In this document: positions 1-64,000 of the stretch, piece after piece
How positions within the stretch are numbered: position 1 is the first letter of the stretch
Layout: each line of letters begins with the position of its first letter
From: Streptomyces humidus
Lineage (GTDB): Bacteria; Actinomycetota; Actinomycetes; Streptomycetales; Streptomycetaceae
DNA: 64,000 nucleotides
Reading direction: 5' to 3'
Assembly (NCBI RefSeq): GCF_014649655.1
Contig: NZ_BMTL01000024.1
Coordinates: 62,001 to 126,000, forward strand
The notes under the pieces: model-generated
Database searches by the model: none
What the model saw: only the letters and a program-made list of their open reading frames with translations
Told to the model about the DNA's origin: nothing
Made by a program: the position numbers and the translations under genes

Positions 1-602
1 GTGCCGACTGTGGCCTCCGGCAAGGCGAGATCCTCGGGCTGTCCGTGGATGAGCTGGACTTCGACAGCGGCACCCTGCACGTGGTGCAGCAACTCAAGCT
101 CAGCCTGAGCAAGGCCGTGTTCGCGCCCCCGAAGGGCGGCAAACTTCGTGACGTCCCTCTGCCCGATCCCGTGGCGGAAGCACTCCAGGAGCACCTCAAG
201 CGCTTCCCGCCCGTTGAGATCACCCTGCCGTGGATGCGGGCGAACGGCCGGCTGGTGACCAAGCGCCTGATCTTCACCGGGCCAAACGGCGGCCACGTTT
301 GGCGCACCTCGCTGAATGAGGACCACTGGAAGCCTGCTCTGGCATCCGTGGGCGTCATCCCGAAGGCCAAGAGCCGGGAGCACACCGCCGCGCGCGAGCA
401 TGGCATGCACGCCCTGAGGCACTTCTACCCGTCGGTGCTGTTGGACGCGGGCGAGAGCATCAAGGCCGTCAGCGAGTACCTCGGGCACTCCGACCCGGGA
501 CTCACTCTGAAGGTGTACGCGCATCTCATGCCGAGCAGCCGCGACCGGGCCCGGAAGGCTCTCGGTCAAGCACTCCGGCCGCCGCAGGACCCGCCGCGTT
601 GA
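1..602 (+). CDS. int: Tyrosine site-specific integrase of a neighbouring AICE (5' end outside window)
   Basis: C-terminal catalytic half of a phage/AICE-type tyrosine recombinase; the reading frame is open from base 3, so the gene starts upstream of the window. Visible catalytic features are the first Arg (GLRQGEILGL), the HALRH box and the nucleophile Tyr in KVYAHLM. The protein closely resembles the C-terminal half of the complete integrase at 14039-15283 across nearly its whole length, but has a different tail (ALGQALRPPQDPPR). It ends 80 bp before an att core copy at 682, the normal int-attP arrangement. The inference is that it belongs to a second element integrated to the left, in tandem with the complete element described here. 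Function is certain; completeness of the gene cannot be judged. Confidence 0.93.
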   Translation, partial: ADCGLRQGEILGLSVDELDFDSGTLHVVQQLKLSLSKAVFAPPKGGKLRDVPLPDPVAEALQEHLKRFPPVEITLPWMRANGRLVTKRLIFTGPNGGHVWRTSLNEDHWKPALASVGVIPKAKSREHTAAREHGMHALRHFYPSVLLDAGESIKAVSEYLGHSDPGLTLKVYAHLMPSSRDRARKALGQALRPPQDPPR

Positions 603-630
603 GGTCCCATAGAGGGCCCAGGCCGTGAAA

Positions 631-669
631 ATGCCCCCGCCCCGCGCCGTATGCGCAGGTAGGGGGCAT
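631..669. terminator. Stem-loop between integrase and att core
   Basis: ATGCCCCC (631-638) pairs perfectly with GGGGGCAT (662-669), and the loop contains a further GCGC/GCGC pairing. There is no T-tract, as is common for Streptomyces terminators. It lies 29 bp after the integrase stop and 13 bp before the att core. It probably terminates int transcription; a role in attP architecture is possible. Confidence 0.55.
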
Positions 670-681
670 GATCATGGACTC

Positions 682-705
682 TACTTCTTCTTGCCCTGGG
701 TCTTG
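682..705. repeat. attL: att core, left copy (duplicate of gpmA 3' end)
   Basis: TACTTCTTCTTGCCCTGG at 682-699, one mismatch, then TCTTG at 701-705. This matches the last codons of gpmA at 15945-15968 (KNQGKKK-stop on the minus strand). Here the frame reads KTQGKKK-stop (TAG instead of TAA), with no gpmA homology beyond. It is a direct repeat in the same orientation as the right copy, 15.26 kb away, and bounds the element. It also lies just downstream of the left integrase, so it serves as the junction of two tandem elements. Confidence 0.85.
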
Positions 706-806
706 CCGGGGATCTTGGTGAGCTGGGTTTTTGCTGGTCAGGGGCGGTGGGCTCGTGCGCCTGGTGGTCGTCGTTGGTCGTCATTGGCCACTGGTAAGCG
801 GCCTCG

Positions 807-828
807 GACGGCCCAGGGACGGCCCAGC
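807..828. repeat. Probable arm-type integrase binding site, left end
   Basis: Two abutting 11-bp units GGACGGCCCAG. The 22 bp at 807-828 recur exactly at 15862-15883, inside the other end of the element. Each copy lies about 60-110 bp inside its att core. In the circular form the two would flank the core, like P and P' arms of lambda-type attP sites. The binding role is inferred from symmetry and position. Confidence 0.65.
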
Positions 829-857
829 TCCTCGGCCTGATGGGCGGCCCGCCGGCC

Positions 858-2459
858 TCAGCGCGAGGGGCGCCTCTTCGGGGGGACCGGGCCCGGGATC
901 ACGTCCTTGCCAAGGTGTTCCTTGATCAGGTACTTGAGTTCCGGCCCTTCGATGAGCTGGAGCCGGCCATGCTGACGGGCAAAGTCGTGGCTGGCCCTGC
1001 CGAACCACGATGTGGTGATCAGGACCCCCTTGGCAGCACGTTTGTGCTCGACAACTCCGGCGAGCGCCTGGACGGACTCAACACCCACGAGCTTGCTGTA
1101 GCGCTTCGCCTGAATGATGCACTCACCGTTGAAGACGGGGTCCTTGCTGACGGCCACCGCGTCAACGCCCTCGTCTTTGGACGCCTGGGTGTTCCAGGCC
1201 TCCATGCCGATCGCCTCGAACAGTTGGCGGATCAGGTGCTCGAACTCGGTGGGCGTCAGCTTCACCAGCACAGGCCTGCTGTCCAGGCCAGCAACAACAT
1301 CCATGCTGTCCATGAGCCGGTACTTCGACAGGTCGAACTCGACGATGGGGCGGATCGGTTCGAGATCGTAGGGGTTGGGAGACACCAGAGCGTTGAGTCC
1401 CCTGAGGCACTGCGCCGGATCAACCTGACTGAGACGGAGCTTCCCGAACTGCTCCCTGCTGGCGCTGAGCGTCACCAGACAGGGTGAGACCTCCTGACCG
1501 GTGGCCCGATCGATGGTCCTCACATGGCCGTTCAGGATCACGCCATTGACGATCCGGTCGGGATCGCTCGTCAGGACCTCGTGGACTGTCCTCAGAGCAA
1601 CTTGAGCCAGGACGGAGGCGTAGATCTCCTTGCGCTCCTTCTCCGGACGAGGCAGCACGGTCGTCTCGTCTCGGTTCTTCACGTACCGGTAGCCCCGCGC
1701 GGTGGGAACGATCGCCTCAGGCGGCAGGTGGATCTCAACGAGTACGTCACCGGTGGCAGGTCGAAAGGCGATCCGATGCTCGTGGGGGAAGCCCAATGGA
1801 TACTCCGACGCATCTAGAACAGCCCCTAGGTGAGCCTCGACCGCCGCGGGCTCCCCGGCCCTGTAGGCCTCGCGCTCCTCGTCCAACTTCCTGTTGAAAG
1901 CCGCCACCTCGTCAAGGGCTAGCTCTTCGGCCTGGCGGTGCTCGGCACGCTTCCGCTCCAGGGTGGCCAGCCGCTTCTCCTCGGCTCGCCTGTGACGATC
2001 CTGTGCCTCGCCGAACCGCACCCGTGCCTCGGCAACCTCAGCTTCATAACGCTTCCTGCCAAGACCCAGGACAGCAGCCAGACCGCCGGGCTCCGGTGGT
2101 GCGAACTCCTCCCAGCGCGGTGAAGGCTCCGGACGAGACCAAGGACGCTCGTCTAACTTCTTCGGCGTGTGAGTCCTCCGCCGGCGCTCGAAGGTCGTCG
2201 GCGGATCGCCCACCAACGCGTTACGGAGCAACTGCCCGAGCTGCTCGACCTCGTGCTCGACCCCGATCGTGCGCACCTGCGCCTGCTCCGCCTGCTGCTC
2301 CTGATACGCGGCCTTCCGCTCGCGTTCCTGCCGCTTGCTGGCCGTCTCAGCGGCCTTGCGTTCCCGCTCCGCTTGTCGTGCCCGTTGCTCCTGGGCACGT
2401 CGTAACGCTTGCTGCTGCCGCTGATAGTCGTTGCCTCGGCCGCTGCCCCGTTGCGCCAC
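858..2459 (-). CDS. Mrr-type restriction endonuclease with N-terminal coiled coil
   Basis: 533 aa. Residues ~10-75 and ~140-210 are charged, Arg/Glu/Ala-rich helices predicted as coiled coil. The C-terminal ~110 residues form a Mrr_cat (PD-(D/E)xK) nuclease domain beginning LTPTEFEHLIRQLF, with Asp in KDEGVDAV (~434) and the QAKRY motif with catalytic Lys (~452). Such proteins cleave DNA, often modified DNA, and act in defence. The GTG start is preceded by GGGGAGGGG at 8-nt spacing. It is transcribed divergently from the NACHT gene, the two forming the cargo end of the AICE. The substrate (modified or unmodified DNA) and dependence on a partner cannot be read from sequence. No methyltransferase lies nearby, which favours a modification-dependent or effector-type nuclease. 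Confidence 0.82.
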   Translation of the reverse strand: MAQRGSGRGNDYQRQQQALRRAQEQRARQAERERKAAETASKRQERERKAAYQEQQAEQAQVRTIGVEHEVEQLGQLLRNALVGDPPTTFERRRRTHTPKKLDERPWSRPEPSPRWEEFAPPEPGGLAAVLGLGRKRYEAEVAEARVRFGEAQDRHRRAEEKRLATLERKRAEHRQAEELALDEVAAFNRKLDEEREAYRAGEPAAVEAHLGAVLDASEYPLGFPHEHRIAFRPATGDVLVEIHLPPEAIVPTARGYRYVKNRDETTVLPRPEKERKEIYASVLAQVALRTVHEVLTSDPDRIVNGVILNGHVRTIDRATGQEVSPCLVTLSASREQFGKLRLSQVDPAQCLRGLNALVSPNPYDLEPIRPIVEFDLSKYRLMDSMDVVAGLDSRPVLVKLTPTEFEHLIRQLFEAIGMEAWNTQASKDEGVDAVAVSKDPVFNGECIIQAKRYSKLVGVESVQALAGVVEHKRAAKGVLITTSWFGRASHDFARQHGRLQLIEGPELKYLIKEHLGKDVIPGPVPPKRRPSR

Positions 2460-2590
2460 CTGGTTACCCCTCCCCTGACCTCACTCCGCCACAGGGCTGC
2501 ATTCCCCTTCTACATCGCAGAATCACGCAGCGCAGAGACGTCGCCTCAGTCGGACTGCACGGTGTGCACCGTGGACTCAGGTCGTCTGCA

Positions 2591-2679
2591 CCTCAACCGA
2601 CGACAGTCAGCCACGATGGCGGGTTTGCCGACCGACCAGGCGCGCGTGTGCCTCGCCGCGCCCCCACAGACCTCAGCCA
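2591..2679. repeat. 89-bp imperfect direct repeat, copy 1
   Basis: Matches 2937-3025 at about 76 of 89 positions by eye, with no length differences. Both copies lie in the intergenic stretch between the divergent Mrr and NACHT genes. Shared blocks include GACGACAGTCAGCCA and CAGGCGCGCGTGTG. The role is unknown; it may be a duplicated regulatory region or the remnant of a recombination event. Confidence 0.8.
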
Positions 2680-2936
2680 CGCTGTCGCGGTGTCGTCGAC
2701 CAGAGGAAGCCAGGACGGTCGGCCCGTGAGCACACTGCCTGAGCCATCAGCTTGGGAAGCTCGGGTTTCTTGGCGACGATTGCTGTGCTGACCTGCGGCG
2801 GAGTGGCGTTGGAGCCCCGGTCGCTCCCAGGGCAAGTTCCCGTTGTTCCCCGTGGTTCCCCGCAGGATCTGGCACGCGAATGGCACGGTCCCTCTGCGTC
2901 AACGCAACTCAGCCGAGTTGGTCCTCGGTGTCTGAG

Positions 2937-3025
2937 CCTCAGCCGACGACAGTCAGCCAGGGTGGCGGGTCAGCCGACCGTGCAGGCGCGCGTGTGTCTC
3001 GCTGTGCCCCCACCGACCTTGGCCA
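2937..3025. repeat. 89-bp imperfect direct repeat, copy 2
   Basis: Second copy of the repeat at 2591-2679, offset by 346 bp. It lies about 300 bp upstream of the preferred NACHT start. An open frame of the NACHT gene runs through it, but the repeat character argues that this part is not translated. Confidence 0.8.
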
Positions 3026-3326
3026 GCCTATGTGCAGTTTTCTGGTGTGCGTCACCCATGGCGGTTCAGACGCAGGGCTTGGCACGGGTCAGTGTGTCTG
3101 GTCCCGAGACCTCTCGACGGTGACTACTGCCGATCGCTCTCGTGCAGCGGTACGCCAGCAAGCCCCTCCAGACGGGGTGCCAGCTGGTCGCGACGATCCC
3201 TGTACACGGAACAGCCACCGGAAACTAAGTGGCTTGCCACACCCGGGGAGCGAAATCTGCCAACTGGCTCCCGCAGACGCAGGGACGTCAGTAAGGTCAT
3301 TACCTCCTGATGAGACGGGGTGGCAG

Positions 3327-6212
3327 GTGTTCTCGGATCCGGTGTTGCAACAAGCCGCAGGCGGCGTCATTGCCAGTGTTATCGGCGCCACGGCGACGCG
3401 CCTTGGCGTGACCCTCAGGTCTCTGGGCAGCCGAGGCCTCAAGGAAGATGAAGAAGTTGTTAAATGGTTTAATACTTACACGGTTGCCGAATCGGCACCT
3501 CGAATCTCCACTCTGCCGACTGGCGTTCCCGAAAGTGAACTTTGTCGAATCCTGGAGAGCTCGGCGTTTCATTCCGTGATTCATGAGCTATTGGCCGCAC
3601 GCCTCACCGATGCCCCAGAAGCTGATGTTCAAGATATCCGAAAGGTTTTTGAGCTCACGCTGGGCTACGCTAATCCCGCTGTGGATATATCTGATTTTTC
3701 CGATGCCCTATTTGATTACTACGATGCCGAGATCTCCTCGATTGTTGGAAGAATTCAAGGAGCTTCGCCTGAATTTCTCCCAAGGCTGAGAAGTGAGGCT
3801 TTCGCGGCACGGATGGTCTCCTCCCTGAAGGCGCTCGAGCGGAGAGTGCGGTCCTATGACACGGCAGACCCTCAAAGGGATCGCGCGTTCCTTCTTCGCT
3901 ACAAAAATCATCTTTTGGAGGAATTTGGGAAAATTGAACCCCCAGACTTCGAGCGCCGCCGTCGCGTTCCAATCTCCGATCTCTATGTGACTCCGGAAAT
4001 CAATCAACTTGATATGCCCAATGCAAGCCCAATCGATGTCTGGGAGTTGGGTCGCAGAATCGATAGGACAGTTCTGCTCGGGGATCCGGGAGGGGGTAAG
4101 ACAACAGCATCAAATGTCCTCATGCATTGGCATGCAAATTCGAATGGTCAACTTACCCCATTCCTGGTCACTCTCCGAGAATTTGCATCACAGGACCCTC
4201 CAGAGCGGTCCGTCCTGAAACACATTGAGCACACGCTTGAAATCATTTATCAGTGCCCCCCGCCCGAAGGGCTCATCTCGCGACTGCTCCTTTCGGGTTC
4301 AGCCCTCGTAATCTTCGACGGTCTGGACGAATTGATCGACACGGCGCGGCGATCTGAAGTAACTACGATCGTCGAGCGATTTTGCACGGAGTACCCGATG
4401 GTAAAGGTACTCGTAACTTCACGCCTCGTCGGATACGATCAAGCGCGCCTCGACGATCAGTGTTTTACTCGATACCGTGTTGGAGGGTTCGACACGGCGA
4501 GAGTGAGCGAATACGTCCGGAAATGGTTCGCGCAAGAGAGTGGAATTAGCAACCCGGAGGCGGAAGCCCTTGCTGAAGCCTTCATGAGTGAAAGTGTCAC
4601 TGTTTCAGACCTCAGATCTAATCCGCTCATGCTTGCCCTGATGTGTATTCTTTATCGCGGAGAGGGTTCGATCCCGAGAAATAGGCCAGAAGTCTACGAG
4701 CAATGCGCTGGCTTGCTTTTTAGAAAGTGGGATGCGAGGCGGCGAATCCACACGGAGCTTCGAGCGCGCCCACATGTCGAACCCGCTCTACGACACTTGG
4801 CCTATTGGCTTTTTAGTCGACAGGACACCGAGTCGGCAGTAACTCATGGCGGCTTGATCAGTGAAACTGCCAAGTTCCTGCATGGGCGGGGATTTGAGTC
4901 GATCGATGAAGCGAAAGAGGCAGCAGAAGAGTTCGTGGACTTCTGTAAAGGGCGTGCTTGGGTCTTCAGTGATGCTGGAACAACGGCTCGAGGGGAAGCG
5001 CTCTACACTTTTACCCACCGCACGTTTTTGGAATATTTCACGGCTGCGTATCTCTCATCGGTCAGTGATACACCTGAGAAGCTAGCAAAGCTACTAGTAC
5101 CCCACGTCGCGAAAGAAGAGTGGGAGGTAGTAGCTGAGTTGGCCGTGCAAATGAAGGATCGTTCCGTTGATCAGGGTGCGGCCAGGGTTTACAGGAGCTT
5201 GCTGAGTGATCGCCGTTACACGGCGTTTGACAGTCGCAGCAATCTACTCTGTTTCCTTGCTGCGTGCCTGGAGTCCGTTGATCCTCCGCCGGCTGTAGTG
5301 CGGGAGCTCACTCGTAACTGCCTCAGCCATCTTCTTCGCGGCAGCTTGAATGATCAGCTATTCTATGCTCCTCTGCTTGTTTTGGTCAGGTGCAGTGGTG
5401 CCTATCGTGAAATCGTCGCCAGCGAAATAACAGCAAAAATTGATGAACTTGCTGAATCAAGCGACGAATCGATGAGACTGGCAGGTCTTAGACTCGCAGT
5501 CTGGTGTGACCCGCAGAATAGTACCTACTCACGTGGGCCCCTGGGTTCCATCGGGGAGGAAATTGGACGCTATTGGCGTGATTTTACTGAAGCCAATTGT
5601 GTTCGATTTGAGTCGGAGATTGTTGCAGCGGCGGAAGCTGACTCAGGCTTCTTGCATCTTGCTCTCATGCGGAGACTTATTGATTTGGAGCAGGTGCTAT
5701 CGCATCCGCATAATTTTGAAAAGTTGACGATTGGGGGCCACCCCATCGCTATTTTCGGAACTATCTGGTCGCCGTACTTGCCGACCCAGGCCATCAAGCT
5801 GGTGACACAGCCGGAGGATGTAGCTGAGGACACCCTTAAAGACATGGCGGTGGTGGGCAAATATGTTGCTCAACACTCTTCTCCGCCCTGGATGCGTTCA
5901 GATAGCGGTCACTGGGCAGGATTTGTGCGTCCCGTGGTCGATCCTCCAACATTGCAGCCACTGCAATCCGATGCCTTCCTGGGGGCATCAGTATTGCTGA
6001 TGATCATCGTTGAGCTATCAGGAGATGTCGGCTTCAGGTCCGGGACGCCGGAGGATTTGGGTTTTCTTTCCGATCTCCATCCGTATCTCGTGACGCGAGT
6101 TGCTCGTCAAACTGAAGTTGTTCTTCCACCTCTGCCGATTCCTCAGGAGCTGCAAGGACTTATGGAGCGCTGGGCTCTGGGAGAAGTCGATTTTCTACGG
6201 AGCAACGCATAG
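3327..6212 (+). CDS. NACHT-domain STAND NTPase, probable anti-phage effector/sensor
   Basis: About 961 aa from the preferred GTG; the frame stays open back to 2880, so the start is uncertain. Order: N-terminal helical region (~1-240); Walker A GDPGGGKTT (nt ~4080-4110); Walker B LVIFDGLDEL (nt ~4305-4335); sensor VLVTSR; the NACHT-typical helical stretch with LMLALMCILY and HRTFLEYFTAAYL; then a long helical C-terminus without obvious WD40 or LRR repeats. NACHT/STAND ATPases in bacteria oligomerise on sensing phage proteins and trigger abortive responses. Base composition is clearly AT-richer than all neighbours, with many A/T-ending codons, indicating acquisition from a lower-GC source. No separate nuclease or TIR domain is visible, so the effector is unknown; the divergent Mrr protein is a candidate partner. 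Confidence 0.88.
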   Translation: MFSDPVLQQAAGGVIASVIGATATRLGVTLRSLGSRGLKEDEEVVKWFNTYTVAESAPRISTLPTGVPESELCRILESSAFHSVIHELLAARLTDAPEADVQDIRKVFELTLGYANPAVDISDFSDALFDYYDAEISSIVGRIQGASPEFLPRLRSEAFAARMVSSLKALERRVRSYDTADPQRDRAFLLRYKNHLLEEFGKIEPPDFERRRRVPISDLYVTPEINQLDMPNASPIDVWELGRRIDRTVLLGDPGGGKTTASNVLMHWHANSNGQLTPFLVTLREFASQDPPERSVLKHIEHTLEIIYQCPPPEGLISRLLLSGSALVIFDGLDELIDTARRSEVTTIVERFCTEYPMVKVLVTSRLVGYDQARLDDQCFTRYRVGGFDTARVSEYVRKWFAQESGISNPEAEALAEAFMSESVTVSDLRSNPLMLALMCILYRGEGSIPRNRPEVYEQCAGLLFRKWDARRRIHTELRARPHVEPALRHLAYWLFSRQDTESAVTHGGLISETAKFLHGRGFESIDEAKEAAEEFVDFCKGRAWVFSDAGTTARGEALYTFTHRTFLEYFTAAYLSSVSDTPEKLAKLLVPHVAKEEWEVVAELAVQMKDRSVDQGAARVYRSLLSDRRYTAFDSRSNLLCFLAACLESVDPPPAVVRELTRNCLSHLLRGSLNDQLFYAPLLVLVRCSGAYREIVASEITAKIDELAESSDESMRLAGLRLAVWCDPQNSTYSRGPLGSIGEEIGRYWRDFTEANCVRFESEIVAAAEADSGFLHLALMRRLIDLEQVLSHPHNFEKLTIGGHPIAIFGTIWSPYLPTQAIKLVTQPEDVAEDTLKDMAVVGKYVAQHSSPPWMRSDSGHWAGFVRPVVDPPTLQPLQSDAFLGASVLLMIIVELSGDVGFRSGTPEDLGFLSDLHPYLVTRVARQTEVVLPPLPIPQELQGLMERWALGEVDFLRSNA

Positions 6213-6320
6213 GCTGACCGCCGATTGGCGGGAAATAGTCCTGCTAGCGGTGAGCGGTTAATTGTTCTGCGCGCGGCACGGGCGCCGGCCGGGTTGGAGC
6301 GGGACGAAGGCAGGAGCGCA

Positions 6321-6341
6321 GGCCCGGCCGGGGGCCGGGCC
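6321..6341. terminator. GC-rich hairpin after the NACHT gene
   Basis: GGCCCGGCC (6321-6329) and GGCCGGGCC (6333-6341) are perfect inverted arms with a 3-nt loop, about 110 bp after the NACHT stop and 50 bp from the convergent gene at 6393. Probably a bidirectional terminator without a T-tract. Confidence 0.65.
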
Positions 6342-6392
6342 GCGCGCGGGGAGCGGAGCGAGCCGCCTTGAACCAGTAGAGAAAGTTGTAAC

Positions 6393-6776
6393 TCAGTTGG
6401 CTCTATGGGGCTTGAAGTCATTCGTGCAGGCTGGGAGTTCGACGCCCTGACGGTGTGCCAGGGGTAGGAAGAGAGCTGGTCGGACCGTCCATGTGATGCG
6501 TGTGCTGATGTGCGTGATGGACACCGTCCAGGGCTCCCGGCGCAACAGGGCTCGTCTCGTGTCGATGCGGTCGTCGTGGAGTCGTGTCCACGCCTCCTGG
6601 GAAGCGGCGGTGTCCGGGGCCGGTGAGATGGTGCGCAGGATCGTCGCCACCCAGTTGTTCGCCTCGACCGCCGAGTACGCGTCGAAGGATCCGAAGAGCG
6701 CCGGCGGGCGTCGTCCGTCGAGCCGTTGTGTCCAGCACTCGCACCAGAAGCCCGGCCGGGTCGTCGTCCTCAGCAC
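6393..6776 (-). CDS. Hypothetical protein coupled to an anti-sigma-type ATPase
   Basis: 127 aa, family not recognised. The GTG start overlaps the 3' end of the upstream ATPase gene and is preceded by GAGGAGG, so it is translationally coupled to it. Visible features are a Trp/Cys cluster near the N-terminus (GFWCECW) and SFDAYSAVEANNWVATIL, resembling small proteins often found after HATPase_c_2 genes in Streptomyces. No signal peptide or membrane segment is evident. The frame was chosen over the overlapping +1 frame because the latter is only Arg/Pro/Thr-rich low-complexity sequence. It is probably a partner or client of the ATPase. Confidence 0.6.
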   Translation of the reverse strand: MLRTTTRPGFWCECWTQRLDGRRPPALFGSFDAYSAVEANNWVATILRTISPAPDTAASQEAWTRLHDDRIDTRRALLRREPWTVSITHISTRITWTVRPALFLPLAHRQGVELPACTNDFKPHRAN

Positions 6777-7198
6777 GGGTGGCCTCCTCGGCCTGCGTCG
6801 GTGAAGAGCTCCGCCGTGATGGTGTGGCCGGCCTCGCTGCCGTGGACGACGACCCGGTGAGCGATCGAGGTGACCATGCCGAGTCCGCGGCCGTGTTCGG
6901 CGTCCTGGTCCTGGTGCTCGATCTTCGGGGCCGTGCCCGTGCCTCCGGCATCCGTCACGGATACCGCCACCACCTGAGCCGAGACGGCGACGGCCAGGTG
7001 GAAGCTGCCGGACTCGCCTCCGCTCGCCGTGTGCAGGATCGCGTTCGCGCTCAGCTCGCTCACGATCAGCTCGGCGTCCTCGGCGAAGGGGGAGCCTCGC
7101 AGGACGTCGCGCGTCCATCGGCGGGCCCGGCTGACCTCTTCCGGGAAACCTGGGCAAGACAGTCCCCAGACCCGGGCAGTACTCGTATACTCGTGCAT
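6770..7198 (-). CDS. ATP-binding regulatory protein (HATPase_c_2, anti-sigma-factor type)
   Basis: 142 aa from ATG 7198, which is preceded by AAGGAAC at proper spacing; a longer frame begins at 7228. GHKL fold motifs: N-box ELIVSELSANAILH, DAGGTG (G1-like) and HGRGLGMV (G2). This is the RsbW/SpoIIAB-like family, which binds anti-sigma or regulator partners and is very abundant in Streptomyces. It lies within the AICE next to the regulatory genes, downstream of a TAGACGAGT box at 7246-7254, and so may be controlled with the transfer functions. No sigma factor or anti-anti-sigma gene is adjacent, so it could act on a host regulator. Confidence 0.82.
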   Translation of the reverse strand: MHEYTSTARVWGLSCPGFPEEVSRARRWTRDVLRGSPFAEDAELIVSELSANAILHTASGGESGSFHLAVAVSAQVVAVSVTDAGGTGTAPKIEHQDQDAEHGRGLGMVTSIAHRVVVHGSEAGHTITAELFTDAGRGGHPC

Positions 7199-7244
7199 AC
7201 AAGTTCCTTCATGCTGGTAGGCCGCCATGTGCAGCGGGTTCGGA

Positions 7245-7676
7245 CTAGACGAGTTTCACGCCGTCGTGGGCGCGGATGGCTGGCGGAGACGCCGCGTCGA
7301 GTGCGTCTATGACGCGAATCGCGTATGCCTCGTCAGCGAGTTCGGAGACTTCTTCACGAGTCACCCAGCGCAGTGCGCGGGTCTCGTCGCCGGTGGTCGG
7401 CGTACCGTCGGCCGCCTCGCAGCGGAAGACCAGCGAGACGATCAGACCCGTCATGTTCTTGTAGACGCCGGTGAGGGTCGCGGGAAGCGCGATCTTGATG
7501 CCGGTCTCTTCGAGGACTTCGCGTTGAAGGGCTTCGGGGACGGTCTCCTCGCGTTCGAGGATGCCGCCCGGCGGTTCCCAGTGACCGTTGTCCCGGCGCT
7601 GGATCAGGAGGGCCCGGCCCTGGGCGTCGACGACGACCCCGGCCACGCTCACGGAGTGCGGGCGTTCTGTGCTCAC
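7245..7676 (-). CDS. NUDIX hydrolase, Pif-like
   Basis: 143 aa from GTG 7676 (VSTERPHSVSVAGVVV). A complete Nudix box is visible: GGILEREETVPEAL followed by REVLEETGI, matching GX5EX7REUXEEXGU with all metal-binding Glu residues present. Nudix enzymes hydrolyse nucleoside diphosphates linked to other moieties. In pSAM2 the Nudix protein Pif prevents redundant transfer between element-bearing cells, and its gene is controlled by the GntR repressor KorSA. The divergent arrangement with a KorSA-like gene here supports the same immunity role. An in-frame extension to 7760 exists but overlaps the promoter region and operator box. Confidence 0.85.
   Translation of the reverse strand: MSTERPHSVSVAGVVVDAQGRALLIQRRDNGHWEPPGGILEREETVPEALQREVLEETGIKIALPATLTGVYKNMTGLIVSLVFRCEAADGTPTTGDETRALRWVTREEVSELADEAYAIRVIDALDAASPPAIRAHDGVKLV
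7246..7254 (+). promoter_or_regulatory. TAGACGAGT box
   Basis: Exact copy of the nonamer, overlapping the stop codon of the NUDIX gene and about 50 bp upstream of the ATPase start at 7198. Its first bases are coding sequence of the NUDIX gene, so chance is possible here. Confidence 0.4.
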
Positions 7677-7732
7677 GTTCCTCGGCCCTCTCGGATGGCT
7701 AGGCTCTCCACCGTAGCAACAAGCACTCGCCC

Positions 7733-7741
7733 ACTCGTCTA
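7733..7741 (-). promoter_or_regulatory. TAGACGAGT box between divergent pif-like and korSA-like genes
   Basis: Inverse-orientation copy (ACTCGTCTA) 22 bp before the GntR start codon and 57 bp from the NUDIX start. Position between the divergent genes suits autoregulation by the GntR protein. Confidence 0.7.
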
Positions 7742-7762
7742 GATACCTAAAGGAGTACACAC

Positions 7763-8551
7763 ATGAGCCCTCTTTCTTCGGGCCTGCTCGGTGATCTCGA
7801 CCCTACGAGCGATCGTGCGGTCTTCAGGCAGATCGCCGACCAACTGCGTGAGGCCATCGACCGTGGGCGATTCCGGGAGGGCGAGAAGCTGCCCTCGGAA
7901 GCTGAGCTCGTCGACCACTACGGCGTCTCCCGGATGACGGTCAGAAACTCCTTCTCCATCCTCCAGGGGGAAGGCCTCGTCCACGCCGAGCACGGCAAAG
8001 GCGTCTTCGTCCGGCCCCGTCCGCCCGTGCGGCGGCTCGCCTCGGACCGGTTCGCCCGTCGTCATCGCGAGCAGGGGAAGTCCGCGTTCATCGTCGAAGC
8101 CGACGCGGCGGGCAGCCACCCGCAGGTCGACAGCCTTGAAGTGAAGGAAGAGAAGGCGAGCCAGGACATCTCCACGCGGCTCGGGTCCGTGCGGCGGGTC
8201 CTCGCACGTCGGCGCCGCTACCTCCTCGACGGGCGACCGGTTGAGTTCGCCACCTCCTACCTACCGCTCGACATCGCCCGCGGCACGCAGATCGCCGAAC
8301 CCAACCCCGGCCCCGGCGGCATCTACGCCCGCCTCGAAGAGCTGGGCCACCGCCTCGACCACTTCGAGGAAGAGATCCGCGCCCGGATGCCCTCGCCCGA
8401 CGAGGTGCGCACGCTGCGACTGGCGGCCGGCGTGCCCGTGATTCACCTGATCCGAACCGCCTTCGACACCGAAAAGCGACCCGTCGAGGTCTGCGACACG
8501 GTCATGGCGGCGGATGCATACGTCCTGGCGTACCAGCTCCCCGCCACATGA
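7763..8551 (+). CDS. korSA: GntR-family (HutC-type) repressor, KorSA-like
   Basis: 262 aa. N-terminal winged helix (residues ~20-90: FRQIADQLREAI, LPSEAELVDHYGVSRMTVR), then a UTRA-type effector domain (~100-255, RRRRYLLDGRPVEFATSYLP). RBS AAAGGAG precedes the ATG. In pSAM2 the equivalent KorSA represses the activator and pif genes and keeps the element integrated. Here it sits divergent to the Pif-like gene, with a TAGACGAGT box in its promoter and further copies before the transfer and replication units. The gene name is by analogy of family and position, not by alignment. Confidence 0.85.
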   Translation: MSPLSSGLLGDLDPTSDRAVFRQIADQLREAIDRGRFREGEKLPSEAELVDHYGVSRMTVRNSFSILQGEGLVHAEHGKGVFVRPRPPVRRLASDRFARRHREQGKSAFIVEADAAGSHPQVDSLEVKEEKASQDISTRLGSVRRVLARRRRYLLDGRPVEFATSYLPLDIARGTQIAEPNPGPGGIYARLEELGHRLDHFEEEIRARMPSPDEVRTLRLAAGVPVIHLIRTAFDTEKRPVEVCDTVMAADAYVLAYQLPAT

Positions 8552-8579
8552 GCCTGTGGCATCAGGAAGGAGACGCGTC

Positions 8580-8879
8580 GTGACCGAGGAATGCTGGCAG
8601 CTCATGTGCGGCGATCGGCTCGCCGGAACCCTCCGGATGGAGGCTATCGACATGTTCTGGACGGACTGCACCTTCGAACCGGGGCCTGAGTGGGAAGTGC
8701 TTCGTCCGCTCTTCGACGCCTCGCGTGACGCCTGGGTGCGGGGAGACAGAGAGGCTGCCATGGTGGCCGACCACCGCATTCGCGCGGCGGGCCTCGTCCT
8801 CGCCGGGAGCGAAGGGGGAGCAACGATCACCGATTTCCTTATCCGGATCCACGGGGGCAAGGCACGGTTTCGGTGGTGA
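8580..8879 (+). CDS. Small hypothetical AICE protein
   Basis: 99 aa from GTG 8580, which follows GGAAGGAG at good spacing, 29 bp after the GntR gene. Sequence begins VTEECWQLMCGDRLAG and is acidic with several Trp residues. No domain recognised, no membrane segment. Its position directly after the repressor suggests co-transcription. The longer in-frame start at 8514 overlaps the repressor and is less likely. Confidence 0.6.
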   Translation: MTEECWQLMCGDRLAGTLRMEAIDMFWTDCTFEPGPEWEVLRPLFDASRDAWVRGDREAAMVADHRIRAAGLVLAGSEGGATITDFLIRIHGGKARFRW

Positions 8880-8932
8880 CCTCGCGGCTCCGTTCCCGTC
8901 GGTACCACGAACTCGTACACCCCAACACGCTT

Positions 8933-8948
8933 ACTCGTATAGACGAGT
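8933..8948. promoter_or_regulatory. Palindromic operator ACTCGTATAGACGAGT
   Basis: Perfect 6-bp inverted arms ACTCGT/ACGAGT around ATAG; it contains the TAGACGAGT nonamer (8940-8948). It lies about 90 bp upstream of the start at 9041 and 68 bp upstream of the second copy at 9016. The dyad and GT..TA..AC core fit a GntR/HutC-type operator. This is the best site in the family and probably controls the transfer operon. Confidence 0.75.
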
Positions 8949-9015
8949 GGGCAAGTTGTGTGGCAGGGTGATCGTCGTGAGCCCGAGGAATCGGGTTCGC
9001 AGATCGCATCTTGTA

Positions 9016-9024
9016 TAGACGAGT
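9016..9024 (+). promoter_or_regulatory. TAGACGAGT box before transfer operon
   Basis: Within GTATAGACGAGT, 17 bp before the GTG at 9041. Together with the dyad at 8933-8948 it forms a paired operator over the probable promoter of the transfer unit. Confidence 0.7.
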
Positions 9025-9040
9025 AGATAGGAACGTGCCT

Positions 9041-9397
9041 GTGCGCACCATCCGTGTTGAGACCTCCGCCGCGACCATCCTCCTGACGGAAGCCCCTGAG
9101 CCGAAGGTCCGTGACCGCCAGACCGGTGAGATCGCCAAGGACGCCGTCAGCGGCGAGGCGCTGATGACCATCGGCGTCGTCTACATCGAGGACGGGGAGT
9201 CCTCGCTGATCAAGGTCACCGTCCCGGAAGGCGGCGTCTCAGAGGGGCTGAACCTCGGTGCGCCGGTCTCGCTGCCGGGGCTGGTCGCCCGGCCCTGGGA
9301 GTCCGTGTTCAACGGCCAGCAGCGTCACGGGATCGCCTTCCGGGCCGCCGCCGTCACCCCCGCCGCCTTCCCGGCCGTCATGGGGGCCTCGGCCTGA
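9041..9397 (+). CDS. Conserved-position AICE protein upstream of the translocase
   Basis: 118 aa from GTG 9041 (VRTIRVETSAATILL); GATAGGA lies 8 nt upstream, whereas the alternative GTG at 9035 is too close. Beta-rich looking, no membrane segment, no recognised catalytic motif. The stop overlaps the ATG of the FtsK-like gene (TGATGA), so it is the first gene of the transfer operon. Small proteins of this size precede traSA-type genes in AICEs; function unknown. Confidence 0.7.
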   Translation: MRTIRVETSAATILLTEAPEPKVRDRQTGEIAKDAVSGEALMTIGVVYIEDGESSLIKVTVPEGGVSEGLNLGAPVSLPGLVARPWESVFNGQQRHGIAFRAAAVTPAAFPAVMGASA

Positions 9398-10779
9398 TGA
9401 CCGATCTCGCGACCCTTCTGGAGGTGGGTGGTCCCGTCGCCGCGCTCGGCGGTGGGGCCGCCTACACCCGGGCCAACCACCCCAGCCTCTACTGGTCGGC
9501 CGTCGGCGGGCCGATATCCACCGTCCGGCTGCTCAGCTCGTACGCCTCGGTCATGGAGGCCTGCGGCCTGACCGTCCCGCCGTCCCGGCTGCGCATCCTC
9601 GCCGTCAAGGCCACCACTCGGCGGGAGGTGCGGCCTGTCCCGCCTCGTCGGGGCATCATCCGCCCTACGTCGACGGGCTTACGGCTGCGACTGCGGCTCG
9701 CTCCTGGACAGGAACCCGCCGACGTCGCCGCCTCGGCCGAACGGCTGCGGCACGCCTGGGGCGTCCACGCTGTGTACGTCTCCACCGTCAAGCCCGGTGT
9801 CGTCGAACTGCGGCTGGTCGGCTTCGACGTCCTGCGCAAGGTGCGGATGCCGCGCAAGATCGACGGCGGCTTCCTCCAGGTGCCGGTCGCGCTGCGGGAG
9901 GACGCCATGCCCTTCGTCCGCGACTACCGGGCAGTTCCTCACCAGCTCACCCTCGGCGCGACGCTGTCGGGCAAGTCCATGTACCTGCGTCATCTCGTCT
10001 CCGGACTGGCCTCGCAGGACGTCGCCCTCGTGGGCGTCGACTGCAAACGCGGGGTTGAGCTGGCTCCCTTCGCGTCGCGTCTCTCGGCGCTGGCCACCGA
10101 TCCCGATGAAGCGGCAGAGCTTCTGCCCGTCCTGGTCAAGGAAATGGAGGACCGATACGACCTGATCAAAGCCCGGCAGGGCATCGCCCCTAACACTCCG
10201 GACGAAGAGATCACCTCCGACGTCTGGGGCCTGCCCGAGAGCGAACGTCCCGTGCCCGTCGTCCTGTTCGTCGACGAGGTGGCCGAACTCTTCCTCACAG
10301 TCACCCGCAAGGACGAGGAACGGCGCGACGAGATGGTCACCCAGCTCATCCGCCTCGCCCAGCTCGGCCGCGCGGCCGGCATCTACCTGGAGGTCTGCGG
10401 ACAGCGCTTCGGTGCCGAACTCGGCAAGGGCGCGACCATGCTCCGGGCCCAGCTCACCGGCCGGGTCTGCCACCGCGTGAACGATGAGGCCTCCGCGAAG
10501 ATGGCCCTCGGCGACATCGCGCCGGAAGCGGTCCTCGCTGCCTGCGCCATCCCCGCCGAACGTCCTGGCCTCGCGGTCGCGGGTGACACGTCCGGCGGCT
10601 GGTCCCGCATCCGCACCCCGTGTCTCTCCCTCGGCGACGCCGCCGACATCTGCCGGGAGGCGGCTCACCTGGTGCCGGACCTTCCCGCGCTGAAGCCGTT
10701 TCGGCCCTACGTGCCCGTTCCTCTGCCTTCTGTCGAACGGCCAGGGCCCGCTGTCCAGCCGCGCCCCCTCGCCGACTGA
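9397..10779 (+). CDS. tra: FtsK/SpoIIIE-type DNA translocase, TraSA-like conjugal transfer protein
   Basis: 460 aa. Walker A GATLSGKSMY (~187-196) and Walker B VVLFVDEVAE (~287-297) in an FtsK-type motor domain; Gln/Arg sensor region around ICGQRF-like EVCGQRFGAELGK. A possible membrane-associated stretch is at the N-terminus (LEVGGPVAALGGG). Proteins of this family are the single essential conjugation function of Streptomyces plasmids and AICEs and pump double-stranded DNA between hyphae. It is translationally coupled to the preceding gene and followed by spread genes. Length is in the usual range for the family. Confidence 0.92.
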   Translation: MTDLATLLEVGGPVAALGGGAAYTRANHPSLYWSAVGGPISTVRLLSSYASVMEACGLTVPPSRLRILAVKATTRREVRPVPPRRGIIRPTSTGLRLRLRLAPGQEPADVAASAERLRHAWGVHAVYVSTVKPGVVELRLVGFDVLRKVRMPRKIDGGFLQVPVALREDAMPFVRDYRAVPHQLTLGATLSGKSMYLRHLVSGLASQDVALVGVDCKRGVELAPFASRLSALATDPDEAAELLPVLVKEMEDRYDLIKARQGIAPNTPDEEITSDVWGLPESERPVPVVLFVDEVAELFLTVTRKDEERRDEMVTQLIRLAQLGRAAGIYLEVCGQRFGAELGKGATMLRAQLTGRVCHRVNDEASAKMALGDIAPEAVLAACAIPAERPGLAVAGDTSGGWSRIRTPCLSLGDAADICREAAHLVPDLPALKPFRPYVPVPLPSVERPGPAVQPRPLAD

Positions 10780-10862
10780 GTCTCACCGCACCCCGGTCGG
10801 CGTGACCGTCTCGCGCCACGTCCCTACCCCTCCCATGCCTGATCCAGAAGGGAGACGCCCTC

Positions 10863-11498
10863 ATGCGCGCCCAACTGGCCCGTATCGACGCGGTGTTCGT
10901 CCAGGCGTTCATCGCCGCCGCGCTGTCCTTCGCGCACATTCACGACGTCGCCGTGGCGGCCGGACAGGACGGCTGGAAGGCCTGGGCCTATCCCGTCTCC
11001 GTCGACCTGCTGCTCGTCGCCGCCTGGCGTCGGCTGCGTTCCGGCTCGGCCAAAGGTGCGGCCTGGTGCTGGTTCGTCATCGCGCTCGCCGCGTCCCTCG
11101 GCGCGAACGTCGCCACGGCCGGCCTCCTCGACCTCGGCGACGTCCCGGCCTGGCTGCGCATCCTCGTCGCGGGCTGGCCCGCCGTCGCCTTCCTCGGCGG
11201 AACCCTCCTCGCCCACTCCACCCCCAAGGCGGCCGACGACGTCGAGCTCATCGAGGACCAGGAGGACGAGCCTGAAAGCGCACCAGAGCCGACTACCCCG
11301 CCCGCCATCGAGGCCCCACCTGACCGCTCCGCCGTCCCGGTCCCGGCCGCCCTCATCGACCACGCCCGCAAGGTCGCCGCCGAACACCACACCCGAACCG
11401 GCTCCCCCATAGACGTCACCACCCTGCGCGCCCGCCTCGGCGTCCCGGCGCCCATGGCCGAAGCCATCGCCGCCCACCTCATGCCGACAGGAAGTTGA
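10863..11498 (+). CDS. DUF2637 membrane protein, SpdB-like spread protein
   Basis: 211 aa. About four hydrophobic segments in residues 10-118 (FVQAFIAAALSFAHIHDVAV, YPVSVDLLLVAAW, WFVIALAASLGANVATAGLL, WLRILVAGWPAVAFLGG), then an acidic Pro-rich linker and a C-terminal helical region. DUF2637 proteins accompany plasmid replication and spread functions in Streptomyces and are thought to mediate intramycelial plasmid spread. RBS GAAGGGAG. It is first of a run of small co-directional genes after the translocase. Confidence 0.85.
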   Translation: MRAQLARIDAVFVQAFIAAALSFAHIHDVAVAAGQDGWKAWAYPVSVDLLLVAAWRRLRSGSAKGAAWCWFVIALAASLGANVATAGLLDLGDVPAWLRILVAGWPAVAFLGGTLLAHSTPKAADDVELIEDQEDEPESAPEPTTPPAIEAPPDRSAVPVPAALIDHARKVAAEHHTRTGSPIDVTTLRARLGVPAPMAEAIAAHLMPTGS

Positions 11499-11501
11499 CC
11501 C

Positions 11502-11687
11502 ATGCCCTTTCTCACCTTCAACACGGCCGCCGACTACCTCGACGCGGCCCGCGAGATGGCCGCCAGCGGCCGACCGGCACTTGCCCGGCTCCTCGCCGAA
11601 GAGGCTGCCGACCGCACACCGGACCCCACCGAAGCCGCCCGAATCCTCAACGCTTTCCCCGCCCCCACCCCTCGGGAGGAGGACTGA
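11502..11687 (+). CDS. Small AICE protein, spread cluster
   Basis: 61 aa starting MPFLTFNTAADYLDAAREM; helical, soluble, ends in acidic PREED. It starts 3 bp after the DUF2637 stop and ends 1 bp before the next start, a tight operon. No family recognised; small proteins at this place are usual in AICE spread regions. Confidence 0.7.
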   Translation: MPFLTFNTAADYLDAAREMAASGRPALARLLAEEAADRTPDPTEAARILNAFPAPTPREED

Positions 11688-11688
11688 C

Positions 11689-11880
11689 GTGACCGCCAAC
11701 CGCCGCTTCCGCAACGTCACCCGCATCGGCCCGGTGCAGGTCGGCACCGCCTACGACCACCGCGGCCGCGAGAAGCACACCGCCGCCTGCACCGCCCCGC
11801 GCTGCAACTTCTCCGCCGACTACGACAGCCGAGCCGCCGCCGAGCTGGCCGCCCGCACCCACCGCTGCCCCGTCCGCTGA
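11689..11880 (+). CDS. Small Cys/His protein, 'mobile element transfer protein' type
   Basis: 63 aa from GTG 11689 with GGAGGA upstream. Sequence begins VTANRRFRNVTRIGPVQVG and contains CTAPRCNFSAD and HRCP, a pattern compatible with a small metal-binding fold. It is tightly packed in the spread cluster. Similar short proteins are found next to spd genes in pSAM2-like elements; biochemical role unknown. Confidence 0.72.
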   Translation: MTANRRFRNVTRIGPVQVGTAYDHRGREKHTAACTAPRCNFSADYDSRAAAELAARTHRCPVR

Positions 11881-11896
11881 AAGGACCCTGTACCCC

Positions 11897-12091
11897 GTGA
11901 CCGTCAGCCTTCCGCTCGTCGTCGTCCTCGGCTTCTTCGCCTGGGGAGCGGTCAAGTACCTCGGCGTCCGCATCTGGATCGTCGTCCTGATCACCCTCTT
12001 CGGCTTCTGGCTCTCGCGCACCTTCCTCGCCCCCGCCATCGAGTCCGGCACGCGCTCCGGCGTGACCGTCATAAACGGCCAACACATCTAG
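11897..12091 (+). CDS. Small two-helix membrane protein, spread cluster
   Basis: 64 aa from GTG 11897. Two hydrophobic segments: VSLPLVVVLGFFAWGAVKYL and IWIVVLITLFGFWLS. It is likely an inner-membrane protein helping plasmid spread. Its stop codon overlaps the TAGACGAGT box at 12089. Confidence 0.7.
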   Translation: MTVSLPLVVVLGFFAWGAVKYLGVRIWIVVLITLFGFWLSRTFLAPAIESGTRSGVTVINGQHI

Positions 12092-12097
12092 ACGAGT
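12089..12097 (+). promoter_or_regulatory. TAGACGAGT box before spdD-like/rep genes
   Basis: Exact nonamer inside CATCTAGACGAGTAGACAGG, overlapping a stop codon and 19 bp before the GTG at 12116. It may mark an internal promoter for the replication/excision unit under the same repressor. Confidence 0.6.
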
Positions 12098-12115
12098 AGA
12101 CAGGAGACCGCTGCC

Positions 12116-12367
12116 GTGTTCCTCCCCAAGTACCCGGACAACCCCACCCCGCCGCCCGCACACACCCACGCCCCGACCGACCCGGCCCCCGCCCCAGTCC
12201 GGCGCTCGCTCCCGTCGGTCTCCGTCGACCAGAAGACCGTCGCGGCCGTGCTTGTCGGCGGAGTCGTCCTCACCGCGCTCCTGGCCGCCGTCGCCGTCAC
12301 GGCCATCTCGGTCGCCGTCGCAGCCGTGGTCCTGCGCTCCCTGCTCCGCGACCACCACCGCCGCTGA
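12116..12367 (+). CDS. SpdD-like small membrane protein
   Basis: 83 aa from GTG 12116 with AGGAGA upstream. Pro-rich N-terminus (PKYPDNPTPPPAHTHAP) followed by one long hydrophobic segment (VAAVLVGGVVLTALLAAVAV onward) and a short basic tail. This is the architecture of SpdD-type spread proteins of Streptomyces plasmids. Confidence 0.7.
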   Translation: MFLPKYPDNPTPPPAHTHAPTDPAPAPVRRSLPSVSVDQKTVAAVLVGGVVLTALLAAVAVTAISVAVAAVVLRSLLRDHHRR

Positions 12368-12439
12368 CCTGCGGCCAGACCTCCGGGGCGGCGTGACACA
12401 GCCACGTACCCGCCGCCCCGGCGGCCCACCCCTCCCGAA

Positions 12440-13807
12440 GTGCCCGTCAGAAGGAGAACCGTCATCTTCGCCCGCGCCACCCCGCCCCCTCTCCCGGAAC
12501 TCAGCAACCTCGCCGCAGGCGGCACCCTGCCCGGTATCCTCCGGCAGCTCTCCGGCCTCGGCGGCTGTACCCACCCGATCCGCCTCGACGGCCACCGCAC
12601 CGAATACGACGTCGACGCCACCACAGGCGAGGTCGGCCGCATCCTGCGGCACCTCGACTCCTCGGAACTCCCAGCCGGCCAACTCCTCGTTCGCTGCAAC
12701 AACCGCCGCACGACCCGCTGTGCGGCCTGCTCCGAGGTCTATCGCCGCGACACCTTCCAACTGATCACCGCCGGGCTGCGCGGTGGCAAGGGCACCCCCG
12801 AACACGTCGCCACCCACCCGCGCGTCTTCGCGACCTTCACCGCCCCTGGCTTCGGCCCGGTCCACAACCGCCGTACTGACGGCCGTCCCTGCCGCTGCGG
12901 CACCCACCACGACCAGGAGGACGAAGCCCTCGGCTCCGCGCTCGACCCGGACACCTACGACTACGAAGCTGCCGTCCTCTGGAACGCGCACGCCGGTCCG
13001 CTCTGGCGCCGCTTCTCGACCTACCTGCGCCGGGAGGTCGCCAAGCGCGCCGGCCTGTCGCAACGGGAGCTCCGCGACCACGCCCGCGTCTCCTTCGCCA
13101 AGGTCGCCGAGTACCAGAAGCGCGGTGCGGTCCACTTTCACGCGGTCATACGCCTCGACGGCCCCGGCGGCGGCGAGACTCCGCCCCCGGCCTGGGCGAC
13201 CGCCGAACTGCTGACCGACGCCATCGGCGCTGCCGCGTCCAAGGTCCAGGTCGACGGCCCGACCATCGACGGCCGCGCCCACGCTTTCGTCTTCGGCCGC
13301 CAACTCGACGTCCGCACCATCCGATCCGCCGACTTCAACGACGGCCAGGAGCTCACCGAGCGCGCTGTCGCCGCCTACATCGCCAAGTACGCCACCAAAG
13401 GCGCGGAGACCGCCACGGGAGCCCTCGACCGCCCGCTGAAGTTCGTCGCCGAACTCGCCCAGCTCGACATCAGCGAGCACGCCCGCCGCCTGATCCGAAC
13501 CGCCTGGGCCCTCGGCGCACGCAAGGACCTCGAACACCTCCGCCTGCGCGCCTGGGCCCACATGCTCGGCTTCCGCGGCCACTTCTCCACCAAATCCCGC
13601 CGCTACTCGACCACCCTCGGCGCACTCCGCGACGCACGCGCCGAATGGCGACGAGCACAGGCAGCAGCGAACGAACCCGCCCCCGAGACGACGTACGTAC
13701 TCGCGCACTGGGTCTTCGCCGGAACCGGTCTCTCCGACGCCGAAGCCTGGCTCGCCGCATCCCTCGAACCCGCCCCCGGAACCGAAGGAGAACCCACCCG
13801 TGGCTAG
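12440..13807 (+). CDS. repSA: RepSA-type replication initiator
   Basis: 455 aa. Zn-ribbon-like CNNRRTTRCAACSEVYRRD, a second Cys pair (CRCG), the HUH motif AVHFHAVIRLD (~230) and a conserved Tyr in AYIAKYATKG (~311). This is the initiator family of pSAM2-like AICEs and pSN22-type plasmids, driving rolling-circle replication after excision. A strong AGAAGGAG lies just downstream of the GTG at 12440, with only ACC GTC ATC at normal spacing. The true start is therefore ambiguous (GTG 12440, or a non-canonical codon near 12460). The 3' end overlaps xis. Confidence 0.9.
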   Translation: MPVRRRTVIFARATPPPLPELSNLAAGGTLPGILRQLSGLGGCTHPIRLDGHRTEYDVDATTGEVGRILRHLDSSELPAGQLLVRCNNRRTTRCAACSEVYRRDTFQLITAGLRGGKGTPEHVATHPRVFATFTAPGFGPVHNRRTDGRPCRCGTHHDQEDEALGSALDPDTYDYEAAVLWNAHAGPLWRRFSTYLRREVAKRAGLSQRELRDHARVSFAKVAEYQKRGAVHFHAVIRLDGPGGGETPPPAWATAELLTDAIGAAASKVQVDGPTIDGRAHAFVFGRQLDVRTIRSADFNDGQELTERAVAAYIAKYATKGAETATGALDRPLKFVAELAQLDISEHARRLIRTAWALGARKDLEHLRLRAWAHMLGFRGHFSTKSRRYSTTLGALRDARAEWRRAQAAANEPAPETTYVLAHWVFAGTGLSDAEAWLAASLEPAPGTEGEPTRG

Positions 13808-14039
13808 CCGACGCCTCGCCCTGGCCGACGTGGCCGCCGAACCGCGCGCCCTTCCTTCGCGGTACCTGACCCCTGACGACCTGGTGGAGATGTTCGAGTT
13901 GCCCAGCGTCGAGACGGTCTACCAGTGGCGACGTAAGCGCACCGGGCCCCGTGGGTTCCGCGTCGGCCGGCACCTGCGCTTCGACCCGGCTGACGTGCGG
14001 GCCTGGGTGGACTCCCAGCGTGAGGGGGCGGCTGCCTGA
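13800..14039 (+). CDS. xis: Excisionase (Xis), MerR/HTH_17-like
   Basis: 79 aa from GTG 13800, overlapping the rep stop by 8 bp; its own stop overlaps the int start (TGATGG). It contains a winged HTH: YLTPDDLVEMF, VYQWRRKRTGP, RFDPADVRAWV, the pattern of AICE excisionases. It acts with Int to excise the element and is coupled to both neighbours, so excision and replication are co-expressed. Confidence 0.9.
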   Translation: MASRRLALADVAAEPRALPSRYLTPDDLVEMFELPSVETVYQWRRKRTGPRGFRVGRHLRFDPADVRAWVDSQREGAAA

Positions 14040-15283
14040 TGGCCGGACACATCCAAGACCGCTGGTACAAGTCCGAGGTAGGTCCGGACGGCAAGAGCCG
14101 CAGAGTGAAGAGCGACCGCTATGGTTCGGGCGCCCGCTACCGCGCACGGTACGTCGGCCCGGACGGTACGGAGAAGTCCAAGAGCTTCCCCGACAGACAG
14201 AAGCGGCTTGCTGATCAGTGGCTCGCCCACACCGAGGCGGACATGGCACGCGGGCAGTACATCGACCCGCGTGCCGCTCGGGTCACGTTTCAGCAGTACG
14301 CCGAGACGTGGGTATCCACCCAGGGAGCCGACCCGAACACTCAGGCTTCGATGGAGTCACAGCTTCGACTGCACGCCTTCCCGTACCTGGGATCGCGCCC
14401 GCTCGGCTCCTTCCAGCCTGCGCACATCCGGGACTGGGTGCGGCAGCTGAGCGAGAACGGCATCCGGGGCTCGTACGCCCGCACCATCTACTCCAACGTG
14501 CGTGCCGCCCTCAGTGCGGCCGTGGATGACGGGCACCTTCCCCGGAATCCGTGTGCGGCTCGATCGGTCCGGCCGCCGACCGTCGATGACAGGCGCGTCG
14601 CTCCCTGGACACCGGAACGGGTCTTCGCCGTCCGGGCCGGCATGCCCGAGCGGTTCCGGGCCATGGTCGACCTCGGCGGCGGCTGCGGGCTGCGCCAGGG
14701 CGAGATCCTCGGCGTGGCCGTCGACGCGATCGACTTCGAGTCGGACACGTTGCACGTGGTCCAGCAGCTCAAGCTGAGCCGAAGCAAGGCCGTCTTCGCC
14801 CCGCCCAAGGGTGGCAAGCTCCGGGACGTGCCGCTGCCCGGTCCCGTCGCAGATGCACTCCGGGCTCACATGAAGCGGTTCCCGCCGGTCGACATCACCT
14901 TGCCGTGGAAGGTGGCGGACGGGCCTCCGGTGACCAAGCGGCTGATCTTCACGGGGCCGCGCGGAGGTCACGTCTGGCGGACGTCACTCAACGAGGAGGC
15001 GTGGAAGCGGGCGCTGGCCTCGGCTGGAGTGATCCCCGAGCGTAAGCCTGGCGAGCCGTACGCCGAGTCCCGCGAGAACGGCATGCACGCACTCCGCCAC
15101 TTCTACGCCTCGGTGCTCCTGGACGCTGGGGAGAACATCAAGGCCCTCGCCGAGTACCTCGGCCACTCGGACCCGGGCCTGACGCTCCGCGTATACGCCC
15201 ACTTGATGCCGTCAAGCCGGGAGCGCACCCGCAAGGCTGTTGCTTCAACCTATGAGAATTCCCGCAGCATTGAACGAAACTAG
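14039..15283 (+). CDS. int: Tyrosine site-specific integrase
   Basis: 414 aa. N-terminal arm-binding/SAM-like region, core-binding domain (~75-170, VTFQQYAETWVSTQ), and catalytic domain with Arg in GLRQGEILG (~217), HALRHFY (~350) and Tyr in RVYAHLM (~384). It catalyses recombination between attP and the gpmA 3' end. It closely resembles the truncated-by-window integrase at 1-602, explaining why both elements use the same att. All catalytic residues are present and the gene is full length. Confidence 0.95.
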   Translation: MAGHIQDRWYKSEVGPDGKSRRVKSDRYGSGARYRARYVGPDGTEKSKSFPDRQKRLADQWLAHTEADMARGQYIDPRAARVTFQQYAETWVSTQGADPNTQASMESQLRLHAFPYLGSRPLGSFQPAHIRDWVRQLSENGIRGSYARTIYSNVRAALSAAVDDGHLPRNPCAARSVRPPTVDDRRVAPWTPERVFAVRAGMPERFRAMVDLGGGCGLRQGEILGVAVDAIDFESDTLHVVQQLKLSRSKAVFAPPKGGKLRDVPLPGPVADALRAHMKRFPPVDITLPWKVADGPPVTKRLIFTGPRGGHVWRTSLNEEAWKRALASAGVIPERKPGEPYAESRENGMHALRHFYASVLLDAGENIKALAEYLGHSDPGLTLRVYAHLMPSSRERTRKAVASTYENSRSIERN

Positions 15284-15683
15284 TGGCAGCGCTCAGACAC
15301 TGCATTATTCCTTCCACTGAAGGAAGTAATCATTCCTCTCGCGGAAGGAAAGAGGAAAGGGTCATTCCGGGCTCACGTAGCACGAAATCCGCTCCCACTC
15401 TATAGCGACAATAGGTTCCGTAGAGTGGGGATGACCTGGCCTCCCTTGGAGGGGGTACGCGACGGAACGTTCCCTCAGACTCTTAGGGAAGTTAGGTAAA
15501 TGTGCGCAAAGAAGTGTCTACGAGTCAACCTCGACCCCTCTTTTCACCTGCATGTTTGGCTACGGCGTGGCAGCTATGAGAAAGTCTCCAGGGTATGCGA
15601 ATGCCGCCCCGGCATGGGCGGCATTCGCTTCCATTTTTGCGCTCAGAAACCCTAGCCAGGAACCGACCACAGATGGAGGCCAC
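15284..15683. other. Non-coding right-end region of the AICE
   Basis: 400 bp between int and a small candidate gene. It is AT-richer than the surroundings, with repeated GGAAGGAA/TTCCTTCC motifs at ~15309-15355 and a 9-bp inverted repeat at 15394-15429. No convincing gene. It may hold further Int/Xis binding sites. Confidence 0.5.
15394..15429. repeat. Inverted repeat downstream of int
   Basis: CCCACTCTA (15394-15402) and TAGAGTGGG (15421-15429) are perfect arms with an 18-nt loop. It could be the int terminator or a protein-binding dyad. Confidence 0.5.
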
Positions 15684-15863
15684 ATGGTCCCACGCGCAGG
15701 TGTCACCGTCGACATCTGTCCCCGTGACTTGCCGCTCGCGCTCATCGGCACGGCCGGCGGCGCGCTCGCCCTCTGGGCCGATGCTCCCCCCGAGATCGCC
15801 GTCCCCGTGGCGCTGGTGATCGTCCTCGACATCCGGGTCCGCCGCTGGCGTCGTCGCACCTGA
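15684..15863 (+). CDS. Candidate small membrane protein at AICE right end
   Basis: 59 aa from ATG 15684 with GGAGG 6 nt upstream. It has one or two hydrophobic segments (LPLALIGTAGGALALWA, IAVPVALVIVLDI) and a basic tail VRRWRRRT. No family recognised. The frame is open to 15552, but the upstream part lacks an RBS. It lies between int and the att core and overlaps the first base pairs of the arm-type repeat, so it may be a real micro-protein or fortuitous. Confidence 0.45.
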   Translation: MVPRAGVTVDICPRDLPLALIGTAGGALALWADAPPEIAVPVALVIVLDIRVRRWRRRT

Positions 15864-15883
15864 CGGCCCAGGGACGGCCCAGC
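15862..15883. repeat. Probable arm-type integrase binding site, right end
   Basis: Exact 22-bp duplicate of 807-828 (two abutting GACGGCCCAG-type units). It is located 62 bp inside the right att core. In the excised circle this and the left copy would flank the core on opposite sides. Confidence 0.65.
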
Positions 15884-15892
15884 CCCACCAAA

Positions 15893-15931
15893 AAGCCCCC
15901 GACCTGCCAAGAAACCGCAGGTCGGGGGCTT
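15893..15931. terminator. Strong stem-loop terminator after gpmA / at AICE end
   Basis: AAGCCCCCGACCTGC (15893-15907) and GCAGGTCGGGGGCTT (15917-15931) form a perfect 15-bp stem with a 9-nt loop. It is flanked by an A-run on the left, giving a U-tract for leftward transcripts. It lies 13 bp beyond the gpmA stop but inside the element, so the AICE supplies the terminator for its host gene. Confidence 0.85.
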
Positions 15932-15943
15932 GCCGGTGTCGTG

Positions 15944-16705
15944 TTACTTCTTCTTGCCCTGGTTCTTGACCGCCTCGATCGCTGCTGCCGCCGCGTCCGG
16001 GTCGAGGTAGGTGCCGCCCGGGGTGACCGGCTTGAAGTCCGCGTCGAGTTCGTAGGCGAGGGGGATGCCCGTCGGGATGTTCAGGCCCGCGATGTCGGCG
16101 TCGGAGATGCCGTCGAGGTGCTTGACGAGGGCGCGCAGGCTGTTGCCGTGGGCGGCGACGAGGACCGTGCGGCCGGCGAGGAGGTCCGGGACGATGCCGT
16201 CGTACCAGTAGGGGAGCATCCGGACGACGACGTCCTTGAGGCACTCCGTGCGGGGGCGGAGCTCCGGGGGGATGGTCGCGTAGCGCGGGTCCGCGGACTG
16301 GGAGAACTCCGTGCCGTCCTCGAGGGGCGGGGGCGGGGTGTCGTAGGAGCGGCGCCACAGCATGAACTGCTCCTCGCCGAACTCCGCGAGGGTCTGCGCC
16401 TTGTCCTTGCCCTGCAGCGCGCCGTAGTGGCGCTCGTTGAGGCGCCAGGAGCGGTGGACCGGGATCCAGTGGCGGTCGGCGGATTCGAGGGCCAGCTGGG
16501 CCGTGCGGATCGCTCGCTTCTGGAGGGACGTGTGGACCACGTCAGGCAGGAGGTCGGCGTCCTTCAGGAGTTCGCCACCGCGGACCGCCTCCTTCTCGCC
16601 CTTCTCGTTGAGGTTGACGTCCACCCAGCCGGTGAACAGGTTCTTCGCGTTCCACTCGCTCTCGCCGTGACGGAGGAGGATCAGCTTGTACGGTGCGTCG
16701 GCCAT
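15944..16705 (-). CDS. gpmA: 2,3-bisphosphoglycerate-dependent phosphoglycerate mutase
   Basis: 253 aa from ATG 16705, the normal length of the family. It interconverts 3- and 2-phosphoglycerate in glycolysis and gluconeogenesis. Motifs: [10 protein letters not shown] with the phosphohistidine, RERHYG-type [10 protein letters not shown], and AAHGNSLRA with the second catalytic His. The C-terminal codons form the att core, so integration of AICEs replaces the 3' end without altering the protein. The frame stays open upstream to 17059, but that part overlaps the MFS gene and its promoter and lacks family similarity. Confidence 0.97.
15945..15968. repeat. attR: att core, right copy (3' end of gpmA)
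   Basis: TACTTCTTCTTGCCCTGG (15945-15962), then a mismatch and TCTTG. It covers the last codons and stop of gpmA (NQGKKK-stop). Identical to 682-699 over 18 bp. Confidence 0.85.
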
Positions 16706-16937
16706 GCGTACGAGCGTAATCCACCGCTCCGACACGTTGTGCGTCCGCTCGTACAGCGGACAGGCCGACGGCAGGGCTGCTCTCAGGACAGCTGTCAGGA
16801 CGGCGGTCAGGACGGCTCGCAGGGCGATGGCAGGACCGTGACGATTGACCGTTTCTGTTAAATGAGTGGCCTCCCCTTTCGCCTCCCTCGTAAGTTCTGA
16901 GAGCCGTCTGCGCCGCTTACATTCCGGGGGATACGCC

Positions 16938-18302
16938 ATGCCTGTCGCCGTACTGAGACGTGCCGCCCGCGAGACGCTGTCCGGGCTCCCCCGGGAGTTC
17001 TGGTGGCTGTGGACCAGCACCCTCGTCAACCGGCTCGGCGCCTTCGTGGCCACCTTCATGGCGCTGTACCTGACCCTGGACCGCGGCTACTCCGCCTCCT
17101 ACGCCGGGCTCGTCGCGTCGCTGCACGGGCTGGGCGGGGTCGTCTCGTCGCTCGGCGGCGGCGTCATGGCGGACCGGCTGGGACGGCGGCCCACCATGCT
17201 CCTCGCCCAGACGTCCACCGCCGCCTCCGTCGCGCTGCTCGGGTTCATGGAGCATCCGGTCGCCATCGCCGGGGTCGCCTTCCTCGTCGGAATGGCCTCC
17301 AACGCCTCCCGGCCGGCCGTGCAGGCGATGATGGCCGACATCGTGCGGCCCGAGGACCGGATCCGCGCCTTCTCGCTCAACTACTGGGCCATCAACCTCG
17401 GCTTCGCCGTCTCCTCCATGGCCGCCGGGTTCATCGCCGAGGTCAGTTACCGCGCCGGCTTCCTCCTGGAGGCCGGGATGACGTTCGTGTGCGCGATCGT
17501 CGTCTTCCTCAAGCTGCCCGAGTCACGGCCCGAGCAGACGGACCAGGGCGTCCTCCGCGACAGCGGCAGGGTCGGGCTGGGAACCGTCCTGCGCGACGGG
17601 CGCTTCATGAGCGTCGTCGGCCTGTCCTTCCTCGTCGCGCTCGTCTTCCAGCAGGGGGCCGTGGGTCTGCCGGTGGCGATGGGCGCGGCCGGGTTCACGG
17701 CGGCCGACTACGGCACGGCCATCGCCGTCAACGGCGTCCTCATCGTCGTGCTGCAGATCCCCGTCACACGGTTCATCGAGCACCGGGACACCCGGCGGCT
17801 GCTGGTGATCTCCTCGGTGCTCGCGGGGTACGGGTTCGGGCTGACCGCCTTCGCCGGGTCGGTCGGCGTGTTCGCGCTCACGGTCTGCGTGTGGACCCTC
17901 GCCGAGGTCGTCAACGCGCCCACGCAGACCGGGCTCGTCGTCCGCCTCTCCCCCACCCACGGCCGGGGCCGCTACCAGGGCATGTACACGCTCTCGTGGG
18001 CCCTGGCCTCCCTGGTCGGCCCGGTGCTGTCCGGTCTCGTCATCGACCGGTTCGGGGCGGAGTGGCTGTGGGGGATGTGCGCGGTGGTCGGCACGGTGGC
18101 GGGGGCCGGGTACGCCGGGCTGATGCGGCGGCTGCCGGCGGAGAAGGAGTCGTCAGACGCCCGCCAGGCCGCCGCCGGTGACGGGGGTCCCGCCCGCCGG
18201 GCCGTCTCCGACGGCTGCCACGCCGACCGGGTCTCCTCCGACGGGCCCTCCCGTCCCGGCCGTGCGGACGCCGCCCCGGAGCCGGAGAGCAGCAGCGCCT
18301 GA
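16938..18302 (+). CDS. MFS transporter
   Basis: 454 aa from ATG 16938 (RBS GGGGGA). About 12 hydrophobic segments; motif A-like [14 protein letters not shown] between TM2 and TM3 and a matching [10 protein letters not shown] loop in the second half, as in drug/H+ antiporters. A Gly/Ser/Asp-rich ~50-residue cytoplasmic tail follows TM12. Substrate not predictable; resembles multidrug-type exporters. It is divergent from gpmA. Confidence 0.85.
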
Positions 18303-18334
18303 CGTCCGCCGGCGCCCGGCCTCCCGGCGCCCCG

Positions 18335-18844
18335 CTACGGGTGCATCCGCGCGCCCTTCAGCACCTTGTCCACCGCGTTCCTCGGTCCGTACACCGCCAG
18401 GCCCACGAGGTCCAGGTCGGCCGTCGCCACGGCGCGCACCGCCGCGCGGTTGTCTCGGTCGTTGCCGGTGGCGAAGAGGTCGCTGGTGAACACCGCGCGC
18501 GGGAGGGCCCGGGACAGCACGCGCGCGTGGGCGGCCGTGAGCAGTTCCTTCGTGCCTTCGAAGACCAGCACCGGCTGCCGGAACATCGAGAGGCAGCGCA
18601 CGCCGTCCGCGTCCTCGTACGGCTCCCCGATCACCTCGGGGACCGCCGACCCGAGGCCGCTGACCAGGAACGCGGTGACGTTCAGACGCTGCCAGGTCGC
18701 CAGGTCCTCGCGCAGCAGTACGGCGATCTTCGTGTCGAAGCGGACGGGTCCGGTGCTCGTGCCCGTGATGGAGCCGGTGGTGGCGCCCGGGTTCGCGGCG
18801 GGGCCGGTGGTGGTGTTCGGATCCGTGTGCGTGCTCGTGCTCAT
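18335..18844 (-). CDS. DUF2000 family protein
   Basis: 169 aa from ATG 18844. A ~30-residue Thr/Gly-rich N-terminus precedes the DUF2000 core (TKIAVLLREDLATWQRLNV, RAVFTSDLFATGNDRDNRAA, DLVGLAVYGPRNAVDKVLKG). The biochemical role of DUF2000 is unknown; the fold is peptidyl-tRNA hydrolase II-like. The gene is divergent from an AraC regulator 50 bp away, a conserved type of pair suggesting direct control. DNA encoding the N-terminus is made of short GT-rich repeats. Confidence 0.8.
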   Translation of the reverse strand: MSTSTHTDPNTTTGPAANPGATTGSITGTSTGPVRFDTKIAVLLREDLATWQRLNVTAFLVSGLGSAVPEVIGEPYEDADGVRCLSMFRQPVLVFEGTKELLTAAHARVLSRALPRAVFTSDLFATGNDRDNRAAVRAVATADLDLVGLAVYGPRNAVDKVLKGARMHP

Positions 18845-18893
18845 ACGGTGAGACTGCCGATCGCCCCACGGCCCCGTCTTGTACGTTCTTTGC

Positions 18894-19703
18894 ATGGCTG
18901 CCCGGCAGGAAGTGTCCGCCTGGCGCCCGGCCGTCCCGGGTGTCGTGGAGGTCTTCCACGCCCGCTTCACCGGGTACGCGTACCCGATGCACGTCCACGA
19001 GGCGTGGACCCTGCTCATCGTGGACGACGGCGCCGTACGGTACGACCTCGACCGGCACGAGCACGGCACCCCGCACGACACGGTGACCCTGCTGCCGCCG
19101 CGCGTGCCGCACAACGGTTCACCGGCCACCTCGGGGGGTTTCCGCAAGCGGGTCCTGTATCTCGACACCAGCGTGCTCGGCGAGGACCTCATCGGGGCCG
19201 CCGTCGATGCGCCCGACCTGCGCGATCCCGTGCTGCGTCGACGGGTCGGCCGGCTGCACTCCGCGCTTGCCCGGCCCGGCGACGAGCTGGAGGCCGACAG
19301 CCGGCTCACGCTGATCGGCGAACGGTTGCGGGGCCGTCTGCGGGCGGGGCGGGACGCCGCTCTCCCGCGCCGCGACCCCGCGCTGGCGGGCCGCCTGCGA
19401 GAACTGCTCGACGAACGCGTGGTCCAGGGCCTGACCCTGGACGAGGCCGCCGGGCTCGTCCAGGCCCATCCGGCCCATCTGGTACGGGCGTTCAGTGCGG
19501 CCTACGGCATCGCGCCGCACCAGTACCTCACCGCCCGCCGCGTCGACCTCGCCCGCCGGCTGCTGCTCGACGGGCGGCCACCGGGTGAGGTCGCGGCGGT
19601 GGCCGGCTTCTACGACCAGGCCCATCTCACGCGGCATTTCAGGAAGTTGGTGGGGGTCACGCCGGGGCGGTACAGGGACGGCCGCAGGCCCTCCGCCCGC
19701 TGA
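18894..19703 (+). CDS. AraC-family transcriptional regulator
   Basis: 269 aa from ATG 18894. N-terminal cupin-like AraC ligand-binding domain (YPMHVHEAWTLLIVDDG, LLPPRVPHNG), C-terminal double HTH (LTLDEAAGLVQAHPAHLVRA and GEVAAVAGFYDQAHLTRHF, KLVGVTPGRYR). Probably regulates itself and the divergent DUF2000 gene. An in-frame TTG at 18879 is possible but lacks an RBS. Confidence 0.88.
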   Translation: MAARQEVSAWRPAVPGVVEVFHARFTGYAYPMHVHEAWTLLIVDDGAVRYDLDRHEHGTPHDTVTLLPPRVPHNGSPATSGGFRKRVLYLDTSVLGEDLIGAAVDAPDLRDPVLRRRVGRLHSALARPGDELEADSRLTLIGERLRGRLRAGRDAALPRRDPALAGRLRELLDERVVQGLTLDEAAGLVQAHPAHLVRAFSAAYGIAPHQYLTARRVDLARRLLLDGRPPGEVAAVAGFYDQAHLTRHFRKLVGVTPGRYRDGRRPSAR

Positions 19704-20333
19704 TCAAGCCGCCGGGCCGGCCGGGTTCGCCGGATCGGCACGGTCGACCGGGCCCGTAGGGTCCGTCCGGTCCATCAGGTCCGTAGGGTCCGTCCCGTCC
19801 ATCGGCTCCATCAGGTCCGTCCGGTCGGCCGAGGCGGGCGGGCGCTGCGTCAGGTGCGCGAACGCGTCCAGGTTGCGGGTCGGTTCGCCCCGGGAGACGC
19901 GCCACTCGTACTCCCGGCGGATGGCGCTCGCGAAGCCCAGCTCCAGCAGGGTGTTGAAGGCGCCGTCGGCGGCCTCCAGGACCTGGCCCATGAGGCGGTC
20001 GACCTCGTCGGCGCCGACCGCGGCGAGCGGGACGCGGGCGGTGACGTAGACGTCGCCGAGCTGGTCGACGGCGTAGCCGACGCCGTACAGCTTGAGGTTG
20101 CGCTCCAGGAGCCAGCGGTGGACGCCGGACTCGTTCTCGTCGGGACGACGGATGACGAAGGCGTTGAGGGAGAGCGAGTGACGGCCGACGATGAGGGAGA
20201 CGGTCGTCCTGAGTTTGCGGGTGCCGGGCAGCTGGGCCACGTAGGCGCCGGGCCCGGTGCTCTCCCACTCCAGCTCCGCGTCACGCAGGAAGGCCTCGAT
20301 GGCCTGTGCGGCGGTCTTCTCCACGTCACCCAT
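19704..20333 (-). CDS. YbjN-domain protein with Asp/Thr/Pro repeat tail
   Basis: 209 aa. Residues ~1-160 form a YbjN-like domain (SIR2-like/CesT-like fold; [20 protein letters not shown]). The last ~40 residues are repeats such as DRTDLM and DGTDPTD encoded by short GGTCCG/TCCATC repeats. The ATG overlaps the mshA stop (ATGGGTGA), so it is translated with mshA, and its stop abuts the AraC stop. Exact role unknown; YbjN proteins often act as chaperone-like or stress-related factors. Confidence 0.82.
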
Positions 20334-21663
20334 GCTCGGAGCGTACGTGACGGCGATGGGACTGGGCCGCGGCCGCGTAGACGTCGGCCGTCGCGGCGGC
20401 CGCGGTGTCCCAGCCGAAGGACTGGGCGTGCGCGGCGGCGGCCGCGCCCATGCGGGCGGCCAGTTCGGGGCCGTCGGCGAAACGCGCGAGCACGCGCGCG
20501 TAGCGGGCCGGGTCGTGGCCCTGCACCAGGAAGCCCGTCTCGCCGTCCCGGACGGCCACCGGCAGCCCGCCGACCGCAGCCGCGAGCACCGGGGTGCCGG
20601 CCGCCTGCGCCTCTATGGCGACCAGGCCGAAGGACTCGCTGTAGGAGGGGACGACCAGCAGCGACGCTGCCCGGAACCAGTCCGCGAGCTGGTCCTGGCC
20701 GACGGGCGGCCGGAACCGTACGACATCCGCGATGCCGAGCCGCGCGGCGAGCTTCTGCAGCCCCTCCGGCCTGGTGAGGCCGCTGCCGCTGGGTCCGCCG
20801 ACGATCGGGACGACGATGCGGGAGCGGAGCTCGGGGCGCTCGTCGAGCAGGACGGCCACCGCGCGCAGAAGGATGTCGGGCGCCTTCAGGGGTTGGATAC
20901 GGCCCGCGAAGAGGGGGACCAGGGCGTCCTGCGGGAGGCCGAGGCGGGCGCGGGCGGCGGCGCGGCCGTCCGCGGGGCGGAACCGGTCGAGGTTGACGCC
21001 GGGGTGCACCACGGCGACCTTGTCGGGTTCGGCATGGTAGTGCCGGACGAGTTCACCGGCCTCCTCCGCCGTGTTCGCGATGAGGCGGTCGGCGGCGACG
21101 ACGATCTGGGTCTCGCCGATGACGCGCGCGGCGGGCTCGGGGGTGTCGCCGTCGGCCAGGTTGGCGTTCTTGACCTTGGCCATGGTGTGCATGGCGTGCA
21201 CCAGGGGGGCGCCCCAGCGCTGGGCGGCCAGCCAGCCGACATGGCCGGAGAGCCAGTAGTGCGAGTGCACGAGGTCGTAGTAGCCGGGGCGGTGACCGGC
21301 CCAGGCCTGCATCACGCCGTGCGTGAAGGCGCACAGCTGGGCCGGGAGGTCCTCCTTGGCAAGACCCTCGTAGGGGCCGGCGTCGATGTGCCGGACGAGG
21401 ACCCCGGGGGCCAGCTCGACCGTCGGCGGGAGGCCGCCGGTGGTCGCGCGCGTGAAGATCTCGACCTCGATGTTGATCGCGGCGAGGCGCTGCGCGAGTT
21501 CGACGATGTAGACGTTCATGCCGCCGGCGTCACCGGTGCCGGGCTGGTGGAGCGGAGAGGTGTGCACGGAGAGCATCGCGACGCGGCGGGGGCGGCGGTG
21601 GAGCCTGAGCCGCGAGGGAACCGCCGTGGAGCGACGCCCGAGCCTGTTGGCGTACTGGCTCAC
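20326..21663 (-). CDS. mshA: D-inositol-3-phosphate glycosyltransferase (mycothiol biosynthesis)
   Basis: 445 aa from GTG 21663, preceded by AAGGAGG. GT4-family fold: N-terminal [21 protein letters not shown] typical of MshA, HSHYWLSG, and the C-terminal UDP-sugar site with [20 protein letters not shown]. It transfers N-acetylglucosamine to inositol-3-phosphate, the first step of mycothiol, the actinobacterial thiol buffer. The YbjN gene is coupled downstream. Length and motifs are complete. Confidence 0.96.
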
Positions 21664-21983
21664 GGGGCGTTCCTCCTTGCTGCGGGCATGCCGGAAGGAG
21701 GGTCTGGCGTGCCCTCCAGGGGGGTGCAACGCCGGAGGAAGGGATTCCCATTCCTGCGGGTTTCGGAAAGGGGCGCTTTTTGCCCAGTCATTACCCTTCT
21801 TCGCTCAACCGTTCGAGGACGGTGCGCGTGGGGCTCACCACCGGGCTCCCGACGGGCCGAGTCGCCGGGCCCATTGATCGGCCGGCCGCCCACTGACTCA
21901 CTGGCTCACTGATCGACTGGCCCTTTGATCGACCGGCCGACTGGCCGACTGGCCGACGACCGCGTCGCATTACCCTCTCCGGT
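21664..21983. other. Intergenic region with short-repeat tract
   Basis: 320 bp between divergent mshA and a methyltransferase gene, holding the promoters of both. Positions 21872-21960 are a degenerate tandem array of CTGGC/CGACTGGC and CACTGACTC-like units (GGCCGACT repeated several times). No gene seen. Confidence 0.6.
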
Positions 21984-22802
21984 ATGACATCCCGCGCCTC
22001 CGTCCGCCCCGTGGGCACGGTCACGCGCGGGACGACTCATCCCAACCGGCTGCGTCGCATGGACCGCTGGATCGCCGCGACGCACGGCGCCGAGCTGCGG
22101 CGCGCCGTCGAGCCCGTCGCCGTCGACCTCGGTTACGGAGCCGCGCCCTGGACTGCGGTCGAGTTGCTGGTCCGGCTGCGTTCGGTCGCGCCCCGCGCGC
22201 GGGTCGTCGGCGTCGAGATCGAGCCCGCGAGGGTCGCGGCGGCCGAGCCGTACGTACGCGAGGGGCTGGTCTTCCGGCACGGCGGGTTCGAGCTCCCGGT
22301 CGCCCGGCGGCCGCACCTCGTGCGCGCTGCCAACGTGCTGCGGCAGTACGACGAGGGCGAGGTCGCCGGGGTCTGGGAGCGGCTCTGCGCACGGCTCGCG
22401 CCGGCCGATCCGGCCGCCGGGTCCCGTGGGGGGCTGCTGGTCGAGGGAACCTGCGACGAGATCGGACGCCGGCACGTGTGGGTGGCGCTCGGACCCGAAG
22501 GGCCGCGCACGGTCACCTTCGCGACCCGGCTCGGCTCCCTGGAACGCCCCTCGGACCTGGCCGAACGGCTGCCCAAGGCGCTCATCCACCGCAACGTCCC
22601 GGGCGAGCCGGTCCACGCGTTCCTGCGCGACTTCGACCGCGCCTGGGCGGCGGCCGCGCCCTACGCGTCGTACGGCGCCCGTCAGCGGTGGATCCGCGCG
22701 GTACGGGACCTGACGGCCGACTGGCCGGTGACGGACGGGCCGGCGCGATGGCGGCAGGGCGAAGTGACGGTGCGGTGGGACGCGTTGGCGCCCACGAGCT
22801 GA
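21984..22802 (+). CDS. Class I SAM-dependent methyltransferase
   Basis: 272 aa. SAM-binding motif I VAVDLGYGAAPWTA and a motif II acidic end VVGVEIEPARVAAAEPYV; ANVLRQYDEGEV as motif III. The substrate is unknown; the family is conserved beside mshA in Streptomyces. Divergent from mshA. Confidence 0.82.
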   Translation: MTSRASVRPVGTVTRGTTHPNRLRRMDRWIAATHGAELRRAVEPVAVDLGYGAAPWTAVELLVRLRSVAPRARVVGVEIEPARVAAAEPYVREGLVFRHGGFELPVARRPHLVRAANVLRQYDEGEVAGVWERLCARLAPADPAAGSRGGLLVEGTCDEIGRRHVWVALGPEGPRTVTFATRLGSLERPSDLAERLPKALIHRNVPGEPVHAFLRDFDRAWAAAAPYASYGARQRWIRAVRDLTADWPVTDGPARWRQGEVTVRWDALAPTS

Positions 22803-22907
22803 GCGGGTTTCCCCGTCCGACGGGCCCTCTGCCGCCCGGCCCGCCGGGTCCGCACGGCCCTCTCAGCCCGCCCGACCCGCCCGACTTGCCCGCCCACCGG
22901 GTCGGTC

Positions 22908-22970
22908 GGGTCCACCGGGTCCACCGGGTCCACCGGGTCCACCGGCTCCACCGGGTCCACCGGGTCCACC
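22908..22970. repeat. Seven 9-bp tandem repeats
   Basis: Unit GGGTCCACC, seven copies, the fifth varying as GGCTCCACC. Located in the 381-bp gap between the methyltransferase and the NlpC/P60 gene. It probably arose by slippage; it is followed by a stem-loop. Confidence 0.9.
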
Positions 22971-22974
22971 GGGA

Positions 22975-23016
22975 ACGATCTCCGTGAGTCGTTCGTCACA
23001 CAGGCGGGGAGATCGT
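22975..23016. terminator. Stem-loop after methyltransferase gene
   Basis: ACGATCTCC (22975-22983) and GGAGATCGT (23008-23016), perfect arms with a 24-nt loop. Probable terminator or 5'-leader hairpin; the rest of 22803-23183 shows only the tandem repeat and the NlpC/P60 promoter region. Confidence 0.5.
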
Positions 23017-23183
23017 CATGGCGGGGTGGCGAAGAGGGGAAGGACTGTCTCCGTCGTTCCGCCGGTCGTCGCGCTGCCGGCCTGCCGCTCCGTCGCCGCC
23101 TCTGTCGTTTTCGGCCGTGACATGGCACGATCCCCCGAGCACCGTAAGTTACTGACGGTTAATCAGGGGTTGGGGGACGGAGT

Positions 23184-24299
23184 ATGGGAACGGGCAAGCG
23201 TGGTCTGCTCGCGGCGGCCGTGGCCGTGGTCTGCGCGGTCACCGTGCTGGGGGCGCCCGGCGTCGCGTTCGCGAGCCCGAGGCCCGCACCGGCCATACCG
23301 ACCACCCCGAGCACGCCGACGGCGGGCGCCCGGGCCCCCGCGCTCCCCTCGACCGCGACCGCCGACAAGAACCTCGAGGCCGTCCGCGCCAAACTCGAAG
23401 CGCTGTACCACGACGCCGCGGTCGCCACCGACGCCTACAACGCGGCCGAGGAGGCGGCGCAGAAGCAGTCCGCGGAGATCGTCGAGCTGGCCAAGAAGAT
23501 CGTCGCGGGCCAGGAGAAGCTGGCCGAACTGAAAGACCGTGCGGGCGCGGCGGCCCGGGCCCAGTACCGCACCGGCGGCCTGCCGGACGAGGCGCGGCTG
23601 ATGCTGAGCGACGACCCGTCCGAGTTCCTCGACGGCGCGGGGCGGGCTCGCCAGGGCCAACGCGCGACGAAAGGCCTGATCAGTCAACTGACCCGCACGC
23701 AGCAGGACTTGGAGCAGTACTCCAAGGACGCCTCAGCGCAGTGGGCGAAGCTGGAGACGGGCCGTAAGACGAAGGCGGCGGCTCAGAAGAAGATCGAGAA
23801 GCAGATCTCGGAGGCCGAGAAGCTCGAATCCCGGCTGGAGAAGAAGGAGAAGGCGCGCCTCGAGGAGTTGGAGCGGCAGGCCGCACAGACGGCGCAGACC
23901 GCCTGGCTGGACACCGGCATCCTCCACGAGATCGACAGCTCGGCGTCCGCGCAGGGCAAGGCGGCCGTGCAGTTCGCCACCGCCCAGATCGGCAAGCCGT
24001 ACGTGTGGGGCGCGGAAGGACCGGACAGCTTCGACTGCTCCGGGCTGACCTCGGAGGCCTGGAAGAGCGCCGGCCGGGCGATCCCGCGCACCTCGCAGGA
24101 GCAGTGGAAGCAGTTGCCGCACGTGCCCGTCGAGGAGATGCGCCCCGGCGACCTGATCATCTACTTCGGCGACGCCAGCCATGTGGCGATGTACGTGGGC
24201 GACGGCTCGATCGTCCACGCCCCGCGCCCGGGCCGTACGGTCACCCTCGCCGGGGCGGGTTCGATGCCGATACTCGGGGTCGTGCGACCGGACGCGTGA
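23184..24299 (+). CDS. Secreted NlpC/P60 peptidoglycan endopeptidase
   Basis: 371 aa; ATG preceded by GGGGGACGGAG. Signal peptide (LLAAAVAVVCAVTVLGAPGV, cleavage near AFA-SPR), then a long charged coiled coil (~50-240) and a C-terminal NlpC/P60 domain (~255-371). Catalytic Cys in FDCSGL (~284), His in SHVAMYVG (~331) and a polar third residue in IVHAPRP. It cleaves peptide stems in the cell wall, as in RipA-like enzymes where the coiled coil inhibits or positions the enzyme. Confidence 0.93.
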   Translation: MGTGKRGLLAAAVAVVCAVTVLGAPGVAFASPRPAPAIPTTPSTPTAGARAPALPSTATADKNLEAVRAKLEALYHDAAVATDAYNAAEEAAQKQSAEIVELAKKIVAGQEKLAELKDRAGAAARAQYRTGGLPDEARLMLSDDPSEFLDGAGRARQGQRATKGLISQLTRTQQDLEQYSKDASAQWAKLETGRKTKAAAQKKIEKQISEAEKLESRLEKKEKARLEELERQAAQTAQTAWLDTGILHEIDSSASAQGKAAVQFATAQIGKPYVWGAEGPDSFDCSGLTSEAWKSAGRAIPRTSQEQWKQLPHVPVEEMRPGDLIIYFGDASHVAMYVGDGSIVHAPRPGRTVTLAGAGSMPILGVVRPDA

Positions 24300-24636
24300 C
24301 CGGGCCCCTGTGTGCGCACACGACCGGAGGTGAGTGAGCCGGGGCGCGGGCCGACGGGCGCGGCACGACGGCAGGGGCAGCGGGTGAGCCGGAGGGCGTG
24401 ACCCATGACACCTCGCCCCGAACCCAAACCCGAGGCGGACGTGACGTTCGTCATTCTCGCCCGGTTCCCGACGTGCCCAACTGCGATACGTAACGCGGCA
24501 TATGACGGGGGCCAGAGATCAAGCAGAGTGTTTTACGCCATTCCGTTGCGATGCCTTCTGCCGCTATGGTCCCCGTCGGTGGTCGAGGTCCCTCGCCCCC
24601 GCCATGCCCTCGGGGGGAGGGAAGGAACCCAAGACG
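24300..24636. other. Intergenic promoter region
   Basis: 337 bp between the NlpC/P60 gene and the receiver-phosphatase gene. An AT-richer section at 24420-24580 (TACGTAACGCGGCATATGA) probably carries the promoter. No gene or strong hairpin seen. Confidence 0.4.
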
Positions 24637-26097
24637 ATGCCCGTGCCCATACCGCGGCAGAGAGCGATCCCGGCCGTGGAGAGTGGTCAGGCGCAGGCCG
24701 CACCCGCAGTCGGCGGCCCCTCCAGTGAAGAAGCCGTCCGCACCGAAGACGCCGGCCGCAACGAGGCGACGCCGGCCGAGAACGACACCACGCTCGACGC
24801 CGCGCCCGCCGACGACGTCCACTCCGGCGTGAGCGCGACCGATGCGAGCGCGACGAGCGTGAGCGCCACCGGTGCGAGCAGTGGCGCCGCGGTCACCGCC
24901 AACGCGGGCGGAGCCCACACCCCCCTGACCCTGCTGCTGATCGAGGACGACCCCACGGCCGCCCCGATCGTCCGCGACCTGCGCGACTCGGACGACAGGC
25001 CGATCCGCGTGCGCACCGCCCGCAACCTCACCGAGGCCGAGCGGCTGCTCACCGACGACGTCCACTGCATCCTGCTGGACCTCGCCCTGCCCGCCCCGGG
25101 CCGCGCCTCCGCAGGCGCCGGGGACGACGAGCTCGCCGTACTGCGGCATGTGCTGCGGCTCGCGCCCCGGCACGCCGTGCTCGCGCTCACCGCGTCCGGC
25201 GACGCCGAGCGGGGCGCCGAGGCGGTACGCGTGGGCGCCCAGGACTACCTCTTCAAGGACGAGCTGGACGGCCGGCTGCTGAGCCGCGCGATCCGCTACG
25301 CCGTGGAGCGGAAACGTTCCGACACCGCTGAGCGGAGACTCGCGGAGGGCAAGTTGCGCGCGCAGGAGAACGCCCGCCTGGAGCGCGGTCTGCTGCCCAC
25401 GCCCCTCCTCGAGGGCTCCCTGCTGCGCTTCGCCGCCCGCTACCGCCCCGGCCGCTCGCGCGCGCTGCTCGGCGGGGACTTCTACGACACCGTCCGCACA
25501 CCGGACGGCACCGTGCACGCCATGATCGGCGACGTCTGCGGGCACGGGCCCGACGAGGCGGCGCTCGGCGTGGAGCTGCGCATCGCCTGGCGGGCGCTGA
25601 CCCTGGCAGGCCTGTGCGGGGACGAACTGCTGAACACCCTCCAGCAGGTGCTGGAGCACGAACGCGACGACGACGAGATCTTCGCGACGCTGTGCACGGT
25701 GGACATCGCGCCCGACGGCCGCCGGGCGGGCCTGTGTCTGGCCGGTCATCCCGCGCCGCTGATCGCCCGCCCGGACCGACCCGCGCGCCTGCTGCCCCAC
25801 GACAACAACGGCCCCGCCCTCGGCCTGCTGCCGGGCGCCCGCTGGCCGCGGACACAGGTCGAGCTGGGCGCCGCGTGGAGCCTGATGATGTACACCGACG
25901 GCCTGATCGAGGGCCGGATCGGCGAGGGCCGGGAGCGGCTGGGCCAGGACGGCATGGTGGAGATGATCCGCCGCCAGCTCTCCGAGGGGCTGAGCGGGGA
26001 GGCGCTGCTGCGGGCCGCGGTGAACGAGGTGCGTGAGCTCAACGGAGGCGAGCTGACGGACGACGTGGCGGTGGTCCTGCTGGACCGGGTTCCCTAG
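24637..26097 (+). CDS. Receiver-SpoIIE (PP2C) phosphatase, RsbU-like
   Basis: 486 aa from ATG 24637; in-frame starts at 24604 and 24502 also exist. A ~95-residue Ala/Thr-rich N-terminus is followed by a CheY-like receiver (LLLIEDDPTAA, phospho-acceptor Asp in CILLDLALP, GAQDYLFKDE). A linker helix and a PP2C SpoIIE phosphatase domain follow (LLGGDFYD, DVCGHGPDEAA, SLMMYTDGLIE, DDVAVVLLD). It probably dephosphorylates anti-anti-sigma factors in response to phosphorylation by an unlinked kinase. No histidine kinase or anti-sigma gene is adjacent. Confidence 0.9.
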   Translation: MPVPIPRQRAIPAVESGQAQAAPAVGGPSSEEAVRTEDAGRNEATPAENDTTLDAAPADDVHSGVSATDASATSVSATGASSGAAVTANAGGAHTPLTLLLIEDDPTAAPIVRDLRDSDDRPIRVRTARNLTEAERLLTDDVHCILLDLALPAPGRASAGAGDDELAVLRHVLRLAPRHAVLALTASGDAERGAEAVRVGAQDYLFKDELDGRLLSRAIRYAVERKRSDTAERRLAEGKLRAQENARLERGLLPTPLLEGSLLRFAARYRPGRSRALLGGDFYDTVRTPDGTVHAMIGDVCGHGPDEAALGVELRIAWRALTLAGLCGDELLNTLQQVLEHERDDDEIFATLCTVDIAPDGRRAGLCLAGHPAPLIARPDRPARLLPHDNNGPALGLLPGARWPRTQVELGAAWSLMMYTDGLIEGRIGEGRERLGQDGMVEMIRRQLSEGLSGEALLRAAVNEVRELNGGELTDDVAVVLLDRVP

Positions 26098-26230
26098 GAT
26101 CCGGTCCGGGTACGGCCGGGGATCCGGTTCTGCCGGTCCGGAGGCCGAACGGGACCCGGTCCGCCAGGCTCGACGTCCCGCGCCTGATCCCGCCCCCACC
26201 CGGCGCTAGGCCGGAGTGCACCGCACCCCG

Positions 26231-26305
26231 GGCTCATCACGTCCGGGGTCATCACGTCCGGGGTCATCGGGTCCGGGGTCATCGGGTCCGGGGTCATCGG
26301 GTCCG
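26231..26305. repeat. Five 15-bp tandem repeats
   Basis: Unit GGGTCATCGGGTCCG with variants (GGGTCATCACGTCCG), five copies, between convergent genes. Non-coding slippage array. Confidence 0.9.
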
Positions 26306-26340
26306 GGGTTCGTCCCGTCCAGCGCTGACGTCTGGTGGCT

Positions 26341-26694
26341 CTACCGTCCGCCGTTGTAGGGACCGTACGGACCGTCGCTGCTGCTTCCGCCGCGTCGGCG
26401 ACGCCAGCCGCCGCCCGACACCTGCCTGAGGGCGGGACGGACGTCCACGAAGAAGACGATCGTGGCGACGAGGCCCGCGAGCTGGAGGAAGAGCATCGGC
26501 ACCAGCAGGTTCACCGCGACCGCGATGCCGAGGATGATCAGCCAGAAGCCCTTGTTCTGCTTGTCTGCGGCCCGGTAGGCGTCGTCACGGAACACGGCTG
26601 CCATCACCAGGGCCACCACGGCGAGAATCAGCATGGCGAGGTACAGCAGCCACATCAGTCCCGCGAAGCCTGCCATCAGCACAACGCCCACCAC
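26341..26694 (-). CDS. DUF2516 membrane protein
   Basis: 117 aa. Two to three hydrophobic segments (GLMWLLYLAMLILAVVALVM and GFWLIILGIAVAVNLLVPML), the conserved link AYRAADKQNKGFW and a basic Gly-rich tail. Function unknown; conserved in actinobacteria next to an XRE regulator and an Ala/Lys-rich protein, as here. Start GTG 26694; ATG 26676 is possible. Confidence 0.82.
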   Translation of the reverse strand: MVGVVLMAGFAGLMWLLYLAMLILAVVALVMAAVFRDDAYRAADKQNKGFWLIILGIAVAVNLLVPMLFLQLAGLVATIVFFVDVRPALRQVSGGGWRRRRGGSSSDGPYGPYNGGR

Positions 26695-26856
26695 CCGATT
26701 CGACGCGTCTCGTCTCGACTCGACCTGCTCGTCCCTACCCGGTCACGGTACCCGCAACCGCCCTCCCCCTTACCTGTACAACGGGCCGGGCACCGTATCA
26801 GTGCCCGGCCCGTGACCGTATACCGCTGCTCGCCGCGCCCTCCCCGGCCGCCGGTC

Positions 26857-27582
26857 TCACTTGGCGGGCGGCGTCGGCTTCTTCATGGCAGTGGGCTTGC
26901 GCACCGGAGCCTTCTTGACGGCGGGCTTCTTCGCCTCCGGGGCGGGCGCGGTGGCGGTCGCGGCCGGAGCGGGCTTCGGCACGCCGGCCTCCTTCAGCCG
27001 GACCGGCTCGGGGCCACGGACCGCCTCGGACTTCGGCTCGGTCTTGGACTCGGCGCTCGGCTCGACCGCGATCGCCAGCTCCTCGATCTCCTCGGCCGCC
27101 TCGCCGCGCCAGGTCCGCACGGCGTGCTCGCCGTGCTCGGCGACCTTCTCGTAGGTCTCACGGGCCTTGACGGCGTACTCGGCGGCGACGCCGACACCGC
27201 GCAGCGCGAGGTCCTGAGCGGACTCGCCGAGCTTCTTCAGGTCGGCGTCGAGGGTGCTGCCGAGCTTCTTGATGTCCCCGTCGAGGGTGCTGATGAAGTC
27301 GGTGACCTTGGACTGGAGGGACTCCTGCGCCTCCTTGGCACGGGCGGTCGCCTCCTTGGCACGGGCGGTCGCCTCCTTGGCGCGGGCGCCGGCCTTCTCC
27401 TGAACGGTCTTGGGGTCGGTGTTGCGGACGGCCTCGAAACGGGCCGGGGCCTCGGTACGCAGCTGCTCCACCAGACCGGGCACCTTCTTCGCCTGCTGGA
27501 GGGCCAGGTCGGCCGTGCCCGCGGCGAAGTAGAGCGGAGTGGGGTCGCTGAGGGTCTTGCGCAGGTCGTCGGTGATGGCCAT
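26857..27582 (-). CDS. Lys/Ala-rich helical protein, heparin-binding hemagglutinin-like
   Basis: 241 aa from ATG 27582 (AGGACC upstream). Residues ~1-150 are amphipathic helix including a triplicated RAKEATA-type repeat, predicted coiled coil. The last ~70 residues are a Pro/Ala/Lys-rich basic tail (APEAKKPAVKKAPVRKP). It resembles mycobacterial HbhA in layout and may bind polyanions, DNA or the membrane. It lies between the XRE and DUF2516 genes, same strand. Confidence 0.75.
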   Translation of the reverse strand: MAITDDLRKTLSDPTPLYFAAGTADLALQQAKKVPGLVEQLRTEAPARFEAVRNTDPKTVQEKAGARAKEATARAKEATARAKEAQESLQSKVTDFISTLDGDIKKLGSTLDADLKKLGESAQDLALRGVGVAAEYAVKARETYEKVAEHGEHAVRTWRGEAAEEIEELAIAVEPSAESKTEPKSEAVRGPEPVRLKEAGVPKPAPAATATAPAPEAKKPAVKKAPVRKPTAMKKPTPPAK

Positions 27583-27746
27583 GGTGAAGGTCCTCCCGGA
27601 CTGACGTTCGTCGTACAGGTCGTGTGCGTCGTATGCGTCGTGCGAGCCGAGTTCGCCGGACGCCTCGATCAGATCGAGCACGTCCGTGTCGCCCTCGGCC
27701 GAGGGTCGTGCGGTTCCGCAGCGGTGCGGCCGGTCCCCTGGACCGG

Positions 27747-28184
27747 TCAACCGGCCGTCTGCTGCGGATCGGCGTCGCTCTCCTGCGCCCGGGGGTCCGC
27801 GCCGTCCACGTCGCCGTGGCCGCGGCCGTCGCTCCCGATCCCGTTCTCCTTGCGGAAGGACTCGTAGATCTGGAGCAGCGCCAGCTTCTGCGCCTCGGTG
27901 AGCGTGGGATCGGCGAGGATGACCGCTCGGGTCTCCACCTCGTCCCGGTCACGCTCCGCGTCGAGGATGCCGGCCCGCACGTACAGCGTCTCGGCGGAGA
28001 TCCGCAGCGCCTTGGCGACCTGCTGCAGCACCTCCGCGCTCGGCTTGCGCAGCCCGCGCTCGATCTGGCTCAGATACGGATTGGACACCCCGGCGGCGTC
28101 GGCGAGCTGCCGCAGCGACAGTTGCGCGGTGCGCCGCTGTTCCCGCAGATACTCACCGAGATTGCCGACGTTGAGCGATGCCAT
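27747..28184 (-). CDS. XRE-family transcriptional regulator
   Basis: 145 aa from ATG 28184 (GGTGGAGGC upstream). N-terminal HTH_31/Cro-C1 domain (LGEYLREQRRTAQLSLRQLA, GVSNPYLSQIERGLRKPS), a middle helical region and an acidic Gly/Asp-rich tail. Conserved in Streptomyces beside DUF2516. A perfect 20-bp palindrome 31 bp upstream is the likely autoregulatory operator. Confidence 0.88.
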   Translation of the reverse strand: MASLNVGNLGEYLREQRRTAQLSLRQLADAAGVSNPYLSQIERGLRKPSAEVLQQVAKALRISAETLYVRAGILDAERDRDEVETRAVILADPTLTEAQKLALLQIYESFRKENGIGSDGRGHGDVDGADPRAQESDADPQQTAG

Positions 28185-28214
28185 GCCTCCACCTTGCATC
28201 ACCCGCGCTAACTA

Positions 28215-28234
28215 TTGCAAGCACCTGCTTGCAA
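28215..28234. promoter_or_regulatory. 20-bp palindrome upstream of XRE gene
   Basis: TTGCAAGCACCTGCTTGCAA: perfect 9-bp arms around CC, 31 bp before the XRE ATG. Size and position fit an operator for a dimeric HTH protein. Confidence 0.75.
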
Positions 28235-28506
28235 AAGTGCGCCACACCACTCGGGAGGAGCATGCGGAGCATGTGGGCCTGAGCGAGCTGGTGCGTTGGA
28301 TCTGCGGCGGCGCGATCTGTGGCGGCGCGGCGGCACTTCCGCCGCTGCGGGTCGACCAGGCGACCGGATCCCGCCGATCTTCATGGTCGGTCGAAATCGT
28401 CGCCCCATCCGCCCATCGGTGCTGCCGGCTCGTGTCGGGCGGAGCCGACGGCGGAGGTCGCCGGACTCGTGGCGATCTTCGCCCGACCGAGCAGGGAGGC
28501 AAGAGG

Positions 28507-28547
28507 CAAGTACGCCTTGACAAATTCAAACTGTCAAGGCGTACTTG
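28507..28547. promoter_or_regulatory. Perfect 16-bp inverted repeat at the Clp_N gene promoter
   Basis: CAAGTACGCCTTGACA (28507-28522) and TGTCAAGGCGTACTTG (28532-28547) around a 9-nt AT-rich centre, ending 5 bp before the ATG at 28553. TTGACA within the left arm could act as a -35. No Shine-Dalgarno remains between dyad and ATG, suggesting a leaderless transcript or a 5' hairpin. Probable operator. Confidence 0.8.
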
Positions 28548-28552
28548 CGCTC

Positions 28553-29275
28553 ATGGCTCTTCCAGACCTGGACGATCTCATCGCGGAAGTCGACCGCAGG
28601 TGCGACACCGCACACCGCCCCGGCAGCCGGGAGCAGCCTGACCGGCTCGCCCTCCTCACGGTCGCCGCCCAGCTCGCGGGCCAGCTGCAGGCCCTGGCGG
28701 ACGACCTGGTCGAGGACTACGTCGAGCACTGCCGGATGCACGGCAATTCGTGGACCGACATCGGCACCGCCCTCGGCGTCACGCGGCAGGCGGTCCAGCA
28801 ACGCTTCCACGCCCCGCACAAGCGCTACAGCCCGGAGACGATGGCTGACGAGCTCCGCCAGGCGATGACCCACGTCAAGCAGGCGGCGGTGCAGCACCGC
28901 AACAACTACATCGGCACCGAGCACCTGCTCTGGGGACTGACGGCGGAGGACAACAGCGCCACCCTGCTCCTTCAGGCCGCCGGCGTGTCGCCGGAGACGG
29001 TCCACCGATCCGTCGGAGCCCGGCTGCGCATGGGCGCCTCCCAGGCGGCCGAGCGCATCGCCTGGACGCCCTACTCCCGCAAGGCCATCTCCCTCGCGGA
29101 GGCACGGTCCGGGGAGAACGGCTCGGATCGCATCGCCTGTGACGATCTGCTGATCGGCCTCGCCCAGGTCGGCCGCGGAGTCGCCGCCGACGTCCTGGCC
29201 GGGGCCGGCTTCGACCCGGCAGCCCGGTCGGCCGGCCAGTCGGCCGCCCTCAAGGCCACGGTCGCGGACGTCTGA
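28553..29275 (+). CDS. HTH plus Clp_N domain protein
   Basis: 240 aa from ATG 28553. Residues ~1-85 include an HTH-like segment (NSWTDIGTALGVTRQAVQQRF). Residues ~95-235 hold two Clp_N (ClpA/ClpC N-domain) repeats (NNYIGTEHLLWGL, SDRIACDDLLIGL). No AAA+ ATPase domain, so it may be an adaptor or a regulator sensing Clp substrates. The large palindrome over its start suggests autoregulation. Confidence 0.83.
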   Translation: MALPDLDDLIAEVDRRCDTAHRPGSREQPDRLALLTVAAQLAGQLQALADDLVEDYVEHCRMHGNSWTDIGTALGVTRQAVQQRFHAPHKRYSPETMADELRQAMTHVKQAAVQHRNNYIGTEHLLWGLTAEDNSATLLLQAAGVSPETVHRSVGARLRMGASQAAERIAWTPYSRKAISLAEARSGENGSDRIACDDLLIGLAQVGRGVAADVLAGAGFDPAARSAGQSAALKATVADV

Positions 29276-29305
29276 GCCGGTCACGGTCCCGGCGACCACG
29301 CCGCG

Positions 29306-29788
29306 CTACCCGCGCGCGATCCACTCCGCGATCCACTCGGCCACCGCCGCGAGGTCGGCGTCGCGGAGGCCGCGGGCGGGGTGCACCCGGTGGAGAAGTG
29401 CCGGGGCGGGGTGGCGGGCGGCCACCCAGTCGTGGTCGACGTCGGTGATCTCGTCGTCGAGCCAGACGAACGGTCTGCCCGCGGCCAGGCGCACCAGGGG
29501 CCGCGCCTTCCAGTGGACGCCTGCGGCCGGTGGTTCGTCCTCGTCCGGCCAGTACGCCACCGGCAGCGCGGGCAGGCCGAGCCAGGGCGCGAGGAGCGTG
29601 TTCGCGTCGTCCGTCCAGGTCGTCGCCCACGTCAACTCGCAACCCAGCGCGAGGAGTCGGGGGCCGAGGGCCGGGTCGAGCCGGGACAGCAGGGGGTGCG
29701 CGGGGGACGGCGGACCGTACCGGGGGTAGGGGTCCGTGCCCCCGAAGGGGATCAGCGTTCCGTCGACGTCGAGAAAGAGCAGCATCAC
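29306..29788 (-). CDS. HAD-fold hydrolase-like protein
   Basis: 160 aa; double ATG at 29788/29785. Motif I LFLDVDGTLIPFG (DxDGT) and the motif IV-like FVWLDDEITDVD. Small HAD protein lacking a cap; phosphatase substrate unknown. Lies downstream of the HelD gene on the same strand. Confidence 0.82.
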   Translation of the reverse strand: MMLLFLDVDGTLIPFGGTDPYPRYGPPSPAHPLLSRLDPALGPRLLALGCELTWATTWTDDANTLLAPWLGLPALPVAYWPDEDEPPAAGVHWKARPLVRLAAGRPFVWLDDEITDVDHDWVAARHPAPALLHRVHPARGLRDADLAAVAEWIAEWIARG

Positions 29789-29864
29789 CGTCCAGGATCC
29801 CCCGAGTCGCGCCTGCGCCCTGACACCGAGAGCCGACCGAAGATCCGTGCGAAGGCGCGCAGGC

Positions 29865-31997
29865 TCACTGTTCCCAGGGCAGGGGGCGTTCGTGGACGAC
29901 GTCCAGGCGGGTCACCGCGCGGGTGAGCACCACGTACAGCCGGTTCAGGCCGCGTTGTTCCGCTTCCGCGACGGCCGCCGGCTCGACGGCGACGACGTGG
30001 TCGTACTCCAGGCCCTTGGCGAGGGTCGCGGGGACGACCGTCACCCGGGCGGCCGGTTCGTCCGGAACGGGGGAGGACGGCGGGCGGCAGGAGGTCAGGC
30101 CGCAGGACGGCAGGCCGGCCGCCTTCAGCGCCTCGTGGATCGCGGCCGCCTGCGGGTCCGCCGCGATGACGCCGACGGATCCTTCGTGGCCGAGTGCGTC
30201 GCGTACGGCGGCGACGACCGCGGACGACAGGTCGCCGTCCGCCCGCCGGACGCGCAGTCCGCCGTCCCGGCGCAGCGAGTCGGCCCGTGGCACGTCGACG
30301 TCGAGGCGGTCCAGGACGCGGGCCGCGAGGGTGAGCACAGCAGCCGGGACGCGGAAGCCCGTGGTCAGCGGGACGATCGTCGCGTCCGGCTTGCCCAGGT
30401 GGGCCATCTGCGCCCGCCACGAGGCCGCCGCCCACGGGGTGGTGCCCTGTGCCAGGTCGCCGAGGACGGTGAGCGAGCCGAAGCGGACCCGGCGGGCGAC
30501 GGCGCGGCACTCCATCGGCGAGAGGTCCTGGGCCTCGTCGACGACGACATGGGCGTATCCCGGGGGGTGCTTCAGGAGGCCGGCCACCTCGTCGAGCAGG
30601 ACGAGGTCGGCCGTCGACCAGCGCGCCGACTTCGGGGAGCGGGGCGGACGCGGCCAGAGCAGGGCGCGCTGCTCGTCCGGGTCCAGCACGCCGGCTCCCG
30701 CTCGCGCCAACGCCTCGGCGTCCGTGAAGAGTTCGGCGAGGACCTCCTCGGGGCGCAGCTTCGGCCACACCGCTTCCAGGCACGCGCTCAGGGCCCGCGC
30801 CCGTTCGGTCCGGCGGGTCCAGGAGGCCGGGCGCGGTCCGCTCCGGCGTTCGGCCTGCTCCTGGATCCGGCGGACGATCCGGCTGCGCACCCGCTCGCGC
30901 CCGGTGTCGTAGGGCGGCGCCTCGGCGAGCACGCCCGCGACGATCTCCCTCAGCACGCGGCCCCCGACGCGCCAGCGGCAGGGGCCCTCCGGCACCGTGA
31001 GGTCCTCGGCGTGGTCGGCCGCCACCCGCCCGTACACCGCGCGGCGCAGGACCTCGGCCATCCGTGCGTCGTGTTTGACGGCGGCGGCGCGGTCGGGGTC
31101 CGTCGCGGTCGCCCGGTGGCGGCCGATCTCGTCGTGGAGGGTGGACTGCCGTACGCCGGTCTCGCCGAGGGCGGGCAGCACCTCCGCGATGTAGGAGAGG
31201 AAGGCGCGGTGGGGCCCGAGGATCAGCAGTCCCCCGCGCTGGACGCGCCGCGGATGGGTGTAGAGGAGGTAGGCGGCACGGTGCAGGCCGACGGCGGTCT
31301 TGCCGGTGCCGGGGGCGCCCTGCACGCACACCGACCCGGTGAGGTCGCCGCGGACGAGGTCGTCCTGCTCGGGCTGGATGGTCGCGGCGATGTCCCGCAT
31401 GGGGCCGACCCGCGGCCGTTCGATCTCGTGGGCGACGATGCCGCCGTCAGGCGCCGCGGGCCCGGGCCCGCCCGGGAGTTCGCCGGTGTCGAGGCGCTCG
31501 TCCTCCAGGCCGGTGAGGTCCGCGGAGTCGCCCCTGCTGCCGGGGGCCCAGCCGAACCGGCGCCGTACGGCGACGCCCTGCGGGTCCCGGGCGCTCGCCT
31601 GGTAGAAGGCGCGGGAGACGGGTGCGCGCCAGTCGACGACGAGGGGCGGGGCGGCCGGGTGCTCGCTGATGCGCAGCCGGCCGATGTGGTGGGCGAGTCC
31701 CTCGTGGTCGCCGCCGGTGCCGTGCGCGAAGTCCAGCCGGCCGAAGAACAAGGGGCCCTCGGGCAGTTCGTGGAGGGCTTTGGCGTGGCTGCGCAGCCGG
31801 TGGCCGAGGACTTCGGCGTCGGCCCCGGAGGCCGACACGTCCTCGCCGGTGACGACGTGGAGGTCGGCGCCCTCGACCATGGCGGTGAACGCGGCCCGGC
31901 AGGCGTCGTGGTGGGAGCGTTCGAGGCCCAGGGCGGTGGTGAGGTCCTGTGGGTCCGGGCCGGCGGAGTCCTGAGGAGCTGGCTCGAGTGCCGTCAT
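29865..31997 (-). CDS. HelD-family superfamily 1 helicase-like RNA polymerase factor
   Basis: 710 aa. Walker A GAPGTGKTAVGLHRAAYLLY region (~227-245), Walker B VVVDEAQDLSPM, motif III-type TVLGDLAQGT, and C-terminal GLEYDHVVAVEP and NRLYVVLTRAV, typical of HelD/UvrD-like proteins. HelD proteins release stalled RNA polymerase from DNA; some actinobacterial members (HelR) displace rifamycins. A rifamycin-associated element was not seen upstream. Instead a GTAAC-CGA-GTTAC dyad and a TetR gene precede it, suggesting TetR control. Confidence 0.88.
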   Translation of the reverse strand: MTALEPAPQDSAGPDPQDLTTALGLERSHHDACRAAFTAMVEGADLHVVTGEDVSASGADAEVLGHRLRSHAKALHELPEGPLFFGRLDFAHGTGGDHEGLAHHIGRLRISEHPAAPPLVVDWRAPVSRAFYQASARDPQGVAVRRRFGWAPGSRGDSADLTGLEDERLDTGELPGGPGPAAPDGGIVAHEIERPRVGPMRDIAATIQPEQDDLVRGDLTGSVCVQGAPGTGKTAVGLHRAAYLLYTHPRRVQRGGLLILGPHRAFLSYIAEVLPALGETGVRQSTLHDEIGRHRATATDPDRAAAVKHDARMAEVLRRAVYGRVAADHAEDLTVPEGPCRWRVGGRVLREIVAGVLAEAPPYDTGRERVRSRIVRRIQEQAERRSGPRPASWTRRTERARALSACLEAVWPKLRPEEVLAELFTDAEALARAGAGVLDPDEQRALLWPRPPRSPKSARWSTADLVLLDEVAGLLKHPPGYAHVVVDEAQDLSPMECRAVARRVRFGSLTVLGDLAQGTTPWAAASWRAQMAHLGKPDATIVPLTTGFRVPAAVLTLAARVLDRLDVDVPRADSLRRDGGLRVRRADGDLSSAVVAAVRDALGHEGSVGVIAADPQAAAIHEALKAAGLPSCGLTSCRPPSSPVPDEPAARVTVVPATLAKGLEYDHVVAVEPAAVAEAEQRGLNRLYVVLTRAVTRLDVVHERPLPWEQ

Positions 31998-32018
31998 ACG
32001 GCGAGGATACCGAATAAC

Positions 32019-32031
32019 GTAACCGAGTTAC
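32019..32031. promoter_or_regulatory. Dyad GTAACCGAGTTAC upstream of helD
   Basis: Perfect 5-bp arms GTAAC/GTTAC around CGA in an AT-rich 30-bp stretch, 22 bp before the helD-like start. Probable TetR operator. Confidence 0.65.
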
Positions 32032-32088
32032 ATTTTTTACCTAGTCTCACACTGCCGTTCGGCTGCCGACCGGGCGTCTGGCGGATGT

Positions 32089-32748
32089 CTACCGGGCGTC
32101 CGCCGGCCGCCCCGAGGGTCGGTCGAGCCGCGGCAGCGCCGTCCCCAGCACGTCGAAGGCCCGCTCCGCTGCGGCCACCGCGTCCTCCCGCACGTCTGCG
32201 AGACGCTCCCCGGCCGCCACCCGCCGCCAGTTCTCCTCGGCGAGGATCCGCCGGACGGCGACGATCTGGCCGGCCGCCAGCCGGGCGTCGAGGGCGGTGG
32301 GCAGGTCGTCCGCGAGGGCGTCGGCGAGGGCGGCCTCCGAACGCTCCAGATAGCCGTACAGGCGGGCGACCAGGGACGGAGTGCCGTAGAGAAGGTCGTA
32401 GAAGGCCCGCGCCGCGGGGTGGTCGTTGAGGCCGGTGACGGGGTCCTCCGCTGCCAGCCCCGCCAGGAAGTGCCGGCGCAGGGCGGTCAGCGGCGCGACG
32501 CCCTCGGCCCGCCCCTCGGCGACGATCCGCGCGGCCTCCTGTTCGTGATCGGCGATCCGGTGCAGCACCAGATCCTCCTTCGCCGGGAAGTAGCGGAAGA
32601 GGGTCGGCTTGGAGATCTCCGCCGCCGCGGCGACCTCGGCGACGGACACCGCGTCGAAGCCGCGCTCCAGGAACAGCCGGACGGCGACCTCCGACACGGC
32701 CTGGTACATCCGCTGCCTCTTGCGCTCCCGCAGCCCGGTCTCACTCAT
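32089..32748 (-). CDS. TetR-family transcriptional regulator
   Basis: 219 aa. N-terminal HTH (FDAVSVAEVAAAAEISKPTLFRYFPAKEDLVLH), C-terminal ligand domain with no recognisable specificity. It is upstream of and co-directional with helD (91-bp gap containing a dyad), so it probably represses helD in response to a small molecule. Confidence 0.9.
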   Translation of the reverse strand: MSETGLRERKRQRMYQAVSEVAVRLFLERGFDAVSVAEVAAAAEISKPTLFRYFPAKEDLVLHRIADHEQEAARIVAEGRAEGVAPLTALRRHFLAGLAAEDPVTGLNDHPAARAFYDLLYGTPSLVARLYGYLERSEAALADALADDLPTALDARLAAGQIVAVRRILAEENWRRVAAGERLADVREDAVAAAERAFDVLGTALPRLDRPSGRPADAR

Positions 32749-32947
32749 GGGGCGAGCCTACGGCGGCGACGCGGGCGGCGTGCCGCCGTGGAGGCCCGGG
32801 GCGGAAGCACCCGCCGGGCGGGTACGCCCGCCACCGGGCCGGCCGTCGGGCCGCGCGGGCGGGTTCCGTAGGCGGTCCCGGCCGCCGCGGGCGGCGGGGA
32901 TGACCGCTCCGGCGGGCGTCCGTCCCCGAACGCACGGGTCGATACGG

Positions 32948-35137
32948 CTAGGCCAGAGCCCGGGCAAGGCAGGGGTTCGCCGTCGCGGGGACGGAGAGAC
33001 CGAGGGAAGCGGTGGCGGCCGCGAGGGTGTCGGCGTAGGAGTCGACCGCCCGGCGGACGTTGGGGGCGTCCAGCCCCGAACCGGTCGCCAGGCGGTCCAG
33101 GTCGATGTACGCGGAGCGGACGATCTCGATCCGGCGGTAGACGAACCAGTCCTTCCCCCAGTCCCGGGTGTACTCGGGGGACAGCCGACGCTGCCACCGA
33201 AGGAACATCCGCTCCCTGATCTCCGGCCTCGTGGGCGTGAGATGCATGTGCCGGACCAGGTCGTAGAGCGGGTCGCCGACCAGGGCCATCTCCCAGTCGA
33301 TGATCGTCAGGGCCAGGGCGTCGTCGCGGCGCACCAGGTTCCACGGATTGAGGTCGCCGTGCAGCAGAGCCGGCGCCCGATGGCTCACCCGGCGCACGGA
33401 GAGGATCTCCCGCAGCCGCCGCTCGTCGGGCAGCCCCAGCGTGCGGGCCAGTTGGAGCGACTTCTTCGGCAGGTCCCGGACCAGACCCACCAGTTGTTCC
33501 TTGAGCCACTCGGAGAAATCGACCTGCCCGGCCTGTGGATCGATCAACGCATGGTCCACCCGGGTCAGTTCGCACAGCTGGTCGACGAGTGCGTCCGCCT
33601 CGTGCGGCAGCAGGCCGTTCACCGGGTGCACGGGAGGCCGGTCGATATGGGTGCCCTCGTAGGTGTGGACGCTGAGTTGATCGTTCGGGTAGCTGACGCC
33701 CAGCGCGAGGACCTCGGGCGCCGCCACCCGCACACGTGACTCCTGGATCGCCTGGAGGACGACGTGCTCACTCAGGTATCTGGGCTCCCGGCGCGAGACG
33801 TCGGGCAGTTTGCGGCGCACGACCACGGGAGTCGGCACGCCCTGCACCCGGACCACCGAGTTGAGGTGCGCGGTGCCCTTGAAGACCCGGTGTGCCGGAG
33901 CCGCGCCCTCCGCCAGCAGCGCCTCCCGCACGGCGGACGCCGGGAAGCGGGGGTTCTCGGGAAGGCGTGGATCCGGCTGCCATCCGAAGGCCTTCGTGAT
34001 CCAGTCCCGGCCGCTCACTCCCTGATCGCCCCGAGACGCCAGCCAGCGGAACAGGGCTCGTCCGATCTCGTCACGCGCCGGGACGTTCACCAGACGCAAC
34101 GGCTCCGCCGCTTCCCGCAGTGCCCGTCCCACCTCCACCGTCGCCTCGTCCAGGCTCTTCTGCGTGAACGACTCCCGCAGGGACCGCGCGGCCCGCATGA
34201 CGTCGGGGTAGAGGGACTGCGCCCGCTCGAAGTCGAGGTAGTGACGCAGATCCTTGGCGAGGCCCTTGACCGCGCTGGGCCGGCGCTCCCGCATGGCTTC
34301 CGCCCATGCCTCGATCACCTCGTCCCACTGACTGTCCGGGTACCGCATGCGCACCAGATGGGTGGCGAGGTCGTGCAGGGGGTCGCCCCAGGTCGCCAGC
34401 TCCCAGTCGACGCAGACGAGCGGCGGGTCGCCGTCGTACGAGACGATCAGGTTGTCCCGGTGCAGGTCCGTGTGGAGCAGGCTGTACGGCCGCCGGGTCA
34501 TCGCCGGGACCCGCCCGGCCAGTGCGAGCAGGGCGTCGTCGGAGACGCCGAGGGCCTTGAACAGTCCGCCGAACTCGCTCCAGTTCGGTCGACGGATCTC
34601 CGCGTCGGCGAGATGCGCCAGGGTCCTCAGAAAGGCCTGGCTGTCGCTGTGGTTGGCGGGCCAGGACCTCGGCAGGGCCGGCAGCGCCGACAGCCGTACC
34701 TGGGTCATCCGCGCCAGCAGCCCCGCCAGCGTCCTGATGACCAGGGTGTCCACAGGTTTACCGTTTCCGCAGATCGTGGAGAGCGGTACGCCTTCCGCAT
34801 AGCTGTGGACGGAGCAGTCCGGTGTCTTCACCAGGCACGCGGGCGCGTGGGGCAGGACGCCCTGGAGGGCCTTCAGGATGGCCGCCTCGTCCTGCCACGT
34901 CCTGATCACCACGGGCAGCGCGTCCCGACGCCGGATGCGCACCGTCACGGGTGTGCCCGGCTCTCGGCGCAGCAGTCGCGCCACGTCACCGGTCAGCGGC
35001 AGCACATGGTTGCGATGGTGGTGGCCGCTGGACGCCTGCGTGGACTCCGCGGCTCGCACGAAGGCACGTAGTACGGCTGACGTGTCCTCGGCGGCTCGTT
35101 CCCCGGGGTGACGAAGGGGAACAAGGTGGTCGACCAC
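32948..35137 (-). CDS. Tandem double phosphotransferase (APH/choline-kinase fold) protein
   Basis: 729 aa, about twice the length of an APH-family enzyme. Two complete kinase-like domains: N-terminal with LLHTDLHRDNLIV and VDWELATWGDP (~235-270), and C-terminal with LLHGDLNPWNLV and IIDWEMALVGDP (~600-630). Both keep the catalytic HxDxxxxN and the metal-binding DWE. Substrates could be aminoglycosides, choline-like alcohols or sugars. GTG start with GGAGCG upstream; an unusual GTGGTCGACCAC palindrome covers the start. An internal fusion or duplication is evident. Confidence 0.85.
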   Translation of the reverse strand: MVDHLVPLRHPGERAAEDTSAVLRAFVRAAESTQASSGHHHRNHVLPLTGDVARLLRREPGTPVTVRIRRRDALPVVIRTWQDEAAILKALQGVLPHAPACLVKTPDCSVHSYAEGVPLSTICGNGKPVDTLVIRTLAGLLARMTQVRLSALPALPRSWPANHSDSQAFLRTLAHLADAEIRRPNWSEFGGLFKALGVSDDALLALAGRVPAMTRRPYSLLHTDLHRDNLIVSYDGDPPLVCVDWELATWGDPLHDLATHLVRMRYPDSQWDEVIEAWAEAMRERRPSAVKGLAKDLRHYLDFERAQSLYPDVMRAARSLRESFTQKSLDEATVEVGRALREAAEPLRLVNVPARDEIGRALFRWLASRGDQGVSGRDWITKAFGWQPDPRLPENPRFPASAVREALLAEGAAPAHRVFKGTAHLNSVVRVQGVPTPVVVRRKLPDVSRREPRYLSEHVVLQAIQESRVRVAAPEVLALGVSYPNDQLSVHTYEGTHIDRPPVHPVNGLLPHEADALVDQLCELTRVDHALIDPQAGQVDFSEWLKEQLVGLVRDLPKKSLQLARTLGLPDERRLREILSVRRVSHRAPALLHGDLNPWNLVRRDDALALTIIDWEMALVGDPLYDLVRHMHLTPTRPEIRERMFLRWQRRLSPEYTRDWGKDWFVYRRIEIVRSAYIDLDRLATGSGLDAPNVRRAVDSYADTLAAATASLGLSVPATANPCLARALA

Positions 35138-35475
35138 TGGCCGCTCCGGATACTCGCGCTGGGCATGTTAGGGCAAACGGTAAAGGCGCCGCACGACCGG
35201 AGCGATGCAAGTGAGCCGTTGGGTGGGTGCCACTCATCCGCGTCAGGCCGTCCGAGACCGGCTGGTTCGCCGTCTTATACGGGTGGACGGGGGTGAATGC
35301 TCGCGCGATTGAGGCATGCTAGCGCAGCGCGGACCGGTTGTTCGGCGAGATGCCTCCAGACCGCGCTCCGCAGCCTGATCACGCGCGAGCCGCCGCCCCC
35401 GTCACCGCTCTGCCGCGCGTTCACACGGCGACCGCGGCGCCGCCCTGCGCCCGGCAGACGTCCCCGAGCCGCCGC
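35138..35475. other. Intergenic region
   Basis: 338 bp between the double-phosphotransferase start and the devB stop. It contains an AT-richer segment (TGTTAGGGCAAACGGTAAAGG, in parts, ~35166-35185), a possible promoter for the phosphotransferase. No gene seen. Confidence 0.4.
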
Positions 35476-36219
35476 TCAGCCCCTGAACGCCTCCAGCACC
35501 GGCTCCAGCGACGGCACCACCCGGGTCGCGCCCGCCCCCAGTAGCAGTTTCTCCTTGCGCTCGTTACGCGCGTAGCCCAGGAAGGGGACGCCCGCCTCGC
35601 GGGCGGCCAGGAAGTCGGAGGGGGTGTCACCGATCATCAGGGCGGTGCCGGGGGCCGAGCCCGTGGCGCGCAGGGCGAGGTTCAGGCAGTGCGGATGCGG
35701 CTTGAGGTGGTGCAGTTCCTGGGTGCGGCCGTAGATGTGGGGCGCGAAGCAGGAGGTGAGGCCACGGGCCGCCAGGTATGTGGCGACGACCCGCGGGGAG
35801 TTGTTCGTGGTGATCGCCAGCCGCAGGCCCAGGGCCGTCAGGGTGCGTATCAGCGGGTCGGCGTAGGGGGTGGGCATCGCCGTCGCCGTGGCTCTCAGCT
35901 CCTCCTGGGTGAGACGTTCCTCCAGCTCGGCGACCAGGTCGCTGCCGGGACGCAGACGGTCCACGGCGCGCAGGACGACGTGCGGGTCCAGCGACTCCCG
36001 CTCGCTCTCCGTCAGCAGGTGGTGCAGGCCCCGCCCTTCGAGCCACTCCACCAGGCCGTCGGCCACCCCCTCCGCCGAGTGGCCGGCGAAGAGGCGGCAG
36101 ATCGGCCCGTCGAAGTCCCACAGGACGACGCGCGCGTTCCTGATCACTTCACGCAGGTCTGCCGCCTCGGTCTCGGTGTCGGGGGTCGCGTGCTGGGTCT
36201 GCTGCGTATCAGAAGTCAC
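35476..36219 (-). CDS. devB: HAD-family phosphatase/hydrolase DevB
   Basis: 247 aa from GTG 36219, which overlaps the devA TAG stop by one base (TAGTG). HAD motifs: VLWDFDGPICR (motif I), ITTNNSP (II), KPHPHCL (III), MIGDTPSDFLAA (IV). In S. coelicolor devB is co-transcribed with devA and encodes a putative hydrolase. Coupling here supports the same operon. Substrate unknown. Confidence 0.88.
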   Translation of the reverse strand: MTSDTQQTQHATPDTETEAADLREVIRNARVVLWDFDGPICRLFAGHSAEGVADGLVEWLEGRGLHHLLTESERESLDPHVVLRAVDRLRPGSDLVAELEERLTQEELRATATAMPTPYADPLIRTLTALGLRLAITTNNSPRVVATYLAARGLTSCFAPHIYGRTQELHHLKPHPHCLNLALRATGSAPGTALMIGDTPSDFLAAREAGVPFLGYARNERKEKLLLGAGATRVVPSLEPVLEAFRG

Positions 36220-37070
36220 TAGGAGAGTGTCAGGTCCGTGGTGATGGTTTCCCAGAGGGCGTCGAACCACTTCTGGGATTGCTCCACGAACGCGGCGTCG
36301 CGCTGACCGGCCGCCTTCTCGAAGGAGAAGAGCAGCGACTCGGTGCCGAGGACGTCGTACATGTCGAGGGTTCCGGTGTCGGTGGACTCCTCGCGCCGGG
36401 TGACCATGTAGTACGCCATCAGCGCCTCCTGGCCGTTGAGGAGATAGAGCTTCACCGGCGGGGTGAACGGCAGCGCGCGGAAGGTGATGCTGACGTCGAT
36501 GCCGTGCGAGCGCAGCGTCTGGAGGTTGTGGCGCAGGACGTGCCCCTGGGCGTTGCGCATCGCCAGCCAGCGCTGGTGGACGGGGTCGTCGTCGCCGCGG
36601 CCGTCGACCGGGACCGGGAAGGCGAGGCTGATGTCCCGGGACGGCAGAAGGATGCGGACGTCGATGCTGGCGGGCTTCAACTGCCCCCCGTGGATGAGCC
36701 GCAGGGGCTCGCCCAGGGCGGGGATGAGGCTCTCGGCGGTGAGACAGGCCGCGTCGACGCGCACGTGCGGGGCGGAGAAGGCGGCGGTCAGCCGGGGGGC
36801 CAGACCGACCATGGTGGGCTGCGGCTCCTCGGGGCCCGAGGAGGGCGGCTCCGCGATCCGGGGCGGGCTGCCCTTGCTGACGCCGGTGAGCAGCCCGTCG
36901 TCCTGCAGCATCCGCAGCGCCTGGCGCACGGCGCCGCGCTCCACGCCGAACTCGTCGGCCAGCTCGGCCTGGGTGGGCAGCCGGTCGCCGGCCCTGAGAT
37001 CCCCGACGCGGATGCGCTCGCGCAGGACGTCGGCGATCTCCAGGGGAGAGAGCCTTCTGCTGCCGTTCAC
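36219..37070 (-). CDS. devA: GntR-family developmental regulator DevA
   Basis: 283 aa from GTG 37070 (AGGAG 9 nt upstream); in-frame TTG 37097 is possible. N-terminal winged helix (LRAGDRLPTQAELADEFGVERGAVRQAL), C-terminal domain without typical FadR/UTRA metal ligands (TFRALPFTPPVKLYLLNG). In S. coelicolor DevA is needed for aerial mycelium and sporulation and is autoregulated. A paralogue lies at 37435-38343. AGTTG-type repeats and a 15-bp palindrome lie upstream. Confidence 0.88.
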   Translation of the reverse strand: MNGSRRLSPLEIADVLRERIRVGDLRAGDRLPTQAELADEFGVERGAVRQALRMLQDDGLLTGVSKGSPPRIAEPPSSGPEEPQPTMVGLAPRLTAAFSAPHVRVDAACLTAESLIPALGEPLRLIHGGQLKPASIDVRILLPSRDISLAFPVPVDGRGDDDPVHQRWLAMRNAQGHVLRHNLQTLRSHGIDVSITFRALPFTPPVKLYLLNGQEALMAYYMVTRREESTDTGTLDMYDVLGTESLLFSFEKAAGQRDAAFVEQSQKWFDALWETITTDLTLS

Positions 37071-37125
37071 TGCCACGTTCTCCTGGGTCACGACCAAACG
37101 CTACAACTTCGATCCATCTGACGGG

Positions 37126-37152
37126 AGTTGTTTGAAAGTTGTTTAGCAGTTG
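37126..37152. promoter_or_regulatory. Three AGTTG boxes phased by 11 bp upstream of devA
   Basis: AGTTG at 37126, 37137 and 37148, one helical turn apart, in an AT-rich promoter stretch. Half-sites like those of the palindromes at 37179 and 38429. Confidence 0.6.
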
Positions 37153-37178
37153 CCGCCAAGTGGGGACAACATAGTCAT

Positions 37179-37193
37179 AGTTGGTTACCAACT
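37179..37193. promoter_or_regulatory. Palindrome AGTTGGTTACCAACT upstream of devA
   Basis: Perfect 7-bp arms around a central T, about 110 bp upstream of devA and 58 bp upstream of the divergent small gene at 37251. Shares AGTTGG/CCAACT with the palindrome before the paralogue; probable GntR operator. Confidence 0.75.
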
Positions 37194-37250
37194 TGAGCGA
37201 GTTGGCAGAAGGTTTGCCTCCCGCTCCCAGCCTGGAAGGGGGGAACCACC

Positions 37251-37445
37251 ATGCCCGTCCTCGTCCTCCTCAGCGCCGCCTTCGTCGTCGGCGTCGAGCA
37301 GACCGTCCAATGGAAGTACGGCACCACCGGCGCCGTCGGCCTGCTTCTGCTCAGCGTCGGCGTCAAGGCCAAGAGCCCCGCCCTGAGTTCGGTCGGCGCC
37401 GTGATCCTCGCCCTCCTCGCCACCGGGCCCGCCGTCAGCTCGTGA
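37251..37445 (+). CDS. Small membrane protein between devA paralogues
   Basis: 64 aa; ATG preceded by GGGGGGAA. Two hydrophobic segments (VLVLLSAAFVVGV, AVGLLLLSVGV and VILALLATGPAV). It runs convergently into the second GntR gene, overlapping its 3' end by 11 bp, and shares the palindrome-containing promoter with devA. Function unknown; likely regulated by the GntR pair. Confidence 0.72.
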   Translation: MPVLVLLSAAFVVGVEQTVQWKYGTTGAVGLLLLSVGVKAKSPALSSVGAVILALLATGPAVSS

Positions 37446-38343
37446 GGACCAGCTCGGAGCTGATCGTGTCCCACAGCGCCTCGAACCACCGGCGCGACTG
37501 ATCCACGAACGCCGTGTCACGCGGACCGGCGCCCCGCTCGAAGGCGAACAGCACCGACCGCGTGCCTTCGGCGTCGTACATGTCCATGTTCTCCTGGCCG
37601 ACCGTCTGCTCCCCCCGCTGGACCGTGTAGTAGGCGAACAGCGCCTCGGTCCCGTTCAGGAGGTACAGCTTCACGGGCGGGGTGAAGGGCAGCGCGCGGA
37701 AGGTGACGTGCACGTCGATGCCGTGCGTGGAACGCAGCGTGAGCAGGTTGTGCCGCAGCACCTGCCCCTGGGCGTTGCGATGGGCCAGCCAGCGGCGCTG
37801 CAGCCGGCCGGTGGCCGAGGCGTCCACCGGCGACGGGAAGGCGAGGTCGATGTCCCGGGACGGCAACAGGACACGGACGTCGATCTTGGCCGGTTTCAGC
37901 TGCCCCGCGTGGATCTGCCGCACCGGTTCGCCGATCGCGGCGGTCAGCGAGACCGCGGTCAGACAGAGGGCGTCGACCTGCACGTGATCGGCCGCGAAGG
38001 CCTCGGTGACGCGGGGTGGGAGGCCCGCCGCCGAGGGCTGCGGCGCCGCACCGGGGCCGACCGGGAGGCCGGGCGGGCCCGGCAGCTCCGCGACCGTCGC
38101 CGGACTGCCCTTGGAGACGTTGGTCAGCAGCCGCTCCGACTGCAGAATGCGCAGGGCCCGGCGTACGGCGCCCCGGTCGACGCCGAACTCGTCCGCCAGC
38201 CTGGCCTGCGTGGGCATGCGCTGCCCCGGCCGCAGCACACCGGCTCTGATGCGGGCGCGCAGCTCGTCGGCCACCTCGCGGTGCGAGCGCCGCGCCTCCT
38301 CCGCTCCCCTCCGCCCCTTGACGGAGGCATTTTCCGTCTCCAC
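37435..38343 (-). CDS. GntR-family regulator, DevA paralogue
   Basis: 302 aa from GTG 38343 (TTG 38358 also possible). Closely parallels DevA over its length: LRPGQRMPTQARLADEFGVDRGAVRRALRILQ in the wing-helix and TFRALPFTPPVKLYLLNGTE in the C-terminus. Tandem duplication of devA. In S. coelicolor a devA paralogue is likewise adjacent. Operators of the same type suggest cross-regulation. Confidence 0.87.
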   Translation of the reverse strand: METENASVKGRRGAEEARRSHREVADELRARIRAGVLRPGQRMPTQARLADEFGVDRGAVRRALRILQSERLLTNVSKGSPATVAELPGPPGLPVGPGAAPQPSAAGLPPRVTEAFAADHVQVDALCLTAVSLTAAIGEPVRQIHAGQLKPAKIDVRVLLPSRDIDLAFPSPVDASATGRLQRRWLAHRNAQGQVLRHNLLTLRSTHGIDVHVTFRALPFTPPVKLYLLNGTEALFAYYTVQRGEQTVGQENMDMYDAEGTRSVLFAFERGAGPRDTAFVDQSRRWFEALWDTISSELVLTS

Positions 38344-38428
38344 GTCCGCACCGTACAACTTCCCGCCATCTTTCGGCAGTTCAAAGTGAGATGGTTATAG
38401 GACGCTTCCAAGCGGACATAACTACAGA

Positions 38429-38447
38429 GAAGTTGGCAGCCAACTTC
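38429..38447. promoter_or_regulatory. Palindrome GAAGTTGGCAGCCAACTTC
   Basis: Perfect 9-bp arms around a central A, 86 bp before the paralogue start. Same core as the devA-proximal palindrome at 37179; probable operator for one or both GntR proteins. Confidence 0.78.
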
Positions 38448-38530
38448 AACAACGTGGTCAAACTTCCAGACGGTTGGCCGGTCGGGCTTCCTTCCGGAGG
38501 GGAGCCGGGAGCCCGAGCAGACGGCGCCGA

Positions 38531-38605
38531 CGTACAGCCACAACTGAACATCGCCCGCACAGCCACAACTTCAGAGCGTACGCACAGCCACAACTGAACA
38601 GCTAC
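38531..38605. repeat. Three 25-bp iteron-like direct repeats
   Basis: CGYACAGCCACAACT followed by 10 variable bases, starting at 38531, 38556 and 38581, exactly 25 bp apart. The conserved 12-mer is ACAGCCACAACT. The ACAACT end resembles the AGTTG half-site on the other strand. Too few and too close for a CRISPR; more like a cooperative regulator-binding array. Confidence 0.8.
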
Positions 38606-38741
38606 GGATGAACCACTTTCCCGACGACCGCCGTTCCACCCGCCGAAAGGAGCCGCCAGCACCTGTCCGGGCACTCAGGGCGCCCGGGCGTCCGCGGCAG
38701 GGCGCCGACCCATCGGGCGGCGCCCTCTCGTTCGTCCGCCG

Positions 38742-39308
38742 TCACACCAGCAGGTCCTCGACCTGCGCCTCTCCCTCCCGGTAGCGGCGCGTGATCTCCG
38801 CGCCCGACTCGTCGGCCGTCTGCTGCAGACGCTGACGCCGGCTGGAGACCTGCTGCTCGTAGCGGACCAGCCGGCCCATCGCCTCGTTCAGCTCGGGATC
38901 GGTGCGCGCGCCGAGGTCGGAGAGCTCGACGTCGGCGAGCATGTCGGCGGCGAGCCGCCGGTACTCCTCACTGTGCGGAGTGCCCAGGGTGACGTGGCGC
39001 GCCGAGGAGCGGTGCCGGGCCGGGGCGTCGGTGAGGATCTCCGACAGCCGCTCGACCACGGACGCCGCGCCCGTCGGAGAACGCCGGGCCAGCTCCGCGC
39101 GCAGGATGTCGATGCGGCCCTGGAGCAGGCGCCGCACGTAACTGAGGTCGGCCTCGTCGCGCTGGGCGTCCCGGCGCAGGGTGCGCAGCTCGGGCAGGCT
39201 CAGCCCGGCCAGGTCGTGCTCCGCGGGTGCGACGGGCAGCACGGTGTCGTCGCTGCGCTGTGCGGGCGGCCTGTGTGTCGCGGGCCGCCCGGTACTCGGT
39301 GTGCTCAT
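38742..39308 (-). CDS. rsiG: RsiG, c-di-GMP-dependent anti-sigma factor of WhiG
   Basis: 188 aa from ATG 39308. Helical protein with two c-di-GMP signature repeats E-x3-S-x2-R-x3-Q-x3-D, both intact: E52/S56/R59/Q63/D67 and E151/S155/R158/Q162/D166. RsiG binds a c-di-GMP dimer between its helices and sequesters the sporulation sigma factor WhiG, delaying sporulation. Both motifs being perfect strongly supports the call. Pro-rich N-terminal ~30 residues are likely disordered. It lies near devA, placing two developmental regulators side by side. Confidence 0.95.
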
Positions 39309-39466
39309 GTGCCTCAACCGTCCCTCGACCGGCGTGTGGAAAGCATCGTGCCACCCCAAGTCGCCGCTTTGTGACCGAGTCCCCCCGAACGGCCCCAGAC
39401 AGGGGCTTAAGGATCAAAAATGGGCCCCTCGCGAGTCCGTGCCGGCCACCCGGCATGATGGTCCGC

Positions 39467-39892
39467 ATGCGAGCGGTGGTGCAGAGGGTGGACGGCGCGA
39501 GCGTCGTCGTGGACGGCGAGACGGTCGGGGAGATCAGCGGCGAGGGGCTGTGCGTCCTGGTCGGCGTGACCCACGAGGACACCCCGGAGAAGGCGGACCG
39601 GCTCGCCCGCAAGCTGTGGTCGGTCCGCATGCTGCACGACGAGAGGTCGTGCAGCGACATCGACGCACCGCTGCTGGTGATCAGCCAGTTCACCCTGTAC
39701 GGGGACGCCCGCAAGGGCCGCCGGCCCACCTGGAACGCGGCCGCCCCCGGCCCGGTCGCCGAACCCCTCGTCGACGAGGTCGTCGCCCGGCTGCGCGCCC
39801 TCGGCGCGACGGTGGCGACGGGCCGGTTCGGCGCGCGGATGCGCGTCTCCCTGACCAACGACGGCCCCTTCACCGTCCTGATCGAGGTCTGA
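39467..39892 (+). CDS. dtd: D-aminoacyl-tRNA deacylase
   Basis: 141 aa, the usual DTD length. It removes D-amino acids from mischarged tRNA. Motifs: [17 protein letters not shown], the SQFTLYGD box and the C-terminal Gly-cisPro [11 protein letters not shown]. Complete. Confidence 0.96.
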
Positions 39893-39959
39893 GCCCGCCG
39901 CCCGCCCCACCCGACGACCTGACGGGCTGACGGACTGACGGGCTGACGGGCAGGCCTCG

Positions 39960-40925
39960 CTAGGGCTCGACCACGACCTCCTGCGCGGCCGCCGTCGTGT
40001 CGGCCACCAGGGGGGCGTCCACCGGCACGTTGCGCTTCACCAGGGCCAGGGCCACCGGGCCGAGTTCGTGATGGCGGGCGGAGGTGGTGATGAAGCCGAC
40101 CTTGCGGCCGTCGGGGCCTTCGCCGGCGACGCGCAGCTCGGTGCCGGCGGGCGGAAGATGCACCTCGCTGCCGTCGAGGTGCAGGAAGACCAGACGTCGG
40201 GGCGGCTTGCCGAGGTTCTGGACACGGGCGACCGTCTCCTGCCCTCGGTAGCAGCCCTTCTGGAGATGCACGGCCGTGCCGATCCAGCCGAGCTCGTGCG
40301 GGATCGTGCGGTGGTCCGTCTCGAAGCCGAGGCGCGGGCGGTGGTGCTCGACGCGGAGGGCCTCGAGGGCGAGTATCCCGGCCGGCGGACCGGCCTGCCC
40401 GGCGAACGACTCCAGGTCGGCGCGGGGAAGGAAGAGATCGCGGCCGTACGGCGTCTCGCGGACGACGACGCCGGCCGGCACGGGGGTGATCGACCCCGCC
40501 GGGAGATGGACGACCGCTGTGTCCGCCGTCCGGTCGGCGACCTCGACCCGGTAGAAGAACTTCATCGACTCCAGGTACGCGAGCAGCGCGTCCTGGGTGC
40601 CGGGTTCGACGTGCGCCCAGACCGTCGCACCGTCGTCCACCAGGTACAGCGCGTGCTCGATGTGACCGTGCGCGGAGAGGATCAGCGCCTCGGTGGCCTG
40701 GCCGGGCGCGAGGTCGCAGACGTGCTGGGTGAGCAGGAGGTGCAGCCAGCTCAGCCGGTCCTCGCCGGAGACGGTGACGACTCCGCGGTGCGAGAGGTCG
40801 ACGAAGCCGGCGCCGTCGGCCAGGGCGCGCTGCTCACGGAACAGGTCGCCGTAGTGACCGGCGACGTCTTCGTCCACGCCCTCGGCGGGGACGGCGCCGG
40901 GCAGGGACAGCAGAGGGCTCTTCAT
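39960..40925 (-). CDS. ygfZ: YgfZ/GcvT-like folate-binding protein (Fe-S cluster repair)
   Basis: 321 aa. GcvT-like fold with the diagnostic KGCYRGQE motif containing the reactive Cys, and LSHRGVVTVSGEDRLSWLH. YgfZ proteins assist Fe-S enzyme maturation in a folate-dependent way. It starts 11 bp after the Fur-family gene stop on the same strand, a likely operon. Confidence 0.92.
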   Translation of the reverse strand: MKSPLLSLPGAVPAEGVDEDVAGHYGDLFREQRALADGAGFVDLSHRGVVTVSGEDRLSWLHLLLTQHVCDLAPGQATEALILSAHGHIEHALYLVDDGATVWAHVEPGTQDALLAYLESMKFFYRVEVADRTADTAVVHLPAGSITPVPAGVVVRETPYGRDLFLPRADLESFAGQAGPPAGILALEALRVEHHRPRLGFETDHRTIPHELGWIGTAVHLQKGCYRGQETVARVQNLGKPPRRLVFLHLDGSEVHLPPAGTELRVAGEGPDGRKVGFITTSARHHELGPVALALVKRNVPVDAPLVADTTAAAQEVVVEP

Positions 40926-40935
40926 GGGGCCAAGC

Positions 40936-41445
40936 CTACGACCCGGTGATCGAACCCTCGTCGGCCGAATCCACGGCCGGACCGGCGGCCGGCCCCGCGG
41001 CCCCGCCCTTCGCGGCAGAACCCCTGCCCGCGCAGTCCCGGCAACGGCCGAAGATCGCGAAGTGCTTCATGTCCGTCTCGAAGCCGAAGGTCGCACGCAG
41101 CTTGGCCGTGAACTCGGCGGCCACCTGCACGTCCGCCTCGATGACGTCGCCGCAGTCCCGGCAGACCAGGTGGAGGTGATGGTGGCGGTCGGCCAGATGG
41201 TAGGTGGGCGCCCCGTGCCCCAGGTGCGCGTGGCTGACCAGCCCGAGTTCCTCGAGGAGCTCCAGCGTGCGGTAGACGGTCGAGATGTTGACCCCCGACG
41301 CCGTCTTCCTCACTTCCACGAGGATGGCGTCGGGGGTCGCGTGCTCCAGGGTGTCCACGGCCTCGAGGACAAGCTGGCGCTGCGGCGTCAGCCGGTATCC
41401 GCGCTTCCGCAGGTCGCTCTTCCAGTCAGTGCTTTCAGTGCTCAC
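40936..41445 (-). CDS. nur: Fur-family regulator, Nur type (nickel uptake regulator)
   Basis: 169 aa from GTG 41445. Winged helix (YRLTPQRQLVLEAVDTLEHA, VNISTVYRTLELLEELGLV) and dimerisation domain with metal ligands in HLGHGAPTYHLADRHHHLHL and CRDCGDVIEAD; second Cys pair CRDC near the C-terminus. The sequence closely follows S. coelicolor Nur as I remember it, which represses nickel uptake and the iron superoxide dismutase. Co-directional with ygfZ. A non-Nur Fur paralogue cannot be excluded without alignment. Confidence 0.85.
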   Translation of the reverse strand: MSTESTDWKSDLRKRGYRLTPQRQLVLEAVDTLEHATPDAILVEVRKTASGVNISTVYRTLELLEELGLVSHAHLGHGAPTYHLADRHHHLHLVCRDCGDVIEADVQVAAEFTAKLRATFGFETDMKHFAIFGRCRDCAGRGSAAKGGAAGPAAGPAVDSADEGSITGS

Positions 41446-41464
41446 CACACCCACGAGTCTAGGA

Positions 41465-42040
41465 CTACTTGAAGAAGGCGATCCCGTCGTCCGGCATGTC
41501 GTCGGGGAGGGCCTTCGCCCAGCGCTCGACGTCCTCGGGGGTGACGACCTTCTTCAGGTGGGCCGACATGTAGGGGCGCAGCTCGACCTCGGGGGTCTGC
41601 TTCTCGCCGACCCACATGAGGTCGCTCTTGACGTAGCCGTAGAGCCGCTTGCCACCGGTGTACGGGCCCGAGGCGGCCGTGCGCGCCACCGCGTCCGTGA
41701 CCAGGTCGATCTGCGGCTTCTTGTCGGCCAGCTCGCCGTACCAGATCTCGACGACGCCGTCGTCGCGGACCATCGTCACCTCGACCTTGCGGTCGGCGTC
41801 GACCCGCCAGAAGCCCGACTCGGACTCCAGGGGGCGGACCTTGTTGCCGTCCTTGTCCAGGACCCAGGTGTAGGAGCGGTACTCGAGGAAGTCCCGGCCG
41901 TCGTGGCCGAAGGCGACCTCCTGCCCGAAGTTGCACTTCTCCGACCCCGGGAAGTCGTGCACGCCCGCGCCCGCCCAGCTGCCGAGCAGGAAGGCGAGGG
42001 GGACGAGGTCCTTGTGGAGGTCGGACGGAATCTCGATCAT
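41465..42040 (-). CDS. Nitrobindin-family (FABP-like) heme-binding protein
   Basis: 191 aa. Starts MIEIPSDLHKDLVPLAFLLG followed by the signature GSWAGAG (GxWxGxG) of nitrobindins; C-terminal HLKKV carries the candidate heme-ligating His. Ten-stranded beta-barrel proteins of this family bind ferric heme and isomerise peroxynitrite. Just upstream of nur on the same strand. Confidence 0.9.
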   Translation of the reverse strand: MIEIPSDLHKDLVPLAFLLGSWAGAGVHDFPGSEKCNFGQEVAFGHDGRDFLEYRSYTWVLDKDGNKVRPLESESGFWRVDADRKVEVTMVRDDGVVEIWYGELADKKPQIDLVTDAVARTAASGPYTGGKRLYGYVKSDLMWVGEKQTPEVELRPYMSAHLKKVVTPEDVERWAKALPDDMPDDGIAFFK

Positions 42041-42065
42041 GAGTGGCAGTTCCTGGACTGGTAGG

Positions 42066-42164
42066 TCAGCGCTGGCCCTGGTACAGCTTCTTCACGGTCA
42101 GACCGGCGAAGGCGAGGACGCCGACGCAGACCAGGACCAGCAGGGCTTCGAAGAAGATCTCCAC
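42066..42164 (-). CDS. 32-residue single-pass membrane peptide
   Basis: GTG 42164 with GAGGAG 5-8 nt upstream; translation VEIFFEALLVLVCVGVLAFA then GLTVKKLYQGQR. One hydrophobic helix and a basic C-terminus (inside-positive). It is 25 bp upstream of the nitrobindin gene on the same strand. Good RBS and membrane-protein composition support it; function unknown. Confidence 0.65.
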   Translation of the reverse strand: MEIFFEALLVLVCVGVLAFAGLTVKKLYQGQR

Positions 42165-42285
42165 GGGTGCTCCTCGGATGAGCGTGTTGCGGGGTACGTA
42201 CGACTCGGGACACGTACGACAGGGCCGGGCCCCAGCTTACGCGGCCGGGCCCCGGCCCTCCCTGCGAGGTACGCCGTCGCGGGCG

Positions 42286-43203
42286 TCAGCTCAGCAGCTG
42301 GCTCTGCAGGGCCACGGTCTGCTGGAAGGGCACGGCCGCCGCGGCGCCCCTGCGGGACTGCAGGACCAGGGCGACGACGTCGCCCGCCTGCAGATAGGCC
42401 TGGCGCAGCTGCTCCGCGCCGTACGGCTTCGCCTCGTCGTAAGCATTGCGCCTGACGTTCGGGAGGTCGGCGAACGTCGGGTAGCCCTCGTCGAACTCCG
42501 TCTCGGCCGCGCCGCGGGCCGCGTACACGGGTGAGGCGAACGAGGTGAGCGTGTCGTAGACGCGCTGGGCGACCGTCCCCGTGTCGAACTGCATCAGGTA
42601 GACGCCGGTGTGCGTGCCGTCCGCGGTGGTCCAGCCCCGGGCCGCGATGTGCCGCAGGCCGCTGTCGGTGAGCAGCTGTCCGACGTCGCCGCGGTCCTTC
42701 TCCGCCTCGAACACCGTCAGGAAGTCCTTCGTCGCCAGCCAGCCGTCGGCGCCGCGCAGCGCCTTGTCCTCGGTCGAACCCCCGGGAGCGGGCAGGCGCA
42801 GCGCGCGCAGGTCCGCGTAGTGGCCGGCGGCCCAGTTCCTGGTGTCGAACGGGTGCCGGCTGCCGGCGGGCAGCGGAGGCATGGTGATGTCCGGGTAGGC
42901 CCAGCGGCCGTCCGGCTGGGTGGCCAGTCCGGGCAGGTCCGTCCGTTCCATGCGCGTGATTCCGTAGGCCGTGCCCGCTCCGAGCGCGGCGAAGACGGTG
43001 ACGACGGCGGTCCAGCGCAGGACGGCCCGCAGCACGCGGCGGTCCTTGGAGGCGGGAACGGCCTCCGGCGTCGTGTCGGGGGCGGGTCCGGGGATCGGGT
43101 GCGAAGCGGTCCCGGGGACGGGTTCCCGGATCGGCGCCGGGGCTCCCGTCTGTTCCGGCCGGGGCTGCGGGTCCTGCAGCGGTCGGGGGCGCTCGGTGGT
43201 CAT
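42286..43203 (-). CDS. Membrane-anchored protein, third gene of a paralogous operon
   Basis: 305 aa from ATG 43203, overlapping the previous stop (GTATGA). Pro-rich cytoplasmic N-terminus (~60), one TM helix (LRWTAVVTVFAALGAGTAYG), extracellular domain ~220 aa. No known domain. The layout (disordered N-terminus, single TM, external domain) is shared with the two upstream genes, with which it forms an operon. Confidence 0.8.
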   Translation of the reverse strand: MTTERPRPLQDPQPRPEQTGAPAPIREPVPGTASHPIPGPAPDTTPEAVPASKDRRVLRAVLRWTAVVTVFAALGAGTAYGITRMERTDLPGLATQPDGRWAYPDITMPPLPAGSRHPFDTRNWAAGHYADLRALRLPAPGGSTEDKALRGADGWLATKDFLTVFEAEKDRGDVGQLLTDSGLRHIAARGWTTADGTHTGVYLMQFDTGTVAQRVYDTLTSFASPVYAARGAAETEFDEGYPTFADLPNVRRNAYDEAKPYGAEQLRQAYLQAGDVVALVLQSRRGAAAAVPFQQTVALQSQLLS

Positions 43204-44072
43204 ACGGCCTGTCCCGGGTCGTCGATGCGGGCGAGTTGTGCGGCGAAGAACTTGGCGACGAACGTGCCGTCGATCGGGTCGGGGGCCGCCGACGAGACGC
43301 TGACCAGCACATCCCCCACTGCCGCGGTGCACAGCGCCACGCCCAGGTCCTCGGCCTCGCCCTTGGGGCTCAGGGAGCACCGCGCGTCCGGACGACCCTC
43401 GATCCTCGGCCCCTTACGGAAGACGTCCACAGCGGCGAGGAACCCGTTGAAGGCCGTCGCCGAACGGCGCGCGGCGGTCGGGTTCTCCAGTCGGGACAGG
43501 GTGACGTCGAAGACGATCGTGTCCTTGCGGTTGTAGTCCGACCAGGCGACGGCGTAACTGCGCATCGCCATGCCCTTGACGGGCTCCTTGTCGATCAGCT
43601 TCTCCAGCTTCCGGCGCGACGCGCTGGGCAGATCCTTGATCGACTCCTTGCGCAGGGCGGTGGCCTGCGCGCCGCTGAACTCGGCGTCCGAGCCGAACTC
43701 GCGCATGTCCGGGCCGGGTTGGAAGCCGTCGGTGCCGAACGGCACCATCAGGGCGCTCAGTCCCGACCCGGCCGCGGCGCCCTTCCTCGGGCCCTTGCCG
43801 TCGGCCCCGTCCTCGCCCTCGGCGGGCGTCTCCGGGAACTTCCAGGTGGGGCTGCCGTGGCCGCGGTCGGCGCCCCGCACGGTCACGACGGTGCCGCCGA
43901 CGACCGCGCAGGCCAGCAGGACGGAACCCGCCACGGCGGCGATCCGGCCGGTGCGACGGGCCCCGGCCGGTGCGGGCTCCGCGACGGCGTGCCCCGCCCC
44001 GGCCTCGGCGCCGGCCGCCTCGGGGCGCTCGGGGCGCTCGGGGACTTCAGAGGTCTCGGGCGTCTCGCTCAC
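43200..44072 (-). CDS. Membrane-anchored protein, second gene of the operon
   Basis: 290 aa from GTG 44072, overlapping the upstream stop (GTGA). Glu/Pro-rich N-terminus, one TM helix (IAAVAGSVLLACAVVGGTVV), external domain with FDVTLSRLENPTAARRSATA. No recognised family. Both ends overlap neighbours by 4 bp, so stoichiometric translation is likely. Confidence 0.8.
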   Translation of the reverse strand: MSETPETSEVPERPERPEAAGAEAGAGHAVAEPAPAGARRTGRIAAVAGSVLLACAVVGGTVVTVRGADRGHGSPTWKFPETPAEGEDGADGKGPRKGAAAGSGLSALMVPFGTDGFQPGPDMREFGSDAEFSGAQATALRKESIKDLPSASRRKLEKLIDKEPVKGMAMRSYAVAWSDYNRKDTIVFDVTLSRLENPTAARRSATAFNGFLAAVDVFRKGPRIEGRPDARCSLSPKGEAEDLGVALCTAAVGDVLVSVSSAAPDPIDGTFVAKFFAAQLARIDDPGQAV

Positions 44073-44935
44073 AGCTTCCCCACCTGCCGCTCGGCCAGGT
44101 CCATGATCTTCGCCTTCGGAATCGGCTTGCTGTCGTAGACGCGGATCTCCATGCAGACGTCCCCGCGCCAGGCGTACGCCTCGGCCGCGTACAAGGGGAG
44201 GTAACCCGGCTTCCGCTCGGGGGTGTCGTGCACGTACGCCACCCCGTTGCCGTCTCCGGTGCCGGGGATGGGCCAGTCGCGGGTGCCGGGCTCCTTGCCG
44301 GCCCAGTAGCGGCCGTTCTCGGCCCACTCCAACGCCGCCCTCTTGCTCTCCTGGCGGAACTGCACGAGGTTGATCCGCACGCTGTACGTCTCCCCCACCC
44401 GCCACGAAGTCGTCGCCGCACGGCGGAACTCGTCGTCGACGAGGTCGTTGAACGTGGCGGCGGGGTCCTTGTAGTCCCCCGCGTACGCGGACAGGTCCGC
44501 CCAGCCGTCCCTCCCCATCGGAACCCGGCTGTCCTTCGCCCCCGCGGGCCGCGTGATCAGCAGCTTGCGCAGGTCGCCGTCGGTCCTGACCCGGCGGTCC
44601 TGCGCCGCCGACAGCGGCTCGACCTCGCCCTCGGCCTGCTCCACGACGGGCTGCGAGAGCGACGGCAGCGCGGTGGGCGCACGGCCGGCCTGGATCACGT
44701 ATCCGGTGCAGACACCGGCGACGATCCCGAGCAGGGCGGCTCCGGCGATCATCAGCGTCGTACGGCCACGGGGCCGCCGGCCGGCTCCAGAGCCGGTGTC
44801 GGCGGCCGGGTCTGCACCTGTACCTGTGCCCGAGTCCGTGGCGGTGCCTGTACCCGAGTCCGTGGCGGTGCCTGTACCTAAGTCCACGGCGGTGGCGGGT
44901 GGTTCCGTCTCATCGGTCCTTTCCGGACCTTCCAC
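44069..44935 (-). CDS. Membrane-anchored protein, first gene of the operon
   Basis: 288 aa from GTG 44935 (GGGGGATGTT upstream). The N-terminal ~50 residues contain Gly-Thr-Asp-Ser repeats (TATDSGTG twice) encoded by ~30-bp DNA repeats at ~44820-44880. One TM helix (TLMIAGAALLGIVAGVCTGY) precedes an external domain of ~200 aa (RINLVQFRQESKRAALEWAE). No known family. The three gene products probably form one envelope complex. Confidence 0.8.
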   Translation of the reverse strand: MEGPERTDETEPPATAVDLGTGTATDSGTGTATDSGTGTGADPAADTGSGAGRRPRGRTTLMIAGAALLGIVAGVCTGYVIQAGRAPTALPSLSQPVVEQAEGEVEPLSAAQDRRVRTDGDLRKLLITRPAGAKDSRVPMGRDGWADLSAYAGDYKDPAATFNDLVDDEFRRAATTSWRVGETYSVRINLVQFRQESKRAALEWAENGRYWAGKEPGTRDWPIPGTGDGNGVAYVHDTPERKPGYLPLYAAEAYAWRGDVCMEIRVYDSKPIPKAKIMDLAERQVGKL

Positions 44936-45036
44936 AACATCCCCCTCAAAAGCGTGTAGCGCGCATTCGTCGCGCCTTGCACAGGAGACCCATGATCATC
45001 ACCGGCAGTTGCAGGGAGCTTGATTACGATTCGGGC

Positions 45037-45399
45037 ATGACGAAGAAGCTCGTGATCAAGGTGACGGCGGGGGCCGATGCTCCCGAACGGTGCTCGCAGG
45101 CGTTCACGGTGGCGGCGGTGGCCGTGGCCAGCGGGGTCGAGGTGTCGCTGTGGCTCACCGGGGAGTCCGCGTGGTTCGCGCTGCCGGGACGGGCCGCCGA
45201 GTTCGAGCTGCCGCACGCGGCCCCGCTGCCCGACCTGATCGACTCGGTCCTGGCCGGCGGCCGTCTCACCCTGTGCACCCAGTGCGCGGCCCGTCGGGAC
45301 ATCACGGAGAAGGACGTCATCGAGGGGGTGCGGATCGCCGGCGCCCAGGTGTTCGTGCAGGAGGCGCTGGGCGACGGGACGCAGGCGCTCGTGTACTAG
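45037..45399 (+). CDS. DsrE/F-like family protein
   Basis: 120 aa from ATG 45037. DsrE-like Rossmann fold (KLVIKVTAGADAPERCSQAF, GVEVSLWLTGESAWFA) with a Cys pair in LTLCTQCAARRDI. DsrE relatives handle sulfur transfer or act as small regulators. It is near a sulfurtransferase and DUF1416 gene, consistent with a sulfur-related role. Divergent from the membrane-protein operon. Confidence 0.85.
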   Translation: MTKKLVIKVTAGADAPERCSQAFTVAAVAVASGVEVSLWLTGESAWFALPGRAAEFELPHAAPLPDLIDSVLAGGRLTLCTQCAARRDITEKDVIEGVRIAGAQVFVQEALGDGTQALVY

Positions 45400-45453
45400 G
45401 GGCGGGCGGTGCCGGATGCCGGGCGGGACATCGGGGGGCGTCGGGCGGGAGCG

Positions 45454-45726
45454 TCAGGGGCGGTCGCGGGGGCGGCGGTTCTTGCCGTCCAGCTCGTCCC
45501 ACCACTCGTCCGACTCGGGGTCGCCCGAGGGGTCGTCCCACCAGCGGTCGTCGGGGCCGCGCCGGTTGGCGACCATCGCGGCGACCGGCGGGATGATCAT
45601 GGCCACCAGGCACATGCCGACGGCCGCCGGGACCGACCAGATGCGCACGACCGCCCAGGCCAGCACGAAGAGCGCGATGCAGGTGCCCATCATCGCGAAG
45701 TACATGCGCCGTCGGCGGGCCAACAT
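45454..45726 (-). CDS. DUF3099 membrane protein
   Basis: 90 aa from ATG 45726. Two hydrophobic segments (MYFAMMGTCIALFVLAWAVV and VGMCLVAMIIPPVAAMVANR) and an acidic Trp-rich tail (DDRWWDDPSGDPESDEWW). Conserved actinobacterial family of unknown function. Confidence 0.85.
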   Translation of the reverse strand: MLARRRRMYFAMMGTCIALFVLAWAVVRIWSVPAAVGMCLVAMIIPPVAAMVANRRGPDDRWWDDPSGDPESDEWWDELDGKNRRPRDRP

Positions 45727-45817
45727 ACGTCCAGGGTAGGACGGGACACGCGCCGGGACACGGCGAAGGGCCGCGTCCCGGGCGTCCAGCCCGCGGGACA
45801 CGGCCCCTGCCCGGTGC

Positions 45818-46105
45818 TCAGACCGCGATCGCGACCTCGGCGAGACCGCCCTGCTGGGCGACGACCGTACGGTCGGCGGTGCCGCCGGGGACGAGGGCGC
45901 GCACGGTCCAGGTGCCCTCGGCCGCGTAGAAGCGGAACTGTCCGGTTGCGGAGGTGGGGACCTCCGCGGTGAACTCGCCGGTCGAGTCCAGCAGGCGGAC
46001 GTATCCGACCACCGGCTCGCCGTCCCGGGTCACCTGACCCTGGATCGTGGTCTCACCGGGCTTGATCGTCGAGGCGTCCGGGCCGCCGGCCTTCGCTCCA
46101 CACAT
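45818..46105 (-). CDS. DUF1416 protein
   Basis: 95 aa from ATG 46105. Starts MCGAKAGGPD and has a beta-sandwich-like sequence (TIQGQVTRDGEPVVGYVRLL, GQFRFYAAEGTWTVRAL). The family is almost always next to a thiosulfate sulfurtransferase in actinobacteria, as here, 72 bp downstream. Its exact role in sulfur metabolism is not known. Confidence 0.9.
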   Translation of the reverse strand: MCGAKAGGPDASTIKPGETTIQGQVTRDGEPVVGYVRLLDSTGEFTAEVPTSATGQFRFYAAEGTWTVRALVPGGTADRTVVAQQGGLAEVAIAV

Positions 46106-46176
46106 GTGCTTCTCCAGAGATGTCTGACCGGAAGGCCGGTCGGGTTCGCTTCTTGTCCGTCGCCTGGTGGCGCGGG

Positions 46177-47016
46177 TTACTTGTTGGCGCCGAGCTCGAT
46201 CGGGACGCCGACGAGGGAGCCGTACTCGGTCCAGGAGCCGTCGTAGTTCTTGACGTTCTCCACGCCCAGCAGCTCGTGCAGGACGAACCAGGTCAGGGCC
46301 GAGCGCTCGCCGATGCGGCAGTACGCGATGGTGTCCCTGGCCAGGTCGACCTGCTCGTCGACGTAGAGCGCCTTGAGCTCGTCGTCCGACTTGAAGGTGC
46401 CGTCGTCGTTGGCGTTCTTCGACCACGGGATGTTGCGGGCGGACGGGACGTGGCCCGGACGCTGGGACTGCTCCTGCGGCAGGTGCGCGGGAGCGAGCAG
46501 CTTGCCGCTGAACTCGTCGGGCGAGCGGACGTCGACCAGGTTCTGCGAACCGATGGCCGCCAGCACGTCGTCACGGAAGGCGCGGATGGCCTTGTTCTGC
46601 GGCTTGGCCTGGTAGGAGGTCTCGGGGCGCTCGGGCACCTCTTCGACCAGCTCGCGGGCGTCCAGCTCCCACTTCTTGCGGCCGCCGTCGAGAAGCTTGA
46701 CGTTCTCGTGGCCGTACAGCTTGAAGTACCAGTAGGCGTAGGAGGCGAACCAGTTGTTGTTGCCGCCGTAGAGGATCACCAGCGTGTCGTTGGCGATGCC
46801 CTTCGCGGACAGGAGCTTCTCGAAGCCCTCCTGGTCGACGAAGTCACGGCGGACCGGGTCCTGGAGGTCCTGGGTCCAGTCGATCCGGATCGCGTTCCTG
46901 ATGTGGTTCTTCTCGTACGCGGACGTGTCCTCGTCGACCTCGACGATGGCGATGTCGGCGTTGTCGAGGTTGGCCTCGACCCAGTCGGCGTCGACCAGGA
47001 CGTCACTGCGGCTCAT
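46177..47016 (-). CDS. sseA: Thiosulfate sulfurtransferase (two-domain rhodanese)
   Basis: 279 aa. Two rhodanese domains (~8-125 and ~145-275) with the catalytic Cys233 in AYCRIGERSA. Transfers sulfane sulfur from thiosulfate to acceptors. Also annotated as CysA2-type in actinobacteria. Preceded by a Cys-containing leader peptide and an attenuator-like hairpin, so expression probably responds to cysteine supply. Forms an operon with DUF1416. Confidence 0.93.
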   Translation of the reverse strand: MSRSDVLVDADWVEANLDNADIAIVEVDEDTSAYEKNHIRNAIRIDWTQDLQDPVRRDFVDQEGFEKLLSAKGIANDTLVILYGGNNNWFASYAYWYFKLYGHENVKLLDGGRKKWELDARELVEEVPERPETSYQAKPQNKAIRAFRDDVLAAIGSQNLVDVRSPDEFSGKLLAPAHLPQEQSQRPGHVPSARNIPWSKNANDDGTFKSDDELKALYVDEQVDLARDTIAYCRIGERSALTWFVLHELLGVENVKNYDGSWTEYGSLVGVPIELGANK

Positions 47017-47059
47017 GCTCGTTCTCCTCCGGGGCAGTTACGGCGGGGGTGTGCAGACT

Positions 47060-47103
47060 AAAAAGAGGGGTGCGCGGCCGGGGCTCGCCGGCGGGCGGCG
47101 CAC
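47060..47103 (-). terminator. Attenuator-like terminator between leader peptide and sulfurtransferase
   Basis: On the minus strand GTGCGC and GCGCAC (47098-47103 and 47070-47075) enclose an inner GCCGG/CCGGC pairing, followed by CCCTC and a five-T tract (47064-47060). A canonical intrinsic terminator, 44 nt before the sulfurtransferase start and about 55 nt after the leader-peptide stop. A T-tract terminator is unusual in this genome and suits transcription attenuation. Confidence 0.7.
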
Positions 47104-47158
47104 GAATGCCCTCGGCGCGAGGGCTACGGGAGGCGCGGAAGGCCGGCGGGGCTTCCGC

Positions 47159-47242
47159 TCAGAAGGGGCGACAGAGCATGGCGGCGACGCGGCACAGGTC
47201 TACTGCCCGCCGCTTCGTGAGATCCGCCTGTCGCTGCATCAT
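47159..47242 (-). CDS. Cysteine-type leader peptide
   Basis: 27 aa: MMQRQADLTKRRAVDLCR then VAAMLCRPF. It matches the actinobacterial 'putative leader peptide' type with an RR..DLCRVA..LC core, found upstream of sulfur-assimilation genes. Two Cys codons near the end would stall ribosomes when cysteine is scarce. Start ATG 47242 or 47239. Located 143 bp upstream of the sulfurtransferase gene. Confidence 0.85.
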   Translation of the reverse strand: MMQRQADLTKRRAVDLCRVAAMLCRPF

Positions 47243-47285
47243 GTCGTCGATCGTAGGGACGGACAGGCGGCCATGTCACCAGTGC

Positions 47286-47321
47286 TCCGCATGGTGAGAC
47301 AGGATCGTCCGCATAGTGGGA
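47286..47321. promoter_or_regulatory. Paired operator: two TCCGCATRGTGRGA direct repeats
   Basis: TCCGCATGGTGAGA (47286-47299) and TCCGCATAGTGGGA (47308-47321), start-to-start 22 bp (two helical turns), 44-80 bp upstream of the leader peptide. The reverse complement CACYATGCGGA resembles sites I associate with IclR-type NdgR in streptomycetes, which links to sulfur amino-acid genes; unverified. Confidence 0.65.
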
Positions 47322-47328
47322 AACGAGA

Positions 47329-47364
47329 AGCGCCCGGACCGTGCCGACACGGGTTCCGGGCGCT
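47329..47364. terminator. Bidirectional-type stem-loop
   Basis: AGCGCCCGGA (47329-47338) and TCCGGGCGCT (47355-47364), perfect 10-bp arms, with inner CCGTG/CACGG pairing. Lies upstream of the leader-peptide promoter and downstream of the DUF2993 gene at 47442, whose transcripts it should terminate. Confidence 0.8.
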
Positions 47365-47441
47365 GGAGGCCGTCGTCACATCGATCGGACGGACGGCGAT
47401 GTCTCACCTGTCGGACGTCTGGCGTCCACCAGGGATCAGGC

Positions 47442-48179
47442 CTACCCGGCCAGCCTGACGTTCGAACCCTTCACCGAGATCTCCACGCCGTTCTGCGCGG
47501 CGACGACCTTGTCGAGCTTGATCCCGCCGGGCAGGTCGTCGATCTTCTGCTGGAAGTCGGTGATCGAGCGCACCTCGTCCTCGGCGGCCCGCACCCCGCC
47601 GAAGCTGGGCAGCGAGTCGGCGTGCACGCGGACGCTGTCGCCGACGACGGTGACCGTGCTGAGGACGTAGACGGGCTGCGGCAGCCGGTTGCCGAGCACG
47701 GTGGCCTGGACGGCGACCTTGATCTTGCCGTTGCCGCCGTCGGAGAGGCCGATCACCTGGGCGGTGACGCCCTGGATGATCCGCGTCGGCTCGGACTTCG
47801 CGGTCTTCAGCAGCTCGGCGTACGTGATGGACGCGCTGCCGGTGGCGCTGGAGGCGGTGGCGGAGCTGTAGTCGCCCGAGAACTCGACGCCCTTCATGTC
47901 CGCCCGGAGGTCGTCGATGCGGATGGTCCGGCCGCGGGCGCCGGTGGCCGCCTCGTAGCCGTCGATGCCGACCTCGACGTCGTCCAGCGAGCCGCCCACG
48001 ACCTGGGTGAGGAAGGGGAAGCCCTTGATGGACACGTCCGGGGTGACGGCGAGGCCCTCGCGGGACTTGAGCCTGTCGGCGACCTCACCCTCCGCGAAGT
48101 TCACGGCGAGACGGTCCGCGAGCACGAACAGGCCGCCCAGGACCACGACGACGACCAGCAGTATGCGAAGCGCACGCAT
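47442..48179 (-). CDS. DUF2993 (LmeA-like) envelope protein
   Basis: 245 aa from ATG 48179. N-terminal hydrophobic anchor (ALRILLVVVVVLGGLFVLAD), then the DUF2993 beta-rich domain (GKIKVAVQATVLGNRLPQPV). In mycobacteria LmeA is a periplasmic lipid-binding mannosyl lipid maintenance factor. Streptomyces function unknown; probably lipid-binding in the envelope. Confidence 0.88.
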   Translation of the reverse strand: MRALRILLVVVVVLGGLFVLADRLAVNFAEGEVADRLKSREGLAVTPDVSIKGFPFLTQVVGGSLDDVEVGIDGYEAATGARGRTIRIDDLRADMKGVEFSGDYSSATASSATGSASITYAELLKTAKSEPTRIIQGVTAQVIGLSDGGNGKIKVAVQATVLGNRLPQPVYVLSTVTVVGDSVRVHADSLPSFGGVRAAEDEVRSITDFQQKIDDLPGGIKLDKVVAAQNGVEISVKGSNVRLAG

Positions 48180-48406
48180 GCGACAGTTTCCCCCACCCGG
48201 ACGGTCTGGGCCCCTCACGGCGAACGGCCCACGACGGCCGGTCCACGACGACCGGCCGGTTCTCCTCGACAACGGTTCAAGGTAACCCCGCGTGCGTCGG
48301 CCGCCGCGGGATTGTCGATCACCTGTGACAGACCCTCAGGCTCATGCCCGCCGTGACCCGTCCCATGCCGGTCCCATGCCGGTCCTGTGCCGGTCCTGTG
48401 CCGGTC

Positions 48407-49873
48407 CTACGCCAGCGCCCGTCCCAGCACGTACACCGCCGGCGCCGCGGCGGCCAGCGGCAGGGCGACGCCCGCCGTGAAGTGCACGAAACGGGAGGGG
48501 TAGTCGTAGCTCGCGACCCGGTGGCCGATGAGCGCGCAGACCGCCGCGCCCGCGCCGAGCAGCGCTCCCCGCGCGCCCATCCCGGTCATCTGGCCGACCG
48601 CGATGCCCGCGCCCGCCGCGGCGAGCAGCGCCACCACGACGGAGGCCGGGGTGGGCAGCGGCAGCGCACGGGCCAATACGGCGATCGCCACCGCGGCCGC
48701 GCCGACCGTCACCGCAGCCGGCTCGGCGCCGAGGTGCCCGGTGGCCAGCACGGCCAGGGCGGAGGAGGCGACGGTCGCCATCAGCCCGTACATGCGCTCG
48801 TCGGGGTCGGCGTGCGAACGCAGCTGCAGGACGAGGCAGAGCAGGACCCAGGCGCCGAGGGTGCCCAGGATCGCGGCGGGCGCGTGTTCCCGGCCTGCCG
48901 CGAGGAGGACGGCGTCCGAGACCAGCGCGCCGAGGAAGGCGAGCGCGATGCCCTGCCGGGCCGGCCACATGCCGTTCAGCCGGAACCAGCCCGCCGCCGT
49001 GACGGCCTGGAGCGCCACGAGCGGGACGAGGAGGGCGTACGAGCCGATCGCCGCCGTGCCGGACAGCAGCAGGCCGAGGAGCGCGGTGAGCGCGGCGGGC
49101 TGCATGCCCGGCTCGATGATCGGCGAGCGCCCCTCCAGACGGGCCCGCTGGGCGTCCGTGACGCGGGCGTTGCCGGCGAGGGTGGCGGGGCCGTAGGTCG
49201 GGCCGGCGCCGCCCTGGCCGGAGGCGAGGCCCGGAGCGCCTGTCGAAGCGGCGGCCGTCGCGGGAGCGGCGGGCGCGCGGACCTCCTGGCGCGGGGCCGG
49301 GGTCTGCCGGTCGCCGCCCGGGGCCGGGGCCGGGGCGCCGTACGCGGCGTGACCGTGGCCGGGTGCGCCGCCGTGGGCCGGGGTCCCGCCGTACGCGGAG
49401 GATCCGCTGTACGCGGCGGAGTCGCCCTGGGGGGGAGTGGCCCCGTACGCGGCGGAGTCGCCGTACGCGAGGTACGGGTTCCCGTACGCGGGGCCGTCGC
49501 CGCTCTGAGGCGGCAGGTAGGCGGTCCGGGCCGGGTCGGCCGCGGCGACCGGCCGCTGCACGCCGGTCTCCCAGGTCTGGCCCTGCCACTGCTGGGTGTT
49601 CTGCAGGTGGGCGTGCGGGTCGTCGTACCCCTGCTGCTGTCCGGGCCATGCCTGCCGGGCCTGCGGCTCCTGGGCCTGCTGCGGCTGCTGCCGGGCGTGG
49701 GGGTCGTACCCCTCGTCCCGGTACCGGTACCCCTCGGCTGCCTGGTAGCCCTCGTGGCCCGGGTTGCCCTCGTGGCCGGGGTAGCCCTCGTGGCCGGGGT
49801 AGCCCTGATGGCCGGGGTAGCCCTGATGGGGGCGGTCCCCCTGATAAGAGGCGTCGTACGGCTGGTCGGTCAT
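48407..49873 (-). CDS. Multi-pass membrane protein with repetitive hydrophilic N-terminus
   Basis: 488 aa from ATG 49873. Residues 1-~235 are Gly/Tyr/His/Gln/Pro-rich with GYPGHE/GYPGHQ repeats (encoded by 15-18-bp DNA repeats at ~49745-49845). The C-terminal half has about 8-9 hydrophobic segments. No transporter signature recognised. The start is coupled to the MoaD-like gene stop (GGAGGGTGAGATG). Confidence 0.8.
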   Translation of the reverse strand: MTDQPYDASYQGDRPHQGYPGHQGYPGHEGYPGHEGNPGHEGYQAAEGYRYRDEGYDPHARQQPQQAQEPQARQAWPGQQQGYDDPHAHLQNTQQWQGQTWETGVQRPVAAADPARTAYLPPQSGDGPAYGNPYLAYGDSAAYGATPPQGDSAAYSGSSAYGGTPAHGGAPGHGHAAYGAPAPAPGGDRQTPAPRQEVRAPAAPATAAASTGAPGLASGQGGAGPTYGPATLAGNARVTDAQRARLEGRSPIIEPGMQPAALTALLGLLLSGTAAIGSYALLVPLVALQAVTAAGWFRLNGMWPARQGIALAFLGALVSDAVLLAAGREHAPAAILGTLGAWVLLCLVLQLRSHADPDERMYGLMATVASSALAVLATGHLGAEPAAVTVGAAAVAIAVLARALPLPTPASVVVALLAAAGAGIAVGQMTGMGARGALLGAGAAVCALIGHRVASYDYPSRFVHFTAGVALPLAAAAPAVYVLGRALA

Positions 49874-49874
49874 C

Positions 49875-50129
49875 TCACCCTCCTGCGAACGGCGGGAGCA
49901 CCTCGACCGTGCCGCCGTCGGCCAGCCGTACCGTCTCATGTGCGCGGGTGCCCACGGGGTCACCGTCGACGAGGAACGAACATCGCTGCAGGACACGCGC
50001 GAGTTCGCCGGGGTGCCGCGCCCGTGCGGCCTCGAGCGCCCCGGCCAGCGTGGCCGCGTCGTGCGGCTCCTCGGCGACTCCGGCCGCGGCCTTCGCGGCC
50101 GCCCAGTAGCGCACCGTGACCTTCGCCAT
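49875..50129 (-). CDS. MoaD/ThiS-family sulfur-carrier protein
   Basis: 84 aa from ATG 50129, ending PPFAGG with the C-terminal Gly-Gly that is adenylated and thiocarboxylated. Ubiquitin-like fold ([20 protein letters not shown]). Acts as sulfur donor in molybdopterin or thio-cofactor synthesis; the specific pathway is unclear because no moeB or moaE is adjacent. Neighbouring sulfurtransferase genes may feed it. Confidence 0.9.
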
Positions 50130-50182
50130 CTCGTCCCTCAAGTCAGATCGTCACATCGGATCTCGGTGTCGACAGGGCCAGG

Positions 50183-51022
50183 CTAGCCCGCCCGTGCGAC
50201 CGCCCAGTCCCCGATGCGGGCCAGCAGGCCGTCGTCGGCGGCGTGTTCGGCATGGCCCATGCCGTGCTCAAGCCAGAGTTCGCCGTGGCCGGCGGCGGCC
50301 TCGGCCAGCATGCGGGGGTGGTCGAGGGGGAAGTAGCCGTCCCGGTCGCCGTGCACGATCAGCAGCGGGGTGGGCGCGATCTTCGGCGCCGACTCGGCCG
50401 GGGACGGCGGCACCGGGTCCCAGTCCCGGTGATGGATGCGGGTGCCGAACCCGTAGCGGCCGACCAGCCGGCCCTCCGGGCGGGTGACCATCCAGTGCAG
50501 CCGGCGCATGGGAGCGGTGCCGCGGTAGTACCAGCGGGCGGGCGCGCTCACGGAGACCACGGCGTCCACGCTCCGCCCGGGCAGGGCCGCGTGCCGCAGA
50601 ACCACCGAGCCGCCCATGGAGAACCCGACGGTCACCACGCGCGGGTGCCCGAGCGAGCGCGCCCACTCGACGGCGGCGGCGAGGTCCAGCACCTCGCGGT
50701 CGCCGACCGTGGAGCGCCCGCCGGAGCGGCCGTGCCCCCGGAAGGAGAACGTGACCACGGCTCCGTGCCGGGCGAAGGCGGCCGCCACCCGACGCAGATG
50801 CGGACGGTCCACGTGCCCCGTGAACCCGTGCGCGATCACGAACATCGGGCGACGCACGGGCGAACCGGAGGCGTCGTATACGACGTGACCCGGTTCGTAT
50901 ACGGAATCGATGGAAATCCCGTCGGCGGTGGTCAGAAACGTCCGCAATGGTGCACACCTGCCCGTCTCGGAATTCGGACGAACGACGGAACGTGCCCCAT
51001 GACCTGCCGGACCCCTGCTCAT
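50183..51022 (-). CDS. Alpha/beta-hydrolase
   Basis: About 279 aa from ATG 51022; TTG near [10 protein letters not shown] is an alternative start, since no good RBS precedes the ATG. Serine-hydrolase fold: oxyanion [10 protein letters not shown], nucleophile elbow [10 protein letters not shown], acid in [11 protein letters not shown], His in GMGHAEHA. Esterase or lipase-like; substrate unknown. Divergent from glnR. Confidence 0.87.
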
Positions 51023-51238
51023 GTGGGCTATTCTGCTGGACAGAGGACTCGGGCAGCGCAGCCCCCGGGTCCTTTCGTGCTTTCGGAAGCGTTGTATACG
51101 ACATGGCGGCCGGGTGGGAAACACCAGGTGACCGTGGGTGTACGGCACCCGGGAACGCGAGCAGTGCCGCACGACTCCCCCACTGCCCCCGAGGCGCGGG
51201 AGGGGCCCCCACGCAGGGACCGAGGAGGAACCAGACAT

Positions 51239-52027
51239 ATGAGTTCTCTGCTGCTCCTGACCAACGCTCTCCAGCCGTCGACGGAAGTGCTGCCGGCCCT
51301 CGGCCTGCTGCTCCACAACGTGCGGGTGGCCCCGGCGGAAGGCCCCGCCCTCGTCGACACCCCCGGCGCCGACGTCATCCTCGTCGACGGCCGCCGCGAC
51401 CTGCCCCAGGTCCGCAGCCTGTGCCAGCTGCTGCGCTCCACCGGGCCGGGCTGTCCGCTCGTCCTGGTGGTGACCGAGGGCGGTCTCGCGGCCGTCACCG
51501 CCGACTGGGGCATCGACGACGTCCTGCTGGACACCGCCGGCCCGGCCGAGGTCGAGGCGCGCCTGCGGCTGGCCATGGGCCGCCAGCAGATCGTGGCCGA
51601 CGACTCCCCGATGGAGATCCGCAACGGCGATCTGTCGGTGGACGAGGCGACCTACAGCGCGAAGCTGAAGGGACGGGTCCTGGACCTCACCTTCAAGGAG
51701 TTCGAGCTCCTGAAATACCTCGCCCAGCACCCGGGCCGGGTGTTCACGCGCGCACAGTTGCTCCAGGAGGTCTGGGGCTACGACTACTTCGGCGGCACCC
51801 GCACGGTCGACGTCCACGTACGGCGGCTGCGCGCCAAACTCGGCCCCGAGCACGAGTCGCTGATCGGAACGGTCCGCAACGTCGGTTATCGATTCGTTAC
51901 CCCCGAGAAGGGGGAGCGCGCCACCGACGAGGCGAAGGCCAGGACGGACCGGTCCGAGCGGGCGAATGCGGAGAATGCGGACAACCCGGCCGCCCGTGAC
52001 GCCGCCGAGGTCCCGGCGGAGGCGTAG
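51239..52027 (+). CDS. glnR: GlnR, global nitrogen regulator (OmpR-type orphan response regulator)
   Basis: 262 aa from ATG 51239 (GAGGAGGAA upstream). N-terminal receiver-like domain ([20 protein letters not shown]) and C-terminal winged helix ([36 protein letters not shown]). It matches Streptomyces GlnR closely as remembered. It activates glnA, glnII, amtB and nitrate/nitrite genes without a cognate kinase. Acidic Ala-rich tail. Confidence 0.95.
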
Positions 52028-52132
52028 TACCCGCCGGTAGGCCTGCCACCTGCCCGGACAAGGCGTTGCTCGCGCACAGAGAAGGTTCCGTCCGCCCTGC
52101 CCAGAGCGGGTCCATCCGCGTAGACTCCGCGC

Positions 52133-53155
52133 GTGGCAAAGGTGACTCGGGATGATGTGGCGCGGCTGGCGGGAACTTCCACCGCCGTCGTCAGTTACGT
52201 CATCAACAACGGACCCCGGCCGGTCGCCCCGGCCACGCGCGAGCGTGTCCTCGCCGCCATCAAGGAGCTGGGGTACCGGCCCGACCGGGTCGCCCAGGCG
52301 ATGGCGTCCCGGCGCACCGACCTCATAGGCCTGATCATCCCGGACGCACGTCAGCCCTTCTTCGGCGAGATGGCGCACGCGGTCGAGCAGGCCGCCTCCG
52401 AGCGCGGAAAGATGGTGCTGGTCGGCAACACCGACTACGTCGCCGAGCGCGAGGTCCACTATCTGCGGGCGTTCCTCGGGATGCGGGTCTCGGGTCTCAT
52501 CCTCGTCAGCCACGCGCTCAACGACCAGGCGGCCGCCGAGATCGACGCCTGGGACGCCCGGGTGGTCCTGCTGCACGAACGCCCCGAGGCCATCGACGAC
52601 GTCGCCGTCGTCACCGACGACCTCGGCGGCGCGCAGCTCGCCGTGCGCCACCTCCTGGAGCACGGTCACGCCTACGTGGCCTGTGTCGGCGGCACCGCCG
52701 AGACGCCCTCCGTCGGCGACCCCGTCTCCGACCACGTCGAGGGCTGGCGGCGCGCCATGGACGAGGCGGGCATCAGCACCCAGGGCCGTCTCTTCGAAGC
52801 GCCCTACAACCGCTACGACGCCTACCGCGTCTCCCTGGGCCTGCTGTCGGGCCCCGACCGGCCGCCGGCCGTGTTCTGCTCCACCGACGACCAGGCGATC
52901 GGTCTGCTGCGCGCGGCGCGCGAGCTGCGCATCGACGTGCCCGGCGAGCTGGCCGTCATCGGCTTCGACGACATCAAGGAAGCGGCCCTCGCCGACCCGC
53001 CCATGACCACGGTCGCGTCGGACCGCTCGGCGATGGCCCGCGCCGCGGTCGATCTCGTCCTGGACGACGGCGTGCGGGTGGCCGGGTCGCGGCGCGAGCG
53101 GCTGAAGGTGTTCCCGTCCCGTCTGGTCGCCCGCCGCTCCTGCGGCTGCGAGTAG
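52133..53155 (+). CDS. LacI-family transcriptional regulator
   Basis: 340 aa from GTG 52133. [23 protein letters not shown] with hinge helix, then a periplasmic-binding-like domain ([53 protein letters not shown]). Effector unknown; ends in a Cys-rich RRSCGCE typical of Streptomyces LacI proteins. Confidence 0.92.
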
Positions 53156-53295
53156 CCCCTTCCGCCCACCCCGCGGCGGTCTCCGGCAGCCTTCGTGAGA
53201 CTTTCCTGAGAGCGGCCGCCCGTCATACGGCCCTGTCCTCATGTCGGGCATACCGGGTTCTGGCGACGTTCTCAGGGAGCACTCAGGGAGCTCTC

Positions 53296-54495
53296 ATGGA
53301 CGAGCGCCAAGCTTCTCTCATGACCGAGAGCTTCCGCCGCAGCGGCGAGTACGAGAACCCGTACCAGGCCCCGTACGAGGGCGCCCGGCAGCACGCCTCA
53401 TCCCCCGCGTCCGCCTCTCCCGAGGCCTCCTCCCCGGTCAGCCCGGTGAACCCGGAGTGGCCGCCCCCGCCGGCCCACCGGCCGGCCGCGCAGGCTCCGG
53501 TCGGGCCCGCCGCCGTGTGGCAGACCCAGGCCGTCGGCGGCGCGGGCGACGGTGACGGCGGCGGCGGAACCGCTCCGCTCCCCCCGGTGGCCGCCGAGCC
53601 CACTCCGCCCGCGCGGAGGAAGCGCGCCCGCGGTCCGTTCGCGCTGCTCGCCGCCGTGGCGGTGGTGGCGGCCGCGATAGGCGGCGGCACGGCCTACGGC
53701 ATCCAGGAGCTGACCGGCACGAACACGGTGGTCTCCTCGTCCACCACGACCAGCGTGGTGCCGACCGGCAAGACGGGGGACGTGGCCACCATCGCGGCGA
53801 CGGTCAGCCCGAGCGTCGTCGAGGTCAGCGCCACGCTCAGCAACGGGACGTCCACCGGCTCCGGCGTGATCATCACCGGTGACGGCGAGATCGTCACCAA
53901 CAACCACGTCGTCTCGGGCGCGAACTCGATCAAGGTGACGACCAGCGACGGCACGTCGTACACCGCGAAGGTCGTCGGCACCGACAGCAAGAAGGACCTC
54001 GCGCTGATCAAGGCGGTGAACGCCTCCGGGCTCAAGCCGGCGACCCTGGGCAACTCCGACGGCGTCAAGGTCGGCGACACGGTCGTCGCGATCGGCTCCC
54101 CCGAGGGCCTGACCGGCACCGTCACCAGCGGCATAGTCTCCGCCCTGCACCGGGACGTGACCGTCTCCACGGGCGAGAACCAGGGCCAGCAGCAGGGCGG
54201 CGGAGGCGGCGACTGGCCGTTCCAGTTCGGCGGCCGGCAGTTCAACGGCGACACCGGCTCGTCCACCACGACCTACAAGGCCCTGCAGACGGACGCCTCC
54301 CTGAACCCCGGCAACTCCGGCGGCGCGCTCATCGACGCCGGCGGGAACATCATCGGCATCAACTCCGCGATGTACTCGGCCGCCGCGAACTCGTCCTCCG
54401 CCGACGCCGGCAGCGTCGGCCTCGGCTTCGCCATCCCGATCAACACCGTCAAGGCCGACCTCGCCGCGCTGCGGGCCGGCGGCTCCACCGGCTGA
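53296..54495 (+). CDS. HtrA-like trypsin-type serine protease lacking a PDZ domain
   Basis: 399 aa; ATG after AGGGAGC. Pro/Ala-rich cytoplasmic N-terminus (~110), one TM helix (FALLAAVAVVAAAIGGGTAY), then an S1C protease domain with His in TNNHVV (~203), Asp in KKDLALIK (~233) and Ser in NPGNSGGAL (~339). It ends right after the protease domain (GFAIPINTVKADLAAL), without the usual PDZ. Likely envelope quality-control protease. An MprAB-like two-component system follows, recalling mycobacterial mprAB-pepD. Confidence 0.92.
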   Translation: MDERQASLMTESFRRSGEYENPYQAPYEGARQHASSPASASPEASSPVSPVNPEWPPPPAHRPAAQAPVGPAAVWQTQAVGGAGDGDGGGGTAPLPPVAAEPTPPARRKRARGPFALLAAVAVVAAAIGGGTAYGIQELTGTNTVVSSSTTTSVVPTGKTGDVATIAATVSPSVVEVSATLSNGTSTGSGVIITGDGEIVTNNHVVSGANSIKVTTSDGTSYTAKVVGTDSKKDLALIKAVNASGLKPATLGNSDGVKVGDTVVAIGSPEGLTGTVTSGIVSALHRDVTVSTGENQGQQQGGGGGDWPFQFGGRQFNGDTGSSTTTYKALQTDASLNPGNSGGALIDAGGNIIGINSAMYSAAANSSSADAGSVGLGFAIPINTVKADLAALRAGGSTG

Positions 54496-54525
54496 ACCCG
54501 CCACCGACCGAGCAGGGAGTTCGTC

Positions 54526-54735
54526 ATGATCCAGCAGGTTTCGCATCCGGTGACCGGTGCCGGCGCGGCCGGCCTCGCCCTGGCCCTCGACGTGGCGTAC
54601 GAGCTGCACCGCCCGACCGAGCCGGCCCGCGCGCCCGAGGTCCCGGCCCCGCAGCTGATGGGCCTGCGCACCACGACGGCCCGCCCGCACCGGCGCAAGG
54701 TGCCGCTGAACCGGCTCGCGGCGATGCGCGGCTGA
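54526..54735 (+). CDS. Small hypothetical protein between protease and response regulator
   Basis: 69 aa; ATG with AGGGAG upstream, 30 bp after the protease stop. N-terminus [20 protein letters not shown] weakly hydrophobic, then basic and Pro-rich (ARPHRRKVPLNRL). No family recognised; probably co-transcribed with the protease. Confidence 0.65.
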   Translation: MIQQVSHPVTGAGAAGLALALDVAYELHRPTEPARAPEVPAPQLMGLRTTTARPHRRKVPLNRLAAMRG

Positions 54736-54855
54736 TCCCGCCGCCCAGTCCCGCCCTGCACGCGGACCACGGGAACCGTGCGACGCTGAACGCACCGGCC
54801 GGTTCCGCACGCCCGGCCCCTCCCGTCGTCCCACCACACCCGAGGATCCACGCCC

Positions 54856-55593
54856 ATGAGCCCCGCCGAAGGCGACCGCGAGACCCAGCGCATCCTGATC
54901 GTCGACGACGAGCCGGCCGTGCGTGAAGCACTCCGGCGCAGCCTCGCCTTCGAGGGCTACGGCACGGAGGTCGCCGTGGACGGCGCGGACGCGCTCGAGA
55001 AGGCCACGGCCTACCGCCCCGACCTGGTGGTGCTGGACATCCAGATGCCGCGCATGGACGGCCTGACGGCGGCCCGCCGCATCCGGGGCGCCGGCGACAC
55101 CACCCCCATCCTGATGCTCACGGCCCGCGACACGGTCGGCGACCGGGTGACGGGACTGGACGCGGGCGCCGACGACTACCTCGTCAAGCCGTTCGAACTC
55201 GACGAGCTCTTCGCCCGGGTGCGGGCCCTGCTGCGGCGCAGCTCCTACGCGGCGGCCGCCGGCGCCGGGGCCCTGGCCGACGACGAGGCCCTGACCTTCG
55301 CCGACCTGCGCATGAACCTCGCGACACGGGAGGTGACACGGGGCGGCCGCCCGGTCGAGCTGACCCGCACGGAGTTCACGCTGCTGGAGATGTTCATGGC
55401 GCACCCGCGCCAGGTCCTCACCCGCGAGCAGATCCTCAAGGCGGTCTGGGGCTTCGACTTCGAGCCCTCCTCCAACTCGCTGGACGTGTACGTGATGTAC
55501 CTGCGCCGCAAGACGGAGGCGGGCGGCGAGCCGCGCCTCGTGCACACCGTGCGGGGCGTGGGGTACGTGCTGCGGCAGGGCGGGGCCGAGTGA
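54856..55593 (+). CDS. OmpR-family response regulator, MprA-like
   Basis: 245 aa. Receiver with acidic pair VDDEPAVRE, phospho-acceptor Asp61 (VVLDIQMP) and Lys in [10 protein letters not shown]; winged helix ([37 protein letters not shown]). Stop overlaps the kinase start (GTGA). Probably senses envelope stress with its partner and may regulate the adjacent protease. Confidence 0.93.
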
Positions 55594-57047
55594 ACAGGGT
55601 CCTACGGCGGTTCCGAGCCCTCCCGATCCGGGCCCGGCTGTCGATGCTGGTCGCCGCCGCGGTGGCCTTCGCGGTGGCGGCGGTGTCGGTGACCTGCTGG
55701 TTCATCGTGCAGGGGAAGCTGTACGACCAGGTCAACGATGACCTGGAGGAGATGGCGCAGAGGCCCAGCACGGTCAACGCGCTCCTGCAGAGGTGCACGC
55801 AGACCCCTCAGGAGACCCCCCAGCCCTTCCCCGGCCGGAACAACTACGTCCAGGCGATCAAGGAGCAGGGCGCTCCCTGCGTCGACCCGACCTCCCCGGG
55901 CACGGTCGAGGTCACCGGCTCCGACCACAGCGTGATCAGGAACGCGAAGAGGGGCGAGGCCCTCTTCCGCAACGGCACCGACGAGGACGGCAACGCCGTA
56001 CGCGTGCTGACCATGTACCTGGGCGTCGACCAGAACGACTCGCAGGGGGTCGCACTGCAGCTCGCGGTCTCCCTCAAGGGGACCCGGTCGACCCTCAACG
56101 ACCTCGCACTCATCCTGCTCCTGGTGTCCGGTATCGGAGTCGTCGGCGCCGGAGCCGCGGGGCTTGCTGTCGCCCGCGCCGGGCTGCGGCCGCTCGACAA
56201 GCTCACCGAGGCCGTCGAGCACGTGGCCCGGACCGAGGACCTGAACGTGCGGATCCCCGTCGAGGAGGACTCCGAGGACGAGGTGGCCCGGCTCTCCCGC
56301 TCCTTCAACTCCATGACCGCCTCCCTGGCCAGCTCCCACGAGCTCCAGCAGCAGCTGATCGCGGACGCCGGGCACGAGCTGCGCACCCCGCTGACCTCCC
56401 TGCGCACCAACATCGAGCTGCTCACCCGCAGCGAGGAGACGGGACGTCCGATCCCCGCCGCCGACCGCAAGGCGCTGCTCGACTCCGTCAAGGCGCAGAT
56501 GACCGAACTCGCCTCGCTCATCGGCGACCTCCAGGAACTGTCCCGCTCCGCGGGCCAGCGCGGCGAGCGCGTGCAGGTGGTCTCGCTGGAGGAGGCGGTC
56601 GAGTCGGCGCTGCGCCGGGCCAGGCTGCGCGGCCCCGAACTGACCATCACCGCCTCGCTGGAGCCCTGGTACACCCGGGCGGAGCCGGCCGCGCTGGAGC
56701 GTGCGGTGGTCAACGTCCTGGACAACGCGGTGAAGTTCAGCCCTGTGGGCGGCACGGTCGACGTGCGGCTCGCGGACGGGACGCTGACCGTCCGCGACCA
56801 CGGCCCCGGCATCCCCGCCGAGGAACTCCCTTACGTCTTCGACCGGTTCTGGCGTTCCCCCAGCGCACGCGCGCTGCCCGGCTCGGGCCTCGGTCTGTCG
56901 ATCGTCGCCCGCACCGTGGAACAGGCCGGAGGCCAGGTGGCCCTGGCCCGCGCGGACGGCGGCGGCACGGTGGCGACGATCCGGCTGCCGGGAGCACCCA
57001 CCCCTCCGCCGGAGGATCCCCCCGTCGGCTCGCCGCAACTCTCCTGA
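55590..57047 (+). CDS. Sensor histidine kinase, MprB-like
   Basis: 485 aa from GTG 55590. TM1 ~17-40, extracellular sensor ~41-168, TM2 ~170-192, HAMP, HisKA with [13 protein letters not shown] (His ~262), HATPase with N-box [11 protein letters not shown] (~375), DHGPGI and GSGLGLSIV. All kinase motifs are intact. Translationally coupled to its regulator. Confidence 0.94.
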
Positions 57048-57131
57048 AACTCCTCGGAGTCGGCAACCTTCCCGCGCCGGGCGGCGACCCACCCGCAGTC
57101 AAGCCCCCCACCGCACGGAAGGGTTCGCCAT

Positions 57132-59291
57132 ATGAGCGAGCATCTCCGCACATCGCCCGAGTCGGAGCGAACGGCCGGGACGGTCAGGCCGGTCAGGCAG
57201 ACGGCCGGGTCCCCCCACCGTGGAGGAGGGAGGGCGCTGCGGGCCGGCGTCCCCCTCGCCCTGATCGCCGCCTGCGCCCTCGCCCAAGGCTCCCTCGCCC
57301 ACGGCGCCGACTTCGGCCTCGCCGCCGCGGCGGGACAGGCGCAGGCCGCCGCCGCGACCTCGCCCGCCTGGGCCACCGCCTCCGCCGACGGTTTCGCGTC
57401 CGTCGACGCGCTCGGGCAGAACGGCACCTACGGCGGCCGGGACGGCAGGACCGTCACCGTGCGAACCCTCGCCGACCTGGAGAAGTACGCGACGGCCGCC
57501 GAGCCGTACGTCATCGTGGTCGCCTCGACGATCACCATGGACCCGGTCGGCAAGGAGATCAAGGTCCGGTCGGACAAGACGATCGTCGGCTCCGGGACCG
57601 CCGGGCAGATCGTCGGCGGCGGCTTCTTCCTCGGCCAGGGCGTCCACAACGTGATCATCCGCAACCTGACGATCCGGGACGCGTACCAAGGGGTCTGGAA
57701 CGACAAGGAACACGACTTCGACGGCATCCAGATGGACGGCGCGCACCACGTCTGGATCGACCACAACGACATCCGGAACATGGCCGACGGGCTCATCGAC
57801 AGCCGCAAGGACACCACGTACCTGACCGTCTCCTGGAACAAGCTCAGCCAGGACAACAAGGCGTTCGGCATCGGCTGGACCGACAACGTCACCGCCGACC
57901 TCACGATCCACCACAACTGGATCCGCGAGACCGAGCAGCGCAACCCCTCCACGGACAACGTCGCCCACGCGCACCTGTACAACAACTTCCTGGAGGACGT
58001 GGCGGGGACGTCCATCAAATCGTCCTACGGCGACTACGCGCGCGGCAGGACCAACATGGTCCTGGAGAACTCCTGCTTCCAGGGCATGACCAACCCCGTG
58101 ATCCGGGACGCCACCGCGACCCTCGTCCAGCGCGGCAACGTCTTCTCCGGCACGAGCGGCAGGAACGAGAGCGGCGGCACGGGCGCGGCCTGGGACCCGA
58201 GGACGTACTACGCGTACGCCCTCGACAAGGCGGCTGACGTGCCCGCGCTGCTCAAGTCGGGTGCGGGACCGCGCGGTTCGATCGGCACGACCTCGACGGC
58301 AGCCGCGAGGACGACGACCACGGCGCGGGCCGCCGCCGCGACCACGCTCACCGTCGCCAAGGACGGCAGCGGGCAGTACACGACCGTGCAGGCCGCCGTG
58401 AACGCCGTCCCGGCGAACAACCCCTCGCGCGTCGTGATCGCCGTCAAGCCCGGCACGTACCGCGAGCTGGTCAAGGTGCCGTCCAACAAGCCGCACGTCA
58501 CCATCCGGGGCACCGGCGGCAGCCGCAAGGACACCACGATCGTCTACAACAACGCGTCGGGCACCCCCAAGCCCGGCGGCGGCACGTACGGCACCGGCGG
58601 CAGCGCCACCGTCGCCGTCGAGGCGGACGACTTCCAGGCCCGCAACCTGACCATCTCCAACGACTTCGACGAGGGGGCCCACCAGGACATCGCCGGCCAG
58701 GCGGTCGCCCTGCGGACCGCCTCCGACAAGGTGTTCCTGGACGGCGTCATCGTCAGCGGCGACCAGGACACCCTGCTGGTGGACACCGCGTCCAAGGACA
58801 GGCTGGGCCGCGTCTACATGGCCGACTCCCAAGTCATCGGCAACGTCGACTTCATCTTCGGCCGCGCCACCGCGGTGATCGACAGGTCGGTCATCACGCT
58901 GAAGAAGCGCTGGAACGGCACCTCGGCCGGGTATGTCACCGCCCCCAGCACCGCCGCCGGCCGCAAGGGCATCCTGATCGCCAACTCCACGGTGAACGGC
59001 GACGTGTCCGACCGCAGCTTCTACCTCGGCCGCCCCTGGCACGCCGGCGGCGACGCGAGCCTCGACCCGCAGGCCACGGTCCGCGACACCACCCTGAGCG
59101 CCGCGATCAGGACCGCGCCCTGGACCGACATGAGCGGCTTCTCCTGGAAGGACGACCGGTTCGCCGAGTACCGGAACAGGGGCGCGGGGGCCGGCGCCGC
59201 GAGCACCGACCGCCCTCAGCTCACCGACGCGCAGGCCGCCGGCCAGGAGGTCGCGGACTGGCTGGGGGACTGGACCCCCAGCGCGTCCTGA
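57132..59291 (+). CDS. Secreted bifunctional pectate lyase (PL1) - pectinesterase (CE8)
   Basis: 719 aa; ATG with AAGGG upstream. Signal peptide after a ~35-residue basic N-region (AGVPLALIAACALAQGSLAH). Domain 1 (~60-390) is a PL1 beta-helix: VWIDHNDI, TVSWNKLS, IHHNWI and NPSTDNVAHAHLYNN. A Thr/Ala linker follows (~395-410). Domain 2 (~412-700) is CE8: GTYRELVKVP, GDQDTLLVD (~543), GNVDFIFGRA with nucleophile Asp (~570), and YLGRPW with Arg (~631). CE8 removes methyl esters from pectin, producing the substrate for PL1 cleavage, so the fusion couples both steps. This is a plant-polysaccharide degrader in a region otherwise of core genes. Confidence 0.92.
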   Translation: MSEHLRTSPESERTAGTVRPVRQTAGSPHRGGGRALRAGVPLALIAACALAQGSLAHGADFGLAAAAGQAQAAAATSPAWATASADGFASVDALGQNGTYGGRDGRTVTVRTLADLEKYATAAEPYVIVVASTITMDPVGKEIKVRSDKTIVGSGTAGQIVGGGFFLGQGVHNVIIRNLTIRDAYQGVWNDKEHDFDGIQMDGAHHVWIDHNDIRNMADGLIDSRKDTTYLTVSWNKLSQDNKAFGIGWTDNVTADLTIHHNWIRETEQRNPSTDNVAHAHLYNNFLEDVAGTSIKSSYGDYARGRTNMVLENSCFQGMTNPVIRDATATLVQRGNVFSGTSGRNESGGTGAAWDPRTYYAYALDKAADVPALLKSGAGPRGSIGTTSTAAARTTTTARAAAATTLTVAKDGSGQYTTVQAAVNAVPANNPSRVVIAVKPGTYRELVKVPSNKPHVTIRGTGGSRKDTTIVYNNASGTPKPGGGTYGTGGSATVAVEADDFQARNLTISNDFDEGAHQDIAGQAVALRTASDKVFLDGVIVSGDQDTLLVDTASKDRLGRVYMADSQVIGNVDFIFGRATAVIDRSVITLKKRWNGTSAGYVTAPSTAAGRKGILIANSTVNGDVSDRSFYLGRPWHAGGDASLDPQATVRDTTLSAAIRTAPWTDMSGFSWKDDRFAEYRNRGAGAGAASTDRPQLTDAQAAGQEVADWLGDWTPSAS

Positions 59292-59306
59292 CGTGATCGG
59301 CGTCGG

Positions 59307-59690
59307 CTACACGCCCGCCGCGTAGCCGACGCCGACCGCGGTCACCATGACCATCGCCGAGCCGATGATCCAGGCCATCGCGCCCTTGCTGGCCTTCGTC
59401 GTCGGGTCCTCGACCCACCGGTAGTGGTCCCGGGTGATCGTGGAGCGGACCGGGCCCAGCATGAGGGGCATCATGACCATGACCGCGGCGTAGAGATACA
59501 GGGTCGCGGGCAGTGCGTTGTGCTGCACCAGAGCCCGCAGGCCCAGGGTCGCGATGCCGATGACCGGCATCCACACCTGTTTTTTCTTGTACTTCGGTAT
59601 CTGGATGATCCACTGCATCGCGACGAGGTTGACGACGGTCGCGCCCGCCGCGATGAGGATCCAGACGCTGGTGGACAGCGACAGAAACAT
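59307..59690 (-). CDS. Four-helix small membrane protein, partner of ALF-repeat protein
   Basis: 127 aa from ATG 59690. About three to four hydrophobic segments (SVWILIAAGATVVNLVAMQW, LYLYAAVMVMMPLML, WIIGSAMVMVTAVGVGYAAG). It starts 7 bp after the stop of the large upstream ALF-repeat gene, same strand, so it is co-transcribed. No family recognised. Position after a large secreted repeat protein with a hydrophobic C-terminus suggests an immunity or secretion partner (inference). Confidence 0.75.
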   Translation of the reverse strand: MFLSLSTSVWILIAAGATVVNLVAMQWIIQIPKYKKKQVWMPVIGIATLGLRALVQHNALPATLYLYAAVMVMMPLMLGPVRSTITRDHYRWVEDPTTKASKGAMAWIIGSAMVMVTAVGVGYAAGV

Positions 59691-59697
59691 GGGCGTC

Positions 59698-62600
59698 CTA
59701 GAAGAGTGAGTCCCAGCCGTCGGATATGGCGTCTCCGATGCCGGACACGGAGTCACCGGCCGCGTCCCAGGCCGTGGTCGCGTAGGTGACGGCGGGGCCC
59801 ACCATCTCATGACCGATCCGCGTGGCCGTCACGGTGGCGCTCTTCAGGCCCTCCGCACCCCACTCGATCATGTGGGACATGCCCGGCACCTTGATCTTGC
59901 CGAGGACGAAGCCGCCGGTGAGGGCGCCTACCGCCAGGCCCGCGACGGAGCCGTAGAACGCGTCGGACGTCCAGCCGTCGGTGAAGCCGGTGATGACGGC
60001 CGAGCCGATGCCGGTGACCCAGGAGATGGTGCCGAACACGCCGGCGGCCGCGTCGAAGGGCGGCGGAAGGAGCAGGCAGAGCGCCGCCGCGGTCCCGGAG
60101 ACGGCACTGACCCCGTTCAGCAGCTGCGCGAACTCCTGCCAGTCCTTCTTGCTGCCCCAGCCGTCGGGGCTGTCGACCTTGTCGCTGTCGCTGCCGGCGG
60201 AGGGGTCGACGCCGTTCTGCTTGTTCTGCCTCGCCACCTCCGCCGCCTTGCGCGCGGCCTCGGCGAGCTCCTGCTTGCGCTTGGCGACCGCCGTGGCGCG
60301 GGCCTCGCTGGCGGCCTTGGCGGCGGCCGCGGCGTCCTTGCCCGCCGCGTCGGCGGAGGCGCGGGCCGCGTTCGCCGACGCCTGCGCCCGGCTGGCGGAC
60401 GCGGCGGCCGCGGCGGCGGAGGCCACGGCCTGGTTCGCCGAGTAGTTCGCCTGCCGGGCCGCGGTGCGGGCGGACGCGGCCGCGGTCTTCGCCTTGTCCG
60501 CGGAGGCCTGCGCGTCCTTCGCGGACTGCTCGGCGGCGTCGGCGTTCGCGTCGGCCTGGGTGGCGTACTCGCGGGCCTTGTCGGCGGACGCGTTGGCCTT
60601 GTCCGCCCACTTCGCCGCCTCCGCGGACGCCTTGCGCGCGTCGGCCGCGGCCTTGGACGCCTGGCAGGCGTCCTTCTGCGCGTCCTGGGCGATCTTCGCG
60701 GCGCGCGCGATGGAGGCCCGGACGGCCGCGACGTGCGTGGCGGCGTCGTAGTCGAGCTGCGCCGTGCGGTGGCAGACCGAGTTGACGAAGTCGCGGCGCA
60801 TCCACGTCGGGCCTTCGAGGGCCACCTGGGCGGCCGCCTTGGTGTAGGGGCCGGCCGTGTTCAGGATGGCGAAGACGGCGACCTCGTCGTCCTGCCTGAT
60901 GTTCTCGGCGTACGTGCTGAAGAACCCGTGCAGGGCCTGGGGCGAGCCGTCGTCCAGCGCGGCCCGCGCCGCCGCCGAGACCGCCTTGCCGGGCTTGCCG
61001 TCGAGGATCCTCAGCACGCGGACGCGGTTGTCCTCGGCGGCGGCCGCCATGATCCCCGTGGTCAGGAACGCGCCCACGGCGGACGTGTCCGCGGCGTCCA
61101 GCGCCGTCGCGGCGGCGTCGGCGACGTTCTCGGTGGACACCTTCACCACGGCCAGGAGCGTTTCGCGGTCGTCCTGGTTCTGCGCGATCTGCCGGTCGGC
61201 GGCGACCCACGCGAGGACGTCCTCGTCGGCTCCGGCGAGGGCGTGCTCGGCCGCGTCCCGGCTCCAGGTGCCGATCGTGGTGGAGATCAGGTTCAACGCG
61301 GCCAGACGGCCGGCGGAGAGGGCCTGCGCCGTGTCCCCGGCCGCATCCGCCTTCTCGGCCTTGGCGATGAGGTCCTTGGTCGCGGTGTCGAGGGCGTCGG
61401 ACTGGGTGGCGGCCGTGCGGGCCTTCTCCCGGTCCTCCGCCTCCGCGCGGGCCATCTCCCGGGCCTCGGCGAGGGACTGTTCGAGGTCCTGGGCCAGTTT
61501 CTGCGCCTCGGAGTCGCGGGCGGCCTTCTCGACGGCCTCGGCGTCCTGGACGGCCTTCACCGCGGCCTCGGCCGCCTTGACCGACTCGGCGGCCCACTTG
61601 GTGGCCGTGGCGGCGTACTCGGCCGCCTTGACGGCTCCGTCCGCCGCGGCCTTGGCGGCCTTCGCCGCGTTCTCGGCGTGCGTGGCGGCGGAGTTGGCCG
61701 CGTCGCGGGCGGCGGCGGCCGCCTGCGCGGCGATGCCGGCCAGCGACTGCGCGGTGTTCGCGGCGGCGGTGGCGCGGGCCGCCTGCGCGTTGGCCTCGGC
61801 GGCGGCCGCCTTGGCGGCGGCGGCCTCGCTCTGAGCGGCGCCCGAAGCGGCGGCGGCGGTGGCGGCGGCCTGGGCCGCGGCGGCGGAGTTGCGGGCCGCG
61901 CCGGCGGCGGCGGAACCGGCGGCCGCGGCCTGGTTGGAGGCGGTCGCCGCCGCGTCGGCCGCCTTGGCTGCCGTGCGGGCCTGGCTCGCCGCCTTGTTCG
62001 CCCCGTCGGCGGCCAGCCGGGCGGCCTTGGCCTTGGTGGCGTCGTTCGCCGCGGCGACGGCGGCGGAGTAGGCGGCGGACGCGGCCCGTCCGGCCGTCGC
62101 CGCCGCCTGGGCCGCCGCGGTGGCCGCGTACGAGGCCCGGCGGGCCGCGGAGTGCGCGGCCGCGGACGCCTGGACCGCGGTGCGGGACGCGGCGGCGGCG
62201 CCCTGCGCGGCGGACGCGGCCTTGCGGGCCGCCTTGCCGGACTTGAGGACGTCGTCGCGGGCCGCGTCGGCTTCCGCTGCGGCCTCCTCGGCGGCCTTCC
62301 TGGCCTGGGCGGCGGCCTCCTTCGCCTTGGCGGAGGCGGCGACGGCCCGGTCCGAGGTGAGCTGGGCCCGCCTGCCCTCGCGTTCCACGATCGCCACCAG
62401 CTGCTCGATGGTGGCGGCCTCCTGGTCCCGGGCGCGCGCGATGTACTGACCGGTGTTCAGGAACCAGTGGATCGCGGACGGGCTGCCGTCGTTCAGAGCG
62501 CGCTCGGCGTACTTCTTCACCTCCGGGGAGGCGGTGGCCAGGATCTTGAAGACCTCGGCCTGCTCGTCCTCGCGGCGGGCGGTGATCTGGGTGTTCAGCA

Positions 62601-63144
62601 GGAAGTCGGTCAGGGCGTCGCCGGTGCCGGTGTCGAGGGCCTTCTGCGCCTCGCGCTGCACGCCGGTGCCGCCGCTGTTCAGAATGGTCAGCGTGGTGAC
62701 GCGCAGGTCCTCCAGCTCGGCCGTTCTGAAGCCGCCGGACAGGAAGGCGGCGACGGAGTCGTCGCCCGCGGTGAGCGCGGCGGCGGCGTCGCGGGCGATG
62801 CCCTTGCCGGAGGCGGGCAGCGCCTTGAGGAGGGCGAAACGGTTGTCCTCGGCGGTGGCGCCCGGCAGATCCGTGGTCAGGAAGCGGTCGACGTCGGCGG
62901 CGGAGCCGGTCAGCGCCGCGGCCGCGGCGCTCTTGACGGACCGTCCGCCGATCTTCCACGCGGTGACGACCCTCGCGCGGTCCGTGTCCGGGAGGTGCGA
63001 GAGCCTCGGCAGGTCCGCGGAGCCCGTTGAGCCCGCGGCGGCGGCCAGCGCCCGGGAGGGCGCCGCGAGAGAGACCGCGGTGGCCGCGGTGGCGGCTCCG
63101 GCGACGGTGAGAAGCCGGCGCCTGCTCCAGTACGTGGTTTCCAA
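59698..63144 (-). CDS. Giant Ala-rich ALF-repeat protein with Tat-type signal
   Basis: About 1148 aa from TTG 63144 (GGGGGA 4 nt upstream); in-frame starts exist to 63339. N-terminus YWSRRRLLTVAGAATAATAV is a twin-arginine-like signal. Short ALF repeats occur twice, at ~60-290 and ~690-830 (for example NRFALLKAL, AAFLSGGF, DALTDFLLN and AVGAFLTTG). Two very long Ala-rich coiled coils separate and follow them. The C-terminal ~190 residues have hydrophobic stretches (GTAAALCLLLPPPFDAAAGV, GSVAGLAVGALTGGFVLG). ALF repeats occur in actinobacterial polymorphic toxin-like and peptidoglycan-associated proteins. No classical toxin motif is visible, so function is unknown. Confidence 0.85.
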   Translation of the reverse strand: METTYWSRRRLLTVAGAATAATAVSLAAPSRALAAAAGSTGSADLPRLSHLPDTDRARVVTAWKIGGRSVKSAAAAALTGSAADVDRFLTTDLPGATAEDNRFALLKALPASGKGIARDAAAALTAGDDSVAAFLSGGFRTAELEDLRVTTLTILNSGGTGVQREAQKALDTGTGDALTDFLLNTQITARREDEQAEVFKILATASPEVKKYAERALNDGSPSAIHWFLNTGQYIARARDQEAATIEQLVAIVEREGRRAQLTSDRAVAASAKAKEAAAQARKAAEEAAAEADAARDDVLKSGKAARKAASAAQGAAAASRTAVQASAAAHSAARRASYAATAAAQAAATAGRAASAAYSAAVAAANDATKAKAARLAADGANKAASQARTAAKAADAAATASNQAAAAGSAAAGAARNSAAAAQAAATAAAASGAAQSEAAAAKAAAAEANAQAARATAAANTAQSLAGIAAQAAAAARDAANSAATHAENAAKAAKAAADGAVKAAEYAATATKWAAESVKAAEAAVKAVQDAEAVEKAARDSEAQKLAQDLEQSLAEAREMARAEAEDREKARTAATQSDALDTATKDLIAKAEKADAAGDTAQALSAGRLAALNLISTTIGTWSRDAAEHALAGADEDVLAWVAADRQIAQNQDDRETLLAVVKVSTENVADAAATALDAADTSAVGAFLTTGIMAAAAEDNRVRVLRILDGKPGKAVSAAARAALDDGSPQALHGFFSTYAENIRQDDEVAVFAILNTAGPYTKAAAQVALEGPTWMRRDFVNSVCHRTAQLDYDAATHVAAVRASIARAAKIAQDAQKDACQASKAAADARKASAEAAKWADKANASADKAREYATQADANADAAEQSAKDAQASADKAKTAAASARTAARQANYSANQAVASAAAAAASASRAQASANAARASADAAGKDAAAAAKAASEARATAVAKRKQELAEAARKAAEVARQNKQNGVDPSAGSDSDKVDSPDGWGSKKDWQEFAQLLNGVSAVSGTAAALCLLLPPPFDAAAGVFGTISWVTGIGSAVITGFTDGWTSDAFYGSVAGLAVGALTGGFVLGKIKVPGMSHMIEWGAEGLKSATVTATRIGHEMVGPAVTYATTAWDAAGDSVSGIGDAISDGWDSLF

Positions 63145-63598
63145 GAATCCCCCATGGATATGCACCCGGGCCTGCGCCCGGGTCAGGGGCGGGCCGCCGG
63201 GTGTCGTCGGCTGAAGCTGTGCGAAGCCTGCCGGCGCGGCGCGGGCCGGTCGGCCCGGGCTCACACGGCGGCTGCTGCCGCACCTGGCTGCTGCCGTACC
63301 TGGCTGTTGCAGGGGCGAACTTATGTGATTGCCACACAAGTTGACCAGGCATCAGTTACAACGAGAAGGAATGACAAAGACCACACCGCGATATGTCCGT
63401 CTTGGCATGGAATTCCGCGATCAAATCAGTGGCGCTCCCCCCGCACGGCTGTTTGAATGCACCGGCTTCCAGGGCCGCCTGACCCGCGGTCAGCTCTCGG
63501 GCGTCCCGCGCGCCCTCAGGCGGTACACGGAATCGCTCCACCGTTCCCCGAAGGGAACGCAAAGAGCACGCAAGGTAACTCTCATCAGGGGGACAACC
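63145..63598. other. Divergent intergenic region with hairpins and tandem repeat
   Basis: 454 bp between the ALF gene and a divergent secreted-protein gene. Contains the hairpin ACCCGGGC/GCCCGGGT (63164-63183) in the ALF leader and a 16-bp tandem repeat GCTGCTGCCGYACCTG (63271-63302). An AT-rich promoter stretch (~63318-63425) and the dyad at 63542-63559 complete it. No gene seen. Confidence 0.6.
63542..63559. promoter_or_regulatory. Dyad CGTTCCC-CGAA-GGGAACG
   Basis: Perfect 7-bp arms with a 4-nt centre, 40 bp before the ATG at 63599. Could be an operator or a 5'-UTR tetraloop hairpin. Confidence 0.6.
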
Positions 63599-64000
63599 AT
63601 GAAACACGCACGGCGGATCATCGCCACCGGTGCGGTCGCCGCGGCCTGCGCCGGCGCGGTCGTCTTCGCGTCGGCTTCCGGCGCCTCCCACCACCCGGCT
63701 GCCGGCCCCGCCTCCGCCGGCCACGCGGCCCCGGTCGTCGACGGCGCACCCGGATACGCGGTCGAGGACTTCGCCTACCCGGGCGCCGACGCCATCAAGG
63801 CGCAGCGGGGCATCACGCTCAAGCGCGGCGACGGCCACATCACGCTCGCCGACTGCGCCTCGGGCACCGGCCTGATGGAGGTGTACTCGCGCAAGAGCGA
63901 GAAGATCTGCTTCCGCGCCACCGGCCTCTCCGGCTACCTCAGCCTGGAGATCCCCTCCGTCTACGGCGTCAAGGGCGAAGCCGACCACGAGGCCGCCGTT
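63599..64000 (+). CDS. Secreted hypothetical protein (3' end outside window)
   Basis: At least 134 aa, cut by the window edge; ATG 63599 with AGGGGG upstream. Sec signal peptide (MKHARRIIATGAVAAACAGA, cleavage near ASA-SG). The mature part has YAVEDFAYPGADAIKAQRGI, LKRGDGHITLADCASGTGLM and a Cys pair (DCAS, KICF), a small beta-rich secreted domain. No family named with confidence. Confidence 0.8.
   Translation, partial: MKHARRIIATGAVAAACAGAVVFASASGASHHPAAGPASAGHAAPVVDGAPGYAVEDFAYPGADAIKAQRGITLKRGDGHITLADCASGTGLMEVYSRKSEKICFRATGLSGYLSLEIPSVYGVKGEADHEAAV

Follow-up and report, generated by a model that had tools for sequence, protein, structure and literature searches.

What is the giant ALF-repeat protein encoded near the end of this 64,000-nucleotide stretch of the Streptomyces humidus genome (the window), and what is the role of the small membrane protein gene that follows it? 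The long minus-strand open reading frame extends from a TTG at 63144 to a stop at 59698-59700 and encodes 1,148 residues; the frame is open further upstream of this TTG and a GTG at 63165, spotted by eye, is an alternative in-frame start. The ATG of the small gene (59307..59690, minus strand) is found 7 bp past this stop, and its 127-residue product contains four hydrophobic segments by hydropathy, in keeping with the small multi-helix membrane protein that had been anticipated from the sequence. The original prediction considered this pair as a possible undescribed toxin-immunity or surface system. Its span (59307-63144) is exact, yet it stops short of two partner genes: a divergent gene on the plus strand, umbB, which starts at 63599 and runs beyond the window edge (63599..64000, on to contig C24:126126), and umbA, which comes after umbB and lies past the window end (contig C24:126155-128338). 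The system is in fact a described one, the umbrella toxin particle formed by UmbC, UmbB and UmbA, reported in 2024 as a weapon against rival bacteria; the particle is secreted and built around UmbC (PMC11062931). Judged by sequence, the locus is a complete set for such a particle (umbA, umbB and umbC), with the long frame (59698..63144) as umbC, encoding the core protein.

Membership of the three proteins and the layout of the locus are established by computation. In UmbC, Pfam detects the ALF family (PF03752) at an E-value of 5.1e-48 over eight stretches arranged in two blocks, seven of which have Pfam coordinates while all eight were positioned by UmbC alignment. ALF repeats 1-4 form the first half-ring (62437..62979, minus strand) and repeats 5-8 the second (60781..61308, minus strand). 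Alanine-rich coiled-coil stretches, with approximate limits set by eye, lie on the same strand between the two blocks (61312..62436) and, together with a linker, behind them (60184..60780). The N-terminus carries a putative twin-arginine-like signal region (63043..63144, minus strand), read from sequence and hydropathy as SRRRLLT followed by a hydrophobic stretch. Pfam, reading of the sequence and hydropathy thus agree with the two ALF blocks, alanine-rich stretches and hydrophobic C-terminus that had been predicted. This UmbC matches UmbC1, solved as 8W20 and 8W22 and belonging to the Umb1-Umb3 particles of Streptomyces coelicolor (PMC11062931), across both ring and stalk. In particular, the first half-ring alone retrieves a single match from the PDB, 8w20_A (UmbC1), with an E-value of 2.5e-43, and the relation is therefore present in the ring, beyond the low-complexity stalk. 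Since this half-ring match stands by itself and an identical gene order is found again in other Streptomyces, the gene pattern is beyond chance.

The two neighbours point the same way. The umbB product matches 8w20_B (E 3.2e-19) and contains the AVED motif; among 392 genomes, the closest match to UmbB1 is 81% identical, and S. coelicolor itself was accordingly not found there for a comparison with UmbC2. The umbA product matches 8w20_C (E 3.8e-51) and in Pfam it consists of a trypsin domain followed by FG-GAP repeats, the latter being a putative lectin domain that would bind sugars. Trypsins carry a TAAHC motif at the catalytic His and by eye this position reads TAASC in UmbA. The substitution agrees with the published UmbA, in which the trypsin domain is inactive (PMC11062931). 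The ring itself retains the residues that would distinguish binding from non-binding spokes: at position 4, ALF repeat 6 has a Glu in all 51 aligned UmbC proteins, versus a Val in repeat 7 (45 of 51) and repeat 8 (47 of 51), which fits the published observation that a Gln at this ALF position blocks UmbB binding (PMC11062931). The locus resembles S. coelicolor Umb1-Umb3 both in the adjacency of umbB and umbA to umbC and in its five-spoke ALF residue pattern.

The C-terminal tip of UmbC (residues 988-1148; 59701..60183, minus strand) is a probable membrane-inserting toxin domain. Its hydropathy profile contains three hydrophobic segments within the last 160 residues of the protein (1008-1026, 1033-1051 and 1063-1081). 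An AlphaFold2 model computed from 18 sequences (17 of 19 loci plus the window, the partial tips of L073 and L079 being left out) predicts five helices at low confidence (mean pLDDT 48), for which reason the model was not used for fold searches. A tip profile gave chance-level matches only in the PDB (best E 0.13), and in Pfam the family CatAgl_D2 touched 2 of 10 tips with a best E-value of 0.0029, taken as a chance match. Plasmid records matched neither the tip nor the 127-residue protein. The tip is 27-39% identical to the hydrophobic tips of loci L030, L056, L057 and L059 and groups with a superfamily of hydrophobic tips that are frequent in this UmbC clade. This is reminiscent of 4TM tox, the tip of S. 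coelicolor UmbC2 and one of the two most frequent tips among UmbC proteins in the published account (PMC11062931). The likeness is one of description: both are hydrophobic, with predicted helices and a predicted action on membranes, but four hydrophobic segments would be expected of 4TM tox and the window tip clearly shows three. By analogy, the tip probably inserts into membranes.

The 127-residue protein, for which we propose the name UmbD, matches no Pfam or NCBIfam family, and searching it together with 11 relatives retrieved no Pfam family either. Its structural model found no fold match above background with Foldseek (best E 4.2), the best VIA-align score against 62 chains (Z 5.5, 5.2 Å over 117 residues) is background for such models, and its profile matched nothing in the PDB at E-values up to 1. 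What speaks to its function is comparative genomics. A homologue follows the tip in 10 of the 12 loci where the tip is at least 50% identical to that of the window, one of these copies being broken. An invariant C-terminus and partner, which the original prediction would have held against a toxin, were not seen across these 12 loci: identity to the window's sequence falls from about 96 to 50% for the tip and, at loci that have a partner, from about 90 to 32% for the latter.

The association extends to a wider sample, obtained by taking 69 loci, 60 of which had a usable ring and tip (the others being eight orphan-partner regions, L047-L054, and L065), and dropping identical tips to leave 51 distinct UmbC proteins; these were picked partly by tip and partly by ring similarity and their proportions differ from genus-wide ones. 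In 26 of the 51, an open reading frame of 100-165 residues with at least three hydrophobic segments begins no more than 150 nt downstream of umbC, compared with 33 of 3,000 random positions. For these 26 UmbC proteins, partner distances correlate with tip distances (0.85) and with ring distances (0.79); the partial correlation between tip and partner given the ring is 0.69, a value reached in none of 2,000 permutations. Orphan copies of the partner, present in genomes that lack a match to this UmbC ring, also fit an immunity role. Linkage and correlated divergence, both directly computed, favor the toxin-immunity part of the original prediction, the "undescribed" part having fallen with the identification of the particle, and the 127-residue protein is a likely immunity protein.

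Could the pair serve another purpose? The long coiled coils and the membrane protein downstream might suggest a structural surface fibre and its anchor without any toxin function, as had been offered as the alternative. We dropped this idea because umbB and umbA adjoin umbC and match a solved, secreted particle. Moreover, tip and partner diverge together, and a second full umbrella locus with a different version of the tip is found in the same genome; a fibre is thus highly improbable. A somewhat less remote, though still quite unlikely, explanation is that the tip, instead of being the killing domain, serves another toxin as a module for membrane entry or anchoring. This is suggested by a related tip subtype that lacks an adjacent membrane partner: a secreted protein of a family matching NucA/NucB is encoded behind it in all 7 of the loci whose flanks are long, and such a neighbour is found in none of the 15 loci having the membrane frame, with the caveat that the subtypes in this count were drawn after the data were seen. 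However, no NucA/NucB-type gene was seen beside the window's own locus, and in the published work 4TM tox alone lowered viability in a heterologous host (PMC11062931).

The 127-residue protein could also belong to an umbrella toxin and yet have a different role in the producer, for example in helping export or in anchoring the particle before its release. The partner is indeed missing beside the tip at L046, L068 and L069, and six of the 11 genomes that contain a partner homologue (among 199) have no match to this UmbC ring. Three genomes (G192, G215 and G393) speak against strict pairing as such: they have a related tip and no partner anywhere by profile search, which means that the tip can do without this partner or that the immunity protein diverged past detection. 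On the other hand, the partner tracks the tip beyond the conserved ring, and a helper of export or anchoring would be expected in all umbrella loci, whereas no adjacent multi-helix frame was found for 25 of the 51 UmbC proteins. These 25, of which 13 have under 600 nt of sequence downstream, also weigh against a membrane immunity gene beside every tip. A non-immunity role is therefore improbable, if the least so of these three alternatives. A complete umbrella particle whose membrane-inserting tip is paired with a 127-residue immunity protein, UmbD, remains as a single reading by far the most probable.

How would such a particle work? Its assembly, secretion and killing activity would follow the published system. 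UmbC would be exported, probably through the Tat pathway, with the two ALF half-rings closing into one ring. UmbB would dock on ALF repeats 2, 3, 4, 7 and 8, each UmbB holding one UmbA, whose inactive trypsin domain would grip UmbB while the FG-GAP repeat domain would serve as a lectin for target selection. Displayed at the end of the long stalk, the tip would most likely insert into the cytoplasmic membrane of the target and cause it to leak, as predicted for the 4TM tox of UmbC2. In the membrane of the producer, the 127-residue protein would block the inserted tip, thereby conferring immunity. Pore-forming colicins offer a similar pair: the toxin is helical and of the pore type, and a small immunity protein with several helices resides in the producer's inner membrane. 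The parallel concerns the predicted roles of tip and partner: the delivery particle, the target envelope and the mode of secretion all differ, and family searches of the tip and of the 127-residue protein revealed no sequence relation to colicins.

A puzzling giant gene of a soil bacterium can now be placed in a recently found weapon system of Streptomyces. The main text of the published account names UmbD1, an Imm1-family gene, and UmbD3, an Imm88-family gene, and gives no immunity candidate for the 4TM-tipped UmbC2 (PMC11062931); unlike Umb1-Umb3 as presented there, the window has a membrane protein gene directly after umbC. It provides a concrete immunity candidate for a pore-type umbrella tip. 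More tentatively, the 127-residue protein may found an undescribed group of four-helix UmbD proteins serving such tips, and the tip type might split in two, one branch with its own membrane immunity protein and the other with no such gene beside it and a secreted NucA/NucB-type companion instead, perhaps a second weapon let in by the pore. Should the candidate prove functional, its orphan copies in other species would point to strains that are resistant to this weapon without producing it.

The original prediction described a long secreted ALF-repeat protein with a small membrane protein encoded just downstream, and both the description and the coordinates hold on re-reading the sequence. umbC (minus strand, 59698-63144, read from the sequence) encodes 1,148 residues with eight ALF repeats arranged as two blocks (Pfam), two alanine-rich stretches and, by hydropathy, a hydrophobic C-terminal end; seven bases separate its stop from the start of the proposed umbD (minus strand, 59307-59690), whose 127-aa product has four hydrophobic segments. 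Among PDB sequences the sole relative of the long protein at E <= 0.01 is 8w20_A (E 3.4e-95), which the first half-ring alone, without the stalk, still matches (E 2.5e-43). Structures 8W20 and 8W22 were deposited with the description of the Umb1 particle (PMC11062931); the deposited names are generic, and from the matches we infer that chains A, B and C of 8w20 would be UmbC1, UmbB1 and UmbA1. Divergent from umbC, umbB starts at 63599 and extends past the window end, and its product matches 8w20_B (E 3.2e-19) and contains the AVED motif described for UmbB (PMC11062931). The next gene, umbA, lies just outside the window (contig C24:126155-128338, which is L029:5656-7839 in the extracted region), and its product, with trypsin and FG-GAP domains by Pfam, matches 8w20_C (E 3.8e-51) and 9oee_A (E 6.8e-49). 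Entry 9oee is presumably UmbA4 from the 2025 Cell paper (PMC13274773). Since umbC, umbB and umbA are all identified by matches, the umbD-umbC / umbB-umbA arrangement is a complete umbrella toxin locus, a kind of system already known. The trypsin-like part of UmbA also matches the NCBIfam model for the fusidic acid esterase FusH (E 1.2e-44, 153 bits, cut-off 999), so some "secreted esterase" annotations may be UmbA. Convergent with umbD, a plus-strand gene (57132-59291) encodes by eye a secreted, pectinesterase-like protein, and one other locus (L018) has a similar neighbour.

UmbB docking can be considered at position 4 of the ALF repeats, where moving the ALF6 residue (Gln) to ALF2 abolished UmbB binding (PMC11062931). 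In the window UmbC, with repeats placed by eye, position 4 of repeats 2, 3, 4, 6, 7 and 8 reads Phe, Val, Ala, Glu, Val and Val; across 51 aligned UmbC, which include the window's and are related rather than independent, it is Glu in repeat 6 (51/51), Val in repeat 7 (45/51) and Val in repeat 8 (47/51). As read from sequence, this pattern fits a five-spoke particle. The invariant Glu of repeat 6 (61173-61162 region of umbC) in this clade stands where UmbC1 has Gln.

Of 199 Streptomyces genomes, 11 (own genome counted) contain relatives of the tip (residues 988-1148), and relatives also occur at 19 named loci; the second half-ring has matches (E <= 1e-10) in 156 of 392 genomes, of which the 199 are taken, from the genome numbering, to be part. 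Two or three hydrophobic segments are found in 46 tips and one in 5, among 51 distinct UmbC partly selected by tip similarity. Glycines, serines and prolines are invariant in the tip alignment, where no enzyme-like residue pattern is seen by eye, and the structure model of the tip is poor (mean pLDDT 48). The 4TM tox tip is among the two commonest of UmbC, and UmbC2, which carries it in S. coelicolor, is called a predicted pore former (PMC11062931). The window tip would most likely represent one branch of the 4TM tox family, and it is probably pore-type.

In 10 of the 12 loci with tips at least 50% identical to the window's (L061-L072), the tip is followed by a 127-aa protein homologue; none follows it in L068 and L069, and the homologue in L063 is broken, split over two frames. 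More broadly, 26 of the 51 distinct UmbC, versus 33 of 3,000 random positions, have a membrane ORF that begins no more than 150 nt downstream and encodes 100-165 aa with three hydrophobic segments or more. Over these 26 loci distances correlate at 0.85 for tip and partner, 0.79 for ring and partner and 0.67 for ring and tip, and controlling for the ring leaves a partial correlation of 0.69 between tip and partner, a value reached in 0 of 2,000 permutations. The partner is modelled with four long helices and a short one (mean pLDDT 81), with no fold match above background. Passages of PMC11062931 report no immunity candidate for UmbC2, and the main-text passages of PMC11062931 and PMC13274773, whose family tables are in supplements, give no account of an immunity group that includes the 127-aa protein.

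A second tip branch, defined after seeing the data, has EEGKELVSS- or GED(V/L)VS-like ends and an adjacent membrane ORF in 0/13 cases by pattern and 0/1 by eye (L107). In its long-flank loci the gene that follows codes for a protein homologous to the secreted 499-aa protein of L030 (7/7: L030, L057, L059, L075, L076, L077 and L078), and such a homologue is found in 0/15 loci with a membrane ORF and >5 kb of sequence; downstream of the window locus lies the convergent gene, and the stretch examined there for a 499-aa homologue is short. Own genome encodes three UmbB and three UmbA, on contigs C24, C5 and C4. L030 (G000:C5:208000-222000) is its second full umb locus, with its own umbB and umbA, half-rings 51 and 57% identical to the window's and a related tip; no membrane partner adjoins, and the 499-aa protein that comes next matches Pfam DNase_NucA_NucB (26.2 bits, cut-off 23.8) in a scan of this one member of the seven. 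The C4 umbB and umbA pair (L116, G000:C4:138000-156000, about 5210-7357) has no recognised umbC in the 18 kb taken. On C13, L031:2534-6364 is an alanine-rich coiled-coil ORF of 1,277 residues. ALF is matched in it once (27.7 bits), and its C-terminus looks by eye like a toxin of the RelE/ParE type; at E <= 0.01 no Pfam family was found.

Homologues of the 127-aa protein occur in 11 of the 199 genomes, beside an UmbC with a related tip in four (G000, G062, G118, G132); six others (G020, G111, G136, G137, G144 and, by a weak match, G120) are outside the second-half-ring match list. Searching with a profile of 12 partners finds none genome-wide in G192, G215 and G393, where a related tip is present, one elsewhere in G246, two in the genome of L068 and a fragment in G277. 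Own genome also has an orphan small membrane protein on C12 (L118:7958-8281; E 3e-6 to this profile) that by eye resembles the partners adjoining tips of other types (L060, L105), with no umbC seen near it in the L118 region. Orphan partners are expected for immunity genes, and another function would fit them too. With partners absent or elsewhere in tip-bearing genomes, the partner does not always adjoin, or even accompany, the tip; the 127-aa protein of the window locus is probably a membrane immunity protein.
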